NCBI RefSeq assembly: GCF_009177065.1
Contig: NZ_WEZF01000003.1
Span: 339,948-403,947, forward strand
Direction of reading: 5' to 3'
DNA: 64,000 bases
Source: Tautonia marina
Lineage (GTDB): Bacteria; Planctomycetota; Planctomycetia; Isosphaerales; Isosphaeraceae
The position numbers and the translations under genes were made by a program. Below, piece by piece: positions 1-64,000 of the stretch (within the stretch, counting starts at the first letter, position 1; every line of letters begins with the position of its first letter). The notes under the pieces were generated by a model, which saw only the letters and a list, made by a program, of their open reading frames with translations, did no database searches and was not told the origin of the DNA.

Positions 1-1
1 T

Positions 2-67
2 CACACCATCTTCGCGCCGATGGTGATGCTCTGGGTGGTTCACCGCCTGACGGAATCAACCCGGTAA
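2..67 (+). CDS. 3' end of a membrane-protein gene (partial, cut by window edge)
   Basis: An open frame enters from the left edge and stops at TAA 65-67. The 21 visible residues are strongly hydrophobic and end in a polar, basic tail (HRLTESTR), as for the last transmembrane helix of an integral membrane protein. It runs in the same direction as the glycosyltransferases that follow, about 90 bases downstream. Too little is visible to name a family. Confidence 0.45.
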   Translation, partial: HTIFAPMVMLWVVHRLTESTR

Positions 68-155
68 GGCCCTCGGATTCGACCCCCAGCGGACTCGTCG
101 GACGCACCCCCTCTCTCAGGACGGGATCAAGGATTCACAACGGAGTGTCTTCGCC

Positions 156-1340
156 ATGAAACTTGCGATCAGCTTCACCAACCTTGGCCCGTACCACCTG
201 GCTCGGTTGCGGGCCGCGGCGATGCAGTTGGCAACGCAAGGAGGGCGGGTCGTCGCCATCGAAACGGCAGGGACCGAACGTCGCTATCCGTGGCAAGCGG
301 ACCAGCGGGCGGAGCCGTTTGATCGGATCGTCCTGTTCCCCGGGAAAGTGCTGGAAGACCTGACCGACCAGGATTGTGCGCTGGCGATGGAGGAAGTGCT
401 CGATGCTCAGCACCCCGACGCGGTCGCCGTCAGCGGCTATGTTCGGCCCGAGGTGATGGCCGCGGCCCGGTGGGCGCGACGGATGGGAAGGCCGTCGGTG
501 CTGATGTCAGAAAGTCAGGAGATCGACCGCCCGCGCCAGTGGTGGAAGGAGGCCATCAAGCGGCATCGGCTGCGGGTCTTCGATGCCGCCCTGGTGGGAG
601 GGGCAAGTCACCAGGCTTACCTGGAAGTGCTGGGGATGCCGAGCGATCGGATCACGATGGGATATAACGCGGTCGATAACGCCGCCTTCGCCAACCGAAC
701 CGACGCGGCGCGACGGTCGCCCGAGGGACGGAACGGCATTCCGGATCGGCCGTACTTCCTGAGTGTTTGCCGGTTTGCCGAGGAAAAGAATCTGCCGATG
801 CTGATCGATGCTTACGGAGAATACTGCCAGCGAGTGGGTCGAGCAAATGCCTGGGATCTGATCCTGTGTGGTGGGGGACCGGAAGAACTGGCGGTTCAGC
901 GGGCCGTGACTCGGTGTGGGGCAGGGCAGGGGATTCATCGGCCGGGCTTCCTGCAAGAGGAGGAGCTGGCGCCCTGGTATGCGTTCGCATCGGCGTTTGT
1001 GCTGGCGAGCGTTTCGGAACCGTGGGGCCTGGTGGTCAACGAGGCCGCGGCGAGCGGGTTGCCCCTGCTGGTCAGTGATCGGGTCGGGGCGGCGGGCACG
1101 CTGGTTCCGGAACCGACGGGCACGACGGGGATGCAGTTTGATCCGACTCGGGTCGAGGCGATTGCCGAGGCCCTGACCTGGATGGCGACCCGGTCGGACT
1201 CGGAACGCGAGAGCATGGGAGAACGAGCCGCCGAGTGTGTGGCCGATTGGGGGCCCGAACGATTCGGGAAGGGATTGCTGGACGCAGTCGATCGCGCGGT
1301 CGCGGCGCGGACCCGACCGAAGTTGCGGCGGGCCTCGTAA
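156..1340 (+). CDS. glycosyltransferase family 4 protein
   Basis: A 394-residue GT-B fold glycosyltransferase expected to transfer a sugar from a nucleotide-sugar donor in the cytoplasm. The C-terminal half starts near residue 190 with PYFLSVCRFAEEKNL, the usual opening of the donor-binding domain. It carries an intact EX7E motif (E288 to E296 in SEPWGLVVNEA), followed by SGLPLLVSDRVG. The N-terminal half has the acceptor-side pattern MKLAISFTNLGPYH. The ATG at 156 has a GGAG about 11 bases upstream. It begins a run of three same-strand glycosyltransferase genes, suggesting a polysaccharide or lipid-glycan assembly locus. The substrate cannot be read from sequence. Confidence 0.88.
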   Translation: MKLAISFTNLGPYHLARLRAAAMQLATQGGRVVAIETAGTERRYPWQADQRAEPFDRIVLFPGKVLEDLTDQDCALAMEEVLDAQHPDAVAVSGYVRPEVMAAARWARRMGRPSVLMSESQEIDRPRQWWKEAIKRHRLRVFDAALVGGASHQAYLEVLGMPSDRITMGYNAVDNAAFANRTDAARRSPEGRNGIPDRPYFLSVCRFAEEKNLPMLIDAYGEYCQRVGRANAWDLILCGGGPEELAVQRAVTRCGAGQGIHRPGFLQEEELAPWYAFASAFVLASVSEPWGLVVNEAAASGLPLLVSDRVGAAGTLVPEPTGTTGMQFDPTRVEAIAEALTWMATRSDSERESMGERAAECVADWGPERFGKGLLDAVDRAVAARTRPKLRRAS

Positions 1341-1394
1341 CTCAAATCATTTGCGCATTCGCTTGAATTCCAGGGATCACATCGAGGGATCGCC

Positions 1395-2600
1395 ATGTCG
1401 GCACGGACCATCACCGCAACCGCCTCCCAGCAAACGGCGGACACGTCACGCCCAACCCGGACAGGCTGGCTGCACCTGTGCAACGGACTCGATCCGAGAC
1501 GAGACGGGGGCATGGTGCCGAGCATTCTGGGCATGACCGGTGCGCTGGCCGGTCGAGGTGAGGAACGGGTCGAGATCGTGACGCCGACCCCATCACGGCG
1601 TGAGGCACTGGAGTTGCCGGTGGGCCTGACCCTGCATGGCCCGGAAACGGATCTTGATGCGAGTGTGCGACAAGCGGAGGTGGTTCACATCCACGGCCTC
1701 TGGCAATACCAGACCCGGCGAGGGGCGGCGGTGGCCCGACAGTCGGGAGTGCCCTACTTGATCGCGGCGCACGGGATGGCCGAGCCGTGGGCCATGAAGC
1801 ACAAGGCGCTCAAGAAGCGGGTGTATACGGCCCTGATCGAAGGGAAGAATCTGAAGCAGGCGTCGTCCTTGCACGCGCTCTCACGTCCTGAAATTGGACA
1901 CCTGCGTGCCCTGGCGCCCAACGCAACGGTCTGCTTCGTGCCGAACGGGGTGGACCTGGGGCCGTTCGACGACTTGCCGGATCGGTCGGAGCTGGAAGCG
2001 GAGCATCCGGAGCTGGTTGGGAAGTTCTGTCTCCTGTTCTTCGGCCGACTGCACGTAAAAAAGGGGCTCGACCTGCTGGCCGAGGCGATGGGGAGGCTGG
2101 CGAGGGCACATCCGGAGGTTCATATCCTGCTTGCCGGGCACGACGACGGAGCGTTGTCGCCATTCTTGACGCAGATGGAGGGGAAGGGCCTGGAGGATCG
2201 GGTGACGCAGCTTGGTCACGTTTCCGGGAGCGCCGCCAGGCGGGTCTGGGGGGCAGCGGATGCGTTTGTACTGCCCAGTTACAGCGAAGGGTTCAGCATG
2301 GCGATTCTGGAGGCGCTGGCGGCTCGCTTGCCGGTGGTGGTGACAACCGCCTGTCACTTCGCGGAACTGGACCGGTCCGGGGGCGGGATCGTGATCGAGC
2401 CGACCCAGGACGGGGTGACGGAGGGGCTTCGGTCGCTGCTGGAACGATCACACGAGGAACGGGCCACGCTCGGGAATCGAGGACGGGAACTGGTTGAGTC
2501 GCAGTACACCTGGGATCGTCAGGCGGAACGATTGGCCGAGGTCTACCGATGGCTCGCCGGGGGCGGCCCGAGGCCCGAAGCGGTCGAGGCGGCCGACTGA
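1395..2600 (+). CDS. glycosyltransferase family 4 protein
   Basis: A 401-residue GT4-type glycosyltransferase. Visible hallmarks are HIHGLWQYQ in the N-terminal domain, VPNGVDLGPF at the domain junction, FFGRLHVKKGLDLL opening the C-terminal domain, and an intact EX7E motif (E298 to E306 in SEGFSMAILEA) followed by RLPVVVT. The start ATG has a GAGG about 10 bases upstream. It lies 54 bases after the preceding glycosyltransferase and 43 bases before the next, so the three are probably one transcript. The role in surface-glycan synthesis is inferred from context, and the sugar is unknown. Confidence 0.88.
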   Translation: MSARTITATASQQTADTSRPTRTGWLHLCNGLDPRRDGGMVPSILGMTGALAGRGEERVEIVTPTPSRREALELPVGLTLHGPETDLDASVRQAEVVHIHGLWQYQTRRGAAVARQSGVPYLIAAHGMAEPWAMKHKALKKRVYTALIEGKNLKQASSLHALSRPEIGHLRALAPNATVCFVPNGVDLGPFDDLPDRSELEAEHPELVGKFCLLFFGRLHVKKGLDLLAEAMGRLARAHPEVHILLAGHDDGALSPFLTQMEGKGLEDRVTQLGHVSGSAARRVWGAADAFVLPSYSEGFSMAILEALAARLPVVVTTACHFAELDRSGGGIVIEPTQDGVTEGLRSLLERSHEERATLGNRGRELVESQYTWDRQAERLAEVYRWLAGGGPRPEAVEAAD

Positions 2601-2643
2601 ATTCCGATCGAACGCCGAAGAACCCACAAGGAGAATCGCACCG

Positions 2644-3570
2644 ATGGCGAGCATCGTCGAAACCGAATCCGAACCTCGGGACGCAACGCAGACGGCTCGG
2701 GTGCCGGTGAGCGTGATCGTGCCGGTGAAGAACGAGGCCGAGAACCTCAGGCGATGCCTGCCGGCCCTGGCCTGGGCGGACGAGGTGTTCGTGGTCGATA
2801 GTCAGAGTGACGACGCCACCGCGTTTGTGGCCGAGGAGCATGGCGCAACGGTCGTGCAATTCCAGTTCAACGGGGTGTATCCGAAGAAAAAGAACTGGTC
2901 GCTCGACACCTTGCCTTTTCGTAACGATTGGGTGTTGATCGTCGATGCCGACGAGGTCGTTCCCCCCGAACTTGCCGAGGAGATCGAGCGTCGGATCGCC
3001 GCCGACGAGGCGGACGGCTATGAATTGAACATGAAGTACTACTTTCTCGGCCGTCGCATTCGCCATTGCGGCTACGCCGAGTGCTGGAACCTGCGCTTTT
3101 TCAAGCATCGCCTGGGGCGTTACGAGCGGATGCCCGTCACACCAGGGGCCCGAACCGGCGATAACGAGGCGCATGAGCATGTTGAGCTGCACGGGCGTGT
3201 CGGCCGCTTGACGCATGAACTGGACCACTACGCCTATCCGACGATCGACGCCTGGGTCGAAAAACACAACCGCTACGCCTCGTGGGAAGCGGAGCAATAC
3301 GAGCGGTTTTTGAACGAGCCGATCCCGAGCGGCATCGGCCGGGGGAAACGGTTCAAACGCTTCTTGAAGAAGGTTTATCTGCGGCTGCCGATGCGGCCCG
3401 TGATTCGCTTCGTGTATGCCTATATCTTCCGGCTCGGTTTTCTCGACGGGAAGCCGGGGCTGGTGTTCTGCGGGTTGTTGTCGGTGTACGACTTTCTTTG
3501 CTGGGCCAAGGTGTATGAGCGGAAGGTGTTGGAATCGAGTGGGACTGAGGGCTTTGGTCAGGATTGCTGA
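2644..3570 (+). CDS. glycosyltransferase family 2 protein (WaaE/KdtX-like)
   Basis: A 308-residue GT-A fold transferase. The N-terminus has PVSVIVPVKNEAENL, then VDSQSDDAT. The metal-binding DxD is DAD at residues 101-103 within LIVDADEVVPPEL. The first 50 codons of the longer open frame are rejected because ATG 2644 has a strong AAGGAG about 10 bases upstream and begins just after the previous gene. The pattern with a short donor domain, a KKKNW segment and a C-terminal hydrophobic helix (around residues 255-290) matches the LPS core glucosyltransferase group. That specific activity is inference. Confidence 0.87.
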   Translation: MASIVETESEPRDATQTARVPVSVIVPVKNEAENLRRCLPALAWADEVFVVDSQSDDATAFVAEEHGATVVQFQFNGVYPKKKNWSLDTLPFRNDWVLIVDADEVVPPELAEEIERRIAADEADGYELNMKYYFLGRRIRHCGYAECWNLRFFKHRLGRYERMPVTPGARTGDNEAHEHVELHGRVGRLTHELDHYAYPTIDAWVEKHNRYASWEAEQYERFLNEPIPSGIGRGKRFKRFLKKVYLRLPMRPVIRFVYAYIFRLGFLDGKPGLVFCGLLSVYDFLCWAKVYERKVLESSGTEGFGQDC

Positions 3571-3575
3571 CACCA

Positions 3576-3603
3576 CCGCGCCCGGAATCGATTCCAGGCG
3601 CGG
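3576..3603. terminator. candidate bidirectional terminator hairpin between convergent genes
   Basis: Perfect 7-base arms CCGCGCC (3576-3582) and GGCGCGG (3597-3603) enclose the palindrome GGAATCGATTCC, giving a nearly continuous hairpin. It sits between the ends of two convergent genes. There is no strong T tract, so efficiency is uncertain. Confidence 0.45.
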
Positions 3604-3662
3604 CGGGTAGGTCGTGGGAGCCCCCCTTTCCTGGTCGGTCCGGAGGATCTTCGACCTCAAGC

Positions 3663-4934
<1,272 letters not shown>

Positions 4935-4975
4935 TCAAAATGGCGAATTTGGGGGTTCTGAGTAGAATTTAACAC

Positions 4976-5001
4976 AAAACGTCGAACACGACGATTTTTT
5001 T
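4976..5001 (-). terminator. candidate terminator, hairpin flanked by A and T runs
   Basis: A short hairpin with arms CGTCG (4980-4984) and CGACG (4989-4993) is flanked by AAAA on the left and seven T on the right. It therefore looks terminator-like on both strands. On the minus strand it lies about 45 bases beyond the stop of the glycosyltransferase at 5037-6122, which it would terminate. The surrounding AT-rich stretch may also hold the promoter of the collagen-like gene. Confidence 0.4.
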
Positions 5002-5036
5002 CGAATCGGAAGGAGATGGACGGATCCTGGAACGGG

Positions 5037-6122
5037 TCATCGGGGGCGTCGATCAGCAGGGACGGAGTGGTAGAGGGAGGCGAGGGCGTCGGCCTCGTGG
5101 TCGGGGTTGAAGCGAGGGATGGCCCAGGATTGGGCGTGATCAGCGAGGGATCGGGCGAGGAGGGGTTGATCGAGGAGTTCGAGGATGGCGGCGGCCATGC
5201 GGGAGGGGTCGGCCGGGGGGACGAGCAGGCCGCGGTTATCGGCCAGGAGCGCCCGGGGGCCGGGAACGTCGGTGGCGATGCAGGGGATCCCGGCGACGAG
5301 GGCGGATCGCAGGGCCGGTGCGCTGGTGGAGGAGGTTGCCGGGTGGACGTAGAGGGTCATGACCCGCCAGAAGGCGGATTCGAGCGCGGCGGGGGGGGCG
5401 AAGGTGAGACGATCGGTCAGTTCGAGCCGATGGGCTCGGCGGCGGAGGCGGGGCTCTCCGGGACCGAGGCCACCGATGAGGAACTCGATGTCGCGGCCGG
5501 CTTCGACGATGCGGAAGATGGCGTCAAGAAAGGTCTCGAACCCCGAGGACGGGCCGAAGCGACCGATCGCGCCGATGACCGGTAGCCGGCTGGAGGCCAG
5601 CGGGTCGTTCTCGGTCCTTGCACCGATCGCGGGGTCGATTCCGGGAGGAATGACCTGGAAAAACGATTCGGAAAGGAAGGAACGATCGACCAGCCGCTGA
5701 CGCAAGCCGTCGTCGGGAACGACCACGGTGGTCAGTTGAGGAACGTGGAGCCGAAGGGAAGTGTCGGCTGGCGGGTCATCCTCGATCGTCCGGATGAGGG
5801 GGACGGCGCGAGCGGCCGAGAGCCGGGCGGCGGCCTCGGCGACCTCATCGTGGAGGGCGTGGACGAGGGAGATCCGGGTTTCGGATTCGTCGACCAGGAG
5901 GCGTCGGACAGCGATGCGGGAAAGCCAGGGGCGATTGAGCCACGGATCTTCGAGAACCGGGACGTTGAGCTCTCGAAGATCGGCCGCGCCGCCGGCACAG
6001 ATCACCAGCGCAGCAACGCTTCGGTGAGCCAGGCGATCGACGAGCTGAGCCAGCCGGCGAACCTCTCCGCGCTGGGAGATGTGGCCGGCCAGAAGGGCGA
6101 CCGTCGGCGGTGCCTCGGCCAT
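5037..6122 (-). CDS. glycosyltransferase family 4-like protein with degenerate EX7E motif
   Basis: A 361-residue GT-B type protein. The donor-domain signatures are present: PVIGAIGRFGPSSGFETFLDAI, FLIGGLGPGE, a segment equivalent to the EX7E region, then AGIPCIATDVPG and NRGLLVPPADPSRM. Aligned by eye against the other GT4 proteins here, both glutamates of EX7E are serines (in the stretch ATSSTSAPALRSALVAG). Catalysis may therefore be altered. The start at 6122 (MAEAPPTV) is preferred over 26 extra upstream codons because conserved sequence begins at TVALLAGHIS. It belongs with the glycosyltransferase locus but is on the opposite strand. Confidence 0.8.
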   Translation of the reverse strand: MAEAPPTVALLAGHISQRGEVRRLAQLVDRLAHRSVAALVICAGGAADLRELNVPVLEDPWLNRPWLSRIAVRRLLVDESETRISLVHALHDEVAEAAARLSAARAVPLIRTIEDDPPADTSLRLHVPQLTTVVVPDDGLRQRLVDRSFLSESFFQVIPPGIDPAIGARTENDPLASSRLPVIGAIGRFGPSSGFETFLDAIFRIVEAGRDIEFLIGGLGPGEPRLRRRAHRLELTDRLTFAPPAALESAFWRVMTLYVHPATSSTSAPALRSALVAGIPCIATDVPGPRALLADNRGLLVPPADPSRMAAAILELLDQPLLARSLADHAQSWAIPRFNPDHEADALASLYHSVPADRRPR

Positions 6123-6273
6123 CGGCCCGATACTCTTCCGAACTAGATCGGGGCGATCGACCGTCGAGCCGCCCACTTCTTCCGGGGCGCACCATACCAT
6201 ACGCGGAGCGTTGCGTCACGGGGCGGACGCGAGTGGCAAGTTCCGGGGCGTAGCAACCGAAGATCACCGTTTG

Positions 6274-6279
6274 TATAAT
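6274..6279 (+). promoter_or_regulatory. -10 promoter element (TATAAT) for the MoxR-DUF58-transglutaminase operon
   Basis: A consensus TATAAT lies 58 bases before the ATG at 6337, in the only long gap between divergent genes here. A -35 match is poor (TAGCAA at 6251-6256, spacing 17), so this is a candidate only. Confidence 0.45.
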
Positions 6280-6336
6280 CGGCCGATTGTGAATCGCCGG
6301 CCCCGTCCGATCGAGCGACCTTCGCGGAAGACGTTT

Positions 6337-7314
6337 ATGAGTGCTCCGACCACCGACGAGTTGTCCGCGCCGGAACTGGAATCGCTGCTCGCGTTGCTCG
6401 ATCGCCTGATCGAGAACGTCGGCTCGGTTGTGCTGGGCAAGCCGGAGGTGATCCGGCTGGTGGCCGTGGCACTGCTGGCCGAAGGGCACGTTTTGATTGA
6501 GGATGTGCCGGGTGTGGGCAAGACGCTGCTGGCCCGAGCCCTGGCGGCCAGTATTGATTGCAGTTTCCGACGGGTTCAGTTCACGCCCGACCTGCTGCCG
6601 TCGGACATCCTGGGATCGAGCGTGTACAACTCGGGGACGGGGGAATTCGTCTTCAAGCCGGGCCCGTTGTTCGCCAACGTGATTCTGGCCGACGAGATCA
6701 ACCGGACGACTCCGCGAACGCAAAGCGCCCTGCTCGAAGCGATGGGGGACCGCCAGGTTTCGGTCGAGGGGAACTCGTATCCGCTGGAACCGCCGTTTCT
6801 GGTGCTGGCCACGCAAAACCCGTTCGAGTTCGAAGGGACCTACGTGTTACCCGAGAGCCAGCTCGACCGCTTCATGATGCGGGTCCGCATGGGCTATCCG
6901 TTGCCGAGCGAGGAGCGGAATATCCTGACGACCCACCGCATGGGAGAGCCGGTCGAATCGCTGCAGCCGGTGCTGTCTCGGGATGAGGTCCTGAAGCTGC
7001 AACAGGCGACGAGGTCGGTCAAGGTGGACGACTCCATCGCCGACTACCTGCTGGAGATCGTCCACGCAACCCGAGACAGCGAAGACCTGAACGTGGGGGT
7101 CAGCACCCGAGGGGCGTTGACGCTCTACCGGGCGGCGCAGGGGTTTGCCCTGGTTTCCGGCCGATCGTACGTGGTGCCCGACGATATCAAGACCATGAGC
7201 TTGCCGGTGCTCGCGCACCGGGTCGTTGGCAAATCGTTCTTGCAGGCCGGTGAGTTCAATGCCTCGGAAGCGATCATCCGCGATCTGGTGGATCGGATCC
7301 GGGTTCCGTCCTGA
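6337..7314 (+). CDS. MoxR-family AAA+ ATPase
   Basis: A 325-residue AAA+ ATPase of the MoxR class, presumed to act as a chaperone activating a von Willebrand or DUF58 partner. Visible motifs are Walker A GVGKT (residues 59-63), Walker B ILADEIN (D119, E120), sensor 1 in ATQNPFEFEGTY (N161) and LPESQLDRF. The ATG at 6337 is chosen because the conserved family region begins about 15 residues later. Upstream codons of the open frame are intergenic and contain the TATAAT at 6274. The DUF58 and transglutaminase genes follow on the same strand, a classic MoxR neighbourhood. Confidence 0.93.
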   Translation: MSAPTTDELSAPELESLLALLDRLIENVGSVVLGKPEVIRLVAVALLAEGHVLIEDVPGVGKTLLARALAASIDCSFRRVQFTPDLLPSDILGSSVYNSGTGEFVFKPGPLFANVILADEINRTTPRTQSALLEAMGDRQVSVEGNSYPLEPPFLVLATQNPFEFEGTYVLPESQLDRFMMRVRMGYPLPSEERNILTTHRMGEPVESLQPVLSRDEVLKLQQATRSVKVDDSIADYLLEIVHATRDSEDLNVGVSTRGALTLYRAAQGFALVSGRSYVVPDDIKTMSLPVLAHRVVGKSFLQAGEFNASEAIIRDLVDRIRVPS

Positions 7315-7408
7315 GGCTCGGCCCGCGTCCGAGCCATTGTTGCTCCACTTCACCCGTTCGTCTCCACGCCCAACCGGACGGACCTGAACCCGTCGGGGAC
7401 ACCATCGC

Positions 7409-8824
7409 ATGGCCCGAAGCCCGATCGGTAAGATCGCTCGCGCTGCGACCGCCGCGCTGCGGCCGAGTCAGACATTGCGCTGGACGATCGAGGGGGTGGG
7501 ATACATCGCGGTCTGGCTGATCTTGCTCGGCACGGGGCTGTATCAGCAGATCAACCTGGTGCTGTTGATCGCCGGGCTGGCGGCCGGTCCGATCGTGGGA
7601 TCGATCTTCGTGAGCGCCTCGGTGCTTCGAGGGCTGCTGGTGATCCGGCGAGGGCCGCCGTACGTCTTCGCCGACGATCCGCTGGTGATCGACTACACAC
7701 TCGAAAATCCGCACCGATGGCGGGAAGCGCTGGCGATGTCGGCGGTTGATCTGTTGACTCCCGACGAGCCGGGGACCCCTTCGGCCCGAGAGCTTTACCC
7801 GAAGGTCTTCTTTTCGAGGGTGCCGGGGAAAGATCGGCTGCGGGTCTCCTGGAGAGGACAGGCCCCGGCGAGGGGTCGGTATCGGTTCGGGACGATCGAG
7901 CTGGTGACGCGATTGCCGTTCGGCCTGCTGGAGCGTCGGGTGACGATCGAACAACCGGGCTCGTTGATCGTCTATCCGACCGTGGGGACGTTGACGCGAC
8001 GCTGGCGGCGGATATTCCGAGAGGCGACCGAGACAAGACGGGGACGCCGACACGATCGGTCGTCGCAGCAGCAGGAATATCACGGCCTGCGCGACTATCG
8101 GCCGGGAGATAGCCCGAGGTGGATCCACTGGCGGACCAGCGCCCGGCTTGGCCAGCCGATGGTCAAGGAGTTTGAACAGCAGAGCGATCAGGATCTCGCC
8201 GTTCTGCTCGATCCGTGGCTTCCCCGGACCAAGGCGACGGCCGAGCAGCGCGAGGCGGTCGAGCGGGCGATTCGCTTCTGCGCGACGGTCTGCCTGGAGA
8301 CGTGCCGATCGCAAGGCAGACGGCTCTTGCTCGGCTGGACCGGGCCGACCCCAGCGATCCGGCACGGCCCGGCGTCGATCCGATTGTTGCACGAACTGCT
8401 CGAAGCCCTGGCCCTGCTGCGGCCCACCCCGGAAGGGCACGTGGGAGGCTTGCTCGACGTGATGCCGCCGGCCATGCTGCGCGACGCGATGATTTTGATC
8501 GTCTCGACCCGGGCCACCAACCTCGCCGAGGAATACGAACGATCGACCCGTCTGAACGAATCGACCGGCCTGAGGCTGACAGGGCGGACGTTGGTGCTGG
8601 ATGCCTCTCGGGGCGATCTGGACCACTACATCCGATTCGACGGCGGTCGCGGGGTTGGCCTCGACGTCGGCCCGTTGAGCGATCGCGCCAGTGAGCGGGA
8701 GGAGGAGGCCGAGGTCGAAGCCGAACCACTCGCCGAGTCGAGATTCGCAGGCAATGGAGACGTGCCCGCCGATCGTGATGGGACCATTTCCGAACCGTCG
8801 CACGACGGGGGAGGGCGCTCGTGA
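7409..8824 (+). CDS. DUF58 domain-containing membrane protein
   Basis: A 471-residue protein. Two transmembrane helices (about residues 28-46 and 50-70) are followed by a beta-rich extracellular-like region. The DUF58 signature EYHGLRDYRPGDSPRWIHW lies at residues 223-241, continuing into RTSARLGQPMVKEFEQQ. The C-terminal half resembles a von Willebrand-type fold (DLAVLLDPW). DUF58 proteins typically sit beside MoxR ATPases and transglutaminase-like proteins, exactly as here. Its end overlaps the next gene by four bases (GTGA), indicating translational coupling. The molecular role of this set is not established; envelope assembly is the usual proposal. Confidence 0.9.
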   Translation: MARSPIGKIARAATAALRPSQTLRWTIEGVGYIAVWLILLGTGLYQQINLVLLIAGLAAGPIVGSIFVSASVLRGLLVIRRGPPYVFADDPLVIDYTLENPHRWREALAMSAVDLLTPDEPGTPSARELYPKVFFSRVPGKDRLRVSWRGQAPARGRYRFGTIELVTRLPFGLLERRVTIEQPGSLIVYPTVGTLTRRWRRIFREATETRRGRRHDRSSQQQEYHGLRDYRPGDSPRWIHWRTSARLGQPMVKEFEQQSDQDLAVLLDPWLPRTKATAEQREAVERAIRFCATVCLETCRSQGRRLLLGWTGPTPAIRHGPASIRLLHELLEALALLRPTPEGHVGGLLDVMPPAMLRDAMILIVSTRATNLAEEYERSTRLNESTGLRLTGRTLVLDASRGDLDHYIRFDGGRGVGLDVGPLSDRASEREEEAEVEAEPLAESRFAGNGDVPADRDGTISEPSHDGGGRS

Positions 8825-11157
8825 GCTTTGCGTCACTCTATCGAATCAGCATGTACTTGCTGCTGTTCCTCTCCTCCTTGATCCTGAACATCGACTCGGA
8901 CGCGACGATCGACCTGGGTGGCTCGTTTGTCCATTATCCGAAGCTCTATCCGCTGGTGATGGCGCTGGTGGGGATGATCGCCTTCTTCACGGTGGATCGT
9001 CGTCCCGGCAAGGGGCTAACCACCGGAGCGGCGAACCTGCTGGGCATTGCGTCGTTGGTGCTGGTCTACATCGAGTATCAACTGGATCGGAGTCAACTGG
9101 TTCTGGCGTGCGGCCACTGGCTGTATTACCTGACGATCGTGAAGATGTTCCGTCCGAAAGAACCGTCGGACGACTGGTACTTGATCGTCCTGGGGCTGAT
9201 GCAGGTGCTCGTCGGCTGTTTTCTCAGCCAGGGAGACCGCGTCGGCATGTTGCTGGTGATCTGGGCGATCCTGGCGTTGTGGGTGTTGAGCCTGTTTTAT
9301 CTGCACCGCGAGTCGCTGAGATCGGGTCCCGAGTGGCAGCGGAGCGGGCCGGTGCGTCTGCCGGAAGATGCGATCGGCCGAACCGAGCCGGAGCCGTATC
9401 CGGGTCTCTTTGGTTTGCCGTTCTACATCTCGACGGCCCGAGCGGCAACGATGACCTTGCTCCTGGGCATGTTCATCTTTTTGATCATGCCGCGGTCGGA
9501 GGTGCGATCGCAATCCCCGCGAGGGGCCTCGGCGCCGAGGAGCCTGACCGGCTTCAGCGACGAGGTGCAACTCGGTCAGATGGGGGAGATCCTCGAAAAC
9601 AACGCGGTCGTCTTCACGGCAGAGCTGTTCAAGGGAGGCAATCGGTACGAGCCCGAGGAGGGGGAACTGCTCTGGAGAGGCGTCACGCTTTCCCGGTACG
9701 ACGACGGCCGCTGGGCACGCGACCGAGGAGCGATTCAACTGGGATCGCCTCCGGCCTCTCGACGCGCTCCGGATCAGATCCTCGAACAACGCATCCGCAT
9801 GGAAGAAACCGCGGAGCGGGTGATCTTCGGCGTTCGGCCGATCTTGGACATCTCAGTTCGCCCTGAGGGGTTGATCGCCCTGAACTCGCACGACGGAACC
9901 TTGATCCGCGACCCGGACCGGGGGGTGCGGCGGATCACGGGATTTCGGCGCAACTACGGCCCGCTCGACTATGTCATCAAGTCCGATCTCGACACCGGAG
10001 CCGTTTCGGTCCAACCGGGAGAGAACGATGTCTTGAACTATTTCCCCGATGCGGGGGGCATGAGAGACGTTCCTCCGGAACTTCAGGAGCCGCTCCGGGA
10101 AATCTCCGATCGGGTGGTGGCCGGGATTCCTCCGGAAGACGTGGTCGAACGGGCTCAGGCGCTCGAACGCTATCTGAGAGATTCGGGAACATTTCGCTAT
10201 ACGCTTCAGATGACCCGGAGCGATCCAGGCCTGGATCCAAACCTCGACTTCCTGCTCAACACGCAGCAAGGGCACTGCGAATACTTTGCCAGCGCGCTGG
10301 CGTTGTTGCTGAGAAGCCAGGGAATTCCGTCTCGGGTCGTCAATGGGTTCAAAGGGGGAGACTGGAACGACCTGGCCCAGATGCTCACCATCCGCCAGCG
10401 GCACGCGCATAGTTGGGTGGAAGCGTACGTCGGCTCGACCAGTACCTCCGACCGCTCTCCGATCTGGTTGACGCTCGACCCGGCCCCCGCGGCCGAGCGG
10501 GAGGAACAAGTGGCCCTGGTCAGCCAATTGCCGCAGAGCCTGCGACAACTCGTCGACTTCGTGCGGTACATCTGGGTCTTTTACATTGCCGGCTTCAATG
10601 CCGATCGCCAGGAGCAACTGCTGTATCAGCCCATCCGAACCCTGGTGGCCGAGGCCCGCGAAGGGTTCCGGATCATGCGGATGGCCTTGATGAACGTTGT
10701 GCGGTGGCTGACCGATTTTCCCAGCCCGACGGCGTTTTTCAGCATCCGAGGGTTCATCGTCTCGTCGCTGGGAATGCTGTTTCTGGTCGGCCTGATCACG
10801 CTGGGCCGTCGGGTCTGGCGGATGATGAGCCGCCGCCTGGGAGGGGAGGACAACCTGGCGGGCGATCTTTCGGGAGCCCTGGCCGCCTACGTGCGGCTCG
10901 TGAGAGTGCTGGAACAGTATGGCCTGCAACGTCCGGCGACCGAGACTCCGAGAGAGTTCGCCCGGCGAGCCTCGTTGCTGCTCGGCGACCGGATTCAGGA
11001 CCACGACGGCCGCCCCTTGACCGACGTACCCGGTCGGGTGGTCGAGGCCTTTTACCGGGTCCGATTCGGCGACTTGCCGCTCGGCCCCGACGCGATGGCG
11101 CAGCTCGACGCGCAGTTGGATGCCCTGGAACTCGGCCTGAAACCGAGTCCGGGCTAA
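8821..11157 (+). CDS. TgpA-like membrane transglutaminase-domain protein
   Basis: A 778-residue protein. The N-terminus has about six hydrophobic segments within residues 10-225, as in DUF3488/TgpA proteins. The transglutaminase-like core has a readable triad: C486 in QGHCEYFASAL, H530 in RHAHSWVEAYV and D553 in WLTLDPAP. A further membrane helix near residues 645-665 precedes a C-terminal cytoplasmic DUF4129-like region (ETPREFARRAS). The start codon is GTG at 8821, overlapping the TGA of the DUF58 gene. It is the third gene of the MoxR-DUF58-TgpA operon. A transamidation or protease-like action on periplasmic substrates is inferred from family. Confidence 0.92.
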   Translation: MSFASLYRISMYLLLFLSSLILNIDSDATIDLGGSFVHYPKLYPLVMALVGMIAFFTVDRRPGKGLTTGAANLLGIASLVLVYIEYQLDRSQLVLACGHWLYYLTIVKMFRPKEPSDDWYLIVLGLMQVLVGCFLSQGDRVGMLLVIWAILALWVLSLFYLHRESLRSGPEWQRSGPVRLPEDAIGRTEPEPYPGLFGLPFYISTARAATMTLLLGMFIFLIMPRSEVRSQSPRGASAPRSLTGFSDEVQLGQMGEILENNAVVFTAELFKGGNRYEPEEGELLWRGVTLSRYDDGRWARDRGAIQLGSPPASRRAPDQILEQRIRMEETAERVIFGVRPILDISVRPEGLIALNSHDGTLIRDPDRGVRRITGFRRNYGPLDYVIKSDLDTGAVSVQPGENDVLNYFPDAGGMRDVPPELQEPLREISDRVVAGIPPEDVVERAQALERYLRDSGTFRYTLQMTRSDPGLDPNLDFLLNTQQGHCEYFASALALLLRSQGIPSRVVNGFKGGDWNDLAQMLTIRQRHAHSWVEAYVGSTSTSDRSPIWLTLDPAPAAEREEQVALVSQLPQSLRQLVDFVRYIWVFYIAGFNADRQEQLLYQPIRTLVAEAREGFRIMRMALMNVVRWLTDFPSPTAFFSIRGFIVSSLGMLFLVGLITLGRRVWRMMSRRLGGEDNLAGDLSGALAAYVRLVRVLEQYGLQRPATETPREFARRASLLLGDRIQDHDGRPLTDVPGRVVEAFYRVRFGDLPLGPDAMAQLDAQLDALELGLKPSPG

Positions 11158-11166
11158 TCGGATCGA

Positions 11167-11192
11167 GCGCGTCGCGCGCCCTTTTCTTGTTT
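11167..11192 (+). terminator. weak candidate terminator after the transglutaminase gene
   Basis: A five-base-pair hairpin GCGCG-TCG-CGCGC (11167-11179) is followed by a T-rich run (11182-11192). The stem is short, so this may instead be read through into the GTPase gene 32 bases later. Confidence 0.3.
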
Positions 11193-11223
11193 GATTCCGA
11201 ACGATTGGAAGGACACCAAGTCG

Positions 11224-12249
11224 ATGCAAGCGGGTCTGGTCGGTTTCGCCGGCAGCGGAAAAAGCACCTTGTTTCAGTTGTTGACCGGCGTCACGCCCGA
11301 CCCCGGCAAGGTTCACTCGGGGCAGGTCGGCATCGCCGAGTTGAACGACCCGCGGATCGACACGCTGGCGGCAATGTTCAAGCCGAAGAAAATCACGAGG
11401 GCGAACCTCGAAATCCTCGACACGCCCGGCCTCTTGCCCGGAAGCAGCGGAGACAACCCGCAGCGGCTTGCCCTGATCCGCAAGGGAGACGCGCTGGTCG
11501 TCGTTCTGAATGGCTTCACCCCCGATCAGGACCCCGCCGTCGAGCTGGCCAACTTCCGCGATGAACTGGTCTTCGCCGATCTGAGCGTGTTGACCAAGCG
11601 GGCCGAGACGCTCGAAAGCCAGGTCAAGAAACCGAGGCCCGATCGGGACGCCCTGATCAAGGAGCTTGAGGTCGTCAAGCGATGCGCCGCCGCGCTGGAG
11701 AGCGAGCAGGCAATCGCCGATCTGGAGCTGACCGAGGAAGAAAAGAAACCGATGCGGTCGTTCGGCATCCTCACCGACAAGGCGATGGTGGTGGTCGTCA
11801 ACGCTCCGCAAGGGGAAGGGGTGCCGGAGAAGGTCGCCGCGATGTTCCCGAACGCGCTGGCGATCGATGCCCAACTGGAGCTGGAACTGCAGCAGATGAC
11901 CCCCGACGAGCGGGCCGGGTTCATGGAGGAATGGGGGATCACCGAGCTGGGCCGCGACCGGATCATCCGGGCCGCTTATGACGCGGTCGGGGTCATCACG
12001 TTCTTCACGGCCGGCGATCCGGAAGTCCGTGGCTGGAACCTGGAGCGGGGGAGCAACGCCGTTGAGGCGGCTGGCAAGATTCATACCGACCTGGCCCGAG
12101 GATTTATTCGCGCCGAGGTCACGGCGTATGACGACCTGATCCGGGCCGGCTCCGAAAAAGAGGCGAAGGCCCAGAACCTCCAGCGCCTTGAGGGGAAGGG
12201 GTACATCGTCCAGGATGGGGACGTGATGTACTTCCGCAGCAGTGTGTGA
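11224..12249 (+). CDS. YchF/Obg-like GTPase family protein (divergent paralogue)
   Basis: A 341-residue P-loop protein of the YchF group. The P-loop is GFAGSGKST (residues 7-15) rather than the usual GLPNVGKST. DTPGL is present. A coiled-coil insert runs from about residue 125 to 180. The C-terminal DUF933/TGS-like domain is clear: FFTAGDPEVRGW, AAGKIHTDLARGFIRAE, and YIVQDGDVMYFRSSV at the end. The motif that is N-x-x-E in YchF reads NAPQ, so nucleotide preference may differ. ATG 11224 has GGAAGG about 12 bases upstream. YchF proteins bind ribosomes and ATP; whether this divergent copy does is unknown. Confidence 0.85.
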   Translation: MQAGLVGFAGSGKSTLFQLLTGVTPDPGKVHSGQVGIAELNDPRIDTLAAMFKPKKITRANLEILDTPGLLPGSSGDNPQRLALIRKGDALVVVLNGFTPDQDPAVELANFRDELVFADLSVLTKRAETLESQVKKPRPDRDALIKELEVVKRCAAALESEQAIADLELTEEEKKPMRSFGILTDKAMVVVVNAPQGEGVPEKVAAMFPNALAIDAQLELELQQMTPDERAGFMEEWGITELGRDRIIRAAYDAVGVITFFTAGDPEVRGWNLERGSNAVEAAGKIHTDLARGFIRAEVTAYDDLIRAGSEKEAKAQNLQRLEGKGYIVQDGDVMYFRSSV

Positions 12250-12303
12250 CGACGCTGCCTGCGTTCGATCCCTCTCCCTTCCGAACCGATCCGGAGGCGT
12301 CCA

Positions 12304-12999
12304 ATGATCGCATCCCTCGCTTCGATGGTGCTGGTGCTAGGCTCGCTCTCCCTTCAGGCCGACGAGCCGGAACGCCCGAAGGCCGCGTATGACTGGCCTC
12401 TGGTCGCAGCGTCCACCTTCGACTCGCACGGGCTCGAAGGCTGGGAATTCACCGACCCCGACGCCTGGCGGATCACCGAGGTCGATGACCAGAAGGTGCT
12501 GGAGCAGCACACGGGCAGCGATTATCAGCCTGAGGTGCGATCCCCCTTGAACATCGCCCTGATGGAGCACCTCTGGCTCGGTTCGTTCGTGATGGACCTG
12601 GAAGTGCGCTCGACGACCCGAGACTACGGGCACCGGGACCTCTGCCTGTTCTTCGGTCATCAGGACCCGAGCCACTTCTACTACGTCCATCTGGGCAAGG
12701 AAGCCGATCCGCACGCGCACAGCATCTTCCTGGTCAACGGCGAGCCCCGCGTCTCGATTGCGAAGGAACGGACCGAAGGCACGCCGTGGACGGACGATTG
12801 GCACCATGTTCGGCTCGTCCGAAACGTCGTGGACGGGACGATTGCCGTCTACTTCGACGACATGGAGACGCCGATCATGACCACCGAGGATGAGACGTTC
12901 GGGGCCGGTCGGATCGGCGTCGGGTCGTTCGACGACTCGGGTCAGTTCCGGAACATTCGGATCTGGGGCCAGAAGGCAGGGCGACCGGCGGAGGACTGA
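12304..12999 (+). CDS. secreted DUF1080/concanavalin-like domain protein
   Basis: A 231-residue exported protein. A hydrophobic signal peptide covers residues 1-20 (SMVLVLGSLSLQADE). The rest is a single beta-sandwich of the DUF1080 (3-keto-disaccharide hydrolase) or LamG type. It has the order typical of that fold: GLEGWEFTDPDAWRI, LWLGSFVMDLEVRS, LCLFFGHQDPSHFYYVHLG, DDWHHVRLVRN, and GAGRIGVGSFDDSGQFRNIRIWG. GGAGGCGTCC before the ATG is a good ribosome site. Such proteins are abundant in planctomycetes and linked to carbohydrate binding or breakdown. Catalytic residues cannot be assigned here. Confidence 0.82.
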   Translation: MIASLASMVLVLGSLSLQADEPERPKAAYDWPLVAASTFDSHGLEGWEFTDPDAWRITEVDDQKVLEQHTGSDYQPEVRSPLNIALMEHLWLGSFVMDLEVRSTTRDYGHRDLCLFFGHQDPSHFYYVHLGKEADPHAHSIFLVNGEPRVSIAKERTEGTPWTDDWHHVRLVRNVVDGTIAVYFDDMETPIMTTEDETFGAGRIGVGSFDDSGQFRNIRIWGQKAGRPAED

Positions 13000-13020
13000 T
13001 CGGGTCGCCAACCGTTGCGA

Positions 13021-13443
13021 TCAGGGCGAAGGGAGTGTCGAGCGCGGAACGATCGGCCGCCAGTGTTCCCGATCCCGAGACGAAGAGGATTCCGGGGACG
13101 TCAGCGCTGGCGGCGGTTCGGGCGCGGCATGAACTGCGGAGTGGGCCGAGGTATCGTCGGGCGGGAGAGCGGTTGCATCGGGAAGGTCTGGCGATTCCGG
13201 GACGGAACCATGCTCCTCGACGGGAAGCGGGTCTGCCGAGGGTTCGGCGATCGGTTGCTCGACCTCGACGGGAGCCTCAGGCGGCGCATGACGGATCGCC
13301 TCGTCCGCGACCGGGAGCGGGTCGCCGGGGTTCTCGACCGGGAGGCCCAACTCGGCCTGTCGAGCGGTGCCGGAAAGGGCCATCGCGGCAACCAGGACAA
13401 TGGCGAAACTGAGCGGCATGCTCAGGATGGCCTGGCGGCTCAT
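13021..13443 (-). CDS. small secreted proline/acid-rich hypothetical protein
   Basis: A 140-residue open frame with a clear signal-peptide-like start (MSRQAILSMPLSFAIVLVAA). A low-complexity body rich in Pro, Glu, Ala and Ser follows, with no recognisable domain. A GGAG about 10 bases upstream of the ATG supports translation. The overlapping plus-strand frame lacks a signal or compositional sense, so the minus strand is preferred. It is convergent with the DUF1080-like gene (21 bases between stops). No function can be given. Confidence 0.6.
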   Translation of the reverse strand: MSRQAILSMPLSFAIVLVAAMALSGTARQAELGLPVENPGDPLPVADEAIRHAPPEAPVEVEQPIAEPSADPLPVEEHGSVPESPDLPDATALPPDDTSAHSAVHAAPEPPPALTSPESSSSRDREHWRPIVPRSTLPSP

Positions 13444-13840
13444 CGGTCTTCGCTCCGAACATCATCTTGGGTGAGCATCATCAAAGAAGGAGGAGCGGGG
13501 CGTTCGGGCACGACGTCTTGATTGAGGACCGAACGTCACCAACACCCCAGGAAAAGCATACACGGCGGATTTCCCAAACCTCCTGCTTTTCCGAGCTTTC
13601 GCATCGAAAAAGAAGGAATTCGGAGTCATGAGAAGTCTTCTCGCACAATTTGCGAAATTGTGCGTACAATAACCATGTTCTTGACCCCGGCCGTCTGGAG
13701 ACGGTTGGTCTGGTCTGGAGCCCGCCCGTCGGCGTTGGCCCTTGGGAGGTCTGCGTCGCGTTGATCGGATCGGCTGGGAGCGGATCGTTCCGTCCCACTT
13801 GCAAGAAGTTCGTCACGCGATCGTAACGGGAGCCGCCTGT
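13444..13840. other. 397-base intergenic region between divergent genes
   Basis: Lies between the starts of the small secreted protein (minus) and the S41 protease (plus). It is noticeably more AT-rich around 13560-13690 than the surrounding genes. The only structure I see is the palindrome and half-site cluster at 13643-13670, listed separately. No RNA gene or convincing open frame was found. Confidence 0.6.
13643..13670. promoter_or_regulatory. palindromic operator-like cluster upstream of the S41 protease gene
   Basis: A perfect inverted repeat has 9-base arms GCACAATTT (13643-13651) and AAATTGTGC (13655-13663) around GCG. The right arm overlaps a second, shorter inverted repeat ATTGTGCGTACAAT (13657-13670). 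Together there are three copies of a GCACAAT-like half-site, one inverted and the last with one mismatch. The last half-site also gives TACAAT (13665-13670), a plausible -10 box. A dimeric repressor binding over a promoter would fit. The regulator is unknown. Confidence 0.55.
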
Positions 13841-15946
13841 ATGCCCCGGATTTCACGACATCGGTTTAAAGGAATTGCGGCGGCCCTCGGGGTCGTCGTG
13901 GGCGTCTCAGCAATGCTGGGAGCGCAGGACGCAAAGATTGACCCGTCGCAGGCCGACCGGATCACGGCACGGATTGTGGCCGAACTGATCGAACGGGCCC
14001 ACCTCTCCAAGCCGGAAATCGACGACGAGGTTTCGGCCAAGTGGCACGAGAAGTTCATCGAGTCACTCGACCGCGGCAAGTTGTTCTTCACGAAGGATGA
14101 CCTGGCCGAGTTCGAACCGTTCAAGGACGAGCTGGACGACCAGATCCGGCGCGGCGACCTTTCGTTTGCTCAGATGGTCTTCGAACGATTCCGGACCCGT
14201 CTTGACGAGCGGTTTGAAGCCATCAACGCGATGCTCGACGAGGGCTTCGATTTCGAGGTCGAGGAGACCTACATCGATGACCCCGAACTGCTCGACTACC
14301 CGGCCGATGCCGAGGAAGCCAACGAACGCTGGCGCAAGGAGCTGAAGTACCAGTTGCTGGTGCAGATGCTCAACGACACCGAGTACGACGAGGCCGTCAA
14401 GCGGCTGAAGATTCGCTACAAGGACAATCTTTACAGGTACTTCCGTCAGTTTGAGATGCTGGAGCTGATGGAGTTCTACCTGTCGGCCCTCTCGCAGTCG
14501 ATCGACCCGCACAGCGAGTACATGGGCTGGAAGAACCTGGAAGACATGATGAACCAGCAGCTCCAGCTTTCGCTGGAGGGCATCGGCGCGTCGCTGACGA
14601 TGGAAGACGGCTTGCCGGTCATCAAGGAGATCATTCCTGGCGGCGCGGCCGCGAAGGATGGTCGCTTGAAGGCGGAGGACAAGATTCTGGCCGTCGAGAA
14701 GGAAGACGGTGAGATCGAGGACTTCTACGAGAAGAAGATCAGCGACGTGGTCCGGGTCATCCGCGGCAAGCGCGGCACAACCGTCAAGCTGATCGTGCAA
14801 CCGGCCGGCACCAAGGAGCGGAAGACGTACGACATCGTCCGCGAGAAGATCGAACTGGCCGACCAGCACGCCAAGGGAGAGGTGATTGAAACCACCGCTC
14901 CGGATGGCACCCCGCTGAAGATCGGCGTGATCAACCTGCCGAGCTTCTACGGCGACACCGCCGCCGTCCGCCGAGGCGACGCCAACGCCGTCAGCGCGAC
15001 GGGCGATTGCAAGAAGCTGCTCGCCGAGTTCGAGGAACAGGGCGTCGACTGTGTGATGATCGACCTGCGAGGCAACGGCGGCGGTCTGTTGCTGGAGGCG
15101 ATCTCGCTGTCGGGCCTGTTCATTGATACCGGTCCGGTGGTCCGCGTGCGAGACGCCGACGGCATCTTGCCGTACAACGACGAGGACGCCGGTACGGCGT
15201 ACGATGGTCCGCTGGCCGTATTGATCAGCCACACCAGCGCGAGTGCCTCGGAAATCTTCGCCGGGGTGATCAAGGACTACGGCCGAGGGCTGGTGATCGG
15301 CGACTCCAGCACCTTTGGCAAAGGCACGGTGCAGAGCATCATCGACCTGAACAACTGGCTCCGGAATCCGGAAGGCTTCCCGAACCTGGGGGCCCTTCGC
15401 CTGACGATTCAGCAGTTCTACCGGGCCAACGGCATGAGCACGCAGGTTCGAGGCGTGACGCCGGACATCCACATCCCGAGCGTGGCCGACCACATCGAGA
15501 AGCTCGGCGAAGGGGAGATGGACAACGCCCTGGCCTTCGACGAGATCGACCCCTTGCCGCACGAACACTGGGGCCGTGTCTCTCCGGAACTGATCTCGCA
15601 ACTGATCGACCGCTCGTCCAAGCGTCGGGAGGAAGACGAGAAGTTCCAGAAGCAGGCCGAGGCGATCCAGAAGTTCATCGACCGGCAGACCCGCAAGGAC
15701 TTGCCCTTGAAGAAGGACCTCTTCATCGCCGAGTTCAAGAGCGACGAAGATGATGAGGTCGAGGATCTGATCGATCAGCCCGAGTCGATGGCCCGACCTG
15801 CGGCCGACGACAAGAAGGTCTGGAACCGCGAGTCGTTCTACAATCAGGAAGTTGAGAAGATTGTCGGCGACTACGTGACGATCGGCGCGGAGGTGGTGGC
15901 TTCGGCTCCCGTCCCGGCAGGAGTTCGAGACGGCGATCGGAACTGA
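13841..15946 (+). CDS. S41 family C-terminal processing (tail-specific) protease, Prc-like
   Basis: A 701-residue periplasmic protease that would cleave proteins near their C-terminus using a Ser/Lys dyad. The start at 13841 gives a signal peptide (HRFKGIAAALGVVVGVSAML); upstream codons are intergenic. A long N-terminal helical region (HLSKPEIDDEVSAKWHEKF, RGKLFFTKDDL) is typical of E. coli Prc. A PDZ domain follows (about residues 240-330, GIGASLTMEDGLPVIKEII). The protease core has SASASEIFAGVIKDYGRG, with S468 and K494 aligning to the Prc dyad. The C-terminal DUF3340-like tail ends near residue 650. Length matches Prc (about 680). Confidence 0.94.
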   Translation: MPRISRHRFKGIAAALGVVVGVSAMLGAQDAKIDPSQADRITARIVAELIERAHLSKPEIDDEVSAKWHEKFIESLDRGKLFFTKDDLAEFEPFKDELDDQIRRGDLSFAQMVFERFRTRLDERFEAINAMLDEGFDFEVEETYIDDPELLDYPADAEEANERWRKELKYQLLVQMLNDTEYDEAVKRLKIRYKDNLYRYFRQFEMLELMEFYLSALSQSIDPHSEYMGWKNLEDMMNQQLQLSLEGIGASLTMEDGLPVIKEIIPGGAAAKDGRLKAEDKILAVEKEDGEIEDFYEKKISDVVRVIRGKRGTTVKLIVQPAGTKERKTYDIVREKIELADQHAKGEVIETTAPDGTPLKIGVINLPSFYGDTAAVRRGDANAVSATGDCKKLLAEFEEQGVDCVMIDLRGNGGGLLLEAISLSGLFIDTGPVVRVRDADGILPYNDEDAGTAYDGPLAVLISHTSASASEIFAGVIKDYGRGLVIGDSSTFGKGTVQSIIDLNNWLRNPEGFPNLGALRLTIQQFYRANGMSTQVRGVTPDIHIPSVADHIEKLGEGEMDNALAFDEIDPLPHEHWGRVSPELISQLIDRSSKRREEDEKFQKQAEAIQKFIDRQTRKDLPLKKDLFIAEFKSDEDDEVEDLIDQPESMARPAADDKKVWNRESFYNQEVEKIVGDYVTIGAEVVASAPVPAGVRDGDRN

Positions 15947-15978
15947 CCCGGCGCAACTCTTTTTCTCTGACTCGCACG

Positions 15979-16030
15979 CAAACGCCCCGCGGGGAGCGGC
16001 CTGACCGCCTCCTCGCGGGGCGTTTGTTCT
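15979..16030 (+). terminator. strong hairpin terminator after the S41 protease
   Basis: Thirteen-base perfect arms CAAACGCCCCGCG (15979-15991) and CGCGGGGCGTTTG (16014-16026) are followed by TTCTT. The inside also pairs (GGAGCGG with CCGCCTCC), giving a long rod-like hairpin. It separates the protease from the selenoprotein candidate. Confidence 0.75.
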
Positions 16031-16064
16031 TGGAAGAGAACCGAGGAGCGAACCGCGCGAGCGG

Positions 16065-16094
16065 TTGAAGGGAGCCCCCCGACACTCGTAGCAT
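16065..16094 (+). promoter_or_regulatory. candidate sigma70-type promoter of the selenoprotein candidate
   Basis: TTGAAG (16065-16070) and TAGCAT (16089-16094) are separated by 18 bases. The element lies just after the preceding terminator and about 70 bases before the ATG at 16165. Confidence 0.4.
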
Positions 16095-16164
16095 GGAATC
16101 GCCGAGATCGTGGCCCCTCGGTCGCGGGTCGGGGGACGCGATCACTCCGCAGGAGACACCATAG

Positions 16165-17436
16165 ATGCTTGGAATTGATTCTCGACGAATCGCGATCGCG
16201 GGGGCTACCCTGGCCCTCATGATGGGGCCGAGCCTTCGGGCGTCGGAGCCGATCGATCCGGCGCGGTTCGAGACGCTTCATCGGACCATTCAGCCAAGGC
16301 CGGATGAGGAGCAATGGCTGCAGATTCCCTGGGAAACAAGTCTATGGGAAGCACGCCGCAAGGCCTCGGCCAAGGGGAAGCCGATTCTCCTTTGGGAGAT
16401 GGACGGCAACCCGCTCGGCTGCACCTGAAACAACGGGGTTCTGGGCCGTGCGCTCAGTTTCTCGGATCCGGAGATCATCCGGATGGCTTCGGAAGACTTC
16501 ATCCCGGTCGTCGGCGACGACTGGTATCAACGGCGACGACAGGACGCGGAAGGGGAATTTCTCCGCAAGGTCGCCGAGCAAGGCCCGCGAGGCGGCCAGG
16601 GTGGCGGCACGCTTCAGGGGATTTACACGCTGACACCTGATGGCACCTTGCTCGCCTACAAAAACGCCGGGCAGGCCCCGGACGTCATGAGAGAGGTGCT
16701 CAGGGGCGCACTCGACGCCTGGGAGCGTCTGCCGGAATCGCGCCGCCGCCCGGGGGCGATCGCCTCGGAGGAACTGGGAACGGTCGACGCGCAGTACGAC
16801 CGAACGCCCCCAGAGGACGGTTTGATCGTCAAGGTCTTCACCCGGGCGCTGGAACGAGACGACTCGGGGGCGAATCCCGATGTCTACTCCTGTGCCCCCG
16901 GTCGAGGAGGGGAGGCCGCTCGCGACCACCTCTGGTTGACTCGGTCGGACTGGCAGGCACTAATTCCCGAGGACCCGAAGCCTGGCCAGGTCGTTCCAAT
17001 TCCCGACCGGGTCGTGCAGCGGATCGTTCGTTTCCACCTGGTCGACAACACGCGAGGCGAACCCCCGTTCTGGAGCAACGAAGAGGTTCGGGAGGCGTCG
17101 ATGACCCTGACGGTCGAGGACGTGTCGCCCGATCGAGTGCGTCTCCGGCTCGTCGGCAGCGTGCTGCTCGCCACCTCAGCCGATGTGTCGCAGGCCAGTC
17201 GCGGGTATGACGCGAGCTTGCTCGGCGACATCGAGGTAGATCGCTCCTCCAAGTCAATCACCCGCGTTGACGTGGTGGCGCTGGGGGACCACTGGGGAGA
17301 AGGCCCGTATACCCGAGTCGCCCGGCCGGGACGGTCGCCGCTGGGAGTGGCGTTCACCCTTGTCGACGGTTCGAACCCGGCCGACCGGATCGCGCCTCAG
17401 GCAAGTCGGTACTTGCCGGGGTATCTCGATCCGTGA
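16165..17436 (+). CDS. candidate selenoprotein: secreted thioredoxin-like protein with in-frame TGA (Sec88)
   Basis: One frame runs from ATG 16165 (AGGAG about 10 bases upstream) to TGA 17434-17436 with a single internal TGA at 16426-16428. Read through, it gives 423 residues with Sec at position 88. An N-terminal signal peptide (residues 1-26) is followed by a thioredoxin-like domain. That domain has KASAKGKPILLWEMDGNP, then G85-C86-T87-U88-N-N at the place of the redox motif, and later GIYTLTPDGTLLAYKNAG. The region after the TGA (GVLGRALSFSDPEIIRMAS) continues the fold, so a frameshift is excluded. About 220 C-terminal residues form an unknown beta-rich domain. Cys-x-Sec would act as a redox pair. 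The alternative is a nonsense mutation or internal restart at 16483, which would lose the signal peptide and active site. Confidence 0.78.
16426..16428 (+). other. in-frame TGA, proposed selenocysteine codon
   Basis: The only stop codon interrupting an otherwise continuous 1,272-base frame. It follows Gly-Cys-Thr and precedes Asn-Asn-Gly, giving a Cys-x-Sec arrangement. Bases on both sides keep the codon pattern and hydrophobicity expected of a thioredoxin-like core. Confidence 0.72.
16435..16463 (+). promoter_or_regulatory. candidate bacterial SECIS hairpin
   Basis: The hairpin begins six bases after the TGA. A lower stem GGGG/TCTC (with two G-T pairs), a TT/TT internal loop, and an upper stem CTGGGC/GCTCAG (one G-T pair) close a five-base loop CGTGC. 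The apical loop starts 18 bases after the TGA, matching the spacing in E. coli fdhF. The loop lacks the exact GGTC of fdhF, but bacterial SECIS sequence is poorly conserved. Confidence 0.55.
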
Positions 17437-17502
17437 GATCGGTTGACGGGTGGCGAGGACCGGAAAATCGACCCTCGCCACCCTCGGCTCAATCGGTTCG
17501 GA

Positions 17503-20490
17503 TCAGCCGCCGGAGAGGCTCTTGAGGTAGGTGATCAGGTCGGCCATCTGTTCGACGGAGACCTGCTCCTCAAGCCCCTCGGGCATGAGGGACTGGCCAG
17601 TCGAAACGAGCTCGTCGATCTGGTCGCGGGGGACAACGTCGGTGACCCCTTCAGCGCGCTTGAGCGTGATCGAAGTGGGGGTTTCCGAGGCGATCTGACC
17701 GCTGAGAATGCGGCCGTCGATCGTGGCGACGTTGTAGTTGAGGTACTGGGGAAGGACCTCAAGGTTCGGGTCGAGGATGTGGATGATCAGTCCCTCCTCG
17801 TCTCGGTTGGTGACGGTCGCCAGATCGGGGCCGACCTCGGCCCCGAACCCTTCGGCCTTGTGGCAGGTGGCGCAGGCAGCCCGGAAGACGATTTGGCCGC
17901 GATCGGTCGCGCCAGAGAGAGCAAGGGCCCCCTTGTAGCGATCAATCACCTCGGCTCGGGTGGACGAGCCGATGTTGGCCAGGAGCAGCTCGGCTCGAGC
18001 GCGGAGCTTGGCGTCCTGGGTTTGCAGGAGCTGATCCCGTCGGGCAGGATCGAGCTGACCGGCGGGAATGTCGCCGGCTTCGATCGCGTCGAGCAGGGCC
18101 ACGATCCGGTCGGGCCGGGCGAACAGAACCTCGGTGGCCTCGCGACGGGCAGCAGGACTGAGCGCCCGCCAGGCGGCGGTCAGGATCGGGCCGACCTCGG
18201 CTTCGGTCCGGTCGCCGAGTGTCCGCATGGCAGCAAGCTGGACCGGGGCCGGCTGTCGGCCGTCAATCAGCTCGGGAAGCACGTCAAGCGCCAGGTCGCT
18301 CGGAGCGAGGGCGAGCAGTCGCACAGCCTCGACCCGGTCAGAGCCTTCGGTCTCGCCCAGGGCGGTCTCGGCGGCGCGTTCGAAAACGGGAATGAGCGCG
18401 GTTCCGGCTTCTCCCGAAAGCAAGGTGGCGGCCGATCCTCCGGAGCGTCGGAGCCCTTCGCCGAGGCCGGTCAGAACAGCAAGGACGACCGAAGGCCGGG
18501 CATCGGGACCGGCGATCCGGGAGAGGAGGGCGTCAAGCGCTCCCCGATCGGCCGAGGCCCCGACGAGCAGGGCCAGTTCGCTGATCCAGGCCGAGGACTC
18601 GGGACGATCAAGCAGGGCGGGTCGATCGACGAGCGCGGTCAGCAACTGGTCGGCCCGCCCGGAGAGCGAACTCATCACGGCCGATCGGGTCCAGCGGTCG
18701 CTCGTGTCGCGTTCGACGATGGCGGCCAGAGCATCAATGGCGTCCGGCCCGTCCACGGCTCCGATCGAGAAGGCGGCCTGGAATCGCACCATCGAGTCGT
18801 CGTCGCTGGCCAGGGCGAGCAGGGCCTCGCGGAGGGCGGCATTGTCCGCCACGATCGGCTCGGCAAGCTTGGCCGAGGCTTCCCGAACGCGAGGCTCGTC
18901 GTCGGAGAGGGCGGGCAAGAGGTCATCAGCCGTCAGTTGACCGAGGGCGGCGAGGGTCCAGAGGGCGTGCATCCGTCCGAGGGCCGTCGGGCGAGCGGCG
19001 GCCAATGCGCGGAGGGCCGGGGCGACCTCAACGGCGTTGCGTTCGATCAGGAGCCGCTGGGCGGTTTCGCGCCACCAGGCGTCGGGATCGGCGAGCAAGG
19101 GAACAAGTTCACTCGAAGCAGCCCGGCTCAACCGAGGAGGCTCGCGGCGGGTGAAGCCGGAAGGGACAAGGTTGTACAGCCGGCCGCGATCGTAGCCGCT
19201 GGTCAGGTCGAGGTGCTTCTTGATCGGCTCGGGGATCGAGGCGGGGTGCTCGATCGTCTCGCGGTACATGTCCATGACCAGCAAGGTGCCGTCAGGAGTG
19301 TTGCGGAAACCGACCGGGCGGAACCAGTTGTCGGTCGAGGCGGCGAATTCGACGCCATCCTCGGCTCGGGTGGCCTTGAAGACCGCACCGTCGATCTCCA
19401 TCGTCTTGCGGTGAATGAGGTTGCCGCCGACATCGCCAATGAAGGCGTTTCCGAGGTACTCGGGGCCGTAGGCGGAGCCTCGGTAAACCGTCACGCCGGT
19501 GGCCGAGGTGAAATAGCCGGCGGGAACGAGTTCATTCGGGGGCAATCGGCGGCGGAACTCGGGGTCGGCGGCCCGCTGGCGGGTGCGAACGATCCGCCAG
19601 GGCTCGACCGGGCTGATCCGGAAGACCGGGGCCGCGGGGCCTTCGACGGCGATGTCGGCCACCGGGGTGCTGGCGGCGTAATCGGGGTTGCGGGCGAGGG
19701 AATCGGCCGGCAGGACAATCTGACGGATGTGATTGCTGTTGGAGCACGTGAAGCGGTGGCCCCAGTCGTCGAAGCTGTGGCCGTGCTGACCTCCTCCCGA
19801 AATCGGCTCGAAGACCGAAGCGTCGGGCTTGAAGCGGAAGTCGCGGCGGCCGAGGGGAATGGGGGGATCATTGGGCCGGGTGTGGTTGATCACCTGCTCG
19901 GCCCCGTTGGAGCTGGCAACGCCGTAGATCCAGCCGTCCGGTCCCCAGAGCAGGCCGTTGAGCAGGCCCTGAACATTGCTCAGGCCGAAGCCGGAGAAGA
20001 CGACCTTTCGCACGTCGGCCACACCGTCGCCGGTGGTGTCCTTGGCATAGATGATGTCGGGAGCGATCGTCAGATACACGCCGCCGTCGTAGGGAACGAT
20101 GCCGGTCGGCCAGGAGATGTCGTCAAGGAAGGTCGTGCCGGAGTCGTACACGCCGTCGCCGTCGGTGTCTTCGATCAGGCGAATGCGGCCGGTGGGTACG
20201 TCCTGAGGATACGGATAGCCACGCATCTCGACCACGTAGAGCCGACCATCGGCGTCGTAGCAAACGTCGACCGGGTCGGTCACGAGCGGCTCGACAGCCA
20301 CGGGGACCAGCGAGAAGCCGTTCTGGACCTGGAACGTGGCGAGGGCGTCGGCCGGTTCGGTCGCCGGAAGGCGAGGGAGTTCGCGGGCCAGATCGTCGTC
20401 GGTGTCTTCAGAGAAAATCGGCGCGGCCGAAACCGCGACGCAGAGCAAAAGGGCCGGGGAGAGGAGGGCCCAGCGTAACCGATGCTGCAT
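17503..20490 (-). CDS. PVC-type membrane-bound dehydrogenase with HEAT repeats and C-terminal heme domain
   Basis: A 995-residue exported protein. The start at 20490 gives a signal peptide (LRWALLSPALLLCVAVSAA) with GAGGGA upstream. The N-terminal 400 residues form a beta-propeller-like dehydrogenase domain of the planctomycete/verrucomicrobial type (PVDVCYDADGRLYVVEMRG, EDTDGDGVYD, GLLWGPDGWIYG). HEAT-like repeats follow at about 500-830. The C-terminal cytochrome domain has CATCH at residues 873-877 and a downstream LPQYLNYNV region. Such proteins are thought to oxidise sugars or alcohols in the periplasm and pass electrons to the heme; the substrate is unknown. It lies 127 bases downstream of an ABC permease gene. 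Confidence 0.93.
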   Translation of the reverse strand: MQHRLRWALLSPALLLCVAVSAAPIFSEDTDDDLARELPRLPATEPADALATFQVQNGFSLVPVAVEPLVTDPVDVCYDADGRLYVVEMRGYPYPQDVPTGRIRLIEDTDGDGVYDSGTTFLDDISWPTGIVPYDGGVYLTIAPDIIYAKDTTGDGVADVRKVVFSGFGLSNVQGLLNGLLWGPDGWIYGVASSNGAEQVINHTRPNDPPIPLGRRDFRFKPDASVFEPISGGGQHGHSFDDWGHRFTCSNSNHIRQIVLPADSLARNPDYAASTPVADIAVEGPAAPVFRISPVEPWRIVRTRQRAADPEFRRRLPPNELVPAGYFTSATGVTVYRGSAYGPEYLGNAFIGDVGGNLIHRKTMEIDGAVFKATRAEDGVEFAASTDNWFRPVGFRNTPDGTLLVMDMYRETIEHPASIPEPIKKHLDLTSGYDRGRLYNLVPSGFTRREPPRLSRAASSELVPLLADPDAWWRETAQRLLIERNAVEVAPALRALAAARPTALGRMHALWTLAALGQLTADDLLPALSDDEPRVREASAKLAEPIVADNAALREALLALASDDDSMVRFQAAFSIGAVDGPDAIDALAAIVERDTSDRWTRSAVMSSLSGRADQLLTALVDRPALLDRPESSAWISELALLVGASADRGALDALLSRIAGPDARPSVVLAVLTGLGEGLRRSGGSAATLLSGEAGTALIPVFERAAETALGETEGSDRVEAVRLLALAPSDLALDVLPELIDGRQPAPVQLAAMRTLGDRTEAEVGPILTAAWRALSPAARREATEVLFARPDRIVALLDAIEAGDIPAGQLDPARRDQLLQTQDAKLRARAELLLANIGSSTRAEVIDRYKGALALSGATDRGQIVFRAACATCHKAEGFGAEVGPDLATVTNRDEEGLIIHILDPNLEVLPQYLNYNVATIDGRILSGQIASETPTSITLKRAEGVTDVVPRDQIDELVSTGQSLMPEGLEEQVSVEQMADLITYLKSLSGG

Positions 20491-20617
20491 CGGAGATCCC
20501 TCGGAGGGTAAGAAGGCTCCCCCCGGCTTCAATTCTCTCGGAGAGCAGGCGGATGGAAGCCGGGGGGTCAACGGAAGGCGGGAGGCCGGAAGGCCCAGTC
20601 GGTGCGGCGGAAAGGCG

Positions 20618-22573
20618 CTACCCCTGGATCGCGTTGGTGCGTCCCAAGGCGATGTCGAAGTCACTGACCGCCGGGATCAGCATCGACAGCAGGGCAAACG
20701 AGTAGACCGCCAGGCTGACCAGGAAGGCCGCCCCGAAGTCTCCCTGCAGGATACTGATGATGCAATAGAAGCTCCAGAAGGGGGTGAGCAAGGCCACCAG
20801 TCCGATCGCCGGTGACGGATTCTTCGCGCCGAGCGATCCGTACAGCGCCACGCTGCCTGCCCCGATGAAAACCAGGAAGCTGAGCAACTGCCGGGCGAAT
20901 TCCTGACGGCTCTGAATAATCAGGGCCGCGCAGAACAAAATGCCGAGCATCAGGAAAAAGATCGTTCCCAGGCTGTTCGCCACCGCCTGCCGGCTGTTCG
21001 TATAGGTAATCGCCGCATGCAGGCCGAGCATCGCCGAGAAGTGGACCAGCACGGCAAAGTTGATCAGAACGAAGATGAGCGAATCGAGCTTCATGTAACC
21101 CATCGCCCAGATGCCGATGGCCAGGACAATGGGCAGGAGAATCATCTCCTTCGCGTTGTAGAGCACGCCGTAGAGCTTCCCGTAGATGAACTGCTGCGGC
21201 GACAGCTCGGTGACGAGCAGCAAGTCGAGGGCTCCGGTGTCGCGCTCACTCGTCAGGGCTGTCACCCCCTGGGCGTTGACGAGAATCAGGCTGAGCACGG
21301 CCAGCAAGGCCGGAATGGCCGCCTTGGCACCGTCCCAGGGACCGGAGCCAGGACCGATGCTGCCGAAATAGGCCACCACTCCCAGCGCGAACGCCAGAAC
21401 ATAGGCTCCCTTGATGATCAGGGGCTTGGTGCCGTAGGCTCGGGTTCGAAGCTCTCGCCAGAGGATCGGATTCGACCAGACTTCTCGGTACGGGCGGAAT
21501 TTCCGAACAACCCGGCGATGCGTGCGGCGAGGGACGTGCAGGCCGGTCGTCTCTCGACGAACGTAAGTCTCGGCTTCGGGGGCCTCGACCGACCCCGCGA
21601 CCCCCAGGCCGGGCGATTCGGGACGATCACCGCGCGCTTCGGACACCTGCTCAGCGATGACCGCACTGACGGCCGCGGGGGAGCGGCGGGCGGACTCGGC
21701 CACGGCCTGGGCCTCGTCCACCTCGTAAAGCTGCTCGACCACCTCGGTCTCGCCTTCCTCGTCTCCTTCACGCTGCTCCCGAGGCTCGTTCTTTCCGGGG
21801 TTCCAGACGCGGAGCTTGATGATCGAGGCCAGCACAATGAGCGCGGCGGCCCCCAGATAGATGCCGGTGAAGGCCAGGCTCGAACCACCGAGCGGTCCGA
21901 CCAAGCGTTCGGGACGGGGACGGATCGCCTCGGCAATGGCCTGAAACGGGCTCAGGGCCGAGGTAATCAGCGCGGTCTCGGGAAGAATGCGGGCCGCGGC
22001 TTCGCCCAGGATCAACACGAGCACGACGAGCAAGACGGTCAGAGCGATTGACTGGAAGGTCCGATCACGCCAGAGGGCGACGATCATCCCCAGCGCCCCG
22101 CCGAAAAAGCCGGCGGCGAACGTGACAAGAAACACGTCGATCACCTGACCAAACGAGACGCCACCGAGCAGGAGGCAGAGGCAAAAGACCGGCAACGACG
22201 TGAGCAGTAACGTGAGAATTTGCAGCAAACTGGCGACCAGCTTGCCGACGACGATCTCAATGTCGCGGAGGTCGGTCATCAGCAGAAGCACGAACGTCCG
22301 CCGATCCTTTTCGTGAGCCACGGCCGTGGCGGCGGCGATCGGGGCAAAAAAGAGCATCAACGTCAGTTGAAGATAGGCAAAGAATGAGAACAGGATGGCC
22401 CCGAATCGGGAAAGGATACTCAGCGCGTTGCCTTCGTCCCAGCCGACCAGGACCTGCCAGACCGTCAGCATAACGATCAGCAAGCCGCCGGCATAAGACG
22501 CCCGGGCGGCATAGTAGCGCGGCGGCCGGGGAGCGGTCAGCAGTTCTCGGGCGATGATGGGTCCGGCGAACAA
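20618..22573 (-). CDS. ABC-2 type transporter permease protein
   Basis: A 651-residue integral membrane protein with about twelve hydrophobic segments in two halves. A polar, acidic linker separates them (about residues 265-375, rich in Glu). The first half has FFAPIAAATAVAHEKDRRTFVLLLMTDL and the second has ALTSERDTGALDLLLVTEL, both carrying the ABC-2 permease pattern in which an E-K/R-D segment precedes T-x-x-LLL-T. The initiator is TTG, chosen because of a GAGGAGG eight bases upstream and the family-like MFAGPIIARELL start. No ATPase subunit is adjacent, so the nucleotide-binding partner must be encoded elsewhere. Confidence 0.88.
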   Translation of the reverse strand: MFAGPIIARELLTAPRPPRYYAARASYAGGLLIVMLTVWQVLVGWDEGNALSILSRFGAILFSFFAYLQLTLMLFFAPIAAATAVAHEKDRRTFVLLLMTDLRDIEIVVGKLVASLLQILTLLLTSLPVFCLCLLLGGVSFGQVIDVFLVTFAAGFFGGALGMIVALWRDRTFQSIALTVLLVVLVLILGEAAARILPETALITSALSPFQAIAEAIRPRPERLVGPLGGSSLAFTGIYLGAAALIVLASIIKLRVWNPGKNEPREQREGDEEGETEVVEQLYEVDEAQAVAESARRSPAAVSAVIAEQVSEARGDRPESPGLGVAGSVEAPEAETYVRRETTGLHVPRRTHRRVVRKFRPYREVWSNPILWRELRTRAYGTKPLIIKGAYVLAFALGVVAYFGSIGPGSGPWDGAKAAIPALLAVLSLILVNAQGVTALTSERDTGALDLLLVTELSPQQFIYGKLYGVLYNAKEMILLPIVLAIGIWAMGYMKLDSLIFVLINFAVLVHFSAMLGLHAAITYTNSRQAVANSLGTIFFLMLGILFCAALIIQSRQEFARQLLSFLVFIGAGSVALYGSLGAKNPSPAIGLVALLTPFWSFYCIISILQGDFGAAFLVSLAVYSFALLSMLIPAVSDFDIALGRTNAIQG

Positions 22574-22915
22574 CGCGTGGTCCTCCTCGGTGGGCTGGGC
22601 AGCAGAACAAGAAGCGGTGCAAAGGACTCATCCCCGGTCGAGGGGCGAGGATGGATCGAGACGAGCCTCGGCGCGCCTCGACCTCCCAGAATAGCATAAG
22701 CACGGCGGGAGGGGTCGAGTCGGTCGAGGGGATTGCTCATGATTGGCTTGCTCGGTTCGGAATCGCTCACCATAACCCACGATGGTCGTTCAGAGCCGGG
22801 AATGCTTTGTGGTGATCGTCCTTGACTTCGAGCCTTCCCGTTCGCAGACTAAGTTGAGAATGCACGTCTCGCCCAATGGTCCCGTCGTTCGAAGTTGAGA
22901 TCGGAGCCGATCCCG
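22574..22915. other. 342-base region between divergent genes
   Basis: Separates the ABC permease (minus) from the small secreted protein (plus). A possible -35 TTGACT is at 22822-22827, but its best -10 (CAGACT, spacing 17) is weak. Short open frames here lack ribosome sites and look like noise. Nothing else is seen. Confidence 0.5.
22582..22588 (-). promoter_or_regulatory. ribosome binding site deciding a TTG start
   Basis: GAGGAGG on the minus strand lies eight bases before TTG 22573-22571. It is the strongest Shine-Dalgarno match in the region and supports the non-ATG start of the ABC permease. Confidence 0.6.
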
Positions 22916-23311
22916 GTGCCCGTCCTCTCGTCAAAGGCTCGGCAGGCCGCGATGCTCGCCACCCTGATCGGGTGCGCGCTCGCCCTTGGTCCGGCCCGAG
23001 AGACGCAGGCAGCATCGTGCCATGTGGCTGATCGTCCGGTCTTCGGCCTCTCGAGCGATCAGGGGATCGTGACGATCGAAGGCACCGTGATCGTCGAGGC
23101 ACCAACTCCCCTCGAACTGGAGCGTCGGTGCCCTTCGAGTGATCCCGAGCGTCCGCCGATGCGACCCTCTGCGTCGTCGGGTGATCCCCCCTTGCTGTTC
23201 TGGATCGATCCGATCGGGAACGATCCCTCAACGCAGCTTTGCGCGGAACCGGAAGCGGCCAGGCCGATTCGCCGGTGCTCGCGCATTGATCGCCCTCCTC
23301 AATCCCCCTGA
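22916..23311 (+). CDS. small secreted hypothetical protein
   Basis: A 131-residue frame from GTG 22916 (GGAG ten bases upstream). The N-terminus reads as a signal peptide (AMLATLIGCALALGP, then ETQAAS). The mature part starts with SCHVADRPVFG and is short, Pro/Arg-rich, with four cysteines and no known domain. A longer TTG start at 22895 is possible. An overlapping minus-strand frame has no such signal and was rejected. It lies 168 bases before the multiheme cytochrome gene. The function is unknown. Confidence 0.5.
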   Translation: MPVLSSKARQAAMLATLIGCALALGPARETQAASCHVADRPVFGLSSDQGIVTIEGTVIVEAPTPLELERRCPSSDPERPPMRPSASSGDPPLLFWIDPIGNDPSTQLCAEPEAARPIRRCSRIDRPPQSP

Positions 23312-23479
23312 AACACCGTGTTGTGCCCTTTCGATGCGTTGATGGTTTTCGCCAAGACCAGCGAGCAAGAACCGTCGAAGCATTGACGCAATGCGCCGGG
23401 TGGTCGGCCCGGCTCGTGTTTCAATTCACAGGTTGAGAAGCAAAAGGTATCGGCCCCTGATGCCGAGGAGGGTTTGCCT

Positions 23480-26400
23480 ATGTCTGCGACCGAACGTCCT
23501 GCGCCCCGCCCGTTGCGCGATCGCCGGGGATTCATCTACAAGCCGGCAATCGGCAAGGGACTTCGGCCCTTGCTCTGGATCGTCCTGATCGGGTTCGCCG
23601 TGCTGGGAGCGACGGGGATCTACATGGCCAGCGTCACACTTCTGACCTGGCTCAGCGGAGCGCCCCAAGACACGTATTTCTACATGCTGATGGTGGCCCT
23701 GCATCTCTTTCTGGGCTTTGTCATCATTGTTCCGTTCATCGTCTTTGGTTCGGGCCACCTGGTCACCTCCTGGAATCGTCCGAACCGGTCAGCAATTCGA
23801 CAGGGATACTGGCTGCTGGGCACGTCGGTCATCGTGCTGATTTCCGGAATCGTCTTGATCCGGATGGGTGGATTTGAGGTCCGTGATCCGGTCCTCCGGG
23901 AAATCGGCTACTGGCTGCACCTGATCACTCCTCCGCTGGCGATTGTGCTGTATGTGCGCCATCGCCTGGCCGGGCCTCGGATCAAGTGGCACTATGCGAG
24001 GCTCTGGACGGCGGTGGTTGGGGTGGTGGTTGTCATGATGGGCATGATGCACGCCTTCGACCCGAGAGAGACGAACAAGGTCGGGCCTCGCGAAGGAGCG
24101 CAGTACTTCTTCCCGTCGGAGGTGAAAACGGCCGACGGCAACCTCATTCCGGCAGACACCCTGATGATGGACCAGTACTGCATGGACTGCCATCAGGATT
24201 CGTACGACGGCTGGTTCCACTCATCGCACCATCTCAGCTCGTTCAACAACCCCTTGTACCTGGCGAGCGTTCGGGAAACGCGAGAGGTATCGGTGGCCCG
24301 GGACGGCACAACCAAGGCCGCTCGATGGTGCGCGGGTTGCCACGACCCGGTGCCGTTCCTCTCGGGCAAGTTTGATGATCCGAACTATGATGACGTGAAT
24401 GACCCAACCGCTCACGCCGGGATTACCTGTACGTCGTGCCATTCGATCACCCACGTCAACAGCACGAGGGGCAACGGCGACTACACGATCGAGGAACCGC
24501 AGCATTACCCCTTCGCCAAGAGCGACCACCCGGTCCTGAAGTGGATCAACCACACCTTGGTGAAAGCCAAGCCGGAACTGCACAAGCAGACCTTTCTCAA
24601 ACCCCTGCACAAGACTACCGAGTTTTGCTCGACCTGTCACAAGGTCAGCTTGCCGTTCGAGCTCAACCAGTACAAGGACTTCACTCGGGGCCAGAACCAC
24701 CACGATTCGTATCTGCTTTCCGGAGTGTCGGGACACGGCGCGAGAAGCTTCTACTATCCCGAGGTGGCAAAGACGAATTGTGCGGAATGCCACATGAACT
24801 TCATTCCCTCCGATGAGTTCGGCGCCCGCAATTTCGACGGCGAACCCGGCCGAGAGATCCACAATCACCTGTTCCTGGGAGCCAATACCGGACTGGCCGC
24901 CGCCCTGGGGGACGAGAAGGCACTGAAGGCTCATACGGAATACCTGCAGGACAACAAGATCCGCGTCGATCTGTTCGGCGTGATCGAAGGCGGCACGATC
25001 GACGGGGAATTGATCGCGCCGCTTCGGCCAGAGCTTCCGGAGTTGACGCCGGGACAGTCGTACCTGATTGAGGTCGTGGTGCGAACCTTGGGCGTCGGTC
25101 ACCACTTCTCGCAGGGGACCGTTGATTCGAACGAGATCTGGGTGGAGCTGACGGCGTCGAGCGACGGCCGAGTGATCGGCAAGTCGGGGGGAATGGCCGA
25201 CGACGGACACGTTGACCCCTACTCACGGTTCATCAACGTGTACATGCTTGATCGCCACGGCAACCGGATCGAGCGGCGGAATCCTCAAGACATCTTCGTT
25301 CCCCTCTACAACCGGCAGATACCTCCAGGGGCCGGTCAGGTGGTTCACTTCCGAATCGACGTTCCGGAGGAAGGCGTCACCGGGCCAATCGAACTGGAGG
25401 CGAAGGTCAACTACCGTAAGTTTGACCGAACCTATCTCGACTTCGTTTACGGTGAAGGGCAATGGCCTGACCCCGACGGCGACGGCGAGCCAAACCCCTT
25501 GCCGATCATTGTCATGGCGAGCGATTCGATCCGGTTGCCGATCGCCGGCGGTCCGACTCCGGAGAACCCGCCCTCACCCATCAAAGACGAATGGCAACGC
25601 TGGAATGATTACGGCATCGGCCTGTTCCTTGAAGGAGGCGAGCGAGGAGCTCAGAAGGGGCTCTTGAAACAGGCCGAACCCGTCTTCCTGACCGTGGCCG
25701 AACAGTACGGCAAGGCTGACGGCTGGGTGAACCTCGCTCGCGTCTATCGGCGCGAAGGCCGGATTCCCGAGGCCCTGGAAGCCCTTGAAAAGGCCGCGGC
25801 CGATCCCGAGTTCCGGGCGTCGTGGACGATTAACTGGCTCACCGGCCTGATCAACATGGATCAAGGAAACCTTGATGCCGCCATCAAGAACTTTCAAGAC
25901 GTGCTGAGCACCCGCGATCCGGCCCGGAAGTTCGATTTCAGCAAGGATTACATCGTCATCAATGACCTCGGACGGGCACTCGACCGCCGGGGACGCATCG
26001 AGGCGATCGACAGCGACGCTCGGCTCGGCTACATGAGCCAGGCCGTAGCCGCCTTCCAGCGCACCCTGGCGCTCGACTCCGAAAACGAGGCGGCCCACTT
26101 CGGGATCGGCCAGGCGTATGCCGAGTTCGTTCCAACCCGATCAGCGTTCGAACCGTGGGAAGGGGCTCCTCCGCTTCCCGAGGATCTGATCGAACTTGCC
26201 GAAACGATCGCCAAAGAAACCGCTTCGGCCGAAGATCGCTCCGCGATCCAGCAGGCCGAGGCACGAACCAAGCAGTATCGCTCCCTGGCACGGTCGATCG
26301 AGGCGTTCATGGAGGGTCCTCGACCTCCGTATTCGTCCCGAGTCGGAACCTTGATCGAAGTGACCTCGCAGCTTGGCCCCGTCTGGGAAACCGAGGCGAA

Positions 26401-26662
26401 CCGGGAGGCCCGCGCGGAACTGTCGAGGGCGCTGGAGACGGCTCATAAGGCGTTGCATGACCTGGTTCGACCAGACGACACTGCTCAGGGCCGGGCCATC
26501 CAGACAGCCCGACAGCAAAATCCCGCGGCGGACATGAACGCCCAGCCCATCGTAATCTATGACCTGCATCGTCCCGGAGCGCCGGGACTTCCTGACAACG
26601 CCAGCCGTCCCGAGTCCGCAACCGAGTCCGAGGTTCGAGCCAGCAGCGAGGTGACGGAATGA
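23480..26662 (+). CDS. membrane-anchored pentaheme cytochrome c with C-terminal TPR domain
   Basis: A 1,060-residue fusion. Five hydrophobic helices (about residues 25-205) include histidines in helices two and four, like a b-type cytochrome module. Five CxxCH heme motifs follow at residues 234, 284, 317, 383 and 434 (CMDCH, CAGCH, CTSCH, CSTCH, CAECH), with many extra histidines as possible distal ligands. The C-terminal 350 residues contain TPR-like repeats (GKADGWVNLARVYRREGRI, EALEALEKAA). ATG 23480 has GAGGAGGG seven bases upstream. The next gene overlaps by four bases. It probably moves electrons between quinones and a periplasmic partner; donors and acceptors are unknown. Confidence 0.9.
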   Translation: MSATERPAPRPLRDRRGFIYKPAIGKGLRPLLWIVLIGFAVLGATGIYMASVTLLTWLSGAPQDTYFYMLMVALHLFLGFVIIVPFIVFGSGHLVTSWNRPNRSAIRQGYWLLGTSVIVLISGIVLIRMGGFEVRDPVLREIGYWLHLITPPLAIVLYVRHRLAGPRIKWHYARLWTAVVGVVVVMMGMMHAFDPRETNKVGPREGAQYFFPSEVKTADGNLIPADTLMMDQYCMDCHQDSYDGWFHSSHHLSSFNNPLYLASVRETREVSVARDGTTKAARWCAGCHDPVPFLSGKFDDPNYDDVNDPTAHAGITCTSCHSITHVNSTRGNGDYTIEEPQHYPFAKSDHPVLKWINHTLVKAKPELHKQTFLKPLHKTTEFCSTCHKVSLPFELNQYKDFTRGQNHHDSYLLSGVSGHGARSFYYPEVAKTNCAECHMNFIPSDEFGARNFDGEPGREIHNHLFLGANTGLAAALGDEKALKAHTEYLQDNKIRVDLFGVIEGGTIDGELIAPLRPELPELTPGQSYLIEVVVRTLGVGHHFSQGTVDSNEIWVELTASSDGRVIGKSGGMADDGHVDPYSRFINVYMLDRHGNRIERRNPQDIFVPLYNRQIPPGAGQVVHFRIDVPEEGVTGPIELEAKVNYRKFDRTYLDFVYGEGQWPDPDGDGEPNPLPIIVMASDSIRLPIAGGPTPENPPSPIKDEWQRWNDYGIGLFLEGGERGAQKGLLKQAEPVFLTVAEQYGKADGWVNLARVYRREGRIPEALEALEKAAADPEFRASWTINWLTGLINMDQGNLDAAIKNFQDVLSTRDPARKFDFSKDYIVINDLGRALDRRGRIEAIDSDARLGYMSQAVAAFQRTLALDSENEAAHFGIGQAYAEFVPTRSAFEPWEGAPPLPEDLIELAETIAKETASAEDRSAIQQAEARTKQYRSLARSIEAFMEGPRPPYSSRVGTLIEVTSQLGPVWETEANREARAELSRALETAHKALHDLVRPDDTAQGRAIQTARQQNPAADMNAQPIVIYDLHRPGAPGLPDNASRPESATESEVRASSEVTE

Positions 26663-28521
26663 CGCCACAGATGAACCACTCCGGCGGATCGACCTTTGAC
26701 GTCTTGAACTGGGCGATCATTCTTGCGGTGGTCGGCGCCATTGCCCTGTCACTGACCGGCTGTGCCGGTGAGGCGAGTACGGAATACGTGCCCGAGGCCG
26801 TCGCCCCTGATCGCGCTCCGGTCGTCGAAGTCGCAGCCTTACCGACGGTGCGATTCGTGGAAACGACCAACGACAGCGGCATCGAATTCGTTCATGAGAA
26901 CGCGGCGAGAGGGGAGAAACTCTTGCCCGAAACGATGGGCTCTGGCGTGGCGGTCATCGACTACGACACCGACGGCGCCCCCGACCTCCTGTTCGTGAAC
27001 CAGCTTCCCTGGGATGCCGAGGAAGGTGATGCCGGTGCGCCCACCATGGCCCTCTACCGAAATGACGGCACGGGCCACTTCACCGACGTGACCTCCGCCG
27101 CCGGCCTGGCGATTCCGATGCACGGCATGGGTGCGGTCGTCGGCGACATCGACAACGACGGCGACCCCGACCTTTACCTGACCACGATTTCCGGTGGTCG
27201 GCTCTTTCGTAACGACGAAGGCGTGTTTGTCGAGATCACCGACGAGGCGAACGCACGAGCCGGTTACGGCTGGCTAACGTCCGGGACCTTCTTCGACATG
27301 GACAACGACGGGTTTCTCGACCTGTTCCTGTGCTGCTATGTCGATTGGTCGGCCGAGTACGACAGTTCTCAGGGGTTCCAACTCACCGGGACGGGGTCGG
27401 AGCGAGCCTACGGACCGCCGACCGCGTTCCGAGGCGACCACAACGTCTTGCTGAAGAACAACGGAGACGGGACCTTCACCGACGTGAGCGAAGCCGCCGG
27501 CATCCGGCTCGTGACCCCTGAGCTCAAGGATCCGATGGCGAAGGCCCTGGGTGTGGCCCCGTTCGACATCGACAACGACGGATTCGTCGATCTTGCCGTG
27601 GCGAACGACACCGTGCGGAACTTCCTGTTCCGGAACAACGGCGACGGCACGTTCGAGGAGCTGGGGATCGTCTCCGGCGTTTCGTTCGATCCGTCGGGGC
27701 AGGTCCGGGGGGCGATGGGGATTGACTGGGCCCACTTCCGCAATGATCGGTCACTGGCCCTGGCAATCGCCAACTTCGCCAACGAGATGACAGCGTTTTA
27801 CGTGGCGGACGACCCGTCGCGGATGCAGTTCATCGACCTGGCAAACGTCTTCGGCCTCGGGGCGCCCACCCAGCCACCCTTGAAGTTCGGCCTGTTCTTC
27901 TTCGATTACGACCTCGACGGCCGACTCGATCTCCTGTCAGTCAACGGCCACCTCGAATCGGACATCGAGAAAACCCAGGCGAGCGAAACCTATCGCCAGT
28001 CGGCGCAACTGTTCTGGAACAGCGGCCGACCGGGGCCGACCCTGTTCACTCAGGTGACGGCCGAAACGGTCGGGCCCGACCTGTTCACGCCAATCGTCGG
28101 GCGAGGCAGTGCTTATGTCGATTTCGACGGCGACGGCGATCTGGACGTCGTGATGACATCCAACGGTGAACGTGCCCGCATCTTCCGTAACGACGGTGGC
28201 AACGACAACACCTGGGTGCGCCTCAAGCTGATCGGGCACGACTCGAACCGCGACGCCATCGGCGCGAAGCTGGCCCTGAAGGCCGGCGGGGTCGAACAAC
28301 TCCGCCAGCACTTCCCGGGCAAGGGGTATCTGTCGTCGGTCGAGTTCCCGATCACCTTCGGGCTGGGCAAGGCCGATCGGGTGGAATCCCTTCGGATCAC
28401 CTGGCCTTCGGGCGCTTCGACCGAACTGAGTGACCTGAAGGTCAACCGCTCTTACACGATCGACGAGGCCGAAGGGATTGTCTCGTCCGTCGAGCCGAAG
28501 GACGGCCCCGGCGAAGGCTGA
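26659..28521 (+). CDS. FG-GAP/ASPIC-UnbV (CRTAC1-like) lipoprotein
   Basis: A 620-residue exported protein. A hydrophobic segment ends in a lipobox (SLTGC at about residues 32-36), predicting a lipid anchor. The body is a beta-propeller of FG-GAP/VCBS repeats. At least six calcium-loop motifs of the form DxDxDGxxD are visible (DYDTDGAPD, DIDNDGDPD, DMDNDGFLD, DIDNDGFVD, DYDLDGRLD, DFDGDGDLD). The C-terminal 75 residues match the ASPIC/UnbV domain (WVRLKLIGHDSNRDAIGAKL, SLRITWPSG). The ATGA overlap with the multiheme cytochrome gene implies that both are made together and may form a complex at the membrane surface. Confidence 0.92.
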   Translation: MTPQMNHSGGSTFDVLNWAIILAVVGAIALSLTGCAGEASTEYVPEAVAPDRAPVVEVAALPTVRFVETTNDSGIEFVHENAARGEKLLPETMGSGVAVIDYDTDGAPDLLFVNQLPWDAEEGDAGAPTMALYRNDGTGHFTDVTSAAGLAIPMHGMGAVVGDIDNDGDPDLYLTTISGGRLFRNDEGVFVEITDEANARAGYGWLTSGTFFDMDNDGFLDLFLCCYVDWSAEYDSSQGFQLTGTGSERAYGPPTAFRGDHNVLLKNNGDGTFTDVSEAAGIRLVTPELKDPMAKALGVAPFDIDNDGFVDLAVANDTVRNFLFRNNGDGTFEELGIVSGVSFDPSGQVRGAMGIDWAHFRNDRSLALAIANFANEMTAFYVADDPSRMQFIDLANVFGLGAPTQPPLKFGLFFFDYDLDGRLDLLSVNGHLESDIEKTQASETYRQSAQLFWNSGRPGPTLFTQVTAETVGPDLFTPIVGRGSAYVDFDGDGDLDVVMTSNGERARIFRNDGGNDNTWVRLKLIGHDSNRDAIGAKLALKAGGVEQLRQHFPGKGYLSSVEFPITFGLGKADRVESLRITWPSGASTELSDLKVNRSYTIDEAEGIVSSVEPKDGPGEG

Positions 28522-28559
28522 GTCGTTCGACTCTCCTTCGCCGGTCGAGCCGGAATCAG

Positions 28560-28585
28560 TCGGACGGTCAAGGACGACCGTCCGA
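28560..28585. terminator. bidirectional terminator hairpin between convergent genes
   Basis: Perfect ten-base arms TCGGACGGTC (28560-28569) and GACCGTCCGA (28576-28585) enclose a six-base loop. The hairpin sits between the ends of the FG-GAP lipoprotein and aminotransferase genes. No T tract follows, so it may rely on Rho or only stabilise 3' ends. Confidence 0.55.
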
Positions 28586-28598
28586 ATCGAATCGCCAA

Positions 28599-29804
28599 TC
28601 AGGCCGAGGCCGCCGCGGTGGTGGCCTCGGCATAGACCTCGGACGCAGCGGCCAGCGCCGCGCCCGGCTCGATGGAGATGCCGGCGTCGCGGAGGCAGGT
28701 TTCCAGTGCCGCGAGGACAAGCGTGACCGACTCACGACGCGAGCCGTAGCCCATCAGGCCGATCCGCCAGGCGCGGCCCTTCAGGTCGCCCAGGCCACCG
28801 CCGATCTCGATGTTCCAGTCGTTCAGCAATCGCTTGCGCACGGCGAGGTCATCGACCCCTTCGGGAATGCTCACGCAATTGAGCTGCGGCAAGCGGTGAC
28901 CTTCGGCGGTCACGTAGTCGATCCCCATCGCCTTCAGACCGGCGGCCAGGGCTCGGGCGTTCAGGGCGTGGCGGGCGAAGCGGGCATCGAGCCCTTCTTC
29001 GAGGACCAGGGCGAGGGCCTCTCGAAGAGCGAAGGTCATATTGATCGGCGCGGTGTGATGATAGAAGCGGTCGGAACCCCAGTACCGGCCGATCATAGTC
29101 ATATCAAGATACCAGGACTGAACCTTGCTCTTGCGGTTCTTGATCGCCTCGATCGCCCTCGGTCCGAACGAGACCGGAGCCAGACCAGGGGGGCAGCTCA
29201 GGCACTTCTGGGTGCCGGAGTAGACGGCGTCGATGTCCCAGGCGTCAATCTCGACAGGAACACCGGCGAGGGAGGTTACGGTGTCGATGGCGATCATCGC
29301 GCCGTGGTCGTGGGCGATGCGGGCGATCTCCTGAACCGGCTGATGGGCACCGGTCGAGGTCTCGGCGTGAACGATGCCGACGAGCTTCGGGCCGACCTTC
29401 TTGATGGCGTCTTCCACTTCCTGAGGATCGAAGACCTCTCCCCAGGGGCGTTCGATGGCTGTCACCTCGGCCCCGGCGCGCTGGGCGACATCGACCATCC
29501 GGCCGCCGAAGACGCCGTTGACGCAGACAAGCATCTTGTCGCCCGGCTCGATCACGTTGACGACCACCGCCTCCATGCCGGCCGATCCCGTGCCCGAGAC
29601 GGCCAGGGTCATCGGGTTTTCGGTTCGGAAGACCTGGCGGAGCATTCCCTGCATCTCGTCCATCAACGCGACGAACTCGGGGTCGAGGTGCCCGACCAGC
29701 GGCATTCCCAGCGCCGAAAGCACGCGAGGGTGCACATTCGACGGCCCGGGGCCGAGCAGGACTCGGGGAGAGGGCTCCAGCGGCTTGGCGGCAGGTGTGG
29801 TCAC
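28599..29804 (-). CDS. class V aminotransferase (alanine-glyoxylate / serine-pyruvate type)
   Basis: A 401-residue PLP enzyme that moves an amino group between alanine or serine and glyoxylate or pyruvate. The start is GTG 29804 with AAGGA nine bases upstream. Fold type I marks are [14 protein letters not shown] at the start, [11 protein letters not shown] for phosphate binding, [12 protein letters not shown], the PLP-aspartate segment [14 protein letters not shown], and the Schiff-base lysine K200 in [13 protein letters not shown]. The pattern TQKCL with a nearby Pro-Pro is typical of AGT/SPT enzymes. Exact substrate preference is not readable. It is followed on the same strand by nothing obviously linked. 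Confidence 0.92.
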
Positions 29805-29919
29805 GGGAAGGGTCCTTCGGAGAGGTCGGGAACGAGGTCAACGGGTTGAAGACGGGCGAGGGAACCGGGCGAGGCGCCTCGACCGAGTCTCAAGGGACGA
29901 CGGACCGCGAGGAGGGAGA

Positions 29920-30549
29920 TCACTCATCCTCGTCCGGGTCGGTATCCTTGGGCCGAGGGCGGTCCTTGTGCTTGTCTTTGCGCTTGCGAGGGGGGATGAA
30001 GTCGCGGACGAGGGCGCTGATGGCCTTAAATTCGGGGCGATCGGATGTCTCAGCCCATTCGAACAGAACCGCCTCGGTCGTGGTCAGGACGGCCCCCGCG
30101 CGTTCCATGCGTCGCAGGGCGAACTCCCAGTCCATCGAGTTTCGGGAGCCGACGGCATCGGCCGGCACCTGCACCCGGAAGCCGCGGTCGATCAGTTCGA
30201 GAGCTGTCTGGGCAACACAAACGTGCGTCTCGATGCCAGTCAGCGTGAGGTGGCGCAGATCTCGCTCGCGCACCTGATCTTCCAGTCCCGGCACGCCAAG
30301 ACAATGAAACGTCCGCTTCGAGGGCCGATCGGGGACCAGTTCCTGCACCTCGGAAACCGTCGGGCCAAGTCCTTCGGGGTACTGCTCGGTGGCCCAGACC
30401 GGAACCGAGAGCAACCGGGCGCCTTGAATCAGGCGCACCGCGTTGGCCACGACCAGGTCGCCATAGCGCATCGAGGCCAGGAGCTTCGCCTGAAGGTCGA
30501 TGACGAGCAGGCCCCCCTCTCGGGCGGTCAGGCGGTCGGGAGAGGACAT
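29920..30549 (-). CDS. isochorismatase-family cysteine hydrolase
   Basis: A 209-residue hydrolase. The catalytic triad is readable: D18 in LLVIDLQAKLL, K78 in RPSKRTFHC and C111 in GIETHVCVAQTALEL. The cis-peptide region is normal for the family. The start at 30549 (MSSPDRL) has AAAGGA about nine bases upstream and removes 24 non-conserved upstream codons. The last 20 residues form a highly charged tail (RKRKDKHKDRPRPKD), which is unusual for this family. Such enzymes hydrolyse amides or vinyl ethers such as nicotinamide or isochorismate. No pathway partner is adjacent, so the substrate is unknown. Confidence 0.88.
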   Translation of the reverse strand: MSSPDRLTAREGGLLVIDLQAKLLASMRYGDLVVANAVRLIQGARLLSVPVWATEQYPEGLGPTVSEVQELVPDRPSKRTFHCLGVPGLEDQVRERDLRHLTLTGIETHVCVAQTALELIDRGFRVQVPADAVGSRNSMDWEFALRRMERAGAVLTTTEAVLFEWAETSDRPEFKAISALVRDFIPPRKRKDKHKDRPRPKDTDPDEDE

Positions 30550-30812
30550 TGGGATGCGTCCTTTGAGTCGTCTCGGTCGGGCATTCCGAAGGGTACCGAA
30601 GCCGATGCTAAGGCCAGCCAATCGGACGTGTCAAGCGGACGGAACCCAGGGAGCCAACGCAGCGTCACGGACCGCAGGGGGGATCGGTAGGTGACTTGTC
30701 CGATCGGGCTCGGCTGCGTTAGGATGAGTCTCGATCGGGGGATCATTGATCTGCTTGAAGACCATGCGCCCAAGGCGTGCTTGGCGTCGAGGTTCGATTG
30801 CGTTGCGGTGCC

Positions 30813-30820
30813 AAGGAGGT
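30813..30820 (+). promoter_or_regulatory. Shine-Dalgarno deciding a GTG start
   Basis: AAGGAGGT lies eight bases before GTG 30829, an almost perfect match to the 16S rRNA tail. It fixes the start of the PAS-GAF-receiver regulator, although longer in-frame starts exist at 30691 and 30724. Confidence 0.7.
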
Positions 30821-30828
30821 CGTCTCGC

Positions 30829-32547
30829 GTGTCCGAGAAGCCTCGTGTTCTGGTGATCGATCGCGAGTCCGACCCTGCCTGGCTGTCTCGCTCGGCCTTT
30901 GACGACTCTTACGAGATCGTTCAGGCACGCAGTATGGCCCGGGCTCTGTACTTGCTCCGCGAAGAGCAGTTCGAGGGGGTGTTCGTGACCGCCTCGCAGC
31001 TTCCCCCGCTGCGCTGGGCGGGTATGCTCTTGCAATCGGATGAGATCCTCGAAGCGATCGCCGATGGCGTCGCCGTGGTCGAACCGGACAGTCAGCGAGT
31101 GCTCTGGTACAACCCCGAGTTCCGCAATCTGGTGGCCACCGAGGGAGATCCGATTAACCGGCCCTTCTTCGAGGTGCTGGCATTCCCTGAGCGTTGCGAG
31201 CCGGATCTCTGTCCGTTTCAGCAATCTCAGGCGACGAAACAACCCGCCGGGTGCGTCTTGAAGCTGGGAACCGGCAACTACTTCCGGCTGAACGTCACCC
31301 CAATCCTCGATGGCGAAGGCGGGTTGCAGTCGCTCATCGCCCTGACCCGAGAAATCACCGACGAGGTCCTGCAGGAACAGAAAGTTCGCGCCATCAACAA
31401 GGCCGGCGAAGAACTGGCCGATCTGACTCCAGAGGAGTTGGCCGCCCTTCGGGTCGACGAGCGAATCGACGTGTTGAAGTTCAACATCGTTCGCCACATG
31501 CGCGACCTGCTCGGGCTCGATTTTATCGAGATCCGACTGCTCAAACCGTCGGGCAAACTCGAACCCCTCTTGACCGAAGGAATGACCCCCCTGGCGGCCG
31601 ATCGGGAGCTGTTTGCCTCGGAAAGCGGGAACGGCGTGACCGGCTACGTGGCGGCGACAGGAAAGGGGTATCTCTGCGACGACACGACCCGAGACCCGCT
31701 CTACCTGGAAGGGGCGATCAACGCCCGAAGCTCCTTGACGGTGCCCCTGGTGCGGCACGGCCGGGTCATCGGCACCCTGAACGTCGAGAGCCCGAAGCCG
31801 AACGCCTTCGATCGCCGCGACCAGCAGTTCCTCGAAATTTATGCCCGCAACATCGCGTCGGCGCTGACGACCCTGGAGCTGCTCGAAGCCGAGAAGGTGA
31901 GCACCGCCCGGGCCTCGGTCGAGGCGATCGTCAAGGAACTGGCCCTGCCGCTCGACGACATCCTCGGCGATGCCACAACGGCGCTCGACCGCTACGCCGG
32001 TCACGACGAGGACATCGTCAACCGCCTGCGGCACCTGCTGTATCGAGCCCGGGAAATCCGGGGCTTGATCCGTCGAGCCGGGGCGACCGTCTTGCCTGAA
32101 GGCTCGCGCAACGCCCGGCCGCCGAAGCGGCTGGCCGATGCAAGAGTCCTGGTCGTTGATGCCGACGAATCGATTCGATGGGCCGCCCACCAGTTGCTCG
32201 AACAGCAAGGAGCGACCGTCGAGACCGCCCGAGACGCGCTTGAAGCCATCGCTCTGGCCCGCCAAACCCCTTATGCCGCCGCCCTGGTCGATATCCGTCT
32301 GCCCGACCTCGACGGTTACGAGGCGTACCGCCGCATCCGGGAGGTGCAACCGGGGGTTCCCGTCATCCTGATGACCGGCTTCGGCTACGACCCGACGCAC
32401 TCGATCGTGAAAGCGCGCAAGGAAGGATTGCGCACGGTTTTGTACAAGCCGTTTCATGTCGATCGACTGATTGATGCCGTGGAACAGGCCGTCCGGTCCC
32501 CTGAGCCGATCCCCCCGGCCGACGGGTTCCCCCCGGCCCCCCGCTGA
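30829..32547 (+). CDS. multi-domain signalling protein: degenerate receiver-PAS-GAF-pseudo-DHp-receiver
   Basis: A 572-residue cytoplasmic regulator from GTG 30829. The order is as follows. A receiver-like domain (residues 1-75, VLVIDRESDP) has VTAS where the phosphoacceptor Asp should be. A PAS domain follows (about 80-190, ILEAIADGVAVVEPDSQRVLWYN), then a GAF domain (about 230-400, RSSLTVPLVRHGRVIGTLN). A helical segment resembling a histidine kinase dimerisation domain follows, but with KELALPL in place of HELRTPL. The C-terminal receiver has an intact Asp in LVDIRLPDLDGYEAYR and K in VLYKPF. No HATPase domain is present, so it cannot phosphorylate itself. It may integrate signals as a pseudo-kinase scaffold. 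Confidence 0.88.
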   Translation: MSEKPRVLVIDRESDPAWLSRSAFDDSYEIVQARSMARALYLLREEQFEGVFVTASQLPPLRWAGMLLQSDEILEAIADGVAVVEPDSQRVLWYNPEFRNLVATEGDPINRPFFEVLAFPERCEPDLCPFQQSQATKQPAGCVLKLGTGNYFRLNVTPILDGEGGLQSLIALTREITDEVLQEQKVRAINKAGEELADLTPEELAALRVDERIDVLKFNIVRHMRDLLGLDFIEIRLLKPSGKLEPLLTEGMTPLAADRELFASESGNGVTGYVAATGKGYLCDDTTRDPLYLEGAINARSSLTVPLVRHGRVIGTLNVESPKPNAFDRRDQQFLEIYARNIASALTTLELLEAEKVSTARASVEAIVKELALPLDDILGDATTALDRYAGHDEDIVNRLRHLLYRAREIRGLIRRAGATVLPEGSRNARPPKRLADARVLVVDADESIRWAAHQLLEQQGATVETARDALEAIALARQTPYAAALVDIRLPDLDGYEAYRRIREVQPGVPVILMTGFGYDPTHSIVKARKEGLRTVLYKPFHVDRLIDAVEQAVRSPEPIPPADGFPPAPR

Positions 32548-32634
32548 TGCCGAAACGAAACCTCTGTCCTGGACTCGCAATCGTCGCGTAGGTTTTGTGG
32601 ACCTGTGACACTCTGACTGACATTGAGGTCAACC

Positions 32635-33834
32635 ATGATCGATGGCTCGATCCTCGTCGTTGTGGCGGTAGGGCATTTTTGTCTCGCGGTGCTGGCCGTC
32701 AATGTCTTTCATGGGATCGGGGTTCCCGAGGGCACACCAGCACGGGTGGTCAAGGGGCTCTGTCTGGCGTTCCTCACGTCCATCTCGTTGGCCTTGATGG
32801 CGCTGTTCCTGGTCCGCCCCTGGGAGAACTGGCCGACCATCGCACGAGCCTACACCATGCTTTGCGTCCTGGTCGGCCTGGTCGGCTTGCCGCTGGTCAC
32901 GCTGGCCCGATACCGCCGACGCTTGCCGACGGGAGTCTCGGGACACGCTCGAAGGGTCGACCTGACCGAATCCGTCTCCCGAGACGACTTGATCGGCACC
33001 GCCTGGGATTCGTTCTGGCTGCGGCTGCCCGGCAACCAGGCCTTTCACCTGGACCTGACCGATTGGCAGATCGAGCGTACCGGGTTGCCGCAGTCGCTTG
33101 ATGGGCTTCGCATACTTCATCTCACGGATTTGCATCTGACACCGGCGTATTCCGATCGCTTCTTCGACTCGATGCTGGCCCAGGCCGAGGCGTTCGACGC
33201 CGATCTCGTCGTCTTCACGGGCGACCTGATCGACGACTCAGAGCTGCTCGACCGGGTCGAGCCATTGCTCGGGCGTTTCCGAGGTCGCTACGGGCAGTTC
33301 GCCATTCTGGGCAATCACGACTACCGGACCAACGCCTCCGGCGCATTCGTCGCCTTGAGATCGGCTGGCTACACGGTCATCGAAGGGCTCTGGCGGCTCA
33401 TCGAGACCGACGACGGATCCCGAGTGGCGATCGGAGGCACGTCGAACCCGTGGGGTCCGCTTCCCGACCCTCACGCGATGCCCGAGGCCGACGTCCGGAT
33501 CCTGCTCAGTCACTCACCCGACCCGCTCGCCTGGGCCGCTCGCCAGGGGATCGACCTGATGCTCTCAGGACATACGCACGGCGGTCAGTACCGGCTTCCG
33601 GTGATCGGCTCGATCTTGCTGCCGAGCCGATACAGCCGGCGCTATGATTGCGGGTTCTTTCAACGCGACGCCACCGTCCTGTTCGTTTCCCGAGGGATCG
33701 CCGCGCAGCACCCGTTGCGGATCAACTGCCCGGCCGAGATCAGCCGATTGACCCTCCGAAGCTCGTCTCGATTGACAACGCCCGCCTCGTTGCGGTCCTC
33801 AACCCGAGTGATGACCTTGCAGGGGCCCGGTTGA
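32635..33834 (+). CDS. membrane-anchored metallophosphoesterase (calcineurin-like)
   Basis: A 399-residue protein. The N-terminus has three hydrophobic helices (about residues 5-25, 42-60 and 74-91). The calcineurin-like domain follows with all metal-binding motifs: D165-x-H167 in LHLTDLHLTP, GD197 in FTGDLIDD, N227-H228-D229 in GNHDYR, H293 in LLSHSPDPL, and H313/H315 in SGHTHGGQY. The arrangement resembles the YkuE-like membrane phosphoesterases. ATG 32635 is preceded by GAGG. It is likely to hydrolyse a phosphodiester such as a lipid or nucleotide headgroup at the membrane; which one is unknown. Confidence 0.91.
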   Translation: MIDGSILVVVAVGHFCLAVLAVNVFHGIGVPEGTPARVVKGLCLAFLTSISLALMALFLVRPWENWPTIARAYTMLCVLVGLVGLPLVTLARYRRRLPTGVSGHARRVDLTESVSRDDLIGTAWDSFWLRLPGNQAFHLDLTDWQIERTGLPQSLDGLRILHLTDLHLTPAYSDRFFDSMLAQAEAFDADLVVFTGDLIDDSELLDRVEPLLGRFRGRYGQFAILGNHDYRTNASGAFVALRSAGYTVIEGLWRLIETDDGSRVAIGGTSNPWGPLPDPHAMPEADVRILLSHSPDPLAWAARQGIDLMLSGHTHGGQYRLPVIGSILLPSRYSRRYDCGFFQRDATVLFVSRGIAAQHPLRINCPAEISRLTLRSSSRLTTPASLRSSTRVMTLQGPG

Positions 33835-33849
33835 TTCGACGCGGAGCCG

Positions 33850-36024
33850 TCAGATGTAGACGCGGCGGTTGTAGATGTACCATTCCACCAGCACGAAGCC
33901 GAGCGCGCCCAGAGCCAGCCACCACCAGCGATCGAGGCGGGCCGGTTGCGAGGTACGGGTCCCGGCGACCTCGGTATAGCCAATCTTGATGAGGTAAGGC
34001 TCAGCCTCTCTCCCCGTCACCCCTTCGGGCGGAATCCCCCGAGGGGCAAGATTGCTTTCCCGAGCATCGAACAGGTTGACGGCAAAGACACTCTGTTCGA
34101 TCGCGTCTCCACTTTCCCAGGAAACCCGGTAGAGTCCCGGCTCGTCCGCACCGTTGAAGACAAAGGTCCCGAGATCGGAGCGGCGGACATCGCTGGAAGG
34201 TTCCCGGGGAGGGTCAATGGTAATCTCATCGACCGTCGGGGCCGCTCGAAGAACGACCGGCTGACCAGGTTGCTGCACCTGATCGCCGAGCCCCTCCTCG
34301 ACATTGCCAAGAAAGCGCAACGTGTTGTAGAGGAAGACCGGGAAGCTGAGCTTCGTGTGCCAGTCGGTGTTCAAGGCCCGCTCCTCGCCGTAGATCGAGA
34401 AGCCGACCACTGCATCGGAATACCCCTCCCGAGGCGTGATGAAGGCGATTGGCCCCTTGTCACTTTCGATAAGGGTGGTTGAGCCAGGCGGCGGCTCCAC
34501 CACGCGGGCCTCTCGGATCAATACGAGCGGCAAATCGCGGACATACTGCAACATCGGGTGGCTGATGTCCCAGTCGAGCACGATTGGCGCTTCGACCGGC
34601 CGGGCCTGCTCGAACGCCTCGCCGGGTGGCATGGCGCCGAGGTAAAGGGTATTGCCCACGGGAGGATCGCTCGGCGCCACGCGGTCGAAGACGATCAGGT
34701 CGTAGAGCCCGGCAAGCAAGGCCCGCTGAATGTCGTCGGTTTCGAGATCCTCGGGACGAATCTCGACGACCTCGGCGGCATCGCCGGCGGTCGCGGTGGT
34801 CAGGGCATTGAGCAGGTAACGATTGCCCGCCGTCACAACCAGGACGCGAGCCTGTCGGGGTCGACCAATCGCGGCATAAGCATGATTGTCCTGTTCGAGG
34901 TCATCCTGCAGGTCGAGCCGGACCTCAAGCCCCACCGGGCCAGGGTCGGGCAAGTCGAACTTGAAGGAGCGAGACCCTCGGGCAGGCAAGGAGACCTCAA
35001 TGGCGTCGATCAATCGGCCCTCGCCGATCGGTTCGTCCAGCTCGTGGCGCAGCAGGCGGGCGACCGTCTCGACGGGCTCGTCGCGGTAATTCCGCACGCG
35101 ACCGAACAGCTGGATCTGGTCGGGCCGCTCCTCGTTGCGGGCGGTTTGCAAGGCGAGAACGGCGACATTGTTCGAGGGGGGGACCGCCGGATCGGTCGTT
35201 TCCCCGTCGTTCGAGGAGGGGAGTGATTGACCCTGGGCCGGTGGTTGACCAAGGACCACGATTTCGGGAATCAGGTTGCCAAGGCTGAATCCCTCGACAT
35301 CGGGGAAACCGCCATCGGTGTACACCATGAGTCGGGGGGGTTGAACCTCGCTGGCGATCTCTCCTTCTCCGAATTGCTTCGATGGATTGGCCAAGCCGGC
35401 TGCAACCTCAAGCGCTTCTCGGAGCGAAGTCCCGGTGCGGCTGGGTGCGATGGAGGCGATCCGGTCGCGCAGCTGGCCTTTGTTACCGGTGTAGGTCGAG
35501 ATGACCCGAGCCGTGTCGGAGAACGCGATCACCATCGCCAGATCTTGCGACCCCATCGAATCGACAAGATCGAGGGCGCGGGTCTTCGCCTCGTCGAGCC
35601 GGTTCGGTTCGAGGTCGGTCGCGGACATGCTGGCGGAGGTATCAATGGCGATCACGTAGCGCTGACCGACGCGGGTACTGCCTTTCATCTGAGGCCCAAG
35701 CAGGGCGAGCAGCACGAAGAACACCGCCATCAGTTGCAGAAAGAGCAGGAGGTTTCGTCTTAAGCGCTGAAAAAGGCTGTTGACATGAAGATCCTCCATG
35801 CTCCGCTTCCAAAGAAACGTGCTGGGAACCTGGACCGGCTTTCGGCGCAGCTTGAGAAAGTAGAGCAGGATGATCGTGACCGGCACGCCGACCAGGATCG
35901 ACCAGAAGGTCGGCCCCCAGGCCGACGACCAGGGGACCGGAGGGTCGAACTGGAGGTTCAACCCTCCCAGGGGGTTCGCCTGTGCCAGCAGCAGCATCGG
36001 GCCGGTCTCCGCGATCGTCCTCAC
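33850..36024 (-). CDS. BatA/aerotolerance-type membrane protein with von Willebrand domain
   Basis: A 724-residue protein. A BatA-like N-terminus has two helices (about residues 38-57 and 90-111) flanking LKLRRKPVQVPSTFLWKRS. A von Willebrand A domain follows with metal site D128-T-S-A-S in VIAIDTSASMSATDLE. A long beta-rich region extends to about residue 690, and a C-terminal helix (WWWLALGALGFVLVEW) ends the protein. It starts at GTG 36024, overlapping the stop of the upstream DUF58 gene by four bases. It is the last gene of the minus-strand MoxR/DUF58/VWA set and may be the partner acted on by the MoxR ATPase. Confidence 0.9.
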   Translation of the reverse strand: MRTIAETGPMLLLAQANPLGGLNLQFDPPVPWSSAWGPTFWSILVGVPVTIILLYFLKLRRKPVQVPSTFLWKRSMEDLHVNSLFQRLRRNLLLFLQLMAVFFVLLALLGPQMKGSTRVGQRYVIAIDTSASMSATDLEPNRLDEAKTRALDLVDSMGSQDLAMVIAFSDTARVISTYTGNKGQLRDRIASIAPSRTGTSLREALEVAAGLANPSKQFGEGEIASEVQPPRLMVYTDGGFPDVEGFSLGNLIPEIVVLGQPPAQGQSLPSSNDGETTDPAVPPSNNVAVLALQTARNEERPDQIQLFGRVRNYRDEPVETVARLLRHELDEPIGEGRLIDAIEVSLPARGSRSFKFDLPDPGPVGLEVRLDLQDDLEQDNHAYAAIGRPRQARVLVVTAGNRYLLNALTTATAGDAAEVVEIRPEDLETDDIQRALLAGLYDLIVFDRVAPSDPPVGNTLYLGAMPPGEAFEQARPVEAPIVLDWDISHPMLQYVRDLPLVLIREARVVEPPPGSTTLIESDKGPIAFITPREGYSDAVVGFSIYGEERALNTDWHTKLSFPVFLYNTLRFLGNVEEGLGDQVQQPGQPVVLRAAPTVDEITIDPPREPSSDVRRSDLGTFVFNGADEPGLYRVSWESGDAIEQSVFAVNLFDARESNLAPRGIPPEGVTGREAEPYLIKIGYTEVAGTRTSQPARLDRWWWLALGALGFVLVEWYIYNRRVYI

Positions 36025-36914
36025 TTGACGAGCCCTCGCTCGCGCAAGTAATTCAGGATCAGCTTATCGAAAGGGGCGTGATTGGTCGTGAAGATATGCG
36101 AGACGCCGCGTCGGGTACACCATTCGCGGAAGCCGCCGACGTAGGCATCGAGCGTTTCCTTGTACCGCTTCAGGAGCGGGGCGCTGACGGTGATCTCGGC
36201 CTCGTCGTCATCCTCGCAATCGACGAGGCGGAGGTCACCGGTCAACTCGGGCTCAACCTCTTCGCGGCTGAGGACCTGAACGGCATAGATGTCCATGTTG
36301 CGAGCGATCAGGTAACGCAACGCGTCTTCATAACCACGTTTATCCATGAAGTCGGAGATGACGACGACAATCCCCTTGCCAGGGTGCTTGATGGCGAAGG
36401 AGCGCGCGGCGGCGGTCAGATCGCTGCCGCCGTGGGCCTGGAGCTGATCCAGATACTGCACCACGCGCCACATTTGCGATCGGCCCCGGACGCTGGAAAG
36501 CCCCGGTTCAAGGGTGCTGCTAAACGAGTCGATCACGATCCGGTCGTGGTTGACCAGGCCGATGAACGAGAGAGCCGCAGCGACCTGCTTGGCATAGTGC
36601 AGCTTGGTCGGGTCGCCAAAGTCCATCGAAAGGCTTGTATCCACAAGCGTGTAGAAATGAAGGTCTTCTTCTTCCAGAAAGAGCTTCAGGAACAGCTTGT
36701 CGAGCCTGCCGTACACGTTCCAGTCGATGTGACGAAGGTCATCGCCGACGGAATAATTCCGGTGATCGGCAAATTCAACCGACGAGCCGCGTCGCTTGCT
36801 CCGGCGCTCGCCTTTCATGCGGCCGACGAAGATTTTCCGGCTGATCAGTTCGAGTTGCTCCAGCTTCGTGAGGAACTCGGGATCGAGCAGCGGAGAGGGA
36901 GTCGCGGTGGACAT
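36021..36914 (-). CDS. DUF58 domain-containing protein
   Basis: A 297-residue soluble DUF58 protein. The signature ADHRNYSVGDDLRHIDWN is at residues 49-66. A von Willebrand-like segment follows with D92-T-S-L-S in VDTSLSMDF, so it probably binds a metal in the same way as VWA proteins. The start at 36914 (MSTATPS) is preferred over 36929 because AAGG lies nine bases upstream. Its stop overlaps the GTG of the next gene (GTGA), implying coupling. In such operons this protein is proposed to work with MoxR; its role is not proven. Confidence 0.92.
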   Translation of the reverse strand: MSTATPSPLLDPEFLTKLEQLELISRKIFVGRMKGERRSKRRGSSVEFADHRNYSVGDDLRHIDWNVYGRLDKLFLKLFLEEEDLHFYTLVDTSLSMDFGDPTKLHYAKQVAAALSFIGLVNHDRIVIDSFSSTLEPGLSSVRGRSQMWRVVQYLDQLQAHGGSDLTAAARSFAIKHPGKGIVVVISDFMDKRGYEDALRYLIARNMDIYAVQVLSREEVEPELTGDLRLVDCEDDDEAEITVSAPLLKRYKETLDAYVGGFREWCTRRGVSHIFTTNHAPFDKLILNYLRERGLVK

Positions 36915-36974
36915 GGGGTCGGCCTTCATTCACAGAGAATCATCGTCGAACGCCACACGCGGGACGAGGGATGC

Positions 36975-37346
36975 TCACGCCGCGATATCCGTCAACACGA
37001 ACAACCCGATCATGAGCGCCGCCGACAGTCCCAGGCCGACAATCCAGGGCACCAGTGCCGCCAGGATGATGACCACGCGTTGCCAGGTCTGGTCGGTGGG
37101 CCTCCGACTGAGAAAGCCGAGTGCCGTGTACCAGCTCTCCAGGACCACCAGCGACCCGCCGATCAGAACGAGAATGCCCAGCAACACCTCGAACAGGAAC
37201 GCCACCACCGCACCGACCAGCACCAACCCCCCGAGCACGAGCAAGCACGCCAGGTCCCCCCGGGTGAAGGTGAGCGGCTCGTTCCTCGGCGGCAACCAGG
37301 ACGTGCCGGACGGAGGAGGGTCGTAGATGTCGTGCTGACTGGTCAT
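36975..37346 (-). CDS. small integral membrane protein in the MoxR/VWA operon
   Basis: A 123-residue protein with about three transmembrane helices (roughly residues 31-52, 53-70 and 88-120) after a polar, Pro-rich N-terminus. No named domain is recognised. It lies 60 bases before the DUF58 gene and 49 bases after the MoxR gene on the same strand, so it is very likely co-transcribed. The ribosome site is weak. It may scaffold the membrane parts of the VWA system; that is inference from position. Confidence 0.72.
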   Translation of the reverse strand: MTSQHDIYDPPPSGTSWLPPRNEPLTFTRGDLACLLVLGGLVLVGAVVAFLFEVLLGILVLIGGSLVVLESWYTALGFLSRRPTDQTWQRVVIILAALVPWIVGLGLSAALMIGLFVLTDIAA

Positions 37347-37395
37347 GGAAGCAGCATCACGAAGGGAAGGGGTGAGGGGAAGCCCTCAGCGTCGA

Positions 37396-38421
37396 TCAGG
37401 CGGCGACCGGGTCTTCGGCCTTCTCGGAGACGGCCCCAAGGACCTTCAAGAGCAATTCATCGGTGTCAATCCCTTCGGCCTGGGCCTCGAAGTTGAGCAA
37501 GACCCGATGGCGGAGGCTCGGCAGGTAGACGCGGCGAATATCCTCGAAGCTGACATTATAGCGCCCGTCGAGCAAGGCGCGGACCTTGGCGGCGAGGACA
37601 AGGGTTTGCACCCCTCTCGGGCTGGTCCCCCAGCGGATATAACGATTGGTCACATCGACGGCGAATGGTCCTTCGGGATGAGTCGCCAGGGCCAGCCGAA
37701 TGGCGTAGTCCTGCACGTGAGGGGCAATCAGGACCTCTCGCACGAGGGCCTGGCATTGCATCAAGGTGTCACCATCAATCACTTTTTCGGCGTGAGGCGT
37801 TTCACCTCGGGTCGTTCGGTCGAGGATCGTGGCCAGTTCTTCTCGCGTCGAGTAGCCCACGACGAGCTTGAACAGGAAGCGGTCGAGCTGAGCCTCGGGC
37901 AAGGGGTAAGTGCCTTCCTGCTCGATGGGGTTTTGCGTGGCGAGCACGAAGAACGGTTGCTTCAAGGTGTGGATCGTGCCGCCGACGGTGACCGATTTCT
38001 CCTGCATGGCTTCGAGCAGGGCCGACTGGGTCTTGGGAGTCGCGCGGTTGATCTCGTCGGCCAGGATGATCTGGGAGAAGATCGGCCCGCGCTGGAATTC
38101 GAACATGCGGCGGCCGTCGGGCGTTTCCATCACCACATTCGTGCCGAGGATGTCGGCCGGCATCAGGTCGGGGGTGAACTGAATGCGGTTGAAGTCGAGC
38201 GAAACGGCGTCGGCCAGGGTCCGCACGAGCAGGGTCTTGCCCAGGCCCGGCACCCCTTCGAGCAGGGCATGACCTCCGACGAACAGGCACGTCAACACGC
38301 CATGAACAATCTCGTCATGCCCGACAATGACCTTGCCAATCTCGTCCTTGACGCGGCGGTAGGCCAGGCGGAAGGCATCGGCTCGGGCTTCCATCGAGTC
38401 GTTCGTTGCGGTGTCGCTCAT
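37396..38421 (-). CDS. MoxR-family AAA+ ATPase (second copy)
   Basis: A 341-residue AAA+ ATPase of the MoxR/APE2220 type. Walker A is GLGKT (residues 59-63) in EGVPGLGKTLL. Walker B is ILADEIN (D122, E123). Sensor 1 is in ATQNPIEQEGTYPLPEAQLDRF, and a lid domain follows. The start at 38421 (MSDTATND) removes 14 upstream codons outside the conserved region. It is probably the energy-using chaperone for the DUF58 and VWA proteins encoded downstream. It differs from the MoxR at 6337-7314 by a longer C-terminal region and its neighbours. Confidence 0.94.
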   Translation of the reverse strand: MSDTATNDSMEARADAFRLAYRRVKDEIGKVIVGHDEIVHGVLTCLFVGGHALLEGVPGLGKTLLVRTLADAVSLDFNRIQFTPDLMPADILGTNVVMETPDGRRMFEFQRGPIFSQIILADEINRATPKTQSALLEAMQEKSVTVGGTIHTLKQPFFVLATQNPIEQEGTYPLPEAQLDRFLFKLVVGYSTREELATILDRTTRGETPHAEKVIDGDTLMQCQALVREVLIAPHVQDYAIRLALATHPEGPFAVDVTNRYIRWGTSPRGVQTLVLAAKVRALLDGRYNVSFEDIRRVYLPSLRHRVLLNFEAQAEGIDTDELLLKVLGAVSEKAEDPVAA

Positions 38422-38502
38422 GGTGCGGTTCCGGTTGCAGGATCGTGCGAGGTGGAGAAACAATGACCGGAGAAATGGGTCGGTGTCGCGAAGGGAGCCA
38501 GC

Positions 38503-41500
38503 TCAGGAGGATCGTCCCGAGGGGTTGTCCTTGTCCTGGTCGCGTTCTTCCCAGACCTTCTTCTTGGCCTTGAGAAGGCGATTGGTGTACGACTCCTCGC
38601 CGGGCTTCTGCGTTGGTGCATCAGCGCCGAGTCCGCCGCCGGGACGCGACTCGGGAGCCGAGCGGGGTCGATCACCGGCCCGATCAGCCGCCGAGCCAGG
38701 AGCGGCCGTCGGGCTGCCGGTCGGCGGGGGAACGGCGGGAGCTTCGAACCGGGTGGCTCCGCGCGAGCGGTCGATCTGCTGGCCGACCTCCAGCTTTCGG
38801 CTCTTGAGCTTCTCGATGTATTCCTCTCGCGGGGCGACCTCCTTGCCGCGCAGGGTTTTCAAGGCATCGGCAACATTCCGTCGCATCCGAGCAAAATCGG
38901 GGGCAATCCGCCGGACACCCACATCTCCCACGAAGAGAAGCGCCGCGCTGAACAGCATCCAGTGCCAGATCGGCCGATAGCTACGCGGGGGCTGAACGTT
39001 CGGATCGCGCCGGAAGACATCGGCCCGCGCGGCGGTTCGCTCGCCGCTGAGGCGGCCGTCGGGGTTGGTTGCCCACGAGAAGACCTCGCCTCCAGTCGCA
39101 TCGGCGAGGCTTTCGAGCAGAACGGGGTTCGAACGGAGATCGCGGTACTCATCCGAGTACGGGACAGACAGACCAGTGGTGCGAATTCCCTGCGTCCCGT
39201 CGGGGCCTCGATACCCGAGGGTCACGAAGTAGTTTCCCCGAGCCTCGGCGTTCTCGATCGTCCCTTCGTACTTGCCGGGGGCCACCTGGACCAGCTCGAC
39301 CGATTCGCCCGGGGCGTCGAGCTGGCGATTCGGGCGATTGACGATTCCCTGGAACTGGAGGAAGTTGAGGAAGTCGTTCTCCGCGTCGACGGCATCGACC
39401 ACCACCTTGATCCGCCCTTCCTCACGACGAAGCGCGACGTTCAGGTTGCCGCGATCCACGGGCCGGAGCGCCCAGCGGACCACCTGCGACCAGAAGGCCG
39501 AGTAATTCTCCCAGCCCGCCCACTGCGTCGCCCACTTCTGTCCGGCGTCGGACGTGAACGCCACGGCGCGGCCGAGGCCGTAATTCCAGTGGGCCAGCAC
39601 CGGGTTGAGCTGCCCCGCCGGGTTCGGCGAGACGATGGGTACCTCGACCAGTTCGTTTTCCTTCACGCTGCTGAGGACCAGGCCGCTGATCGGCGGCAGG
39701 TCTTGCGGCAGGCCGAGCAACGGCTCGCTTTGGTAGACCATCGTCGGATTCCAGGCCGGGGGAGGGCCTTCATAGATCAACGGACGAGAGATCAAGCGTG
39801 CTTCTTTCTGGTAAATCCGGGGCAAGGCCTTCGGATTCGTCACGTTGTAGAAGCGGCCGTTGGTGGCCTCGGCAAGCTGTTGCATGACCTGGAGCGACCG
39901 CAGGTCGTTGCCGTGCGCGGCGGTCAGGACGGTCGTGACGGTGATCTTCGCGGCCTTGAGCTGGTTGACGACCTGGGCCGTCGGTGCCGCCGGGTCGCCG
40001 TCGGAGATGACGACGATGTGCTTGGACATCGCGTCGGTCTTCTGACGCAGGCCGCGCAGCGACATGACGAGCAAGGGGTTGAAGTCCGGGGCATCGCCGG
40101 GGGTCATGCGGTCGATCGCCCGGAGCATCGCCGGCTTCGACGGGCCGATCTCGCGGAGGGTGAAGAGCCAGGCCTCCTGGCCGGACCAGTAGGTCAGGCC
40201 CGCGTAGTCGTAGCTGGAGAGGGTCTTGAGCGCCTCCTGGGCGACGACGGCCTGCCAGTAGTTCCCCTCGGGGATCTCGCTGGCGTGCATGACCATCACC
40301 ATCGCCGCCTTCCCCTTGACCTTCAGGGAGGGGATTTGCATGTCGACCGGCAAGGCTTTTTCGATGGGAGTGTTCATCCAGCCGCCGGCGCCGAACGACC
40401 GGTCGCCGCCGACCATGATCAGGCCGATCCCCTGGTCCTCCACGGCGGTGGCGATCAGGTCTTGCTGCTGGTCGGTGAAGGCGTCCTTGGGAACGTTGGC
40501 GAGGATGATGGCGTCGTATTTCTGAAGCTCGGCCAGGTCGGTCGGCAGCGGGTCGCCGCCAACGAGGCCTGCGCCAGTCACATCTCCGGCGGCCAGAGAC
40601 GTGACGGCCAGCTCCTTCGATCGCAGGGCCTCGACCAGGGATTCATGCTCATTTGCCGTGCCTTCGATGAGGAGCACATTGGCCTCACCCCGGTACTGGG
40701 TAAAGGCCTCGGCCATGTTGTTCATGGCCCGGTCGGCCCGATAGCCGCGACGAAGATCTTCCTCAGGGATGAACTGCGCGAGATACGTGTAAAAGTTGGG
40801 ATCAGTGATGTCTTGCTTGATCCGGAAGACGTTCACCCCTCGCTGGAGTTCGACATCATCGAGGGTATCAATCGGAATCGTTGAGTTGTCGGCCTCTTGA
40901 TACACTTCCAATCGTCCCCGTGCCGGAGCCGAGGCGCGGACGACGACGTTGATGTTGACCGTCTCCCCTTTCTTCACGTCGGGGGGCAGGGCGATCTTCT
41001 CGACCAGGACCTCGCGGTCATACAGGTAATCGACCGGCAAGACGTCGATCTGCACGTCGAGTCCGGCGGCGGCCAACGCCTGCTCGTAGGCCGTGCCTCG
41101 GTTCTCGTTGCCGTCGGAAACGACGACGATCCGACGGGCCGAATCATCGGGGAAGGTCGCCAGCGCGAGCTTCAGCGCCGAGCCGAGGTCGGTGTACTCG
41201 GTGTCGATCGTGCTCTGGATGCCGGTCAACGTCTCGGTATACGGGGCAGGGGGGCTCTCGACCTTCGACTCCTTGCCGAAGACGACCACGCCGGCCCGGT
41301 CGCCGGGCCGCTGATGCTGACTGATCGCCCGGTTGATGAATTCCAGCATTGGCCCCTGAAGGTCGCCGGGAATCGACCGCGAGGCGTCGAGCAGGAAGAT
41401 GGTCGTCAGCGATTCATTCCGGCGTACCAGTTGCGGATCGGCCAACGCAAGGGCCAGCAGGGTGACGACACTCCCCCGCAACAGAATGGCGATCCCCCGA

Positions 41501-41628
41501 CGCACTGACCCCAGACCCGCCAGACTCCTCGTGCTGAGCAAAACGAGCGGCGGCAGCAAGACGGGGATCAAGAGCAACCACCAGGGCTCCAGAAAGGTGA
41601 GCCGGAGCGTCCCGAGGCTGTCGAGCAT
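38503..41628 (-). CDS. large membrane VWA protein with glutamine amidotransferase-like domain
   Basis: A 1,041-residue protein. Two N-terminal helices (about residues 14-32 and 46-63) are followed by a von Willebrand A domain with D81-A-S-R-S in FLLDASRSIPG. A middle region contains a GATase1-like fold (LLIEGTANEHESLVEALRS, YDAIILANVPKD, GIGLIMVGGDRSFGAGGW) and a second VWA-like part (IVVISDGDPAAPTAQVV). A C-terminal helix precedes a long charged, Pro-rich tail. The start at 41628 (MLDSLG) is chosen because LRLTFLEPWWLLL is a common BatA-type start. It is the first gene before MoxR and is co-directional with the operon. Such large VWA proteins are typical of planctomycetes; function unknown. 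Confidence 0.88.
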   Translation of the reverse strand: MLDSLGTLRLTFLEPWWLLLIPVLLPPLVLLSTRSLAGLGSVRRGIAILLRGSVVTLLALALADPQLVRRNESLTTIFLLDASRSIPGDLQGPMLEFINRAISQHQRPGDRAGVVVFGKESKVESPPAPYTETLTGIQSTIDTEYTDLGSALKLALATFPDDSARRIVVVSDGNENRGTAYEQALAAAGLDVQIDVLPVDYLYDREVLVEKIALPPDVKKGETVNINVVVRASAPARGRLEVYQEADNSTIPIDTLDDVELQRGVNVFRIKQDITDPNFYTYLAQFIPEEDLRRGYRADRAMNNMAEAFTQYRGEANVLLIEGTANEHESLVEALRSKELAVTSLAAGDVTGAGLVGGDPLPTDLAELQKYDAIILANVPKDAFTDQQQDLIATAVEDQGIGLIMVGGDRSFGAGGWMNTPIEKALPVDMQIPSLKVKGKAAMVMVMHASEIPEGNYWQAVVAQEALKTLSSYDYAGLTYWSGQEAWLFTLREIGPSKPAMLRAIDRMTPGDAPDFNPLLVMSLRGLRQKTDAMSKHIVVISDGDPAAPTAQVVNQLKAAKITVTTVLTAAHGNDLRSLQVMQQLAEATNGRFYNVTNPKALPRIYQKEARLISRPLIYEGPPPAWNPTMVYQSEPLLGLPQDLPPISGLVLSSVKENELVEVPIVSPNPAGQLNPVLAHWNYGLGRAVAFTSDAGQKWATQWAGWENYSAFWSQVVRWALRPVDRGNLNVALRREEGRIKVVVDAVDAENDFLNFLQFQGIVNRPNRQLDAPGESVELVQVAPGKYEGTIENAEARGNYFVTLGYRGPDGTQGIRTTGLSVPYSDEYRDLRSNPVLLESLADATGGEVFSWATNPDGRLSGERTAARADVFRRDPNVQPPRSYRPIWHWMLFSAALLFVGDVGVRRIAPDFARMRRNVADALKTLRGKEVAPREEYIEKLKSRKLEVGQQIDRSRGATRFEAPAVPPPTGSPTAAPGSAADRAGDRPRSAPESRPGGGLGADAPTQKPGEESYTNRLLKAKKKVWEERDQDKDNPSGRSS

Positions 41629-41694
41629 GGCAAGAGATCCTCTGTCGTCATCCCGGCCGGGCAGTCCAGTCACTTGGGGCTGATCGCTGCGGAA

Positions 41695-42621
41695 TCAGAA
41701 CCGGAACCGCTGGACACGATGGTTGTTCGAGTCGATCACCGAGACAGCTCCCTGGCTGTCGATCGCCAGCGCCCACGGGTTGTTCAGGTCTCCGGGGCCT
41801 CGACCGGGGCGTCCCCAGGTGCCAAGGCTCTGGCCGTCTCGGGTGAACTTCTGGACGCGGCAGTTCGCATACTCACAGACTGCCAGATGGCCATCCGGCC
41901 CAATTGCCACATCGTAGGCGTAGTTGATCTGGCCCGGCTCGGAACCTCGGGAACCCCAGAGGTCGATCAACTCTCCCTGGGTGTCGAAGATCTGGATGCG
42001 ATGGTTGCAGGCGTCGGCGACGTAAAGGCGATCGTCCTCGTCGATGTCGAGCGCCGCGGGTCGGACAAACTGACCGGGGCGGTGCCCATGCCCCCCCCAC
42101 TGTCTAAGCCATTCTCCATCAGGAGAGAAGACCTGGATGCGGTCGTTTTCGCCGTACTCGCTGACGTAGAAGCAGCCGTCGCGGTCGATCACCACGTCAG
42201 TCGGATAGTCGAACCGGCCGGGGGTCGATCCCTGAATCCCGTCGCCGATCTGAAACAGGAGCGACCCGTACCGATCATACACCAGGATACGGTAGAAATG
42301 GGTATCGGCCACCAGGACGCGCCCCAGGCGATCGACCGTCAATCCACTCGGGCCGTCGATATTCAGGTCTGGGGTCCGCCAGTGTCGCAAAAAGGTGCCG
42401 TCTCGATCGAAGACCTGGATACGGTCGGTCAGGTCGGCGATGTAGAGAAGATCGTCGGCATCAAAAGCGGCCACCCGAGGCTTTTGCAGCCAGCCGGGCT
42501 TGGTTCCGTGAATCCCCCAGACCGTTTCCGCGTACGATTCTCGACCGAGATTGCACCCCGAGCCCCAGCACGTCGCCGACGAGGCCAGCAGGCCCCCCAG
42601 AAATCGGCGTCGCGACGGCAT
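41695..42621 (-). CDS. exported NHL-repeat beta-propeller protein
   Basis: A 308-residue exported protein. The N-terminus SRRRFLGGLLASSATC contains a twin-arginine-like pattern and a possible lipobox Cys at residue 18 or 23. The rest is about six NHL repeats with the recurring elements GPSGLTVDRLGRVLVAD, YPTDVVIDRDGCFYVSE, RPAALDIDEDDRLYVAD and NPWALAIDSQGAVSVID, alternating with IQVF or VQKF strands. Such propellers commonly bind proteins or sugars. GAGGA six bases upstream supports the ATG. It precedes the VWA operon on the same strand (66 bases to the next gene) and may be part of it. Confidence 0.9.
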   Translation of the reverse strand: MPSRRRFLGGLLASSATCWGSGCNLGRESYAETVWGIHGTKPGWLQKPRVAAFDADDLLYIADLTDRIQVFDRDGTFLRHWRTPDLNIDGPSGLTVDRLGRVLVADTHFYRILVYDRYGSLLFQIGDGIQGSTPGRFDYPTDVVIDRDGCFYVSEYGENDRIQVFSPDGEWLRQWGGHGHRPGQFVRPAALDIDEDDRLYVADACNHRIQIFDTQGELIDLWGSRGSEPGQINYAYDVAIGPDGHLAVCEYANCRVQKFTRDGQSLGTWGRPGRGPGDLNNPWALAIDSQGAVSVIDSNNHRVQRFRF

Positions 42622-42755
42622 GGCGTCCTCTGAGCAAGGAACTTGTTAGCGAAGGGATCGACTCTTCTCTACGATACCCAGACAACCGTCGGATCAGCAA
42701 CTCCGAAGGGTTTCGTTCGCTGAGAAAACCGGATCGACCAAAGGGAGCAAGGCTG

Positions 42756-43064
42756 GTGCGGAGATCGGTGGCCGTCTGTCGATTCGAGGACGTTCCCGAA
42801 GGCCGGGGGCGGGTGGTCCGTCTTGAGGATCGGGTCATCGCGGTGTTCCGGGACGGCGATCGGATCGTCGCGCTGGACGATCGTTGCCCGCATGCCGGGG
42901 CCTCGCTTGGGAACGGCTGGATCGAGGAAGGGGCGGTTGTCTGCCCCTTGCACCGCTGGCGATTCTCCCTGATTGACGGCCGATGCCTGGGAGTCGAAGG
43001 AGGCGAGGGGGTCCCTCGCCTCCCGGTCGAGGTCCGCGAGGGTTGGGTCTGGTTGACCGGTTGA
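42756..43064 (+). CDS. Rieske [2Fe-2S] ferredoxin-like protein
   Basis: A 102-residue stand-alone Rieske protein. Both cluster motifs are intact: C44-x-H46 in DDRCPHAGASLGNG and C63-x-x-H66 in VVCPLHRWRFSL. The fold and length match small ferredoxins such as the nitrite reductase small subunit or biphenyl dioxygenase ferredoxin. The initiator is GTG 42756 with AAGGGAG about eight bases upstream. No reductase or oxygenase gene is adjacent, so its electron partner is unknown. Confidence 0.92.
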   Translation: MRRSVAVCRFEDVPEGRGRVVRLEDRVIAVFRDGDRIVALDDRCPHAGASLGNGWIEEGAVVCPLHRWRFSLIDGRCLGVEGGEGVPRLPVEVREGWVWLTG

Positions 43065-43106
43065 TCGCCGCTTGGGTTCGGCGGCTTCGACGGGATTCGC
43101 CGCGGT

Positions 43107-43991
43107 TCAGAGCCAGATTTTCACCCGCTCGCGGAGTCCTTCGGGGAGGGTGCGGGTGACGATCTTCTGGATCAGGTCGGGATGCAACCGGGTCGAGAAG
43201 TGCGAGGCGATGATCCAGGCGTTCTTGAAGCGGTCGGCGCGGGCCACGAAGTCATCGAGGTGCATGTGGCCGTACTTGTGGATGCGGTCGGGCCGTTCTC
43301 CCTTGGCGACGAAGGTCATTTCCAGGATGAGCACTTCGGCATCGAAGGCCTCGGGGTTCTGGTCGAGGCCCACCGGGTTCGTGTCCCCCAGGTAGGCCAG
43401 ACGAGGCAGACGAATCTCCTTCGTCACCTCGGTTCCCGAGAGGCGGAGATCGCGGATCTCGGGGCCGGAGAGGCCGTGATATTCGGGCAGGAGCTTCTTC
43501 CGACGCTCCCAGACGATGTAACCGAGCGACGCAATCGTATGCTTCGTCGCCACGGCAGAGACGATCAGGTCGCGGCCGAGTTGCACTTCCATGCCCGGCT
43601 CCAGACCGACCACGTTCGCCAGTTGTTTCCCCCGGTCGAGGCGCTGGCAGGCTCGGAGCAGGGCATGCACCGGCTCGACGATCTCGCTGGGCATGTAGAT
43701 CGTCGGCGGCTCCATTTTCATCAGGCGACGGCGGGCGACGTAGACCGGCAGGGCGGCAATGTGGTCGAGATGCCCGTGCGAGACGAACCAGGTGGGCGTA
43801 CTCATGAAGCTCCAGGGCTGCAAGCCGAGGTCGAACCCGAGCTTCAACTCCGGCACGCGCCAGTAGGTCTGCACGGCAGCCCGCGAGTAGCCTTCGATCG
43901 TCATTCCGTTGTGGGCAAAGGACCGCACCGGCGCATTATCGACCGGGTGCTCCAGTTCCTCGGGGGCGGCCCCTTCGAGCACGTCTGCCAC
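43107..43991 (-). CDS. MBL-fold metal-dependent hydrolase (RNase Z-like)
   Basis: A 294-residue metallo-beta-lactamase fold protein. The metal motif H72-x-H74-x-D76-H77 is in FVSHGHLDHIAALP. Further ligands are visible in ATKHTIASLGY, LAYLGDTNP and IIASHFSTR. The arrangement, with a final His in a S-H-F segment, resembles ribonuclease Z and related phosphodiesterases, but an exosite is not evident. The start is taken as GTG 43991 (AAGGA upstream, and conserved sequence precedes MTIEGYSRAAV). A TATCAT -10-like box lies at 44038-44043 on the minus strand. It is divergent from the PfkB-like gene. Confidence 0.85.
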   Translation of the reverse strand: MADVLEGAAPEELEHPVDNAPVRSFAHNGMTIEGYSRAAVQTYWRVPELKLGFDLGLQPWSFMSTPTWFVSHGHLDHIAALPVYVARRRLMKMEPPTIYMPSEIVEPVHALLRACQRLDRGKQLANVVGLEPGMEVQLGRDLIVSAVATKHTIASLGYIVWERRKKLLPEYHGLSGPEIRDLRLSGTEVTKEIRLPRLAYLGDTNPVGLDQNPEAFDAEVLILEMTFVAKGERPDRIHKYGHMHLDDFVARADRFKNAWIIASHFSTRLHPDLIQKIVTRTLPEGLRERVKIWL

Positions 43992-44120
43992 GTCTTTCCG
44001 TCCTTCGATCTCGTTCTCTGGAGGAGGTTCCCGAGCGATGATAGCATGAGAGGCCCCGGCCTGGCGATCGGTTCGCGCTCGGATCGCCCCGGGGAGTCCC
44101 GCTCCTGAGGTGCCGCTCTG

Positions 44121-45233
44121 ATGTCGCGTCGCGTGCTTGTGTTCGGTCCCGCCTACCTCGATCGCGTGCTCCGGGTCGATCGCCCGCTCGTGCCTCCCCA
44201 ATTCAACGCGGGACCGCTCGATCTGAGCGTCGGTGGGAAATGGGCGGGCGAGAGCGGACCGAGCACGATCCTTCGCCTGACCGATCCGAACGACGTTCAC
44301 CTTGAAATCGAGCTGCCCGAAGGCTGGCCGAAGGAGCTTCCCTCGCGGATCGACCTCGATCGATGCGTTTTCCAGGGGAAGGGATCCTCGGTTCACATGG
44401 TCAAGGGAATCGAGTGGCAAGACGACCTGGGGGGCATGGGAGCCGGTTTTGCCTCGGCACTGGGGGGGCTCCTGGTCAGTGCACTTGGCCCGGAATCGGA
44501 CCCGACCTCGGCTCGCATCGCCTCGATGCTGGCCGAGCAGGGAATCCGGCATCATCCGATCCGGGTTCCTGACGTTCAGGCCGACTGGACCCTATTGGTC
44601 ACCAGCGGTCCGTACGGTGACAAGCTCCCGGTTGGCTTCCGAGGATGCCACGCCTCACTCTCCGATTATCCGGGGCCACGGGACGAGGGTTTCGACGTCC
44701 TCATCGTCGCCTCGTTGACGAACCGGCTGGTTCGATCGGCCCTCGAATCGGTCACGGCCCGCGTCCGGGTCTTCGCCCCCACTTTGAAGAACATGACCGA
44801 CACCGATCCGCCGCTCTCCGCGTTTGCCGATCGGGTCGATCTGCTCTGCTGCAACCGGCACGAGTGGGAGGCGCTGGCCGATCGGCAGGCGGTGGCCGAA
44901 ATCATCCCGATCCTCTCGATCACCGACGGCCCGAATGGCGGGATCGTCCGCTTCCACGACCCGTCCGGAGCCCTTCGAGATCACCACGAGCCGGCCTTCC
45001 CCCGCGATCATCCCCCCCGAGACACGAACCGGGCCGGAGAGGCCTACGCCTCGACCCTGCTCACCACCTTGCTCGATGCCGGCTGGCAGACCGGACAGGT
45101 CGAGGCCAGCGTCATCGAACTTGCCGCGCGGCGGGCCGCGGCCGCCGCGGGATTGGTGATCGGCCACGAGGACTTTCGCTTCCCAACGGCCGAAGAAATC
45201 GACGACGCCGTCCGTCTCGGCCGGATCGGCTGA
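44121..45233 (+). CDS. PfkB-family carbohydrate kinase-like protein with altered catalytic motif
   Basis: A 370-residue protein of the ribokinase/PfkB fold. The N-terminal start VLVFGPAYLDRVLRVDRP, the central glycine-rich DLGGMGAGFASALGGLL and the C-terminal DTNRAGEAYASTLLTTLLD give the family order. The last segment corresponds to the usual DTxGAGDxF; here the catalytic Asp is Glu and the first Gly of the anion hole is Arg. Activity may thus be altered or lost. A GAGG ten bases upstream supports the ATG. Substrate is unknown. It is divergent from the MBL hydrolase, and the neighbours give no pathway clue. Confidence 0.78.
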   Translation: MSRRVLVFGPAYLDRVLRVDRPLVPPQFNAGPLDLSVGGKWAGESGPSTILRLTDPNDVHLEIELPEGWPKELPSRIDLDRCVFQGKGSSVHMVKGIEWQDDLGGMGAGFASALGGLLVSALGPESDPTSARIASMLAEQGIRHHPIRVPDVQADWTLLVTSGPYGDKLPVGFRGCHASLSDYPGPRDEGFDVLIVASLTNRLVRSALESVTARVRVFAPTLKNMTDTDPPLSAFADRVDLLCCNRHEWEALADRQAVAEIIPILSITDGPNGGIVRFHDPSGALRDHHEPAFPRDHPPRDTNRAGEAYASTLLTTLLDAGWQTGQVEASVIELAARRAAAAAGLVIGHEDFRFPTAEEIDDAVRLGRIG

Positions 45234-45290
45234 TCGGCTTCCGAACGAAACCACCGGCAGCTCGGCCTGCCGATCGTCGCCGGTCCCTTC

Positions 45291-45296
45291 TACAAT
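45291..45296 (+). promoter_or_regulatory. candidate -10 element (TACAAT) before the unknown membrane protein
   Basis: TACAAT followed by GGG lies 73 bases before the start at 45369, in a 135-base gap. No convincing -35 partner is visible. Confidence 0.3.
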
Positions 45297-45368
45297 GGGC
45301 CAATCGGCCTTGGTTCGGCGGCGAAGCGGACCGAGCTTCGGCGGTTCGGGTTTCGGAGTACGTGGCGA

Positions 45369-46586
45369 ATGGGACGACCGATGATCGAAACCGTCTTCTT
45401 GCTCGCACAGCAAGCGGCCGAGGCCGAGGGCGGACGCAACTGGGGCTGGCTGGCCGACCCGAGGACGACCGTTCTGTTCGTGCTCGGCTCGATCGTCCTG
45501 ATCGGCGGCGGCCGTCGCCTCTTGATGGCGAACCGGGCGAGGAAAGCGGTCGATCGTCTGGCGGAACCGGATGTCACTCCCGACGAGATCGTCGCCGCCG
45601 CCGAGCACGGCCGCTCCGGCCTCATCGAGTTCTTCCGCCTGCTGGCCGAGGGGCCGACCCCCGAAATTCGATCGGCCGCCGGTCGCGCCCTGGCGATCGT
45701 CTGGGCCCACGACGACCTGATCCCCGAGGAGGAAAAAGCCGTCCTCACCCGAGGGTTCGACGTCCGCTGGCGCGCCCGACGCCGCTACCCGAGAGCCATG
45801 ACCGCTCCCATTCCGATCGAAGTCACCTACGGCCTACCGTTCCTCAAAGAGGGCGGACCCGGCATCCAGCCCGACGACCTCGAATGGTCGCACCGAGTCG
45901 CCGGGGCCGAGCGGGCCGCCCTCGAAATGCCGAGTGACTGGCGGGCCGGAAGCGGTCGCGCTTCGTTCACGATCGACCCGAGCGACTTCCCGACCAACGG
46001 CCCGCATCGCCTGATCCTCAAGGCCACAGGGCGGACCGGGCCTCGCCTCACCTCGAACTGGGAGGCCGAACCGCCTCACGTCCCGTTCCAAATCGAGTTC
46101 GACCCGCGGCTTGCTCCCGAAGCCCTATTCACCATGCCCGACGCCTCGAAGGGCGAGGCAATCGCCGCCGCGATCCGTCTCTCGGCTCCCTCGACTCCCG
46201 AAGACGACGGACCTCGCTTCCTGGATTTGCCGGGGGAGTTCGTCGTCCGCGATCCGCCGGTGCTCCAGATCCACGGCCCTTTGCCGAGCGACCTGGCCCA
46301 TCGCATCACGATCGAGTTCGAAGGCATCGCCGATCGAGCCAGCGCCGGTCAGGTGGTCGTCACCTCGGAGCAGAGGGCGGGCGGCCAGAACCTCGGCCCG
46401 ATCGAGGTCGCGCTCGGCCCCGTCATCGGTTTGCCCCCCGAGACGTTCGATCGGCCGAGGGAGATTCGCCTCCGAGTCATTCTGGAACCCGATCCGGACC
46501 TCGGCTGGGCCGATCCCGACGTCCGATCCCTCTGGCCCGAGGCGATCACGACCGACTGGTCCTCGGTCCGCCTCATCCGACGCTGA
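45369..46586 (+). CDS. single-pass membrane protein of unknown function
   Basis: A 405-residue protein that I do not recognise. The N-terminus has one hydrophobic helix (about residues 33-50, TTVLFVLGSIVLIGGG). An alpha-helical stretch (about 55-130) resembles a HEAT-type pair (SGLIEFFRLLAEGPTPEIRSAAGRALAIVWAHDDL). The rest is beta-rich, with repeated short strands and no cysteine pattern. The 3' end overlaps the end of the convergent pdxA gene by 14 bases. Start choice is uncertain between 45369 and 45381. Confidence 0.72.
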   Translation: MGRPMIETVFLLAQQAAEAEGGRNWGWLADPRTTVLFVLGSIVLIGGGRRLLMANRARKAVDRLAEPDVTPDEIVAAAEHGRSGLIEFFRLLAEGPTPEIRSAAGRALAIVWAHDDLIPEEEKAVLTRGFDVRWRARRRYPRAMTAPIPIEVTYGLPFLKEGGPGIQPDDLEWSHRVAGAERAALEMPSDWRAGSGRASFTIDPSDFPTNGPHRLILKATGRTGPRLTSNWEAEPPHVPFQIEFDPRLAPEALFTMPDASKGEAIAAAIRLSAPSTPEDDGPRFLDLPGEFVVRDPPVLQIHGPLPSDLAHRITIEFEGIADRASAGQVVVTSEQRAGGQNLGPIEVALGPVIGLPPETFDRPREIRLRVILEPDPDLGWADPDVRSLWPEAITTDWSSVRLIRR

Positions 46587-47631
46587 GCCTCGGCCTCGCA
46601 AGCTGCGCTGCCACCCGGACGGCGGCGATCAAGCTGTCGGTCCGCACGATTCCCATGCCGGCGATGTCGAAGGCCGTCCCGTGCGCCACGCTCGTCCGGA
46701 CAATCGGCAGGCCGAGCGTGATGTTGACCGCCCGATCGAAGCCGATCGTCTTCAGCGCCACGTGCCCCTGATCGTGATACATGGCAACCACGGCATCGAA
46801 CTCGCCGTCGAGGGCGCGGGCAAAGAGGGTGTCGGCCGCGATCGGCCCCTCGACGGCCACCCCCTCGGCCAGGGCCCTTGCCACGGCCGGAGCGATGATC
46901 CGGATCTCCTCATCGCCGAACAAACCGTGCTCCCCCGCGTGCGGGTTCAAGCCCGCGACCGCCACCCGAGGCGCCCGCCCGTCCAGCAACGGCTGCATCG
47001 AGTCGGACGCTAGCAGGATCGTCTCAAACACCCGATCCACCGTCAGCAGATCGAACACCTTGCTCAAGGGGACATGCAAGGTCACGTGAATCACCCCCAG
47101 CCCTCCGCTCGATCCGTCTCGAGGGGGCAGATAGAGCATCATCGCGTGGCGAGGAACGCGGCAGCGATCGGCCAGGACTTCCGTGTGTCCCGGATACGGA
47201 ACCCCTCCGGCGTGAAGCGATTCCTTGTTCAGCGGCATCGTCGTGATCGCGTCCACCCGACCGGCGAGGGCCAGATCAATGGCGGTAATCAGGAACTCAT
47301 ACGCCGCCCGACCGGCCCGAGCATCCACCTTCCCCAGCGGCACGTCGAGGACATCGACCCCCGGAACCTCCAGGCAAGGAATCACCCGGTCGCTCGGCTC
47401 GGCCGCTTCGGGACGATCGACCCGCCTGACCTCCAGATCAAGACCGCACGAGCCGACCGCCCGTTGCAAGGCCTCGGCGCAGCCGATCACGACCGGCCGA
47501 GCCAGGTCTCGCAGGGGAGAATCGGGCCAGGCGCGGGCAATCACCTCGGGCCCGACTCCGGCCACATCTCCCATCGTCAGCGCCACGAGGGGGCGATCGT
47601 CAGCCAACGTCAGCTCCTCCGCGTTTCTCAT
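46573..47631 (-). CDS. pdxA: 4-hydroxythreonine-4-phosphate dehydrogenase
   Basis: A 352-residue enzyme of vitamin B6 synthesis that oxidises 4-phosphohydroxy-L-threonine with NAD in the DXP-dependent route. Family marks are LVALTMGDVAGVGPEV at the N-terminus, ITTMPLNKESLHAGG, YPGHTEVLADRCRV, LNPHAGEHGLFGDEE, DTLFARALDGEFDAVVAMYHDQGH and GLPIVRTSVAHGTAFDIAG. Metal-binding histidines are visible in PGHTE, YHDQGH and AHGTAFD. Length matches the E. coli enzyme (329) with a small N-terminal extension. Its ATG overlaps the stop of a small lipoprotein gene (TGATG), so it may be translationally coupled. Confidence 0.95.
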   Translation of the reverse strand: MRNAEELTLADDRPLVALTMGDVAGVGPEVIARAWPDSPLRDLARPVVIGCAEALQRAVGSCGLDLEVRRVDRPEAAEPSDRVIPCLEVPGVDVLDVPLGKVDARAGRAAYEFLITAIDLALAGRVDAITTMPLNKESLHAGGVPYPGHTEVLADRCRVPRHAMMLYLPPRDGSSGGLGVIHVTLHVPLSKVFDLLTVDRVFETILLASDSMQPLLDGRAPRVAVAGLNPHAGEHGLFGDEEIRIIAPAVARALAEGVAVEGPIAADTLFARALDGEFDAVVAMYHDQGHVALKTIGFDRAVNITLGLPIVRTSVAHGTAFDIAGMGIVRTDSLIAAVRVAAQLARPRLSVG

Positions 47632-47807
47632 CAGTGCGTCTCGATCCGAGTCGATTCCCGGAGCGTCGGCAGCGGGTCACCGACCGACGCCGAATCCGAC
47701 ACCACCTCATCAGACTCGACCGGTTGGGCAGGCGGGGTCTGATCGGGACGATCGGCACAGCCGGCCGACGCGATCAGAACGAACCACAGAAGGGCGGGGC
47801 GAATCAT
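47631..47807 (-). CDS. small lipoprotein upstream of pdxA
   Basis: A 58-residue protein. The start at 47807 gives a classic lipoprotein signal (MIRPALLWFVLIASAGC, acylated Cys at 17). The mature 41 residues are acidic, with Pro and Ser, and have no domain. The longer upstream frame has no signal-like start and is rejected. The stop and the pdxA start share one base (TGATG), implying coupled translation. Its role is unknown. Confidence 0.68.
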   Translation of the reverse strand: MIRPALLWFVLIASAGCADRPDQTPPAQPVESDEVVSDSASVGDPLPTLRESTRIETH

Positions 47808-47929
47808 GGTGAATCGTCTCGATGAAGCCTCGTGAGCGGCCCAGCGCGTCCGAACGCCGCGATCAAACGTGATGCTTCCATCATAGGGAAACGCCCGTCC
47901 CACGGCGATCGTCTGTTGCCGTCCTGCGG

Positions 47930-49417
47930 TCATGAGCCATTGACTTCGTTGCGACCCTCTGGTGGGGCAATCGCGTTCGAGGGCTTGGCGCCCATCGTCC
48001 AGGAGCCTGCGTTCGGATCGCCAAGCGATTCGAGGACCTGCCGAATCCGCGGTTCCATCACGGCGCGATCCGATGGTGCCACCACACTCCGGTCGGCCAG
48101 TTCGGCAATCGTATCGACATGCCGCAGCACGGACCGACGACGATGCTCGTCGCGGGCGAACACACCAATCGTCTGCATGGCAGTAAGCAGTTCTTCCAGG
48201 ATGGTGACATTGCCTTCCGCGTTCCGCCGAATTTCATCGAACGACTGATCGAGGATGCTCTCGAAGGTCGGCCGCTGGGCGATGACCCGCAATCGGCCGT
48301 CCTTGGCCCGTTGCCGGGTCTCGATCTTTCGAGCGGCGAGCCGGGAGTTGATGACGGTCAGATGATGAATGCAGGTGACCGCGGTCGTCGTCTCGTTAAC
48401 TCCCGGCGAGAGCGCTTTCAAGGCAACGTCAACGATTTGCTGAATGCCGAAGCCGACGTCCTGCCCAACGGTCCGGTTCCGGCCGAAGCTGTACAGGCCA
48501 TCGAGGTCCTTGGCGAGCTGATCGATCTTCGCCTCGTCGCGCTGTTGCTCTCCGTCGATGGAGTCGAGCAGAACGCGTCGGTTCTCAACCTCCCCCCTCG
48601 GGCTTATCGATACCGGCACGCTTGCGAGCGAAACCAACGGCATGCCGACCACGCAGAAATCTCCCGGCGCATACTCCATACGAAGCACGGCGTTGAAGCG
48701 TTCGGCCAGCTCGATCAGCAGGTTGCTGTCGACCCGACAGAGATAGCCGGACCTCCTGGCAGGAATCGGCAGCCATGCCGTCTCTCCGAGGAATCGGGCG
48801 ATCGCAGGATCACCGTCCTCCGGTAGAGGCTCTCCGATCGGCTCGGGAAAGAGGTGATCGACCGCATGGAGCGTCTCGACGGCCGCCTCGGCAATGATCT
48901 GCCCGGATTGAATTGAGGCAATAATATGATGAATGAACGCAATTAACACGCCCACTCCGATCAACGCCAGCACGACGCTGACGAAGACCGCCAGCGACGG
49001 GACGAACTCGTCGTCGCCGCCTCGGATCGTCCGGACGACGACCAAACAATAGGCAAAGATTCCCACAAACGTCCCGAGCACGGCCTGGTTGAACCGATCT
49101 CTCATGAAGTTCGGGAGGATTCGAGGCGAGTACTGATTCGCCGTTTGAGAGAGCACGACGATCGTGATCGAGAACGTCACGCCGGCCACCGTGATCATCG
49201 ACGAGGCAATCGCCGTCAGCAGGCCCCGGGCTCCATCGGCCCCGGCGCCCAGGATCTTCGGGAAGTACTCCACGATCGTCTCGTTGAGTGTGCCGATGCC
49301 GTAAACCAGCACAATCGCCAGCGCGATCATGCCCGAGACAAGGAGGCTGGGCACGAACCAGAGGCTCGACCGCAACCTGTCCCAGACTTGAATCAGGAGA
49401 TTCGATGGCGTTTTCAT
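47930..49417 (-). CDS. DUF2254 family integral membrane protein
   Basis: A 495-residue protein. Four hydrophobic helices lie in the first 170 residues (for example SLLVSGMIALAIVLVYG, GLLTAIASSMITVAGVTFSITIVVLS, VLGTFVGIFAYCLVVV, LAVFVSVVLALIGVGVLIAFIHHII). They are followed by a large cytoplasmic region with IPARRSGYLCRVDSNLL, DVGFGIQQIVDVALKALSPGVNETTTAV and a C-terminal helical part. This order matches the DUF2254 family of predicted membrane proteins. ATG 49417 has GGAAGGA about 12 bases upstream. The function of the family is unknown, although a channel-like or stress role has been suggested. It is divergent from the radical SAM gene. Confidence 0.88.
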   Translation of the reverse strand: MKTPSNLLIQVWDRLRSSLWFVPSLLVSGMIALAIVLVYGIGTLNETIVEYFPKILGAGADGARGLLTAIASSMITVAGVTFSITIVVLSQTANQYSPRILPNFMRDRFNQAVLGTFVGIFAYCLVVVRTIRGGDDEFVPSLAVFVSVVLALIGVGVLIAFIHHIIASIQSGQIIAEAAVETLHAVDHLFPEPIGEPLPEDGDPAIARFLGETAWLPIPARRSGYLCRVDSNLLIELAERFNAVLRMEYAPGDFCVVGMPLVSLASVPVSISPRGEVENRRVLLDSIDGEQQRDEAKIDQLAKDLDGLYSFGRNRTVGQDVGFGIQQIVDVALKALSPGVNETTTAVTCIHHLTVINSRLAARKIETRQRAKDGRLRVIAQRPTFESILDQSFDEIRRNAEGNVTILEELLTAMQTIGVFARDEHRRRSVLRHVDTIAELADRSVVAPSDRAVMEPRIRQVLESLGDPNAGSWTMGAKPSNAIAPPEGRNEVNGS

Positions 49418-49800
49418 GAACTCAAAATTCCTTCCCAGAGACGGCCTTGCGGACGATCTTCGTGGTCTCCTCGATGGAATCCGACCGCCGATCAGCCCCC
49501 TGCCGATCATCGCAGAGTGCCCGTTGAGAATCGACAGGCGACGCATTCTTCGCGCCGATCGAAAGAAAATCGTTTCGATCGACCAGCAACCGCCACTCGC
49601 GAGCCGAAGGCACAGGAACTGTCCAAACCGAGGCTCGGCCGGGTATGATGGTTCCGAAGCAGGGGGATACCCGTTGATCGCATGGATGGTTCGGAGTGCG
49701 CCTCACAATGGGAGACGCTCCGGGCGGCGATCCCTGCTTCTTCCGATCCCCGCGGCCTCGCCCCGCCGCGTTTCCTGGACCGCAGCGAAGCACGATCACG
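49418..49800. other. 383-base region between divergent genes
   Basis: Between DUF2254 (minus) and the radical SAM gene (plus). A TATGAT box at 49644-49649 is the only clear promoter-like signal. Overlapping open frames lack ribosome sites and protein character. The radical SAM open frame extends back to 49696, but its first 35 codons are low-complexity Pro/Arg. Confidence 0.5.
49644..49649 (+). promoter_or_regulatory. candidate -10 element (TATGAT) of the radical SAM gene
   Basis: TATGAT followed by GG lies 152 bases before ATG 49801. The -35 region at the expected spacing (GTCCAA) is weak. Confidence 0.3.
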
Positions 49801-51594
49801 ATGTTGAACACGCCGCTCAAAGACCTCGTGACCTCCCGGATCCTGCCCAACGTCCAGATGCCGGCGCAATATCTCGGCGGTGAGCTGCACAGCGTTCGCA
49901 AGGACCACCGCCGCTGCCGAGGCTCCGTCTGCATCGCCTTTCCCGATACCTACGCGATGGGGATGAGCCACCACGGCCTTCAGGTGCTCTACAGCATCAT
50001 GAACGAGGCCGGCTGGGCCTGCGAACGGGCCTTCACCCCCTTGCCCGACTTCGAGGCCGCCCTCCGGGACCACGGGGTTCCCCTCTATGGCCTCGAAACC
50101 TTCACCCCCTTGAATCGCTTCGACGTGCTCGGGTTTACCCTCCAGTACGAGATCAGCTACTCGAACATCCTCACCATGCTCGACCTTGGCGGCATCCCCC
50201 TGCATGCCGAGGACCGAGGGCCGGATGATACCCTCGTCATCGCCGGAGGCCCCGGCGCTCAGAACCCGGAAGTCATCTCCCCGTTCATTGACCTGTTTGT
50301 GCTCGGCGACGGCGAGCCGAGCCTCCCCTTCGTCAGCGAACAGTGGAAGGCGATGCAAGGCTCGGGCCTCAGCCGGGCCGAGAAGCTCGCCCGGATCGCC
50401 AGCACCGTCGATTGGGCCTACGTCCCTCGCTTCTACGAGCCGATCTACAACGAAGACGGCATCCAGATCGACACCGTCCGGACCCGAGACGACGTGCCCG
50501 ATTCGATCCGTCAATGCGTCGAGACCGACCTCGACGCCTCTCCCTTGCCCACCAGGCCCGTCGTCCCTTACGTCGAAACGGCCCACGATCGCATCGCCAT
50601 CGAGATCATGCGAGGCTGCCCCTGGCAGTGCCGCTTCTGCCAAAGTACCACCATCAAACGACCGCTTCGTTATCGCTCGGTCGAAACCATTGTCAACGCC
50701 GCGCTCGAGACCTACAAGAACACCGGGTACGACGAGATCAGCCTGCTCTCCCTCTCGACCAGCGACTACCCGAAGTTCGAGGAACTCGTAACCCGGATGA
50801 GCGAGGTCTTCACCCCGCTCGGCGTGAAGATCTCGCTGCCGAGCTTGCGAATCACCGAGATGCTCAAGAAGATCCCGGCCCTCCTGCAAGAAGGCCGACG
50901 CAGCGGCCTGACACTCGCCCCCGAGGTTGCCCGCGACGACATGCGCGAGCAGATCCGCAAGCCCGTCAAAAATCAAGATCTCTACGACGGTTGCCGCGAA
51001 GCCTTCCGACGCGGCTGGCGCAAGGTCAAGCTCTACTTCATGTGCGGCCTGCCAGGCGAACGGCCGGTCGATCTCGATGGCATCGTCGAGATGGCCGAGA
51101 TCATCTCCCGGATCGGCAAGGAAGAAACCGGCCGCTACGTCGAGGTCACGGCCAGCGTCTCGAACTTCGTGCCCAAGTCAGCCACCCCCTATCAATGGAA
51201 CGGCATGCAACGGCGCGAGTATTTCGAATGGGCTCACAAGTACCTGCGATCGAAAGTCTCAATGCGATCGGTCAAGATCAAGTGCCACGACATTGACACG
51301 AGTATGCTCGAAGGTGTCCTCACCCGAGGTGACCGCCGCCTGGCCCCCGCCCTTGAAGAAGCCTGGCGCCGCGGGGCCCGGCTCGACGCCTGGCGAGAAC
51401 ACTTCAACCCCCAGCTCTGGTGGCAAACCTTCGAGGATCTCGGCATCGACCTTGATTTTTACGTCCACCGCACCCGAGGCGTCGACGAGGTGCTTCCCTG
51501 GGATCTCATCCGGATCAAGAAAGGCCGCGAGTACCTGGCCAAGGAGCAAGGCCGCGCCGTCGTCCAGCTCGACGCCATGGCCGGCGCCGTCTGA
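49801..51594 (+). CDS. radical SAM protein with N-terminal B12-binding-like domain (TIGR03960 type)
   Basis: A 597-residue protein. The first 200 residues resemble a B12-binding domain (VCIAFPDTYAMGMSHHGLQVLYSI, FDVLGFTLQYEISYSN, DTLVIAGGPGAQNPE). A radical SAM core follows with C273, C277 and C280 in IMRGCPWQCRFCQSTTI, which would hold the 4Fe-4S cluster and SAM. Later motifs are LSLSTSDYPKFEEL, GLTLAPEVARDDMREQI, KLYFMCGLPGE and ASVSNFVPKSATPYQW. Start 49801 is where conservation begins. Related proteins are often fused to or followed by a DUF2344 partner, but that gene is not adjacent here. The reaction is unknown. Confidence 0.9.
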   Translation: MLNTPLKDLVTSRILPNVQMPAQYLGGELHSVRKDHRRCRGSVCIAFPDTYAMGMSHHGLQVLYSIMNEAGWACERAFTPLPDFEAALRDHGVPLYGLETFTPLNRFDVLGFTLQYEISYSNILTMLDLGGIPLHAEDRGPDDTLVIAGGPGAQNPEVISPFIDLFVLGDGEPSLPFVSEQWKAMQGSGLSRAEKLARIASTVDWAYVPRFYEPIYNEDGIQIDTVRTRDDVPDSIRQCVETDLDASPLPTRPVVPYVETAHDRIAIEIMRGCPWQCRFCQSTTIKRPLRYRSVETIVNAALETYKNTGYDEISLLSLSTSDYPKFEELVTRMSEVFTPLGVKISLPSLRITEMLKKIPALLQEGRRSGLTLAPEVARDDMREQIRKPVKNQDLYDGCREAFRRGWRKVKLYFMCGLPGERPVDLDGIVEMAEIISRIGKEETGRYVEVTASVSNFVPKSATPYQWNGMQRREYFEWAHKYLRSKVSMRSVKIKCHDIDTSMLEGVLTRGDRRLAPALEEAWRRGARLDAWREHFNPQLWWQTFEDLGIDLDFYVHRTRGVDEVLPWDLIRIKKGREYLAKEQGRAVVQLDAMAGAV

Positions 51595-51642
51595 CGCAAT
51601 CCGAACCCGACCTGGACACTCTCCCCTCTTCGGAGCCAACCG

Positions 51643-52203
51643 ATGGCGACCGAGACCAAGCCCAGCCTGATCACCGCTGAACAGTTCATGCAAATGGACC
51701 TCGGCGACGGTTTGCATGAACTTGTTCGAGGGGAGATTCTCGACGTACCACCCGCTGGTCAAAGACACGGTCGCATTTGTTTCAAGACCGCGATGATCCT
51801 CGAACGTTTCGGGATCGAAACCGGGCACGGTTACGTGGCCACGAATGACGTTGCCGTTCAAACCGAGCGATCGCCAGATTCGGTGCGCGGGGCCGACGTG
51901 TGCTACTTCACTCATGCGCGATTGCCCGAGTCGAAAATCGTCGAGGGCATTCCCCCCGTCGTTCCCGATCTTGTGGTGGAGGTCTATTCCCCAAGCGACC
52001 GCCCTGGCAAGTTGGGTGAAAAGATTTCCGAGTACCTCAACGCAGGGGTCCCCATGGTCTGGGTCTTGTATCCGGAACGTCGGACCTTGAGGATCGATCG
52101 CGCCGCCGACCCGGTCCCGATGGTCCTCGGCCCGGACGACACGGTCGAGAAGCTTCCCGAACTCCCCGGCTTTCGCTGCGATGTTGCCGAGTTCTTCGTC
52201 TGA
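51643..52203 (+). CDS. Uma2 family (DUF820) PD-(D/E)xK nuclease-like protein
   Basis: A 186-residue protein with the Uma2 fold. Readable active-site pattern: ELVRGEI near residue 26, D85 in VRGADVCYF, D109 and E113 in VPDLVVEVYSPSD, and K127 in GEKISEYLNAGVPMVWVLYP. The family is very widespread in cyanobacteria and planctomycetes and is related to restriction-type nucleases, though its biological role is unproven. It follows the radical SAM gene by 48 bases and precedes an unknown gene by 39. Confidence 0.93.
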   Translation: MATETKPSLITAEQFMQMDLGDGLHELVRGEILDVPPAGQRHGRICFKTAMILERFGIETGHGYVATNDVAVQTERSPDSVRGADVCYFTHARLPESKIVEGIPPVVPDLVVEVYSPSDRPGKLGEKISEYLNAGVPMVWVLYPERRTLRIDRAADPVPMVLGPDDTVEKLPELPGFRCDVAEFFV

Positions 52204-52242
52204 CGGATATCCACGATCCGATCGCTTCCGGAGTTTTCCGTC

Positions 52243-52842
52243 ATGGCCGATTGGGTGAAAAAGCCACTTCGATTGAAGGACGAGCACGGCCGGGAAACCC
52301 GCGTCGGTTGCGACGTTTTGGTGACGGATCGCAGCGCCGTGCCGTTCGACTACCCGGACGACTGGGTCGTGATTCCCGATGACCACGGGACCCTCAGGCT
52401 GCACGACCGCCAGCCCCCCGACGACGACTGCACCTTGCAAATGACCATCTTCGACCTGAACCCGAACGTCGATTGGAGTCGGCTTTCGCTCTCGTCGATG
52501 ATCGAAACGCTCCTGCAACAGGAAACCCGGTTCGTCCTCGAACGAGGAGAGATCATCACGTTTCAACGCGGTCCGATCGAGGCTGCCTGGTCCGAGATCC
52601 GCTTCATGGACCCGAACGAGGCCCGCCCCGCCTTCTCCCGCACCTGTCTCGTTCGATGCGGAACCCTCCAGCCCTTGATCACCTTCGACTTCTGGGAAAA
52701 CGATGCCCCTCGCTGCCGCCAGGTCTGGGACACCATCCTGGCCACCCTCCGGATCGACGGCACCCTCATCGACCCGGCAGACGGTCCGACTCAGCGAGAC
52801 CGGGGCAAGCCTCCGAAGCCGGGACGACGCGAACCCCGATGA
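52243..52842 (+). CDS. hypothetical protein, possible PsbP/DcrB-like fold
   Basis: A 199-residue protein without signal peptide or membrane helix. The pattern FDYPDDWVVIPDDHG, followed by strands and a central helix (LSLSSMIETLLQQETRF), then a late helix (DAPRCRQVWDTILATLRI) recalls the DcrB/PsbP (DUF1795) fold. That is a visual impression, not a proven match. The C-terminal 20 residues are basic and Pro-rich. It lies in a same-strand run after the Uma2 gene, with no clue to function. Confidence 0.72.
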   Translation: MADWVKKPLRLKDEHGRETRVGCDVLVTDRSAVPFDYPDDWVVIPDDHGTLRLHDRQPPDDDCTLQMTIFDLNPNVDWSRLSLSSMIETLLQQETRFVLERGEIITFQRGPIEAAWSEIRFMDPNEARPAFSRTCLVRCGTLQPLITFDFWENDAPRCRQVWDTILATLRIDGTLIDPADGPTQRDRGKPPKPGRREPR

Positions 52843-52956
52843 CCCGGGCAAGACCTGCCACGGAACCTCCTCGGCCGCGATCACACCGCGCTGTTCCCTG
52901 ATCCGTTGATCCTCCCTCATTCTCGCCCGCCCTTTCATCGCTTCGGCGCTTCTCGA

Positions 52957-54612
52957 ATGACCACCCCCAACGCTTCGCCGATTCCCGTCCGATCTCCTCG
53001 ATGGCCTTGGCTGGTGCTAGCAATGGGCCTGCTCTGGACCTCGGTCGTAAGGATCCCTTTGATCCTCTCGGCGGCCGATCACCTCGATAGTGACCTCGCC
53101 GTCGATGGCTTGACCTTGCTCGACGCCGTCAACGGCACCTGGCGATGGCATTACCCCGGCACCCCTCACATGGGCATCCTGCCGGTCTTGCTCTCGTATC
53201 CCCAAGCATTGATCTGGGGAGTGAGTCCGGCCACGCTGGTCAGTGGTGGACTGGTGGCCTGGCTCCTGGTCATCACGGCCACCTTCGTCCTGGCCTGGCG
53301 AGCCTTCGGCGCGGGGGTGGCCTGCTGGGCGATCGTCCCTCTGGTCTTCTCGTCGGTCGGAACGGTCTGGCTTTCGGGACGGATTACCGGGGGCCACCTG
53401 CTCACCCTCGCCTGGCACGCGGCGGCCTTTGCGGGGATGGTCGGGTGTCTCGCAAAAGGAGGGGCCTGGCGATCGGGCTTGCTGGGCCTCTGGTGCGGAC
53501 TCGGCCTCTATGTCGATACGATGTTCCTTGTTACCCTGGCCGGACTCGTGCCGGCGGCGATCGTCTCGTGGTCGGTTCGTGGCAAGTCGAACGCCGGGAA
53601 GGTGGCGGCGGTGGTCTTCGTGCTGGGCTTGGTCCTCGGCGTGGCTCCTCGGGAACTCGGCAAACGTGCCGATCCGTACGATGCGTACGGCCAGCAATTC
53701 ACACCCATCTTCCAGCCCGACGTGCTGGTCGATCACACTCGCATTCTGGTCATGGAATGCGTCCCTCGGCTTATCGTCGGCCACGAACTTCCCAGCCTGG
53801 AACCCTCTCCGGAAGCGCTCACCGATCTCGGCCAACCGACCAGGAAAGGCCCGGAGGCTCCCTCCCCCTCGCTCAACGCCGGGCCGTATGCCACGGCCCT
53901 CGGCCTCTTGCTCTTTGTCGCGGCGATCGCCCGGCTAATTCTGGATCGATCGCCACCGGGCTCCGCGGCGCGGGCGGTACAACAAGGGGTCTTGATCTCG
54001 GCGGGATTGATCCTCCTTGCGTTCGTGATCAATCGGAACATTTTCAATTCGGACAACTACCGTTACATCATCTTTTTGCTTGTTCCCTGGTCGCTCGGCT
54101 TTGGCCTCCTGATGCGATCGATTGCCCAACGAGGAGCAGCCGCCTGGGCGGGAACTCTGTTTCTTTCCGCCCTTGTTGGGGCCGTGATGACCGCGAGCGT
54201 CGTCTCGTGGTACGTCGGCCTGGGCTGGCTCAGTATCGACCTGCTCCGAGGAACGTCTGCCTCGTCGGAGCAGCTCGTGGTGTTCCAGGATCAAGAACCG
54301 GTGGCTGCCGACGGCGAAGAACCCGCCGTCCCGGCCGGCGCGACCGTCTTGCCCTCTGGAACCTCGCACGTGTTCGGCGACTACTGGAAGGTCTACCGGA
54401 TTGCCTTCCTCTCGGGTGGACGAGTCGTCGGCGTACCATCCCCAAGGTTCCCCAACCGCTTTGAAGGCTGGTCGAGCGGCCTGGAGCCGAGGCAAGGAGC
54501 CCTGGTGGTGCTCGATCCCGCTCCTGACTGGCGGGCCATGCTGATCGAATCGTGGCGACGCGAGGGACGCGTCCCGAACGAACTGGATCAAATCACCCTC
54601 ATCACCCCCTGA
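52957..54612 (+). CDS. multi-pass membrane protein, GT-C glycosyltransferase-like
   Basis: A 551-residue integral membrane protein with about ten hydrophobic helices. An acidic loop follows helix one (HLDSDLAVDGLTLLD), as in dolichyl-phosphate-mannose mannosyltransferase-type GT-C enzymes, where the loop carries catalytic acids. Next are a conserved-looking WHYPGTPHMGILPVLL segment and many helices to about residue 430. A soluble C-terminal part follows (GTSHVFGDYWKVYR). The start at 52957 (MTTPNAS) drops 17 non-conserved codons. It precedes a second large membrane protein by 12 bases. Lipid-linked sugar transfer is inferred. Confidence 0.75.
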   Translation: MTTPNASPIPVRSPRWPWLVLAMGLLWTSVVRIPLILSAADHLDSDLAVDGLTLLDAVNGTWRWHYPGTPHMGILPVLLSYPQALIWGVSPATLVSGGLVAWLLVITATFVLAWRAFGAGVACWAIVPLVFSSVGTVWLSGRITGGHLLTLAWHAAAFAGMVGCLAKGGAWRSGLLGLWCGLGLYVDTMFLVTLAGLVPAAIVSWSVRGKSNAGKVAAVVFVLGLVLGVAPRELGKRADPYDAYGQQFTPIFQPDVLVDHTRILVMECVPRLIVGHELPSLEPSPEALTDLGQPTRKGPEAPSPSLNAGPYATALGLLLFVAAIARLILDRSPPGSAARAVQQGVLISAGLILLAFVINRNIFNSDNYRYIIFLLVPWSLGFGLLMRSIAQRGAAAWAGTLFLSALVGAVMTASVVSWYVGLGWLSIDLLRGTSASSEQLVVFQDQEPVAADGEEPAVPAGATVLPSGTSHVFGDYWKVYRIAFLSGGRVVGVPSPRFPNRFEGWSSGLEPRQGALVVLDPAPDWRAMLIESWRREGRVPNELDQITLITP

Positions 54613-54624
54613 GACTCCGCGACC

Positions 54625-57189
54625 GTGGCGACCGAACCGATCGAAGCTGACCGGCCCCTCGAATCCGCCTGGACCCCAGCCTCCCGCCCCCTCGGCGGGG
54701 GAGACGTGTTGGCTCTGCTCGTCTGGACGGCCGCCATCGCGGCCTTCTTCTGGGACCTGGTCGCCATGAAGGCGGCGCTCTTCTACTTCGACGTCACCGA
54801 GATCAACCTCCCGTATCGCGACTTCTTCGCCAGCGAACTGAAGGCCGGTCGGTTCTCTCGATGGTTCCCCGGCCTCTACTGCGGGATGCCGCTCTACAGC
54901 GAAAGCCAGGCCGGATATTTCCATCCATTCAAATACCTGTTTTACCCCTGGATGGAAACCTGGAAGGCGTTCGGGCTTGATACGGTCTTCTCGATCTGGC
55001 TGACCGGTGTGGGCACCTTCGGCTGGCTCCGGCGACATGTTGGGCCGATCGGCGCCCTGACGGGCGGGGCGATCTTCGGCCTGAGCGGCTTCATGTGGGC
55101 GCATCTGATCCACACGAGCATGGTCAACGCCCTTGCCAGTGTTCCCCTGGCGGTCTGGGCCCTCGAATGTGCCTGGCAGGGGGGGCGGCTGCGGGCCGTC
55201 GCCCTGGGAGGACTGGCAATGGCCTGCCAGATCTTCGCCGGCCATCTTCAGGACTTCTTGCTGACCAGCATGCTCCTGGGTGTTTATGGATTGTATCGCG
55301 CCTCGATCGAGCGGGGCACGCGCAATCGGTTGTTTGCGCTCGGAGTTGCCGCGGGCATTCCGGTGATGGGCGCAATCCTGTCGAGCGTGCAGTGGATTCC
55401 CTCGAAGGAACTGCTCGACCGATCTCCCCGCGCCGAGGGTCTGACCTGGGAAGGATTGACCTACGGCTCGTGGAGCCCCGAGCTGTTGCCCACATTGGTC
55501 CTCCGCGAAGCCTACGGCACCCGAGCCCGAGACACCGACTGGATGGACGGGTTCTACCCGTACCATGAGATGAACACCTACATGAGCGTGCTCGGAATCG
55601 CCCTGGCCGTGATCGGCCTTTCGGGACGCCGCAACCGCTGGGGGGCCTTCTGGCCGATCCTGGCAACGGTCGGAACGCTCTTGATGCTCGGCCGATTCAC
55701 CTTCCTGATGGATTACGCGCACAGGATTCCCGTGCTGGGTAGTTCTCGCATTCCGGTGCGCTTTCACTTGTGGGTTTCGCTGGCCGTGGCGGCTCTGGCG
55801 GCGATTGGGGCCGATCGTCTCGCCCGACCGGGCCGCGTCCGGCTCCGATGGGCGGGATTGACCGTCATGGTTCTGGTGCTCGCGTCGGTTCCGATCATGA
55901 CGATCGTCTACGCCCCTGCCTTCGCCGTCCCTGACCCCTGGCCGAAGCCGTACCACCAGGACCGCTACCGATGGCTCGGCGAGGAGCTGACCCAGGCGGG
56001 CCTCCGGACGGGCCTGCTCACCCTCTCCGGCCTGCTCCTGGCCGGTTGGGCGGCTCGCGCGTCGGGCGTGCGGCGGACACTGCTGGCCGCGGCATTGCCC
56101 GTGCTCGTCATGGCCGACCTGTTCGGCTCGCACTGGCACGATGCCCCGACTATCGACCCAAGCTACTGGACTGTTCCGCCCGAGTCGGCCGAGTTCATCC
56201 TGGCCGACCCCGAGCATCAACGCGTTTCGGGATTTGGACGCTTTTCGGCCGGAGAGCCTGGTTACGCCTCGTTCCCGATCGACTTCATGCCAGTTCGGGA
56301 TACGCTCGCCTGGAGCTTGCCCCCCGTCTTCGGTCTGGATTCGTTGATGGGTGAAACCCCGATGATCCCCTCGCGCTGGAAACGCTACATGGATGCGACG
56401 GTCGAAGTGGTCGAGCAATCGACCGTCGCCAGCGTCTCGCACCTGCTTTATGGATTCTCGGGCCAGGTGGCAAACTGGCCGCCTCCGGAAAAGATCGGGA
56501 CGGCTTACGTCTTTTCGAACCCCGACCGACTGCCGCGCGCTCGGTTGATGGGCCGTCCCATCTACGCGAGCGACGAGGACGAGGCCGTCGCGCTGCTCAA
56601 TGAACTGGGCCCGGCGATCCGGGATCAACTGGTCGTTGAAGATCCTGACCGCCCCTTGCCGATCGACGCCGAGCCTTCGGGAACCGCCGAAATCATCGAG
56701 GAGATCCCGGAGCGCGTGGTCATCCGAACGCAATCGACGAGCGATTCGTACCTGTTTCTGGCCGACACGTTCGACCCTGGCTGGTCGGCGACGCTCGACG
56801 GCCAGGCCGTGCCAATTCGCCCGGCCCACGTCAACTTCCGGGCCGTGTTGGTTCCCGAGGGGGGCCATGAGATCGTCTTCCAATATCGACCGGCCGGCTT
56901 TCTGACCGGTCTAGTCGTTTCGACGATGGGTGCCCTCGTGGCGTTGGGGATGCTCGTCGTCCGTCGTCCGATGGTCCGGCTCCAGGAGGAACACGCGGCG
57001 ATCGGTTGGCGGGGGTGGTGGCCGTGGTTGCTGGCGGTCGGCTTCGGGGTGATTGTGGGAGCTTCGGCGGTGACAATCGGGCCGGATGGGGTGGCACCCC
57101 ACTCCCGATGGTCCGGCGGGCTGCACCGCTTCACCTGGGGAGCGGGGCTGGAAGCGATGCAGCGGCAACCGATTGTCGAGGATCGCTGA
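54625..57189 (+). CDS. YfhO-like multi-pass membrane protein
   Basis: An 854-residue protein with about twelve hydrophobic helices. The first periplasmic loop has FDVTEINLPYRDFFASELKAG and FPGLYCGMPLYSESQAGYFHPF, a typical YfhO/GT-C start with acidic residues near the first helix. A long soluble beta-rich region spans about residues 505-750, ending with TFDPGWSATLDGQAVPI (the end pattern of the YfhO family). A final helix pair follows. The initiator is GTG 54625, 12 bases after the preceding stop, so both genes are one transcript. YfhO proteins are linked to glycosylation of cell-wall polymers in Firmicutes; here that is inference. Confidence 0.88.
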   Translation: MATEPIEADRPLESAWTPASRPLGGGDVLALLVWTAAIAAFFWDLVAMKAALFYFDVTEINLPYRDFFASELKAGRFSRWFPGLYCGMPLYSESQAGYFHPFKYLFYPWMETWKAFGLDTVFSIWLTGVGTFGWLRRHVGPIGALTGGAIFGLSGFMWAHLIHTSMVNALASVPLAVWALECAWQGGRLRAVALGGLAMACQIFAGHLQDFLLTSMLLGVYGLYRASIERGTRNRLFALGVAAGIPVMGAILSSVQWIPSKELLDRSPRAEGLTWEGLTYGSWSPELLPTLVLREAYGTRARDTDWMDGFYPYHEMNTYMSVLGIALAVIGLSGRRNRWGAFWPILATVGTLLMLGRFTFLMDYAHRIPVLGSSRIPVRFHLWVSLAVAALAAIGADRLARPGRVRLRWAGLTVMVLVLASVPIMTIVYAPAFAVPDPWPKPYHQDRYRWLGEELTQAGLRTGLLTLSGLLLAGWAARASGVRRTLLAAALPVLVMADLFGSHWHDAPTIDPSYWTVPPESAEFILADPEHQRVSGFGRFSAGEPGYASFPIDFMPVRDTLAWSLPPVFGLDSLMGETPMIPSRWKRYMDATVEVVEQSTVASVSHLLYGFSGQVANWPPPEKIGTAYVFSNPDRLPRARLMGRPIYASDEDEAVALLNELGPAIRDQLVVEDPDRPLPIDAEPSGTAEIIEEIPERVVIRTQSTSDSYLFLADTFDPGWSATLDGQAVPIRPAHVNFRAVLVPEGGHEIVFQYRPAGFLTGLVVSTMGALVALGMLVVRRPMVRLQEEHAAIGWRGWWPWLLAVGFGVIVGASAVTIGPDGVAPHSRWSGGLHRFTWGAGLEAMQRQPIVEDR

Positions 57190-57215
57190 ACCGAACCACT
57201 ACCGGTTCCTGAAGC

Positions 57216-58712
57216 TCAGTCGCGGGTGACTCCCAGTTTCCGGGCAACCACCTGTCGCATCAGGTCGGTCGGGGCATTCCGGCCGGTAAAGAGCGCGAAC
57301 TGGAGTTCCGCCTGCCGGACGAACATATCCACTCCGGTCACTGTCTTGCACTCGCGCTCGCGAGCGAGCTTCAGGAACATCGTGTTTTCGGGATGGTAGA
57401 TCGTATCGAAGACCACCATCCCCGCGCGGAAGGCCGCGGGGGGGACCGGCGAGTCATCGACGTTCGGATGCATCCCCACCGGGGTTCCATTAATCAGGAT
57501 GTCGCAGGGAGTGCTCGCCCGAGCTGCCCAGGAGATATGTCGACACCCCACCTCGGCCGCGACGCGGGCCGCGCGCTCATCGTCGCGGTTGGTCAGGGCG
57601 ACACCGGCACCGCGACGGGTCAAGCCATAGGCAATCGTCCGGGCCACACCGCCAGCGCCGAGGATCAGCACCTGCTTGTCCATCAAAACACTCATCTCGT
57701 CACTGGTCGAGCCGCCGTAGGCTTCCTCCAAGACGCTCATGGCCGCGTGGTAGTCGGTGTTGTGGCCGGTCCAGACATTGTTCTTGATGACGACGGTGTT
57801 GCACGCCTTGAGCCGATCGACCGCGCCGTCGACCTGGCGAAGCAAGGGGAGGATGGCCTCCTTGTGGGGAATCGTGACACTCATTCCCTTCAAATCAAGC
57901 CATGAGAGAACATCGAGCGAATCCTTGAGCTTCCCGTTTGGGATCAAGAGCGGGACATACACCGCGTTGATTCCCAGTTTCTGGAACGCGGCGTTGTGGA
58001 CGGCCGGGCTGAGGCTATGGGCGATCGGGTCGCCGATGACGGCATAGATTTCGGTCTCGGCGTTGATTCGATCGTAGCCGTAATCGCGGTGCAGCTCGTC
58101 GAACTGGAGCATGCCGGGGGCGAAGATCCGTTCGGGGTTGAAGCCGGCATAGGTGAACGGTGCGCCAAACTTGCGACCCAGGACCCGGGTAAACACCCCG
58201 AGCGGCCCCATGGCGATACCGACCGTCGGGACCTTCTCCGACGACCGAGCCGCGGCCTCCAGGATGCGGCTCGCATCGCCGACCGACTTGGCCATGGTGG
58301 CAATCTTGATCACATCGGCATTGGCCTCTCGGGCCTGATCGGCGATCGCATCCAGATCGGCGGGGGTCTCGCGGAAATTGTGGTAGCTGACAATCCGCTT
58401 GGTCTTGCCGAAGCGAGGGATCGACCTGGCGATGTCCAGCTCCAGGTCGACGTACTCGACGCCGGTGACGATCGCCTCGCGGAGCAAGAGCAGTCGCTTT
58501 TCCTCGTTGCCCCGCCAAAGGCCGCCGTCGGCTCCTCGGCGCACGGTGAAGACGATCGGGGTGCGGCGGTCGGTCAGAAGGCGCTTGAGGTTGATCTCGC
58601 TGCGAAGGCAGTCGATGCGCAGCTCGACCAGCTCGGCACCGGCCTCGGCGGCCTGGCCCCACTCTTCCAGCAGCGTGCGGTGCCGGCCTCGGCCGAGGGT
58701 GACGCAGATCAT
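57216..58712 (-). CDS. aroDE: bifunctional 3-dehydroquinate dehydratase / shikimate dehydrogenase
   Basis: A 498-residue fusion for two successive steps of the shikimate pathway. Residues 1-215 are a type I dehydroquinase: H111 in VSYHNFRET and the Schiff-base lysine K136 in DVIKIATMAKSV. Residues 223-498 are shikimate dehydrogenase: YAVIGDPIAHSLSPAVHN, catalytic K284 in SVTIPHKEA, D320 in GHNTDYHAA, NADP site GAGGVA at 352-357, and NRDDERA. GGAG ten bases before the ATG supports the start. The same order occurs in plants and is known in planctomycetes. A TATGAT-like box lies at 58821-58826 on the minus strand. Confidence 0.95.
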   Translation of the reverse strand: MICVTLGRGRHRTLLEEWGQAAEAGAELVELRIDCLRSEINLKRLLTDRRTPIVFTVRRGADGGLWRGNEEKRLLLLREAIVTGVEYVDLELDIARSIPRFGKTKRIVSYHNFRETPADLDAIADQAREANADVIKIATMAKSVGDASRILEAAARSSEKVPTVGIAMGPLGVFTRVLGRKFGAPFTYAGFNPERIFAPGMLQFDELHRDYGYDRINAETEIYAVIGDPIAHSLSPAVHNAAFQKLGINAVYVPLLIPNGKLKDSLDVLSWLDLKGMSVTIPHKEAILPLLRQVDGAVDRLKACNTVVIKNNVWTGHNTDYHAAMSVLEEAYGGSTSDEMSVLMDKQVLILGAGGVARTIAYGLTRRGAGVALTNRDDERAARVAAEVGCRHISWAARASTPCDILINGTPVGMHPNVDDSPVPPAAFRAGMVVFDTIYHPENTMFLKLARERECKTVTGVDMFVRQAELQFALFTGRNAPTDLMRQVVARKLGVTRD

Positions 58713-58881
58713 CGGGAAACGCTCCGGCTCAGTCAGTCATCAAGGGAAGGTTGATCGGGCAAACGATGTCGACGGTGACCCAGGAAACGACCGCCGCCCG
58801 TGAAGGGGAATGATGGTCTCATCATACGACGGCAACCGGGAAGGCGAAAGTCATCGGAACTCCTCAGCATCGGCGCGAGGG

Positions 58882-60867
58882 TCAGACGCGGCCGAACTGC
58901 TTTTCCAGCTCCTCCTTGGTGAAGATCAAAGCGGTCGGTCGGCCGTGGGGGCAATGGTGGGCGTCGGTGACCAGATGGCGCCGGGCGAGCAGGGCCGCAA
59001 CCTCATCGGGTGATAGGCGTTGGCCGGCCTTGATCGCGGCCTTGCAGGCCATGAGGCTCAGCACGTCGTTCAAAACCGCGTCGGCCGAAGGGGGAACCGG
59101 GCGGCCGACCAGTTGATCGGCCAGATCGCGGAGCAATCGCGTGGGACTGACCGAGCCGAGCATCGCCGGAACACTGCCGACCAGAACCGTTCCGCCGCCG
59201 AACGGCTCGACCTCCAGGCCGAGCCTGGCCAGAACGTCTCGGCGTTCGAGGACCTCGGCCGCCTCATCGGCTCCCAGCTCGACCGGCTCGGGAACCAGCA
59301 GACGCTGCGACTCGACCCCACCGCGTTCGACCCGGGAGCGGAACTCCTCGAACAGGATGCGCTCGTGCAGGGCGTGCTGGTCGATCACCACCATCCCGTC
59401 CTCGGTCTCGGCGATCAGGTAGCTGTCGTGGACCTGGATTGCTCGGGGAGGAAGGCCGCCGACATTCTGCACGGGGACGCCGGAGGTCGTCGACGCCGGA
59501 GACACGGCAGGAAGCTCGGAGGCAGAAACCGCCGAAGTCGGCTCGGTTGATTCGGCGGGAGGGTTCGCCGGTTCCTCGGCGAACTCGTCGAAGGAGGAGG
59601 AGGGCGACGGGGTCGGGGTCGGTGGCAGCGACTTCGCCCACTCGGGCTCCTCGCGGCGAGGGAGGTCGTCGAGGTTGCTCGGTCGGGGCGGAGGAGGAGC
59701 CGAAGCCGCCCCCGTGGAGGGGGGGAACCAGGAGGCGACCGTCTGCCGGTCGATCGGATCGGACCGGAGCGCGAAACCGGGGTCCCGAGCCGATGGCCCC
59801 CCCACCGCACCCGACTCGGCGGGACCGGGGGGGTTCGGCTCGGGACGGGAAGGCGGAGCCTGGAGTCGGCTGTGCAGGTCGCTGGTCAGGAAGGTCTGGC
59901 GGACGGTGCGGAGGAGCTGACCATAGATGCGCTGGGAGTCTCGGAAGCGAACTTCGACCTTGGTGGGATGGACATTCACATCGACCTCCTCGGGCGGAAG
60001 ATCGAGGTGAAGGAAAGCGACCGGCACGCGACCCACCATGAGCAGGCCGCGATAAGCTTCGGTCAGGGCGTGCCCGAGGGAGCGATCGCGGACAAAACGG
60101 CCGCCGACAAAGAGGTACTGCCCCTTGGTGCTCGATCGGCTCTGCGAGGGGTGGGCGACGTATCCCCAGAGGTGGATATCGTTCACCTCGCTTTCGACCC
60201 AGAGCAGGGCGTCGGCCAGTTCTCGACCGAAGAAGACGGCGACCCGATCCTTGAGACCGGTGACGGGGGGCAGGTCGTGCAGGGTCTTGGAACCGGAGCG
60301 GAAGGTCAGGTGGATGGTCGGGTGCGCCAGGGCGATCCGGGTGAACATCTCGGCCACGTGACCAGCTTCGGTCGAGTCTCCCTTGAGGAAGGTGCGGCGA
60401 ACAGGGGTATTGAAGAACAGGTTGCGGACCTCGATGACCGTGCCGACGGGGCAGCCGCAGTCTCGGATCTCGGCATGCTCACCCCCCTCGATCGCCAGCT
60501 CCGAGCCGACCTCGGCATCGGCCGAGCGGGTTTGGCAGCGGACCCGGGAGATCTCGGCAATGGCGGCCAGGGCCTCGCCTCGAAAGCCGAGGGTCCGGAT
60601 GCGGTGCAGGTCGTCGGCCTCGGAGAGCTTGCTTGTGGCATGGGGACGAAAGGCGAGGGGAAGATCCTCTCGGCTGATCCCGGTGCCGTTGTCGGCGATC
60701 CGGATTAGGTCGCGCCCACCTCGCTCGACGGTCAGCTCGATGCGGGTGGCCCCGGCGTCGATTGCGTTTTCAAGGAGTTCCTTGACGACGCTCGCAGGCC
60801 GCTCGACCACCTCGCCGGCGGCGATCTGGTTGACGACGGACGGCGACAGTTCCCGGATCATTCCCAT
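58882..60867 (-). CDS. mutL: DNA mismatch repair protein MutL
   Basis: A 661-residue MutL. The GHKL ATPase N-terminus is clear: NQIAAGEVVERPASVVKEL, ENAIDAGAT, DNGTGI, and TLGFRGEALAAI. A Pro/Ser-rich linker covers about residues 345-470. The C-terminal domain has the endonuclease motif DQHALHERILFE starting at D496, plus ACKAAIKAGQRLS and CPHGRPT. This indicates a nicking MutL as in bacteria lacking MutH. The ATG at 60867 has GGAG nine bases upstream and a TATAAT at 60903-60908. MutS is not in the window. Confidence 0.97.
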   Translation of the reverse strand: MGMIRELSPSVVNQIAAGEVVERPASVVKELLENAIDAGATRIELTVERGGRDLIRIADNGTGISREDLPLAFRPHATSKLSEADDLHRIRTLGFRGEALAAIAEISRVRCQTRSADAEVGSELAIEGGEHAEIRDCGCPVGTVIEVRNLFFNTPVRRTFLKGDSTEAGHVAEMFTRIALAHPTIHLTFRSGSKTLHDLPPVTGLKDRVAVFFGRELADALLWVESEVNDIHLWGYVAHPSQSRSSTKGQYLFVGGRFVRDRSLGHALTEAYRGLLMVGRVPVAFLHLDLPPEEVDVNVHPTKVEVRFRDSQRIYGQLLRTVRQTFLTSDLHSRLQAPPSRPEPNPPGPAESGAVGGPSARDPGFALRSDPIDRQTVASWFPPSTGAASAPPPPRPSNLDDLPRREEPEWAKSLPPTPTPSPSSSFDEFAEEPANPPAESTEPTSAVSASELPAVSPASTTSGVPVQNVGGLPPRAIQVHDSYLIAETEDGMVVIDQHALHERILFEEFRSRVERGGVESQRLLVPEPVELGADEAAEVLERRDVLARLGLEVEPFGGGTVLVGSVPAMLGSVSPTRLLRDLADQLVGRPVPPSADAVLNDVLSLMACKAAIKAGQRLSPDEVAALLARRHLVTDAHHCPHGRPTALIFTKEELEKQFGRV

Positions 60868-61269
60868 CTCGATCGCTCCTTCGGACGCAACACCCTTGGT
60901 CCATTATACCTTCTGATCAAACGAACAGAGAACGAGACAGGGCCGGGTCCGACTTGACCGCGTCGGGATGACGAGGAACCGCTTCAGAATCGGGCCGGAT
61001 CGAGCGGTCCGGTCTTGATCCGGCGCAACGGCGGGTGTAAGGATCGATCGGGTTGGGGTCTTTTTTTTTGACGAGGCGCCTCGAAGGCCGGAATCGCCCG
61101 AGCCTTCGGGGCCATTGTGACATGCGTGCCGATGAGCCGCCTTTGCAAACGCGCGAGGGCGAATGCATGTGTGTGATGATTCGCTGAAAATGTGTCGCGG
61201 TTTTGCTCCTCGTTTGGAGGGGCAATCTTAGAGGGTTGATCTCCCATGCTTTGATGCAAAGGAGTGACG
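60868..61269. other. 402-base intergenic region between mutL and the WD40-like gene
   Basis: Divergent spacer with no convincing gene. It holds the mutL -10 box, an 8-base inverted repeat GCCGGATC/GATCCGGC (60994-61001 and 61017-61024), nine T at 61061-61069 directly before a perfect palindrome CGAGGCGCCTCG (61072-61083), and a six-base hairpin GCGAAT/ATTCGC (61159-61184). The T run precedes rather than follows the palindrome, so it is not a normal terminator for either strand. Confidence 0.55.
60903..60908 (-). promoter_or_regulatory. -10 element (TATAAT) of mutL
   Basis: A consensus TATAAT on the minus strand lies 36 bases before the mutL ATG. No good -35 is visible at 16-18 bases. Confidence 0.5.
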
Positions 61270-62337
61270 ATGGAAGATCCAAGACGATCTTGTGAGGGCT
61301 TTGGGATCCCGGAAGGGATTCGCCGTCCTGCGCAGTCGATCGGGAGAACGGGGCGAATCAGGCTTCTGACGAACGGTTGGCTGATGTCGGGGATGACCAG
61401 CCTGGTCGTTCTGTTCGTCATGACCGGAGAACGCTCTGGCCCATCTTTGAAGAATGTCCGGTCCCTGAAGGCGCCGTCCACTCCGATCCAGTCGCTCTGC
61501 TTCTCTCCAGTGGCATTGAAGATCGCCTCGTGCGATACGAGTGGCCGGTTGACGCTCTGGGAGCTTCCGGAGGATCGCCCCTGGGATGAGTGGGGGGGAA
61601 GGGACCAGAAGATCAAATGTGTGGCCTTCTCGCCGAATCGGGACCTCATGGCCTGGGGAACCTGGGACGGTCGCATCGTGTTCTGGAACCTGAAGACTCG
61701 GACGCGGACACGAACCCTGCATGATCGGGAGGCGTCGATCTCGGTTCTCGAATTCTCGCCTGACGGCAAGACGCTGGTCTCAGCAGATGTCACGGGAAGC
61801 CTCTCACTGTGGAATGTGGCGTCGGGACAGTTGCGTAAGGTTCACGAAACACGATTCCGAATGATTACGGCCCTCGACGTGTCGTCCGATTCCCGATCGG
61901 TGACGGCGGCGGGACTCGACTCCCAGGGGGGAAGGCTCCTGGTCTTCGACCTTCCGAGCGGCGAGCCCCGGCAGCAGTTGCGCTTGGCTCCGCGCAGTAT
62001 TGTTCGAACCCTGGAGTTTCTGCCCGGCGATGATCAGGTGCTCTGGCTGGATGTCGGATACCAACAGCTCCGAAGGTGGGCGTTGAACCAGGAGGAATCG
62101 GAGGTCCTGCTCGACGAGCATCATCGGCTGACCTCGTTCGCACTTTCTCCCGATGGGACAACGGTTGCCGTGGGAACCTCGGAGGGAGAGGTCAACCTGA
62201 GAGCCTGGAAAACACTTCAGGTAACTCACCGGTTCAAGAAGCAGCCGAACCCAATCCAAGCCCTCGATTTTAGTCACGATGGGAGATTTGTCGCTGTGGG
62301 TGGGCTTCTCTCCGGGCTGATTGTCTGGAACCCCTGA
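61270..62337 (+). CDS. membrane-anchored WD40-like repeat protein
   Basis: A 355-residue protein. A single hydrophobic segment (about residues 38-53, MSGMTSLVVLFVMTG) near the N-terminus would anchor or export it. The rest consists of about six WD40-type repeats with the usual ends (SGRLTLWELPED, DGRIVFWNLKT, TGSLSLWNVASGQL) and starts (IKCVAFSPNRDLMAWG, ISVLEFSPDGKTLVSA, IQALDFSHDGRFVAVG). AAAGGAG five bases before ATG 61270 favours this start over GTG 61264. WD40 propellers act as protein-binding platforms. The partner is unknown. Confidence 0.85.
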   Translation: MEDPRRSCEGFGIPEGIRRPAQSIGRTGRIRLLTNGWLMSGMTSLVVLFVMTGERSGPSLKNVRSLKAPSTPIQSLCFSPVALKIASCDTSGRLTLWELPEDRPWDEWGGRDQKIKCVAFSPNRDLMAWGTWDGRIVFWNLKTRTRTRTLHDREASISVLEFSPDGKTLVSADVTGSLSLWNVASGQLRKVHETRFRMITALDVSSDSRSVTAAGLDSQGGRLLVFDLPSGEPRQQLRLAPRSIVRTLEFLPGDDQVLWLDVGYQQLRRWALNQEESEVLLDEHHRLTSFALSPDGTTVAVGTSEGEVNLRAWKTLQVTHRFKKQPNPIQALDFSHDGRFVAVGGLLSGLIVWNP

Positions 62338-62381
62338 GGAAGCACGGCGGCACAATCGCAAGACGGCGCATCGCAGCGTGG

Positions 62382-63986
62382 TCAGCGGCGACGAACCGGC
62401 CGGGGCGAAGGAGGCCCGGCCGGGTGGTTCTCACCGCGAGCGTCCCACCTTGCCGGCGGTTCGACCGGCGGATCGCCGGGGAGTCGAGGGGTTGGCAAGG
62501 GGTCGGTGCGCTGAGGTGGGCGGTCAACACCCCAGGAGAGAGATCGCGTTAAGTCTCTTGAATCATGAGAGTTACAGCACGGACCCTCCCGAGGGTTCGC
62601 GGATAAAATGGGTTCGCTCCGTCGGGACGATTCGGGAGATGTCGTTGGAATCGGGGCCGATTCGATCGAGGGCGATGTGGCGCGGGAGTCGGCGACCATT
62701 GAACCAAGCGTGAGAGATGCGTTGCGGGGTGGCTCGACCTGCGATCCAGGCACGAAGGCACTGGGAGCGGAAGAGAGCGTAAACTCCGCGTAAGGAAACG
62801 TTGTGGCAATGCTTTCGTGAAAGTGCCGTTCTGCAGTGTCGGAGGGGGGTTCTGCTGGTGCGTCGCAGTATGTTGGGGCGTCGGCCCCCTCACCCGGCCT
62901 GCGGCCACCCTCTCCCCCGCACCCGGGGGCGAGGGTTGGGGAGGTGTGGGCCTCGGTGGAGGGGACGGGGAGGCGGGTGAAGCCGGGGGGGGCGGGGGCG
63001 CTGTCGGCTTCACGCCACCAGCCGCCGCCGACGGGGGCGCGGGGGGTGTCGCACTGGCGGGCTTCCTTGGCGATGGCCAGCAGTTCGCGGCGGCGGCGGT
63101 CGCGGAGGTTCAGATAGAGCCGCACGGCGGCGTTGCAGGAGCGGTCGGCGTCGCGAGCGTAGCGGTGGCGGAGCTGGCCGTCGGGGGAGGTGTCGGCGGC
63201 GGAGGAACGAATCAGCAGGGCGTGGGATTCGGGGCCTTCGACCGCGTTCCAGGCCTCGGCGCGGAGGGATTCGAGCCGGGCGATTTGCGCGGCGATCGCG
63301 GCGCGGAGGGAGGCGCGGGCGGCGGCGGGATCGGGGGGCAGGGGGGGATCGTCGGCCCGAGGCGGCAGCGGGGCGAGCCGGTCGGGGGTGATCGCCGAGG
63401 CGAGCCGCCAGAACTGGCGGACGGGGGCTTCGGCGTCGGGGCCGGGGTGTTCGGCGGGCAGGCCGAGCAGGAGCTGGGCGCGGAGCAGGGTTGTCTGCGT
63501 CCAGGCGGTGCCGAGCCGCAAGGGGGCGTCGAGCTGTTCCCACTGGCGGATGAGCCAGTCGCAGCCGAAGGCGGAGGCTTCGAGATCGGCGACGGTGCCG
63601 ACCGGGTCGCGGGCGAGGTCCTGAGCCTTGCGTCGGGCGCGGGCCTGGCGGCGGCGTTCCCAGGTCTGGACGGCGTCGCGGGCCGACTCGGCGCGGGTCG
63701 ATTCGCGGGCCGCGTCGAGGCGGTCGAGGGTGACCGAGGCGACGGCGGCGCGTCGGACGAGGTGTTCCTCGACGACGTTGTCGGGTCCGGTCTCATGGTT
63801 CCAGCGGTCGAGGGCCTGGTCAAGATCGGCGCCGAGGTCGTCGGGCAGGACGACGCGGGCGGCCAGGCCGTGGGTCAGGCCGTTGCGTCGCGAGCGGTCC
63901 TTGCCTTCGGGGGTCTTCGGGCCGGTCGATTTCCGGGCGTTGCGGCGGTTGGCGTCGAGCTGTCGGGGCGAAAGGGGCTTGGCCAT
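62382..63986 (-). CDS. planctomycete family protein with KSTGPKTPEGK N-terminal module
   Basis: A 534-residue protein. The N-terminus RQLDANRRNARKSTGPKTPEGK followed by RNGLTHGLAA is a module seen in many multi-copy planctomycete proteins. The middle (about 50-320) is helical and very rich in Ala and Arg, with several WERRRQARARRKA-like segments. From about residue 345 the sequence becomes low-complexity Pro/Ser, and part of it is encoded by a REP-like palindrome at 62886-62945. The C-terminal third may therefore be poorly conserved or only open by chance. No enzyme motif is visible; nucleic-acid binding is possible from the basic character. Confidence 0.75.
   Translation of the reverse strand: MAKPLSPRQLDANRRNARKSTGPKTPEGKDRSRRNGLTHGLAARVVLPDDLGADLDQALDRWNHETGPDNVVEEHLVRRAAVASVTLDRLDAARESTRAESARDAVQTWERRRQARARRKAQDLARDPVGTVADLEASAFGCDWLIRQWEQLDAPLRLGTAWTQTTLLRAQLLLGLPAEHPGPDAEAPVRQFWRLASAITPDRLAPLPPRADDPPLPPDPAAARASLRAAIAAQIARLESLRAEAWNAVEGPESHALLIRSSAADTSPDGQLRHRYARDADRSCNAAVRLYLNLRDRRRRELLAIAKEARQCDTPRAPVGGGWWREADSAPAPPGFTRLPVPSTEAHTSPTLAPGCGGEGGRRPGEGADAPTYCDAPAEPPSDTAERHFHESIATTFPYAEFTLSSAPSAFVPGSQVEPPRNASLTLGSMVADSRATSPSIESAPIPTTSPESSRRSEPILSANPREGPCCNSHDSRDLTRSLSWGVDRPPQRTDPLPTPRLPGDPPVEPPARWDARGENHPAGPPSPRPVRRR
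62886..62945. repeat. REP-like palindromic element inside a coding region
   Basis: Contains a 12-base stem CCCTCTCCCCCG (62908-62919) with CGGGGGCGAGGG (62924-62935), one G-T pair, and a four-base loop. It is preceded by CCCTCACCCGGCCTGCGGCC and followed by TTGGGGAGG. This composition is typical of dispersed high-GC repetitive palindromes in bacterial genomes. Only one copy is in the window. Confidence 0.55.
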
Positions 63987-64000
63987 GATCGGAGGGTCCA

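Follow-up and report, generated by a model that had tools for sequence, protein, structure and literature searches.

The window, by which we mean the whole 64,000-nucleotide stretch of DNA analysed here (G000:C3:339948-403947 of the source genome), carries on its forward strand a reading frame at 16165-17436 with exactly one internal TGA. This TGA is codon 88 and stands in the context GCT-U-NNG, an arrangement reported in a first-pass annotation of the same DNA and confirmed on the window sequence. The gene begins with the ATG at 16165. Because an in-frame TAG directly precedes this codon (16162-16164, read by eye), the start is well fixed, and a ribosome-site-like AGGAGA string is found ahead of it at 16151-16156 (also read by eye). 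A gene for a tail-specific protease lies upstream, and a DUF7133/cytochrome c gene lies downstream on the other strand. An inverted repeat, AAACGCCCCGCG...CGCGGGGCGTTT, located at 15980-16023 between the protease and selenoprotein genes, resembles a terminator by eye, which suggests that the selenoprotein gene may have its own promoter. ARAGORN detected no tRNA in the window. The features of the locus are as follows.

16165..17436, + strand: predicted complete selenoprotein gene, 423 codons/residues, with Sec predicted at codon 88 and a terminal TGA stop at 17434-17436
16165..16242, + strand: signal-peptide-like N terminus, residues 1-26 (MLGIDSRRIAIAGATLALMMGPSLRA), assigned by eye; helix at residues 6-19 in the model
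16309..16740, + strand: predicted thioredoxin-fold domain, residues 49-192, from the predicted model
16420..16422, + strand: Cys86, predicted Sec partner, Cys in 133 of 161 Sec copies
16426..16428, + strand: in-frame TGA, predicted selenocysteine 88, from the homologue column and a weak alignment to a Cys of 3ira_A
16434..16464, + strand: predicted bacterial SECIS (bSECIS) hairpin, from its fold and from conservation against synonymous shuffles
16434-16438/16460-16464, + strand: bSECIS outer stem
16441-16446/16452-16457, + strand: bSECIS inner stem, 6 bp
16447-16451, + strand: bSECIS apical loop CGUGC, with 18 nt between UGA and loop
16447..16449, + strand: CGT codon for Arg95, within the apical loop; 154 of 157 Sec copies have Arg there
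16786..17433, + strand: C-terminal domain, residues 208-423 (216 residues), without a clear PDB match
17506-20664, - strand: gene for a DUF7133 protein with HEAT repeats and cytochrome c, adjoining the selenoprotein gene

ORF calling on the window yields one protein of 87 residues (16165-16428) and another of 317 residues (16483-17436), exactly the split anticipated by the first-pass annotation, and the expected division is also present in the protein databases. A search with the read-through protein returned 1360 proteins, and in every one of the 120 listed the alignment starts at residue 92 or beyond, past the TGA. Tautonia sp. JC769 (87%) and T. rosea (83%) are among the matches listed, where named entries are hypothetical proteins. 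Conversely, the N-terminal piece retrieved 456 short proteins, and the 120 listed all end exactly at the UGA site, with the final residues GCT (85), GCV (32), SCV (1), VCV (1) or ACT (1). No full-length database protein across residues 44-105 was found, in a search whose reach is limited, given that Cys forms of the family exist; it gave 3 candidates, and none of them scored. One database protein (P0005, 533 aa) has most of the family's C-terminal half repeated in tandem, as judged by eye.

Standard annotation, both in the window and in the databases, therefore treats the UGA as a plain stop, which would leave either two genes or a broken gene. We consider this reading very improbable. The same-genus orthologue (L026) keeps the TGA, with rough dN/dS values of 0.17 before it and 0.11 after it, and 161 of 178 distinct homologous sites also read TGA at this column. 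Given its retention within the genus, the purifying selection on both sides and this count, the internal TGA is not due to chance. A plain stop is also at odds with the RNA-level selection described below, which is seen in TGA copies and is absent from TGA-free ones. Moreover, neither product would hold the whole predicted thioredoxin domain, because residues 49-192 span the UGA site. The frame at 16165-17436 very likely represents one selenoprotein gene, whose product is split at the UGA in protein databases.

Family members were sought in overlapping sets of genomes. Among relatives, 8 of 59 genomes, including that of the window, contain a match. The phylum search gave matches in 182 of 392 sampled genomes at E ≤ 1e-3 and in 94 at E ≤ 1e-20; 87 of these 94 carry a TGA copy, and the TGA was seen in the DNA at the column for all 87. 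The class search identified matches in 107 of 397 genomes at E ≤ 1e-8. Tautonia belongs to the Isosphaeraceae of Planctomycetota, and TGA is found at the column also in records titled Roseibacillus (L023; Verrucomicrobiota) and Kiritimatiellia (L024; Kiritimatiellota). In the phylum of the Roseibacillus record, 6 of 337 genomes match: two have TGA members (L194, which is the same place as L023, and L195, whose site reads GETUNNG) and four have only generic thioredoxin-like proteins. The weak matches L196-L199 and L201 from this phylum were rejected as family members, being ordinary CxxC thioredoxin-like proteins. A further weak and partial match in the genome of the Roseibacillus record (L200, G438:C11:18387-18620) reads EPCGLEG at the site and is perhaps a distant Sec-free relative.

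Several genomes of the phylum carry paralogues. Tandem or near-tandem arrangements occur at G099:C42:50019-52224, at G043:C1:547209-554340 and on G211:C321, with the G043 and G211 examples pairing a Sec copy with a Sec-free one. Two family copies (L242, G1002:C356:2240-3430; L243, G864:C76:46942-47919) contain two in-frame stops, in one case two TGAs and in the other a TGA and a TAG. The extra stop could reflect a second Sec, decay or a sequencing error.

The first-pass annotation had named homologues with TGA or Cys at the same column as support for its reading, and such homologues were found, with Cys rare. The final set was restricted to domains with E ≤ 1e-12, so that weaker matches such as L200 do not enter the count; duplicates and sites cut by contig ends were dropped, and 12 domains lacking the column were set aside. 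The resulting 178 distinct sites, which are not a random sample since Sec-free rows were fetched deliberately and weak rows left out, comprise 161 U, 7 Ser, 3 Asp, 3 Cys, 2 Pro, 1 Arg and 1 Gly, with no Trp. In our judgement, one of the Cys calls (L237) is a Cys at position -1 beside an Asp, and the count then becomes 161 U, 2 Cys and 15 other. The true Cys forms are L233 (GHPLGCSCINGV, with GCSC at the site) and L232 (GHPLGSACGNG, with GSAC), from genomes G945 and G949; in G945 a Cys copy is the sole match at E ≤ 1e-8. An earlier and smaller set, duplicates included (n=140), had contained 130 U, 6 Ser, 2 Asp, 1 Arg and 1 Pro; the absence of any Cys homologue that it implied was refuted by these two sequences from the larger survey. 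The family thus exhibits a conserved UGA together with some Cys at the same column, the combination looked for in a selenoprotein.

Changes at the column recur on trees built with the site masked. A tree of 129 rows requires 6 changes between Sec and other residues, all 6 forced by strongly supported branches, and a larger FastTree tree of 169 rows requires 10. Of the 17 Sec-free copies, 15 carry Ser, Asp, Pro, Gly or Arg at the column. Neighbouring Cys residues are less regular. The Cys-x-Sec motif proposed in the first-pass annotation is present in most Sec copies, with Cys at -2 in 133 of 161, but it is not universal: 14 copies have Cys at -1 and another 14 have it at neither position, which means that the Cys-x-Sec pairing is not fixed across the family. 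Judging by these alignments, the predicted Sec is the fixed residue of the family and the partner Cys varies.

The components for selenocysteine insertion, whose presence had been suggested as a check, are found in the genome of the window. Matches over the cut-offs were obtained for selA (C3:315690-317057, 521.9 bits), selB (C3:317135-319027, 367.2 bits) and selD (L018, G000:C26:63918-64850, 350.5 bits), and a tRNA-Sec with anticodon TCA is located at C4:151184-151279 (66.5 bits). The adjacent selA and selB genes (G000:C3:315690-319027) are on the same contig as the window, about 21 kb before its first base. The selD gene has one in-frame TGA and is itself a predicted selenoprotein gene with a frame reading CAGUAGK, which fits the UxxK motif given for selenophosphate synthetase in Table 1 of PMC13188914. 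Another match in this genome, L002, also exceeds the tRNA-Sec cut-off (50.7 bits) and is a tRNA-Ser. Because of this match, and because the tRNA-Sec and selB models match in 14 of 14 control genomes as well, mostly below the cut-offs, tRNA-Sec scores near 50 bits were not accepted.

Across the phylum, 83 of the 87 genomes that contain a strong TGA copy have selA over the cut-off, versus 156 of the 305 others (Fisher p 2.4e-16, a value that ignores kinship and is inflated by relatedness among the genes). The four exceptions (G262, G312, G327 and G225) all have selB over the cut-off; their tRNA-Sec scores are near 69 bits in G312 and G225, 49.0 bits in G327 and below the cut-off in G262. The genomes that hold L022, L023 and L024 have selA over the cut-off in all three cases. 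Three genomes that carry only TGA-free copies (G151, G223 and G343, with completeness of 86, 86 and 61%) show no selA match, and neither selB nor tRNA-Sec is ever over the cut-off. There are also genomes with selA in which every match at E ≤ 1e-20 is TGA-free (G356, G421 and G172, the match in G172 lacking the site), and G137 has a single family match without the site together with selB and tRNA-Sec and no selA match. These cases indicate that the link runs one way: TGA copies need the machinery, and not the reverse.

Two homologues with Cys at the column could be taken to mean that the UGA is read as Cys, Trp or a near-cognate amino acid without involvement of selenium. The presence of tRNA-Sec, selA, selB and selD in the genome, the association of TGA copies with selA and the lack of Trp among the 178 sites all argue against such a reading, as do the use of TGA as the gene's own terminal stop and a conserved bSECIS that is missing from TGA-free copies. 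We therefore assign it only a slight chance.

The published bSECIS model (PMC13188914, section 5) calls for an apical loop of 3-9 nt with G in one of the first two places, a stem of 4-16 bp, a distance of 16-37 nt from the UGA and an MFE ≤ -7.5. The RNA of the window agrees with this model, having the CGUGC loop, 6 bp, 18 nt and -17 kcal/mol over 53 nt. However, 30 of 200 dinucleotide shuffles of these 53 nt fold equally well (z -0.93), and thus the fold of this hairpin alone is no proof. Likewise, a hairpin satisfying the stem and loop rules without the energy term occurs in 122 of 122 genes, so the bare model is not discriminating. RNAalifold gave no consensus structure for 122 ungapped sequences. 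A generic folding-energy test of 122 genes against synonymous shuffles was also weak (mean z -0.17 at the site and -0.27 at 45 codons upstream), which led us to switch to a register-specific test.

In Sec copies, the mean number of paired positions in the stem is 4.73 of 6, compared to 3.56 in synonymous shuffles, and none of 300 shuffles reaches the observed value; the shuffle test, like the Fisher test, is inflated by relatedness among the genes. For a non-redundant set of 52 genes (<75% identity) the values are 4.25 and 3.26, again with none of 300 shuffles reaching the former. Register 21 scored highest of those tried, with z 13.2 in the first gene set (next 8.0) and z 6.5 in 44 non-redundant genes (next 4.0). 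Codon choice for Arg95, in the apical loop, departs from that of the other Arg codons in the same genes. Among 157 Sec copies (4 of the 161 were dropped as too short or containing N), CGC is rarer than expected (7 versus 78.3), CGT is commoner (72 versus 15.4), AGA is observed 19 times versus 3.5 and CGG 42 times versus 36.7.

The 17 TGA-free copies do not exhibit these features. Their stem pairing averages 2.41 versus 2.62 in shuffles, 274 of 300 of which reach the observed value, and the codon at the Arg95 position is CGC in 10 of 14. In copies that lack the TGA, the bSECIS signal is thus missing too, an internal control that we regard as the strongest individual line of evidence. Support for Sec decoding is about as good as sequence alone allows, and we regard it as nearly certain that the UGA would be decoded as Sec.

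The predicted structure model contains a thioredoxin domain with the beta-alpha-beta-alpha-beta-beta-alpha order of the superfamily, in agreement with the fold suggested by the first-pass annotation. Foldseek returned no match at E ≤ 0.001. A weak alignment (E 0.033) places Sec88 at the N-terminal Cys of CHWC in 3ira_A and Gly91 where the usual resolving Cys stands. The active site reads neither CxxC nor UxxC, and instead has UNNG with a Cys at -2. The loop of residues 87-94 has pLDDT < 50 in the model. The protein is predicted to be exported, and from the modelled fold and the position of the residue a redox role is likely. We hold with good confidence the combined view that UGA specifies Sec and that the protein functions as a thioredoxin-fold redox enzyme.

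A plausible sequence of events can be outlined. SelB with tRNA-Sec would be recruited by the bSECIS, whose outer stem begins five bases past the UGA, a step strongly supported by the comparative data. The protein is then predicted to leave the cytoplasm via its signal peptide. In the model, Sec88 would stand where a thioredoxin active site has its nucleophilic, N-terminal residue, with Gly91 replacing the resolving Cys. Presumably, Sec88 attacks a disulfide, a peroxide or another oxidised substrate, and resolution might proceed through a selenenylsulfide with Cys86, or through an outside thiol in members that lack that Cys. The C-terminal domain may hold the substrate or a partner.

Sec-free copies present another side of the family. 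Eight of the 17, from four genomes (G249, G949, G981 and G343), are fused to signalling proteins, and with only four genomes involved they may stem from a smaller number of independent events. In six cases (L072, L234, L235, L236, L237 and L238) the copy forms the C-terminal part of a sigma-70 family protein, which has both ECF-like regions, 2 and 4, or within the DNA examined only region 4. The Cys form L232 is the C-terminal part of a Ser/Thr kinase (847 aa in L252), and L065 is that of a FecR protein (659 aa in L258). Fused Sec-free loci, in which the two-domain body makes up the C-terminus, are listed here.

L252, 372-2912, - strand: fused Sec-free locus
L253, 1836-3962, + strand: fused Sec-free locus
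L254, 1744-3900, + strand: fused Sec-free locus
L258, 3558-5534, + strand: fused Sec-free locus
L072: fused Sec-free locus

A start codon precedes the domain in 157 of the 161 Sec copies in the DNA examined, and 15 have N-terminal extensions > 120 aa, none of which matches a sigma factor, kinase or FecR domain. One locus of the Sec copy set (L114) has a Kelch match. Signalling fusions are thus found in 8 of 17 Sec-free versus 0 of 161 Sec copies (Fisher p 1.1e-9, kinship ignored).

As these signalling copies indicate, the predicted fold is usable without Sec, and the domain can serve signalling. This raises the alternative that Sec is inserted and the protein nevertheless acts mainly as a sensor or binding protein, for redox state, a metal or selenium, and not as an enzyme. 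The fusions speak for such a role, and in G249 (L072, C104) a sigma-fused Sec-free copy is followed directly by a separate Sec copy. However, none of the 15 long extensions of Sec copies matches sigma, kinase or FecR, no gene for such a protein is present among the 8 ORFs scanned around the gene of the window, and Sec at the nucleophile position suggests turnover. We judge a primarily sensory role for the Sec protein to be unlikely, at roughly one chance in nine, and favour the redox enzyme.

Gene neighbourhoods were compared between the window and 20 other stretches, each of 10-18 kb, for the 25 largest clusters. No resolved cluster beyond the family itself occurs in more than 3 of the 21 stretches, and no operon was seen. 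A DUF7133/cytochrome c gene accompanies the family gene in the window and at L172 and L179 (3 of 21, with two from a single genus), and L174, L180 and L181 share an unannotated neighbour of some 680 aa; the distance to the family gene varies for both. One cluster with 8 loci consists of long frames that are at least partly antisense to the family gene.

Comparison with known families revealed no assignment for the protein of the window. No Pfam model matches it at E ≤ 1, so that it falls short of the gathering score of Thioredoxin_7 (PF13899), and NCBIfam release 20.0 gave no match, including NF041382/NF041383 and NF041199. The closest thioredoxin-like systems are Thioredoxin_7, DUF255 (Thioredox_DsbH), ERp18-AGR and the DsbD C-terminal domain. 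Compared to these, the present family replaces the first Cys by Sec and the second by Gly, has a Cys two residues earlier and carries an extra C-terminal domain; PF13899 weakly matches 2 of 10 family members (best E 0.0042). VPGUxxT (NF041382, NF041383), of the named families the nearest, likewise consists of thioredoxin-like predicted selenoproteins, and NF041383 weakly matches 3 of 10 members (best E 0.00029). The motif here is GCTUNNG, however, and the relatives' scores, that of the best match excepted, lie near 12 bits, far below the cut-offs of 275 and 350. Table 1 of PMC13188914 gives CxxU or CxU motifs for the Trx7/PDZ selenoprotein (NF041199) and thioredoxin-like Sec.1 (PF13192). One of 10 members matched NF041199 (E 0.24, 10.3 bits versus 300) with no PDZ match, and the window's protein has no match to PF13192 (CxU) at E ≤ 1. 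Selenophosphate synthetase, glutathione peroxidase-like and other bacterial selenoproteins share the same route of UGA, bSECIS, SelABD and tRNA-Sec, but are unrelated proteins, and Cys forms are rare here (2 of 178 sites).

Our searches of the published literature listed no description of this planctomycete family. PMC13188914, an inventory from 2026 that covers 119 prokaryotic families, has no fitting row in a table that gives names and motifs, by which it was compared, and no sequences. The family is not described in the portion of PMC9312934 consulted, nor in that of PMC4807772, which reports selenoproteins in planctomycetes and whose candidate table lay outside the comparison. According to the portion of the deep-Sep report consulted (PMC12013277), a selenoprotein that has no Cys homologue may be lost in filtering, and Cys homologues now seem to exist for all known selenoproteins. 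Published pipelines, as far as these accounts go, lean on Cys/Sec pairs, and those that need Cys homologues could miss a family of this type. The rarity of its Cys forms, at 2 of 178 sites, could explain its absence from catalogues.

A broader and tentative reading connects the two kinds of copies. The selenoprotein is possibly, although we would not expect it, the catalytic Sec arm of extracytoplasmic signalling, whose whole two-domain body, stripped of Sec and SECIS, was repeatedly joined to ECF sigma factors, to a kinase and to FecR as a sensor. Under the same reading, and just as doubtfully, the transferred sensor body might detect the same ligand or redox partner as the Sec enzyme, phylum-wide. 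If this were true, the family line would depend on Sec almost throughout, and loss of Sec would usually mean a new job for the protein and not a switch to Cys.

If the selenoprotein assignment is correct, the family would be a large uncharacterised addition to the bacterial selenoproteins, with a strong TGA copy in 87 of the 392 genomes sampled from the phylum, and the listed database proteins would be unnamed pieces of it, cut off at the UGA. It would also raise testable questions concerning what Sec can do beyond Cys, and the route by which a selenoprotein domain may become a sensor.
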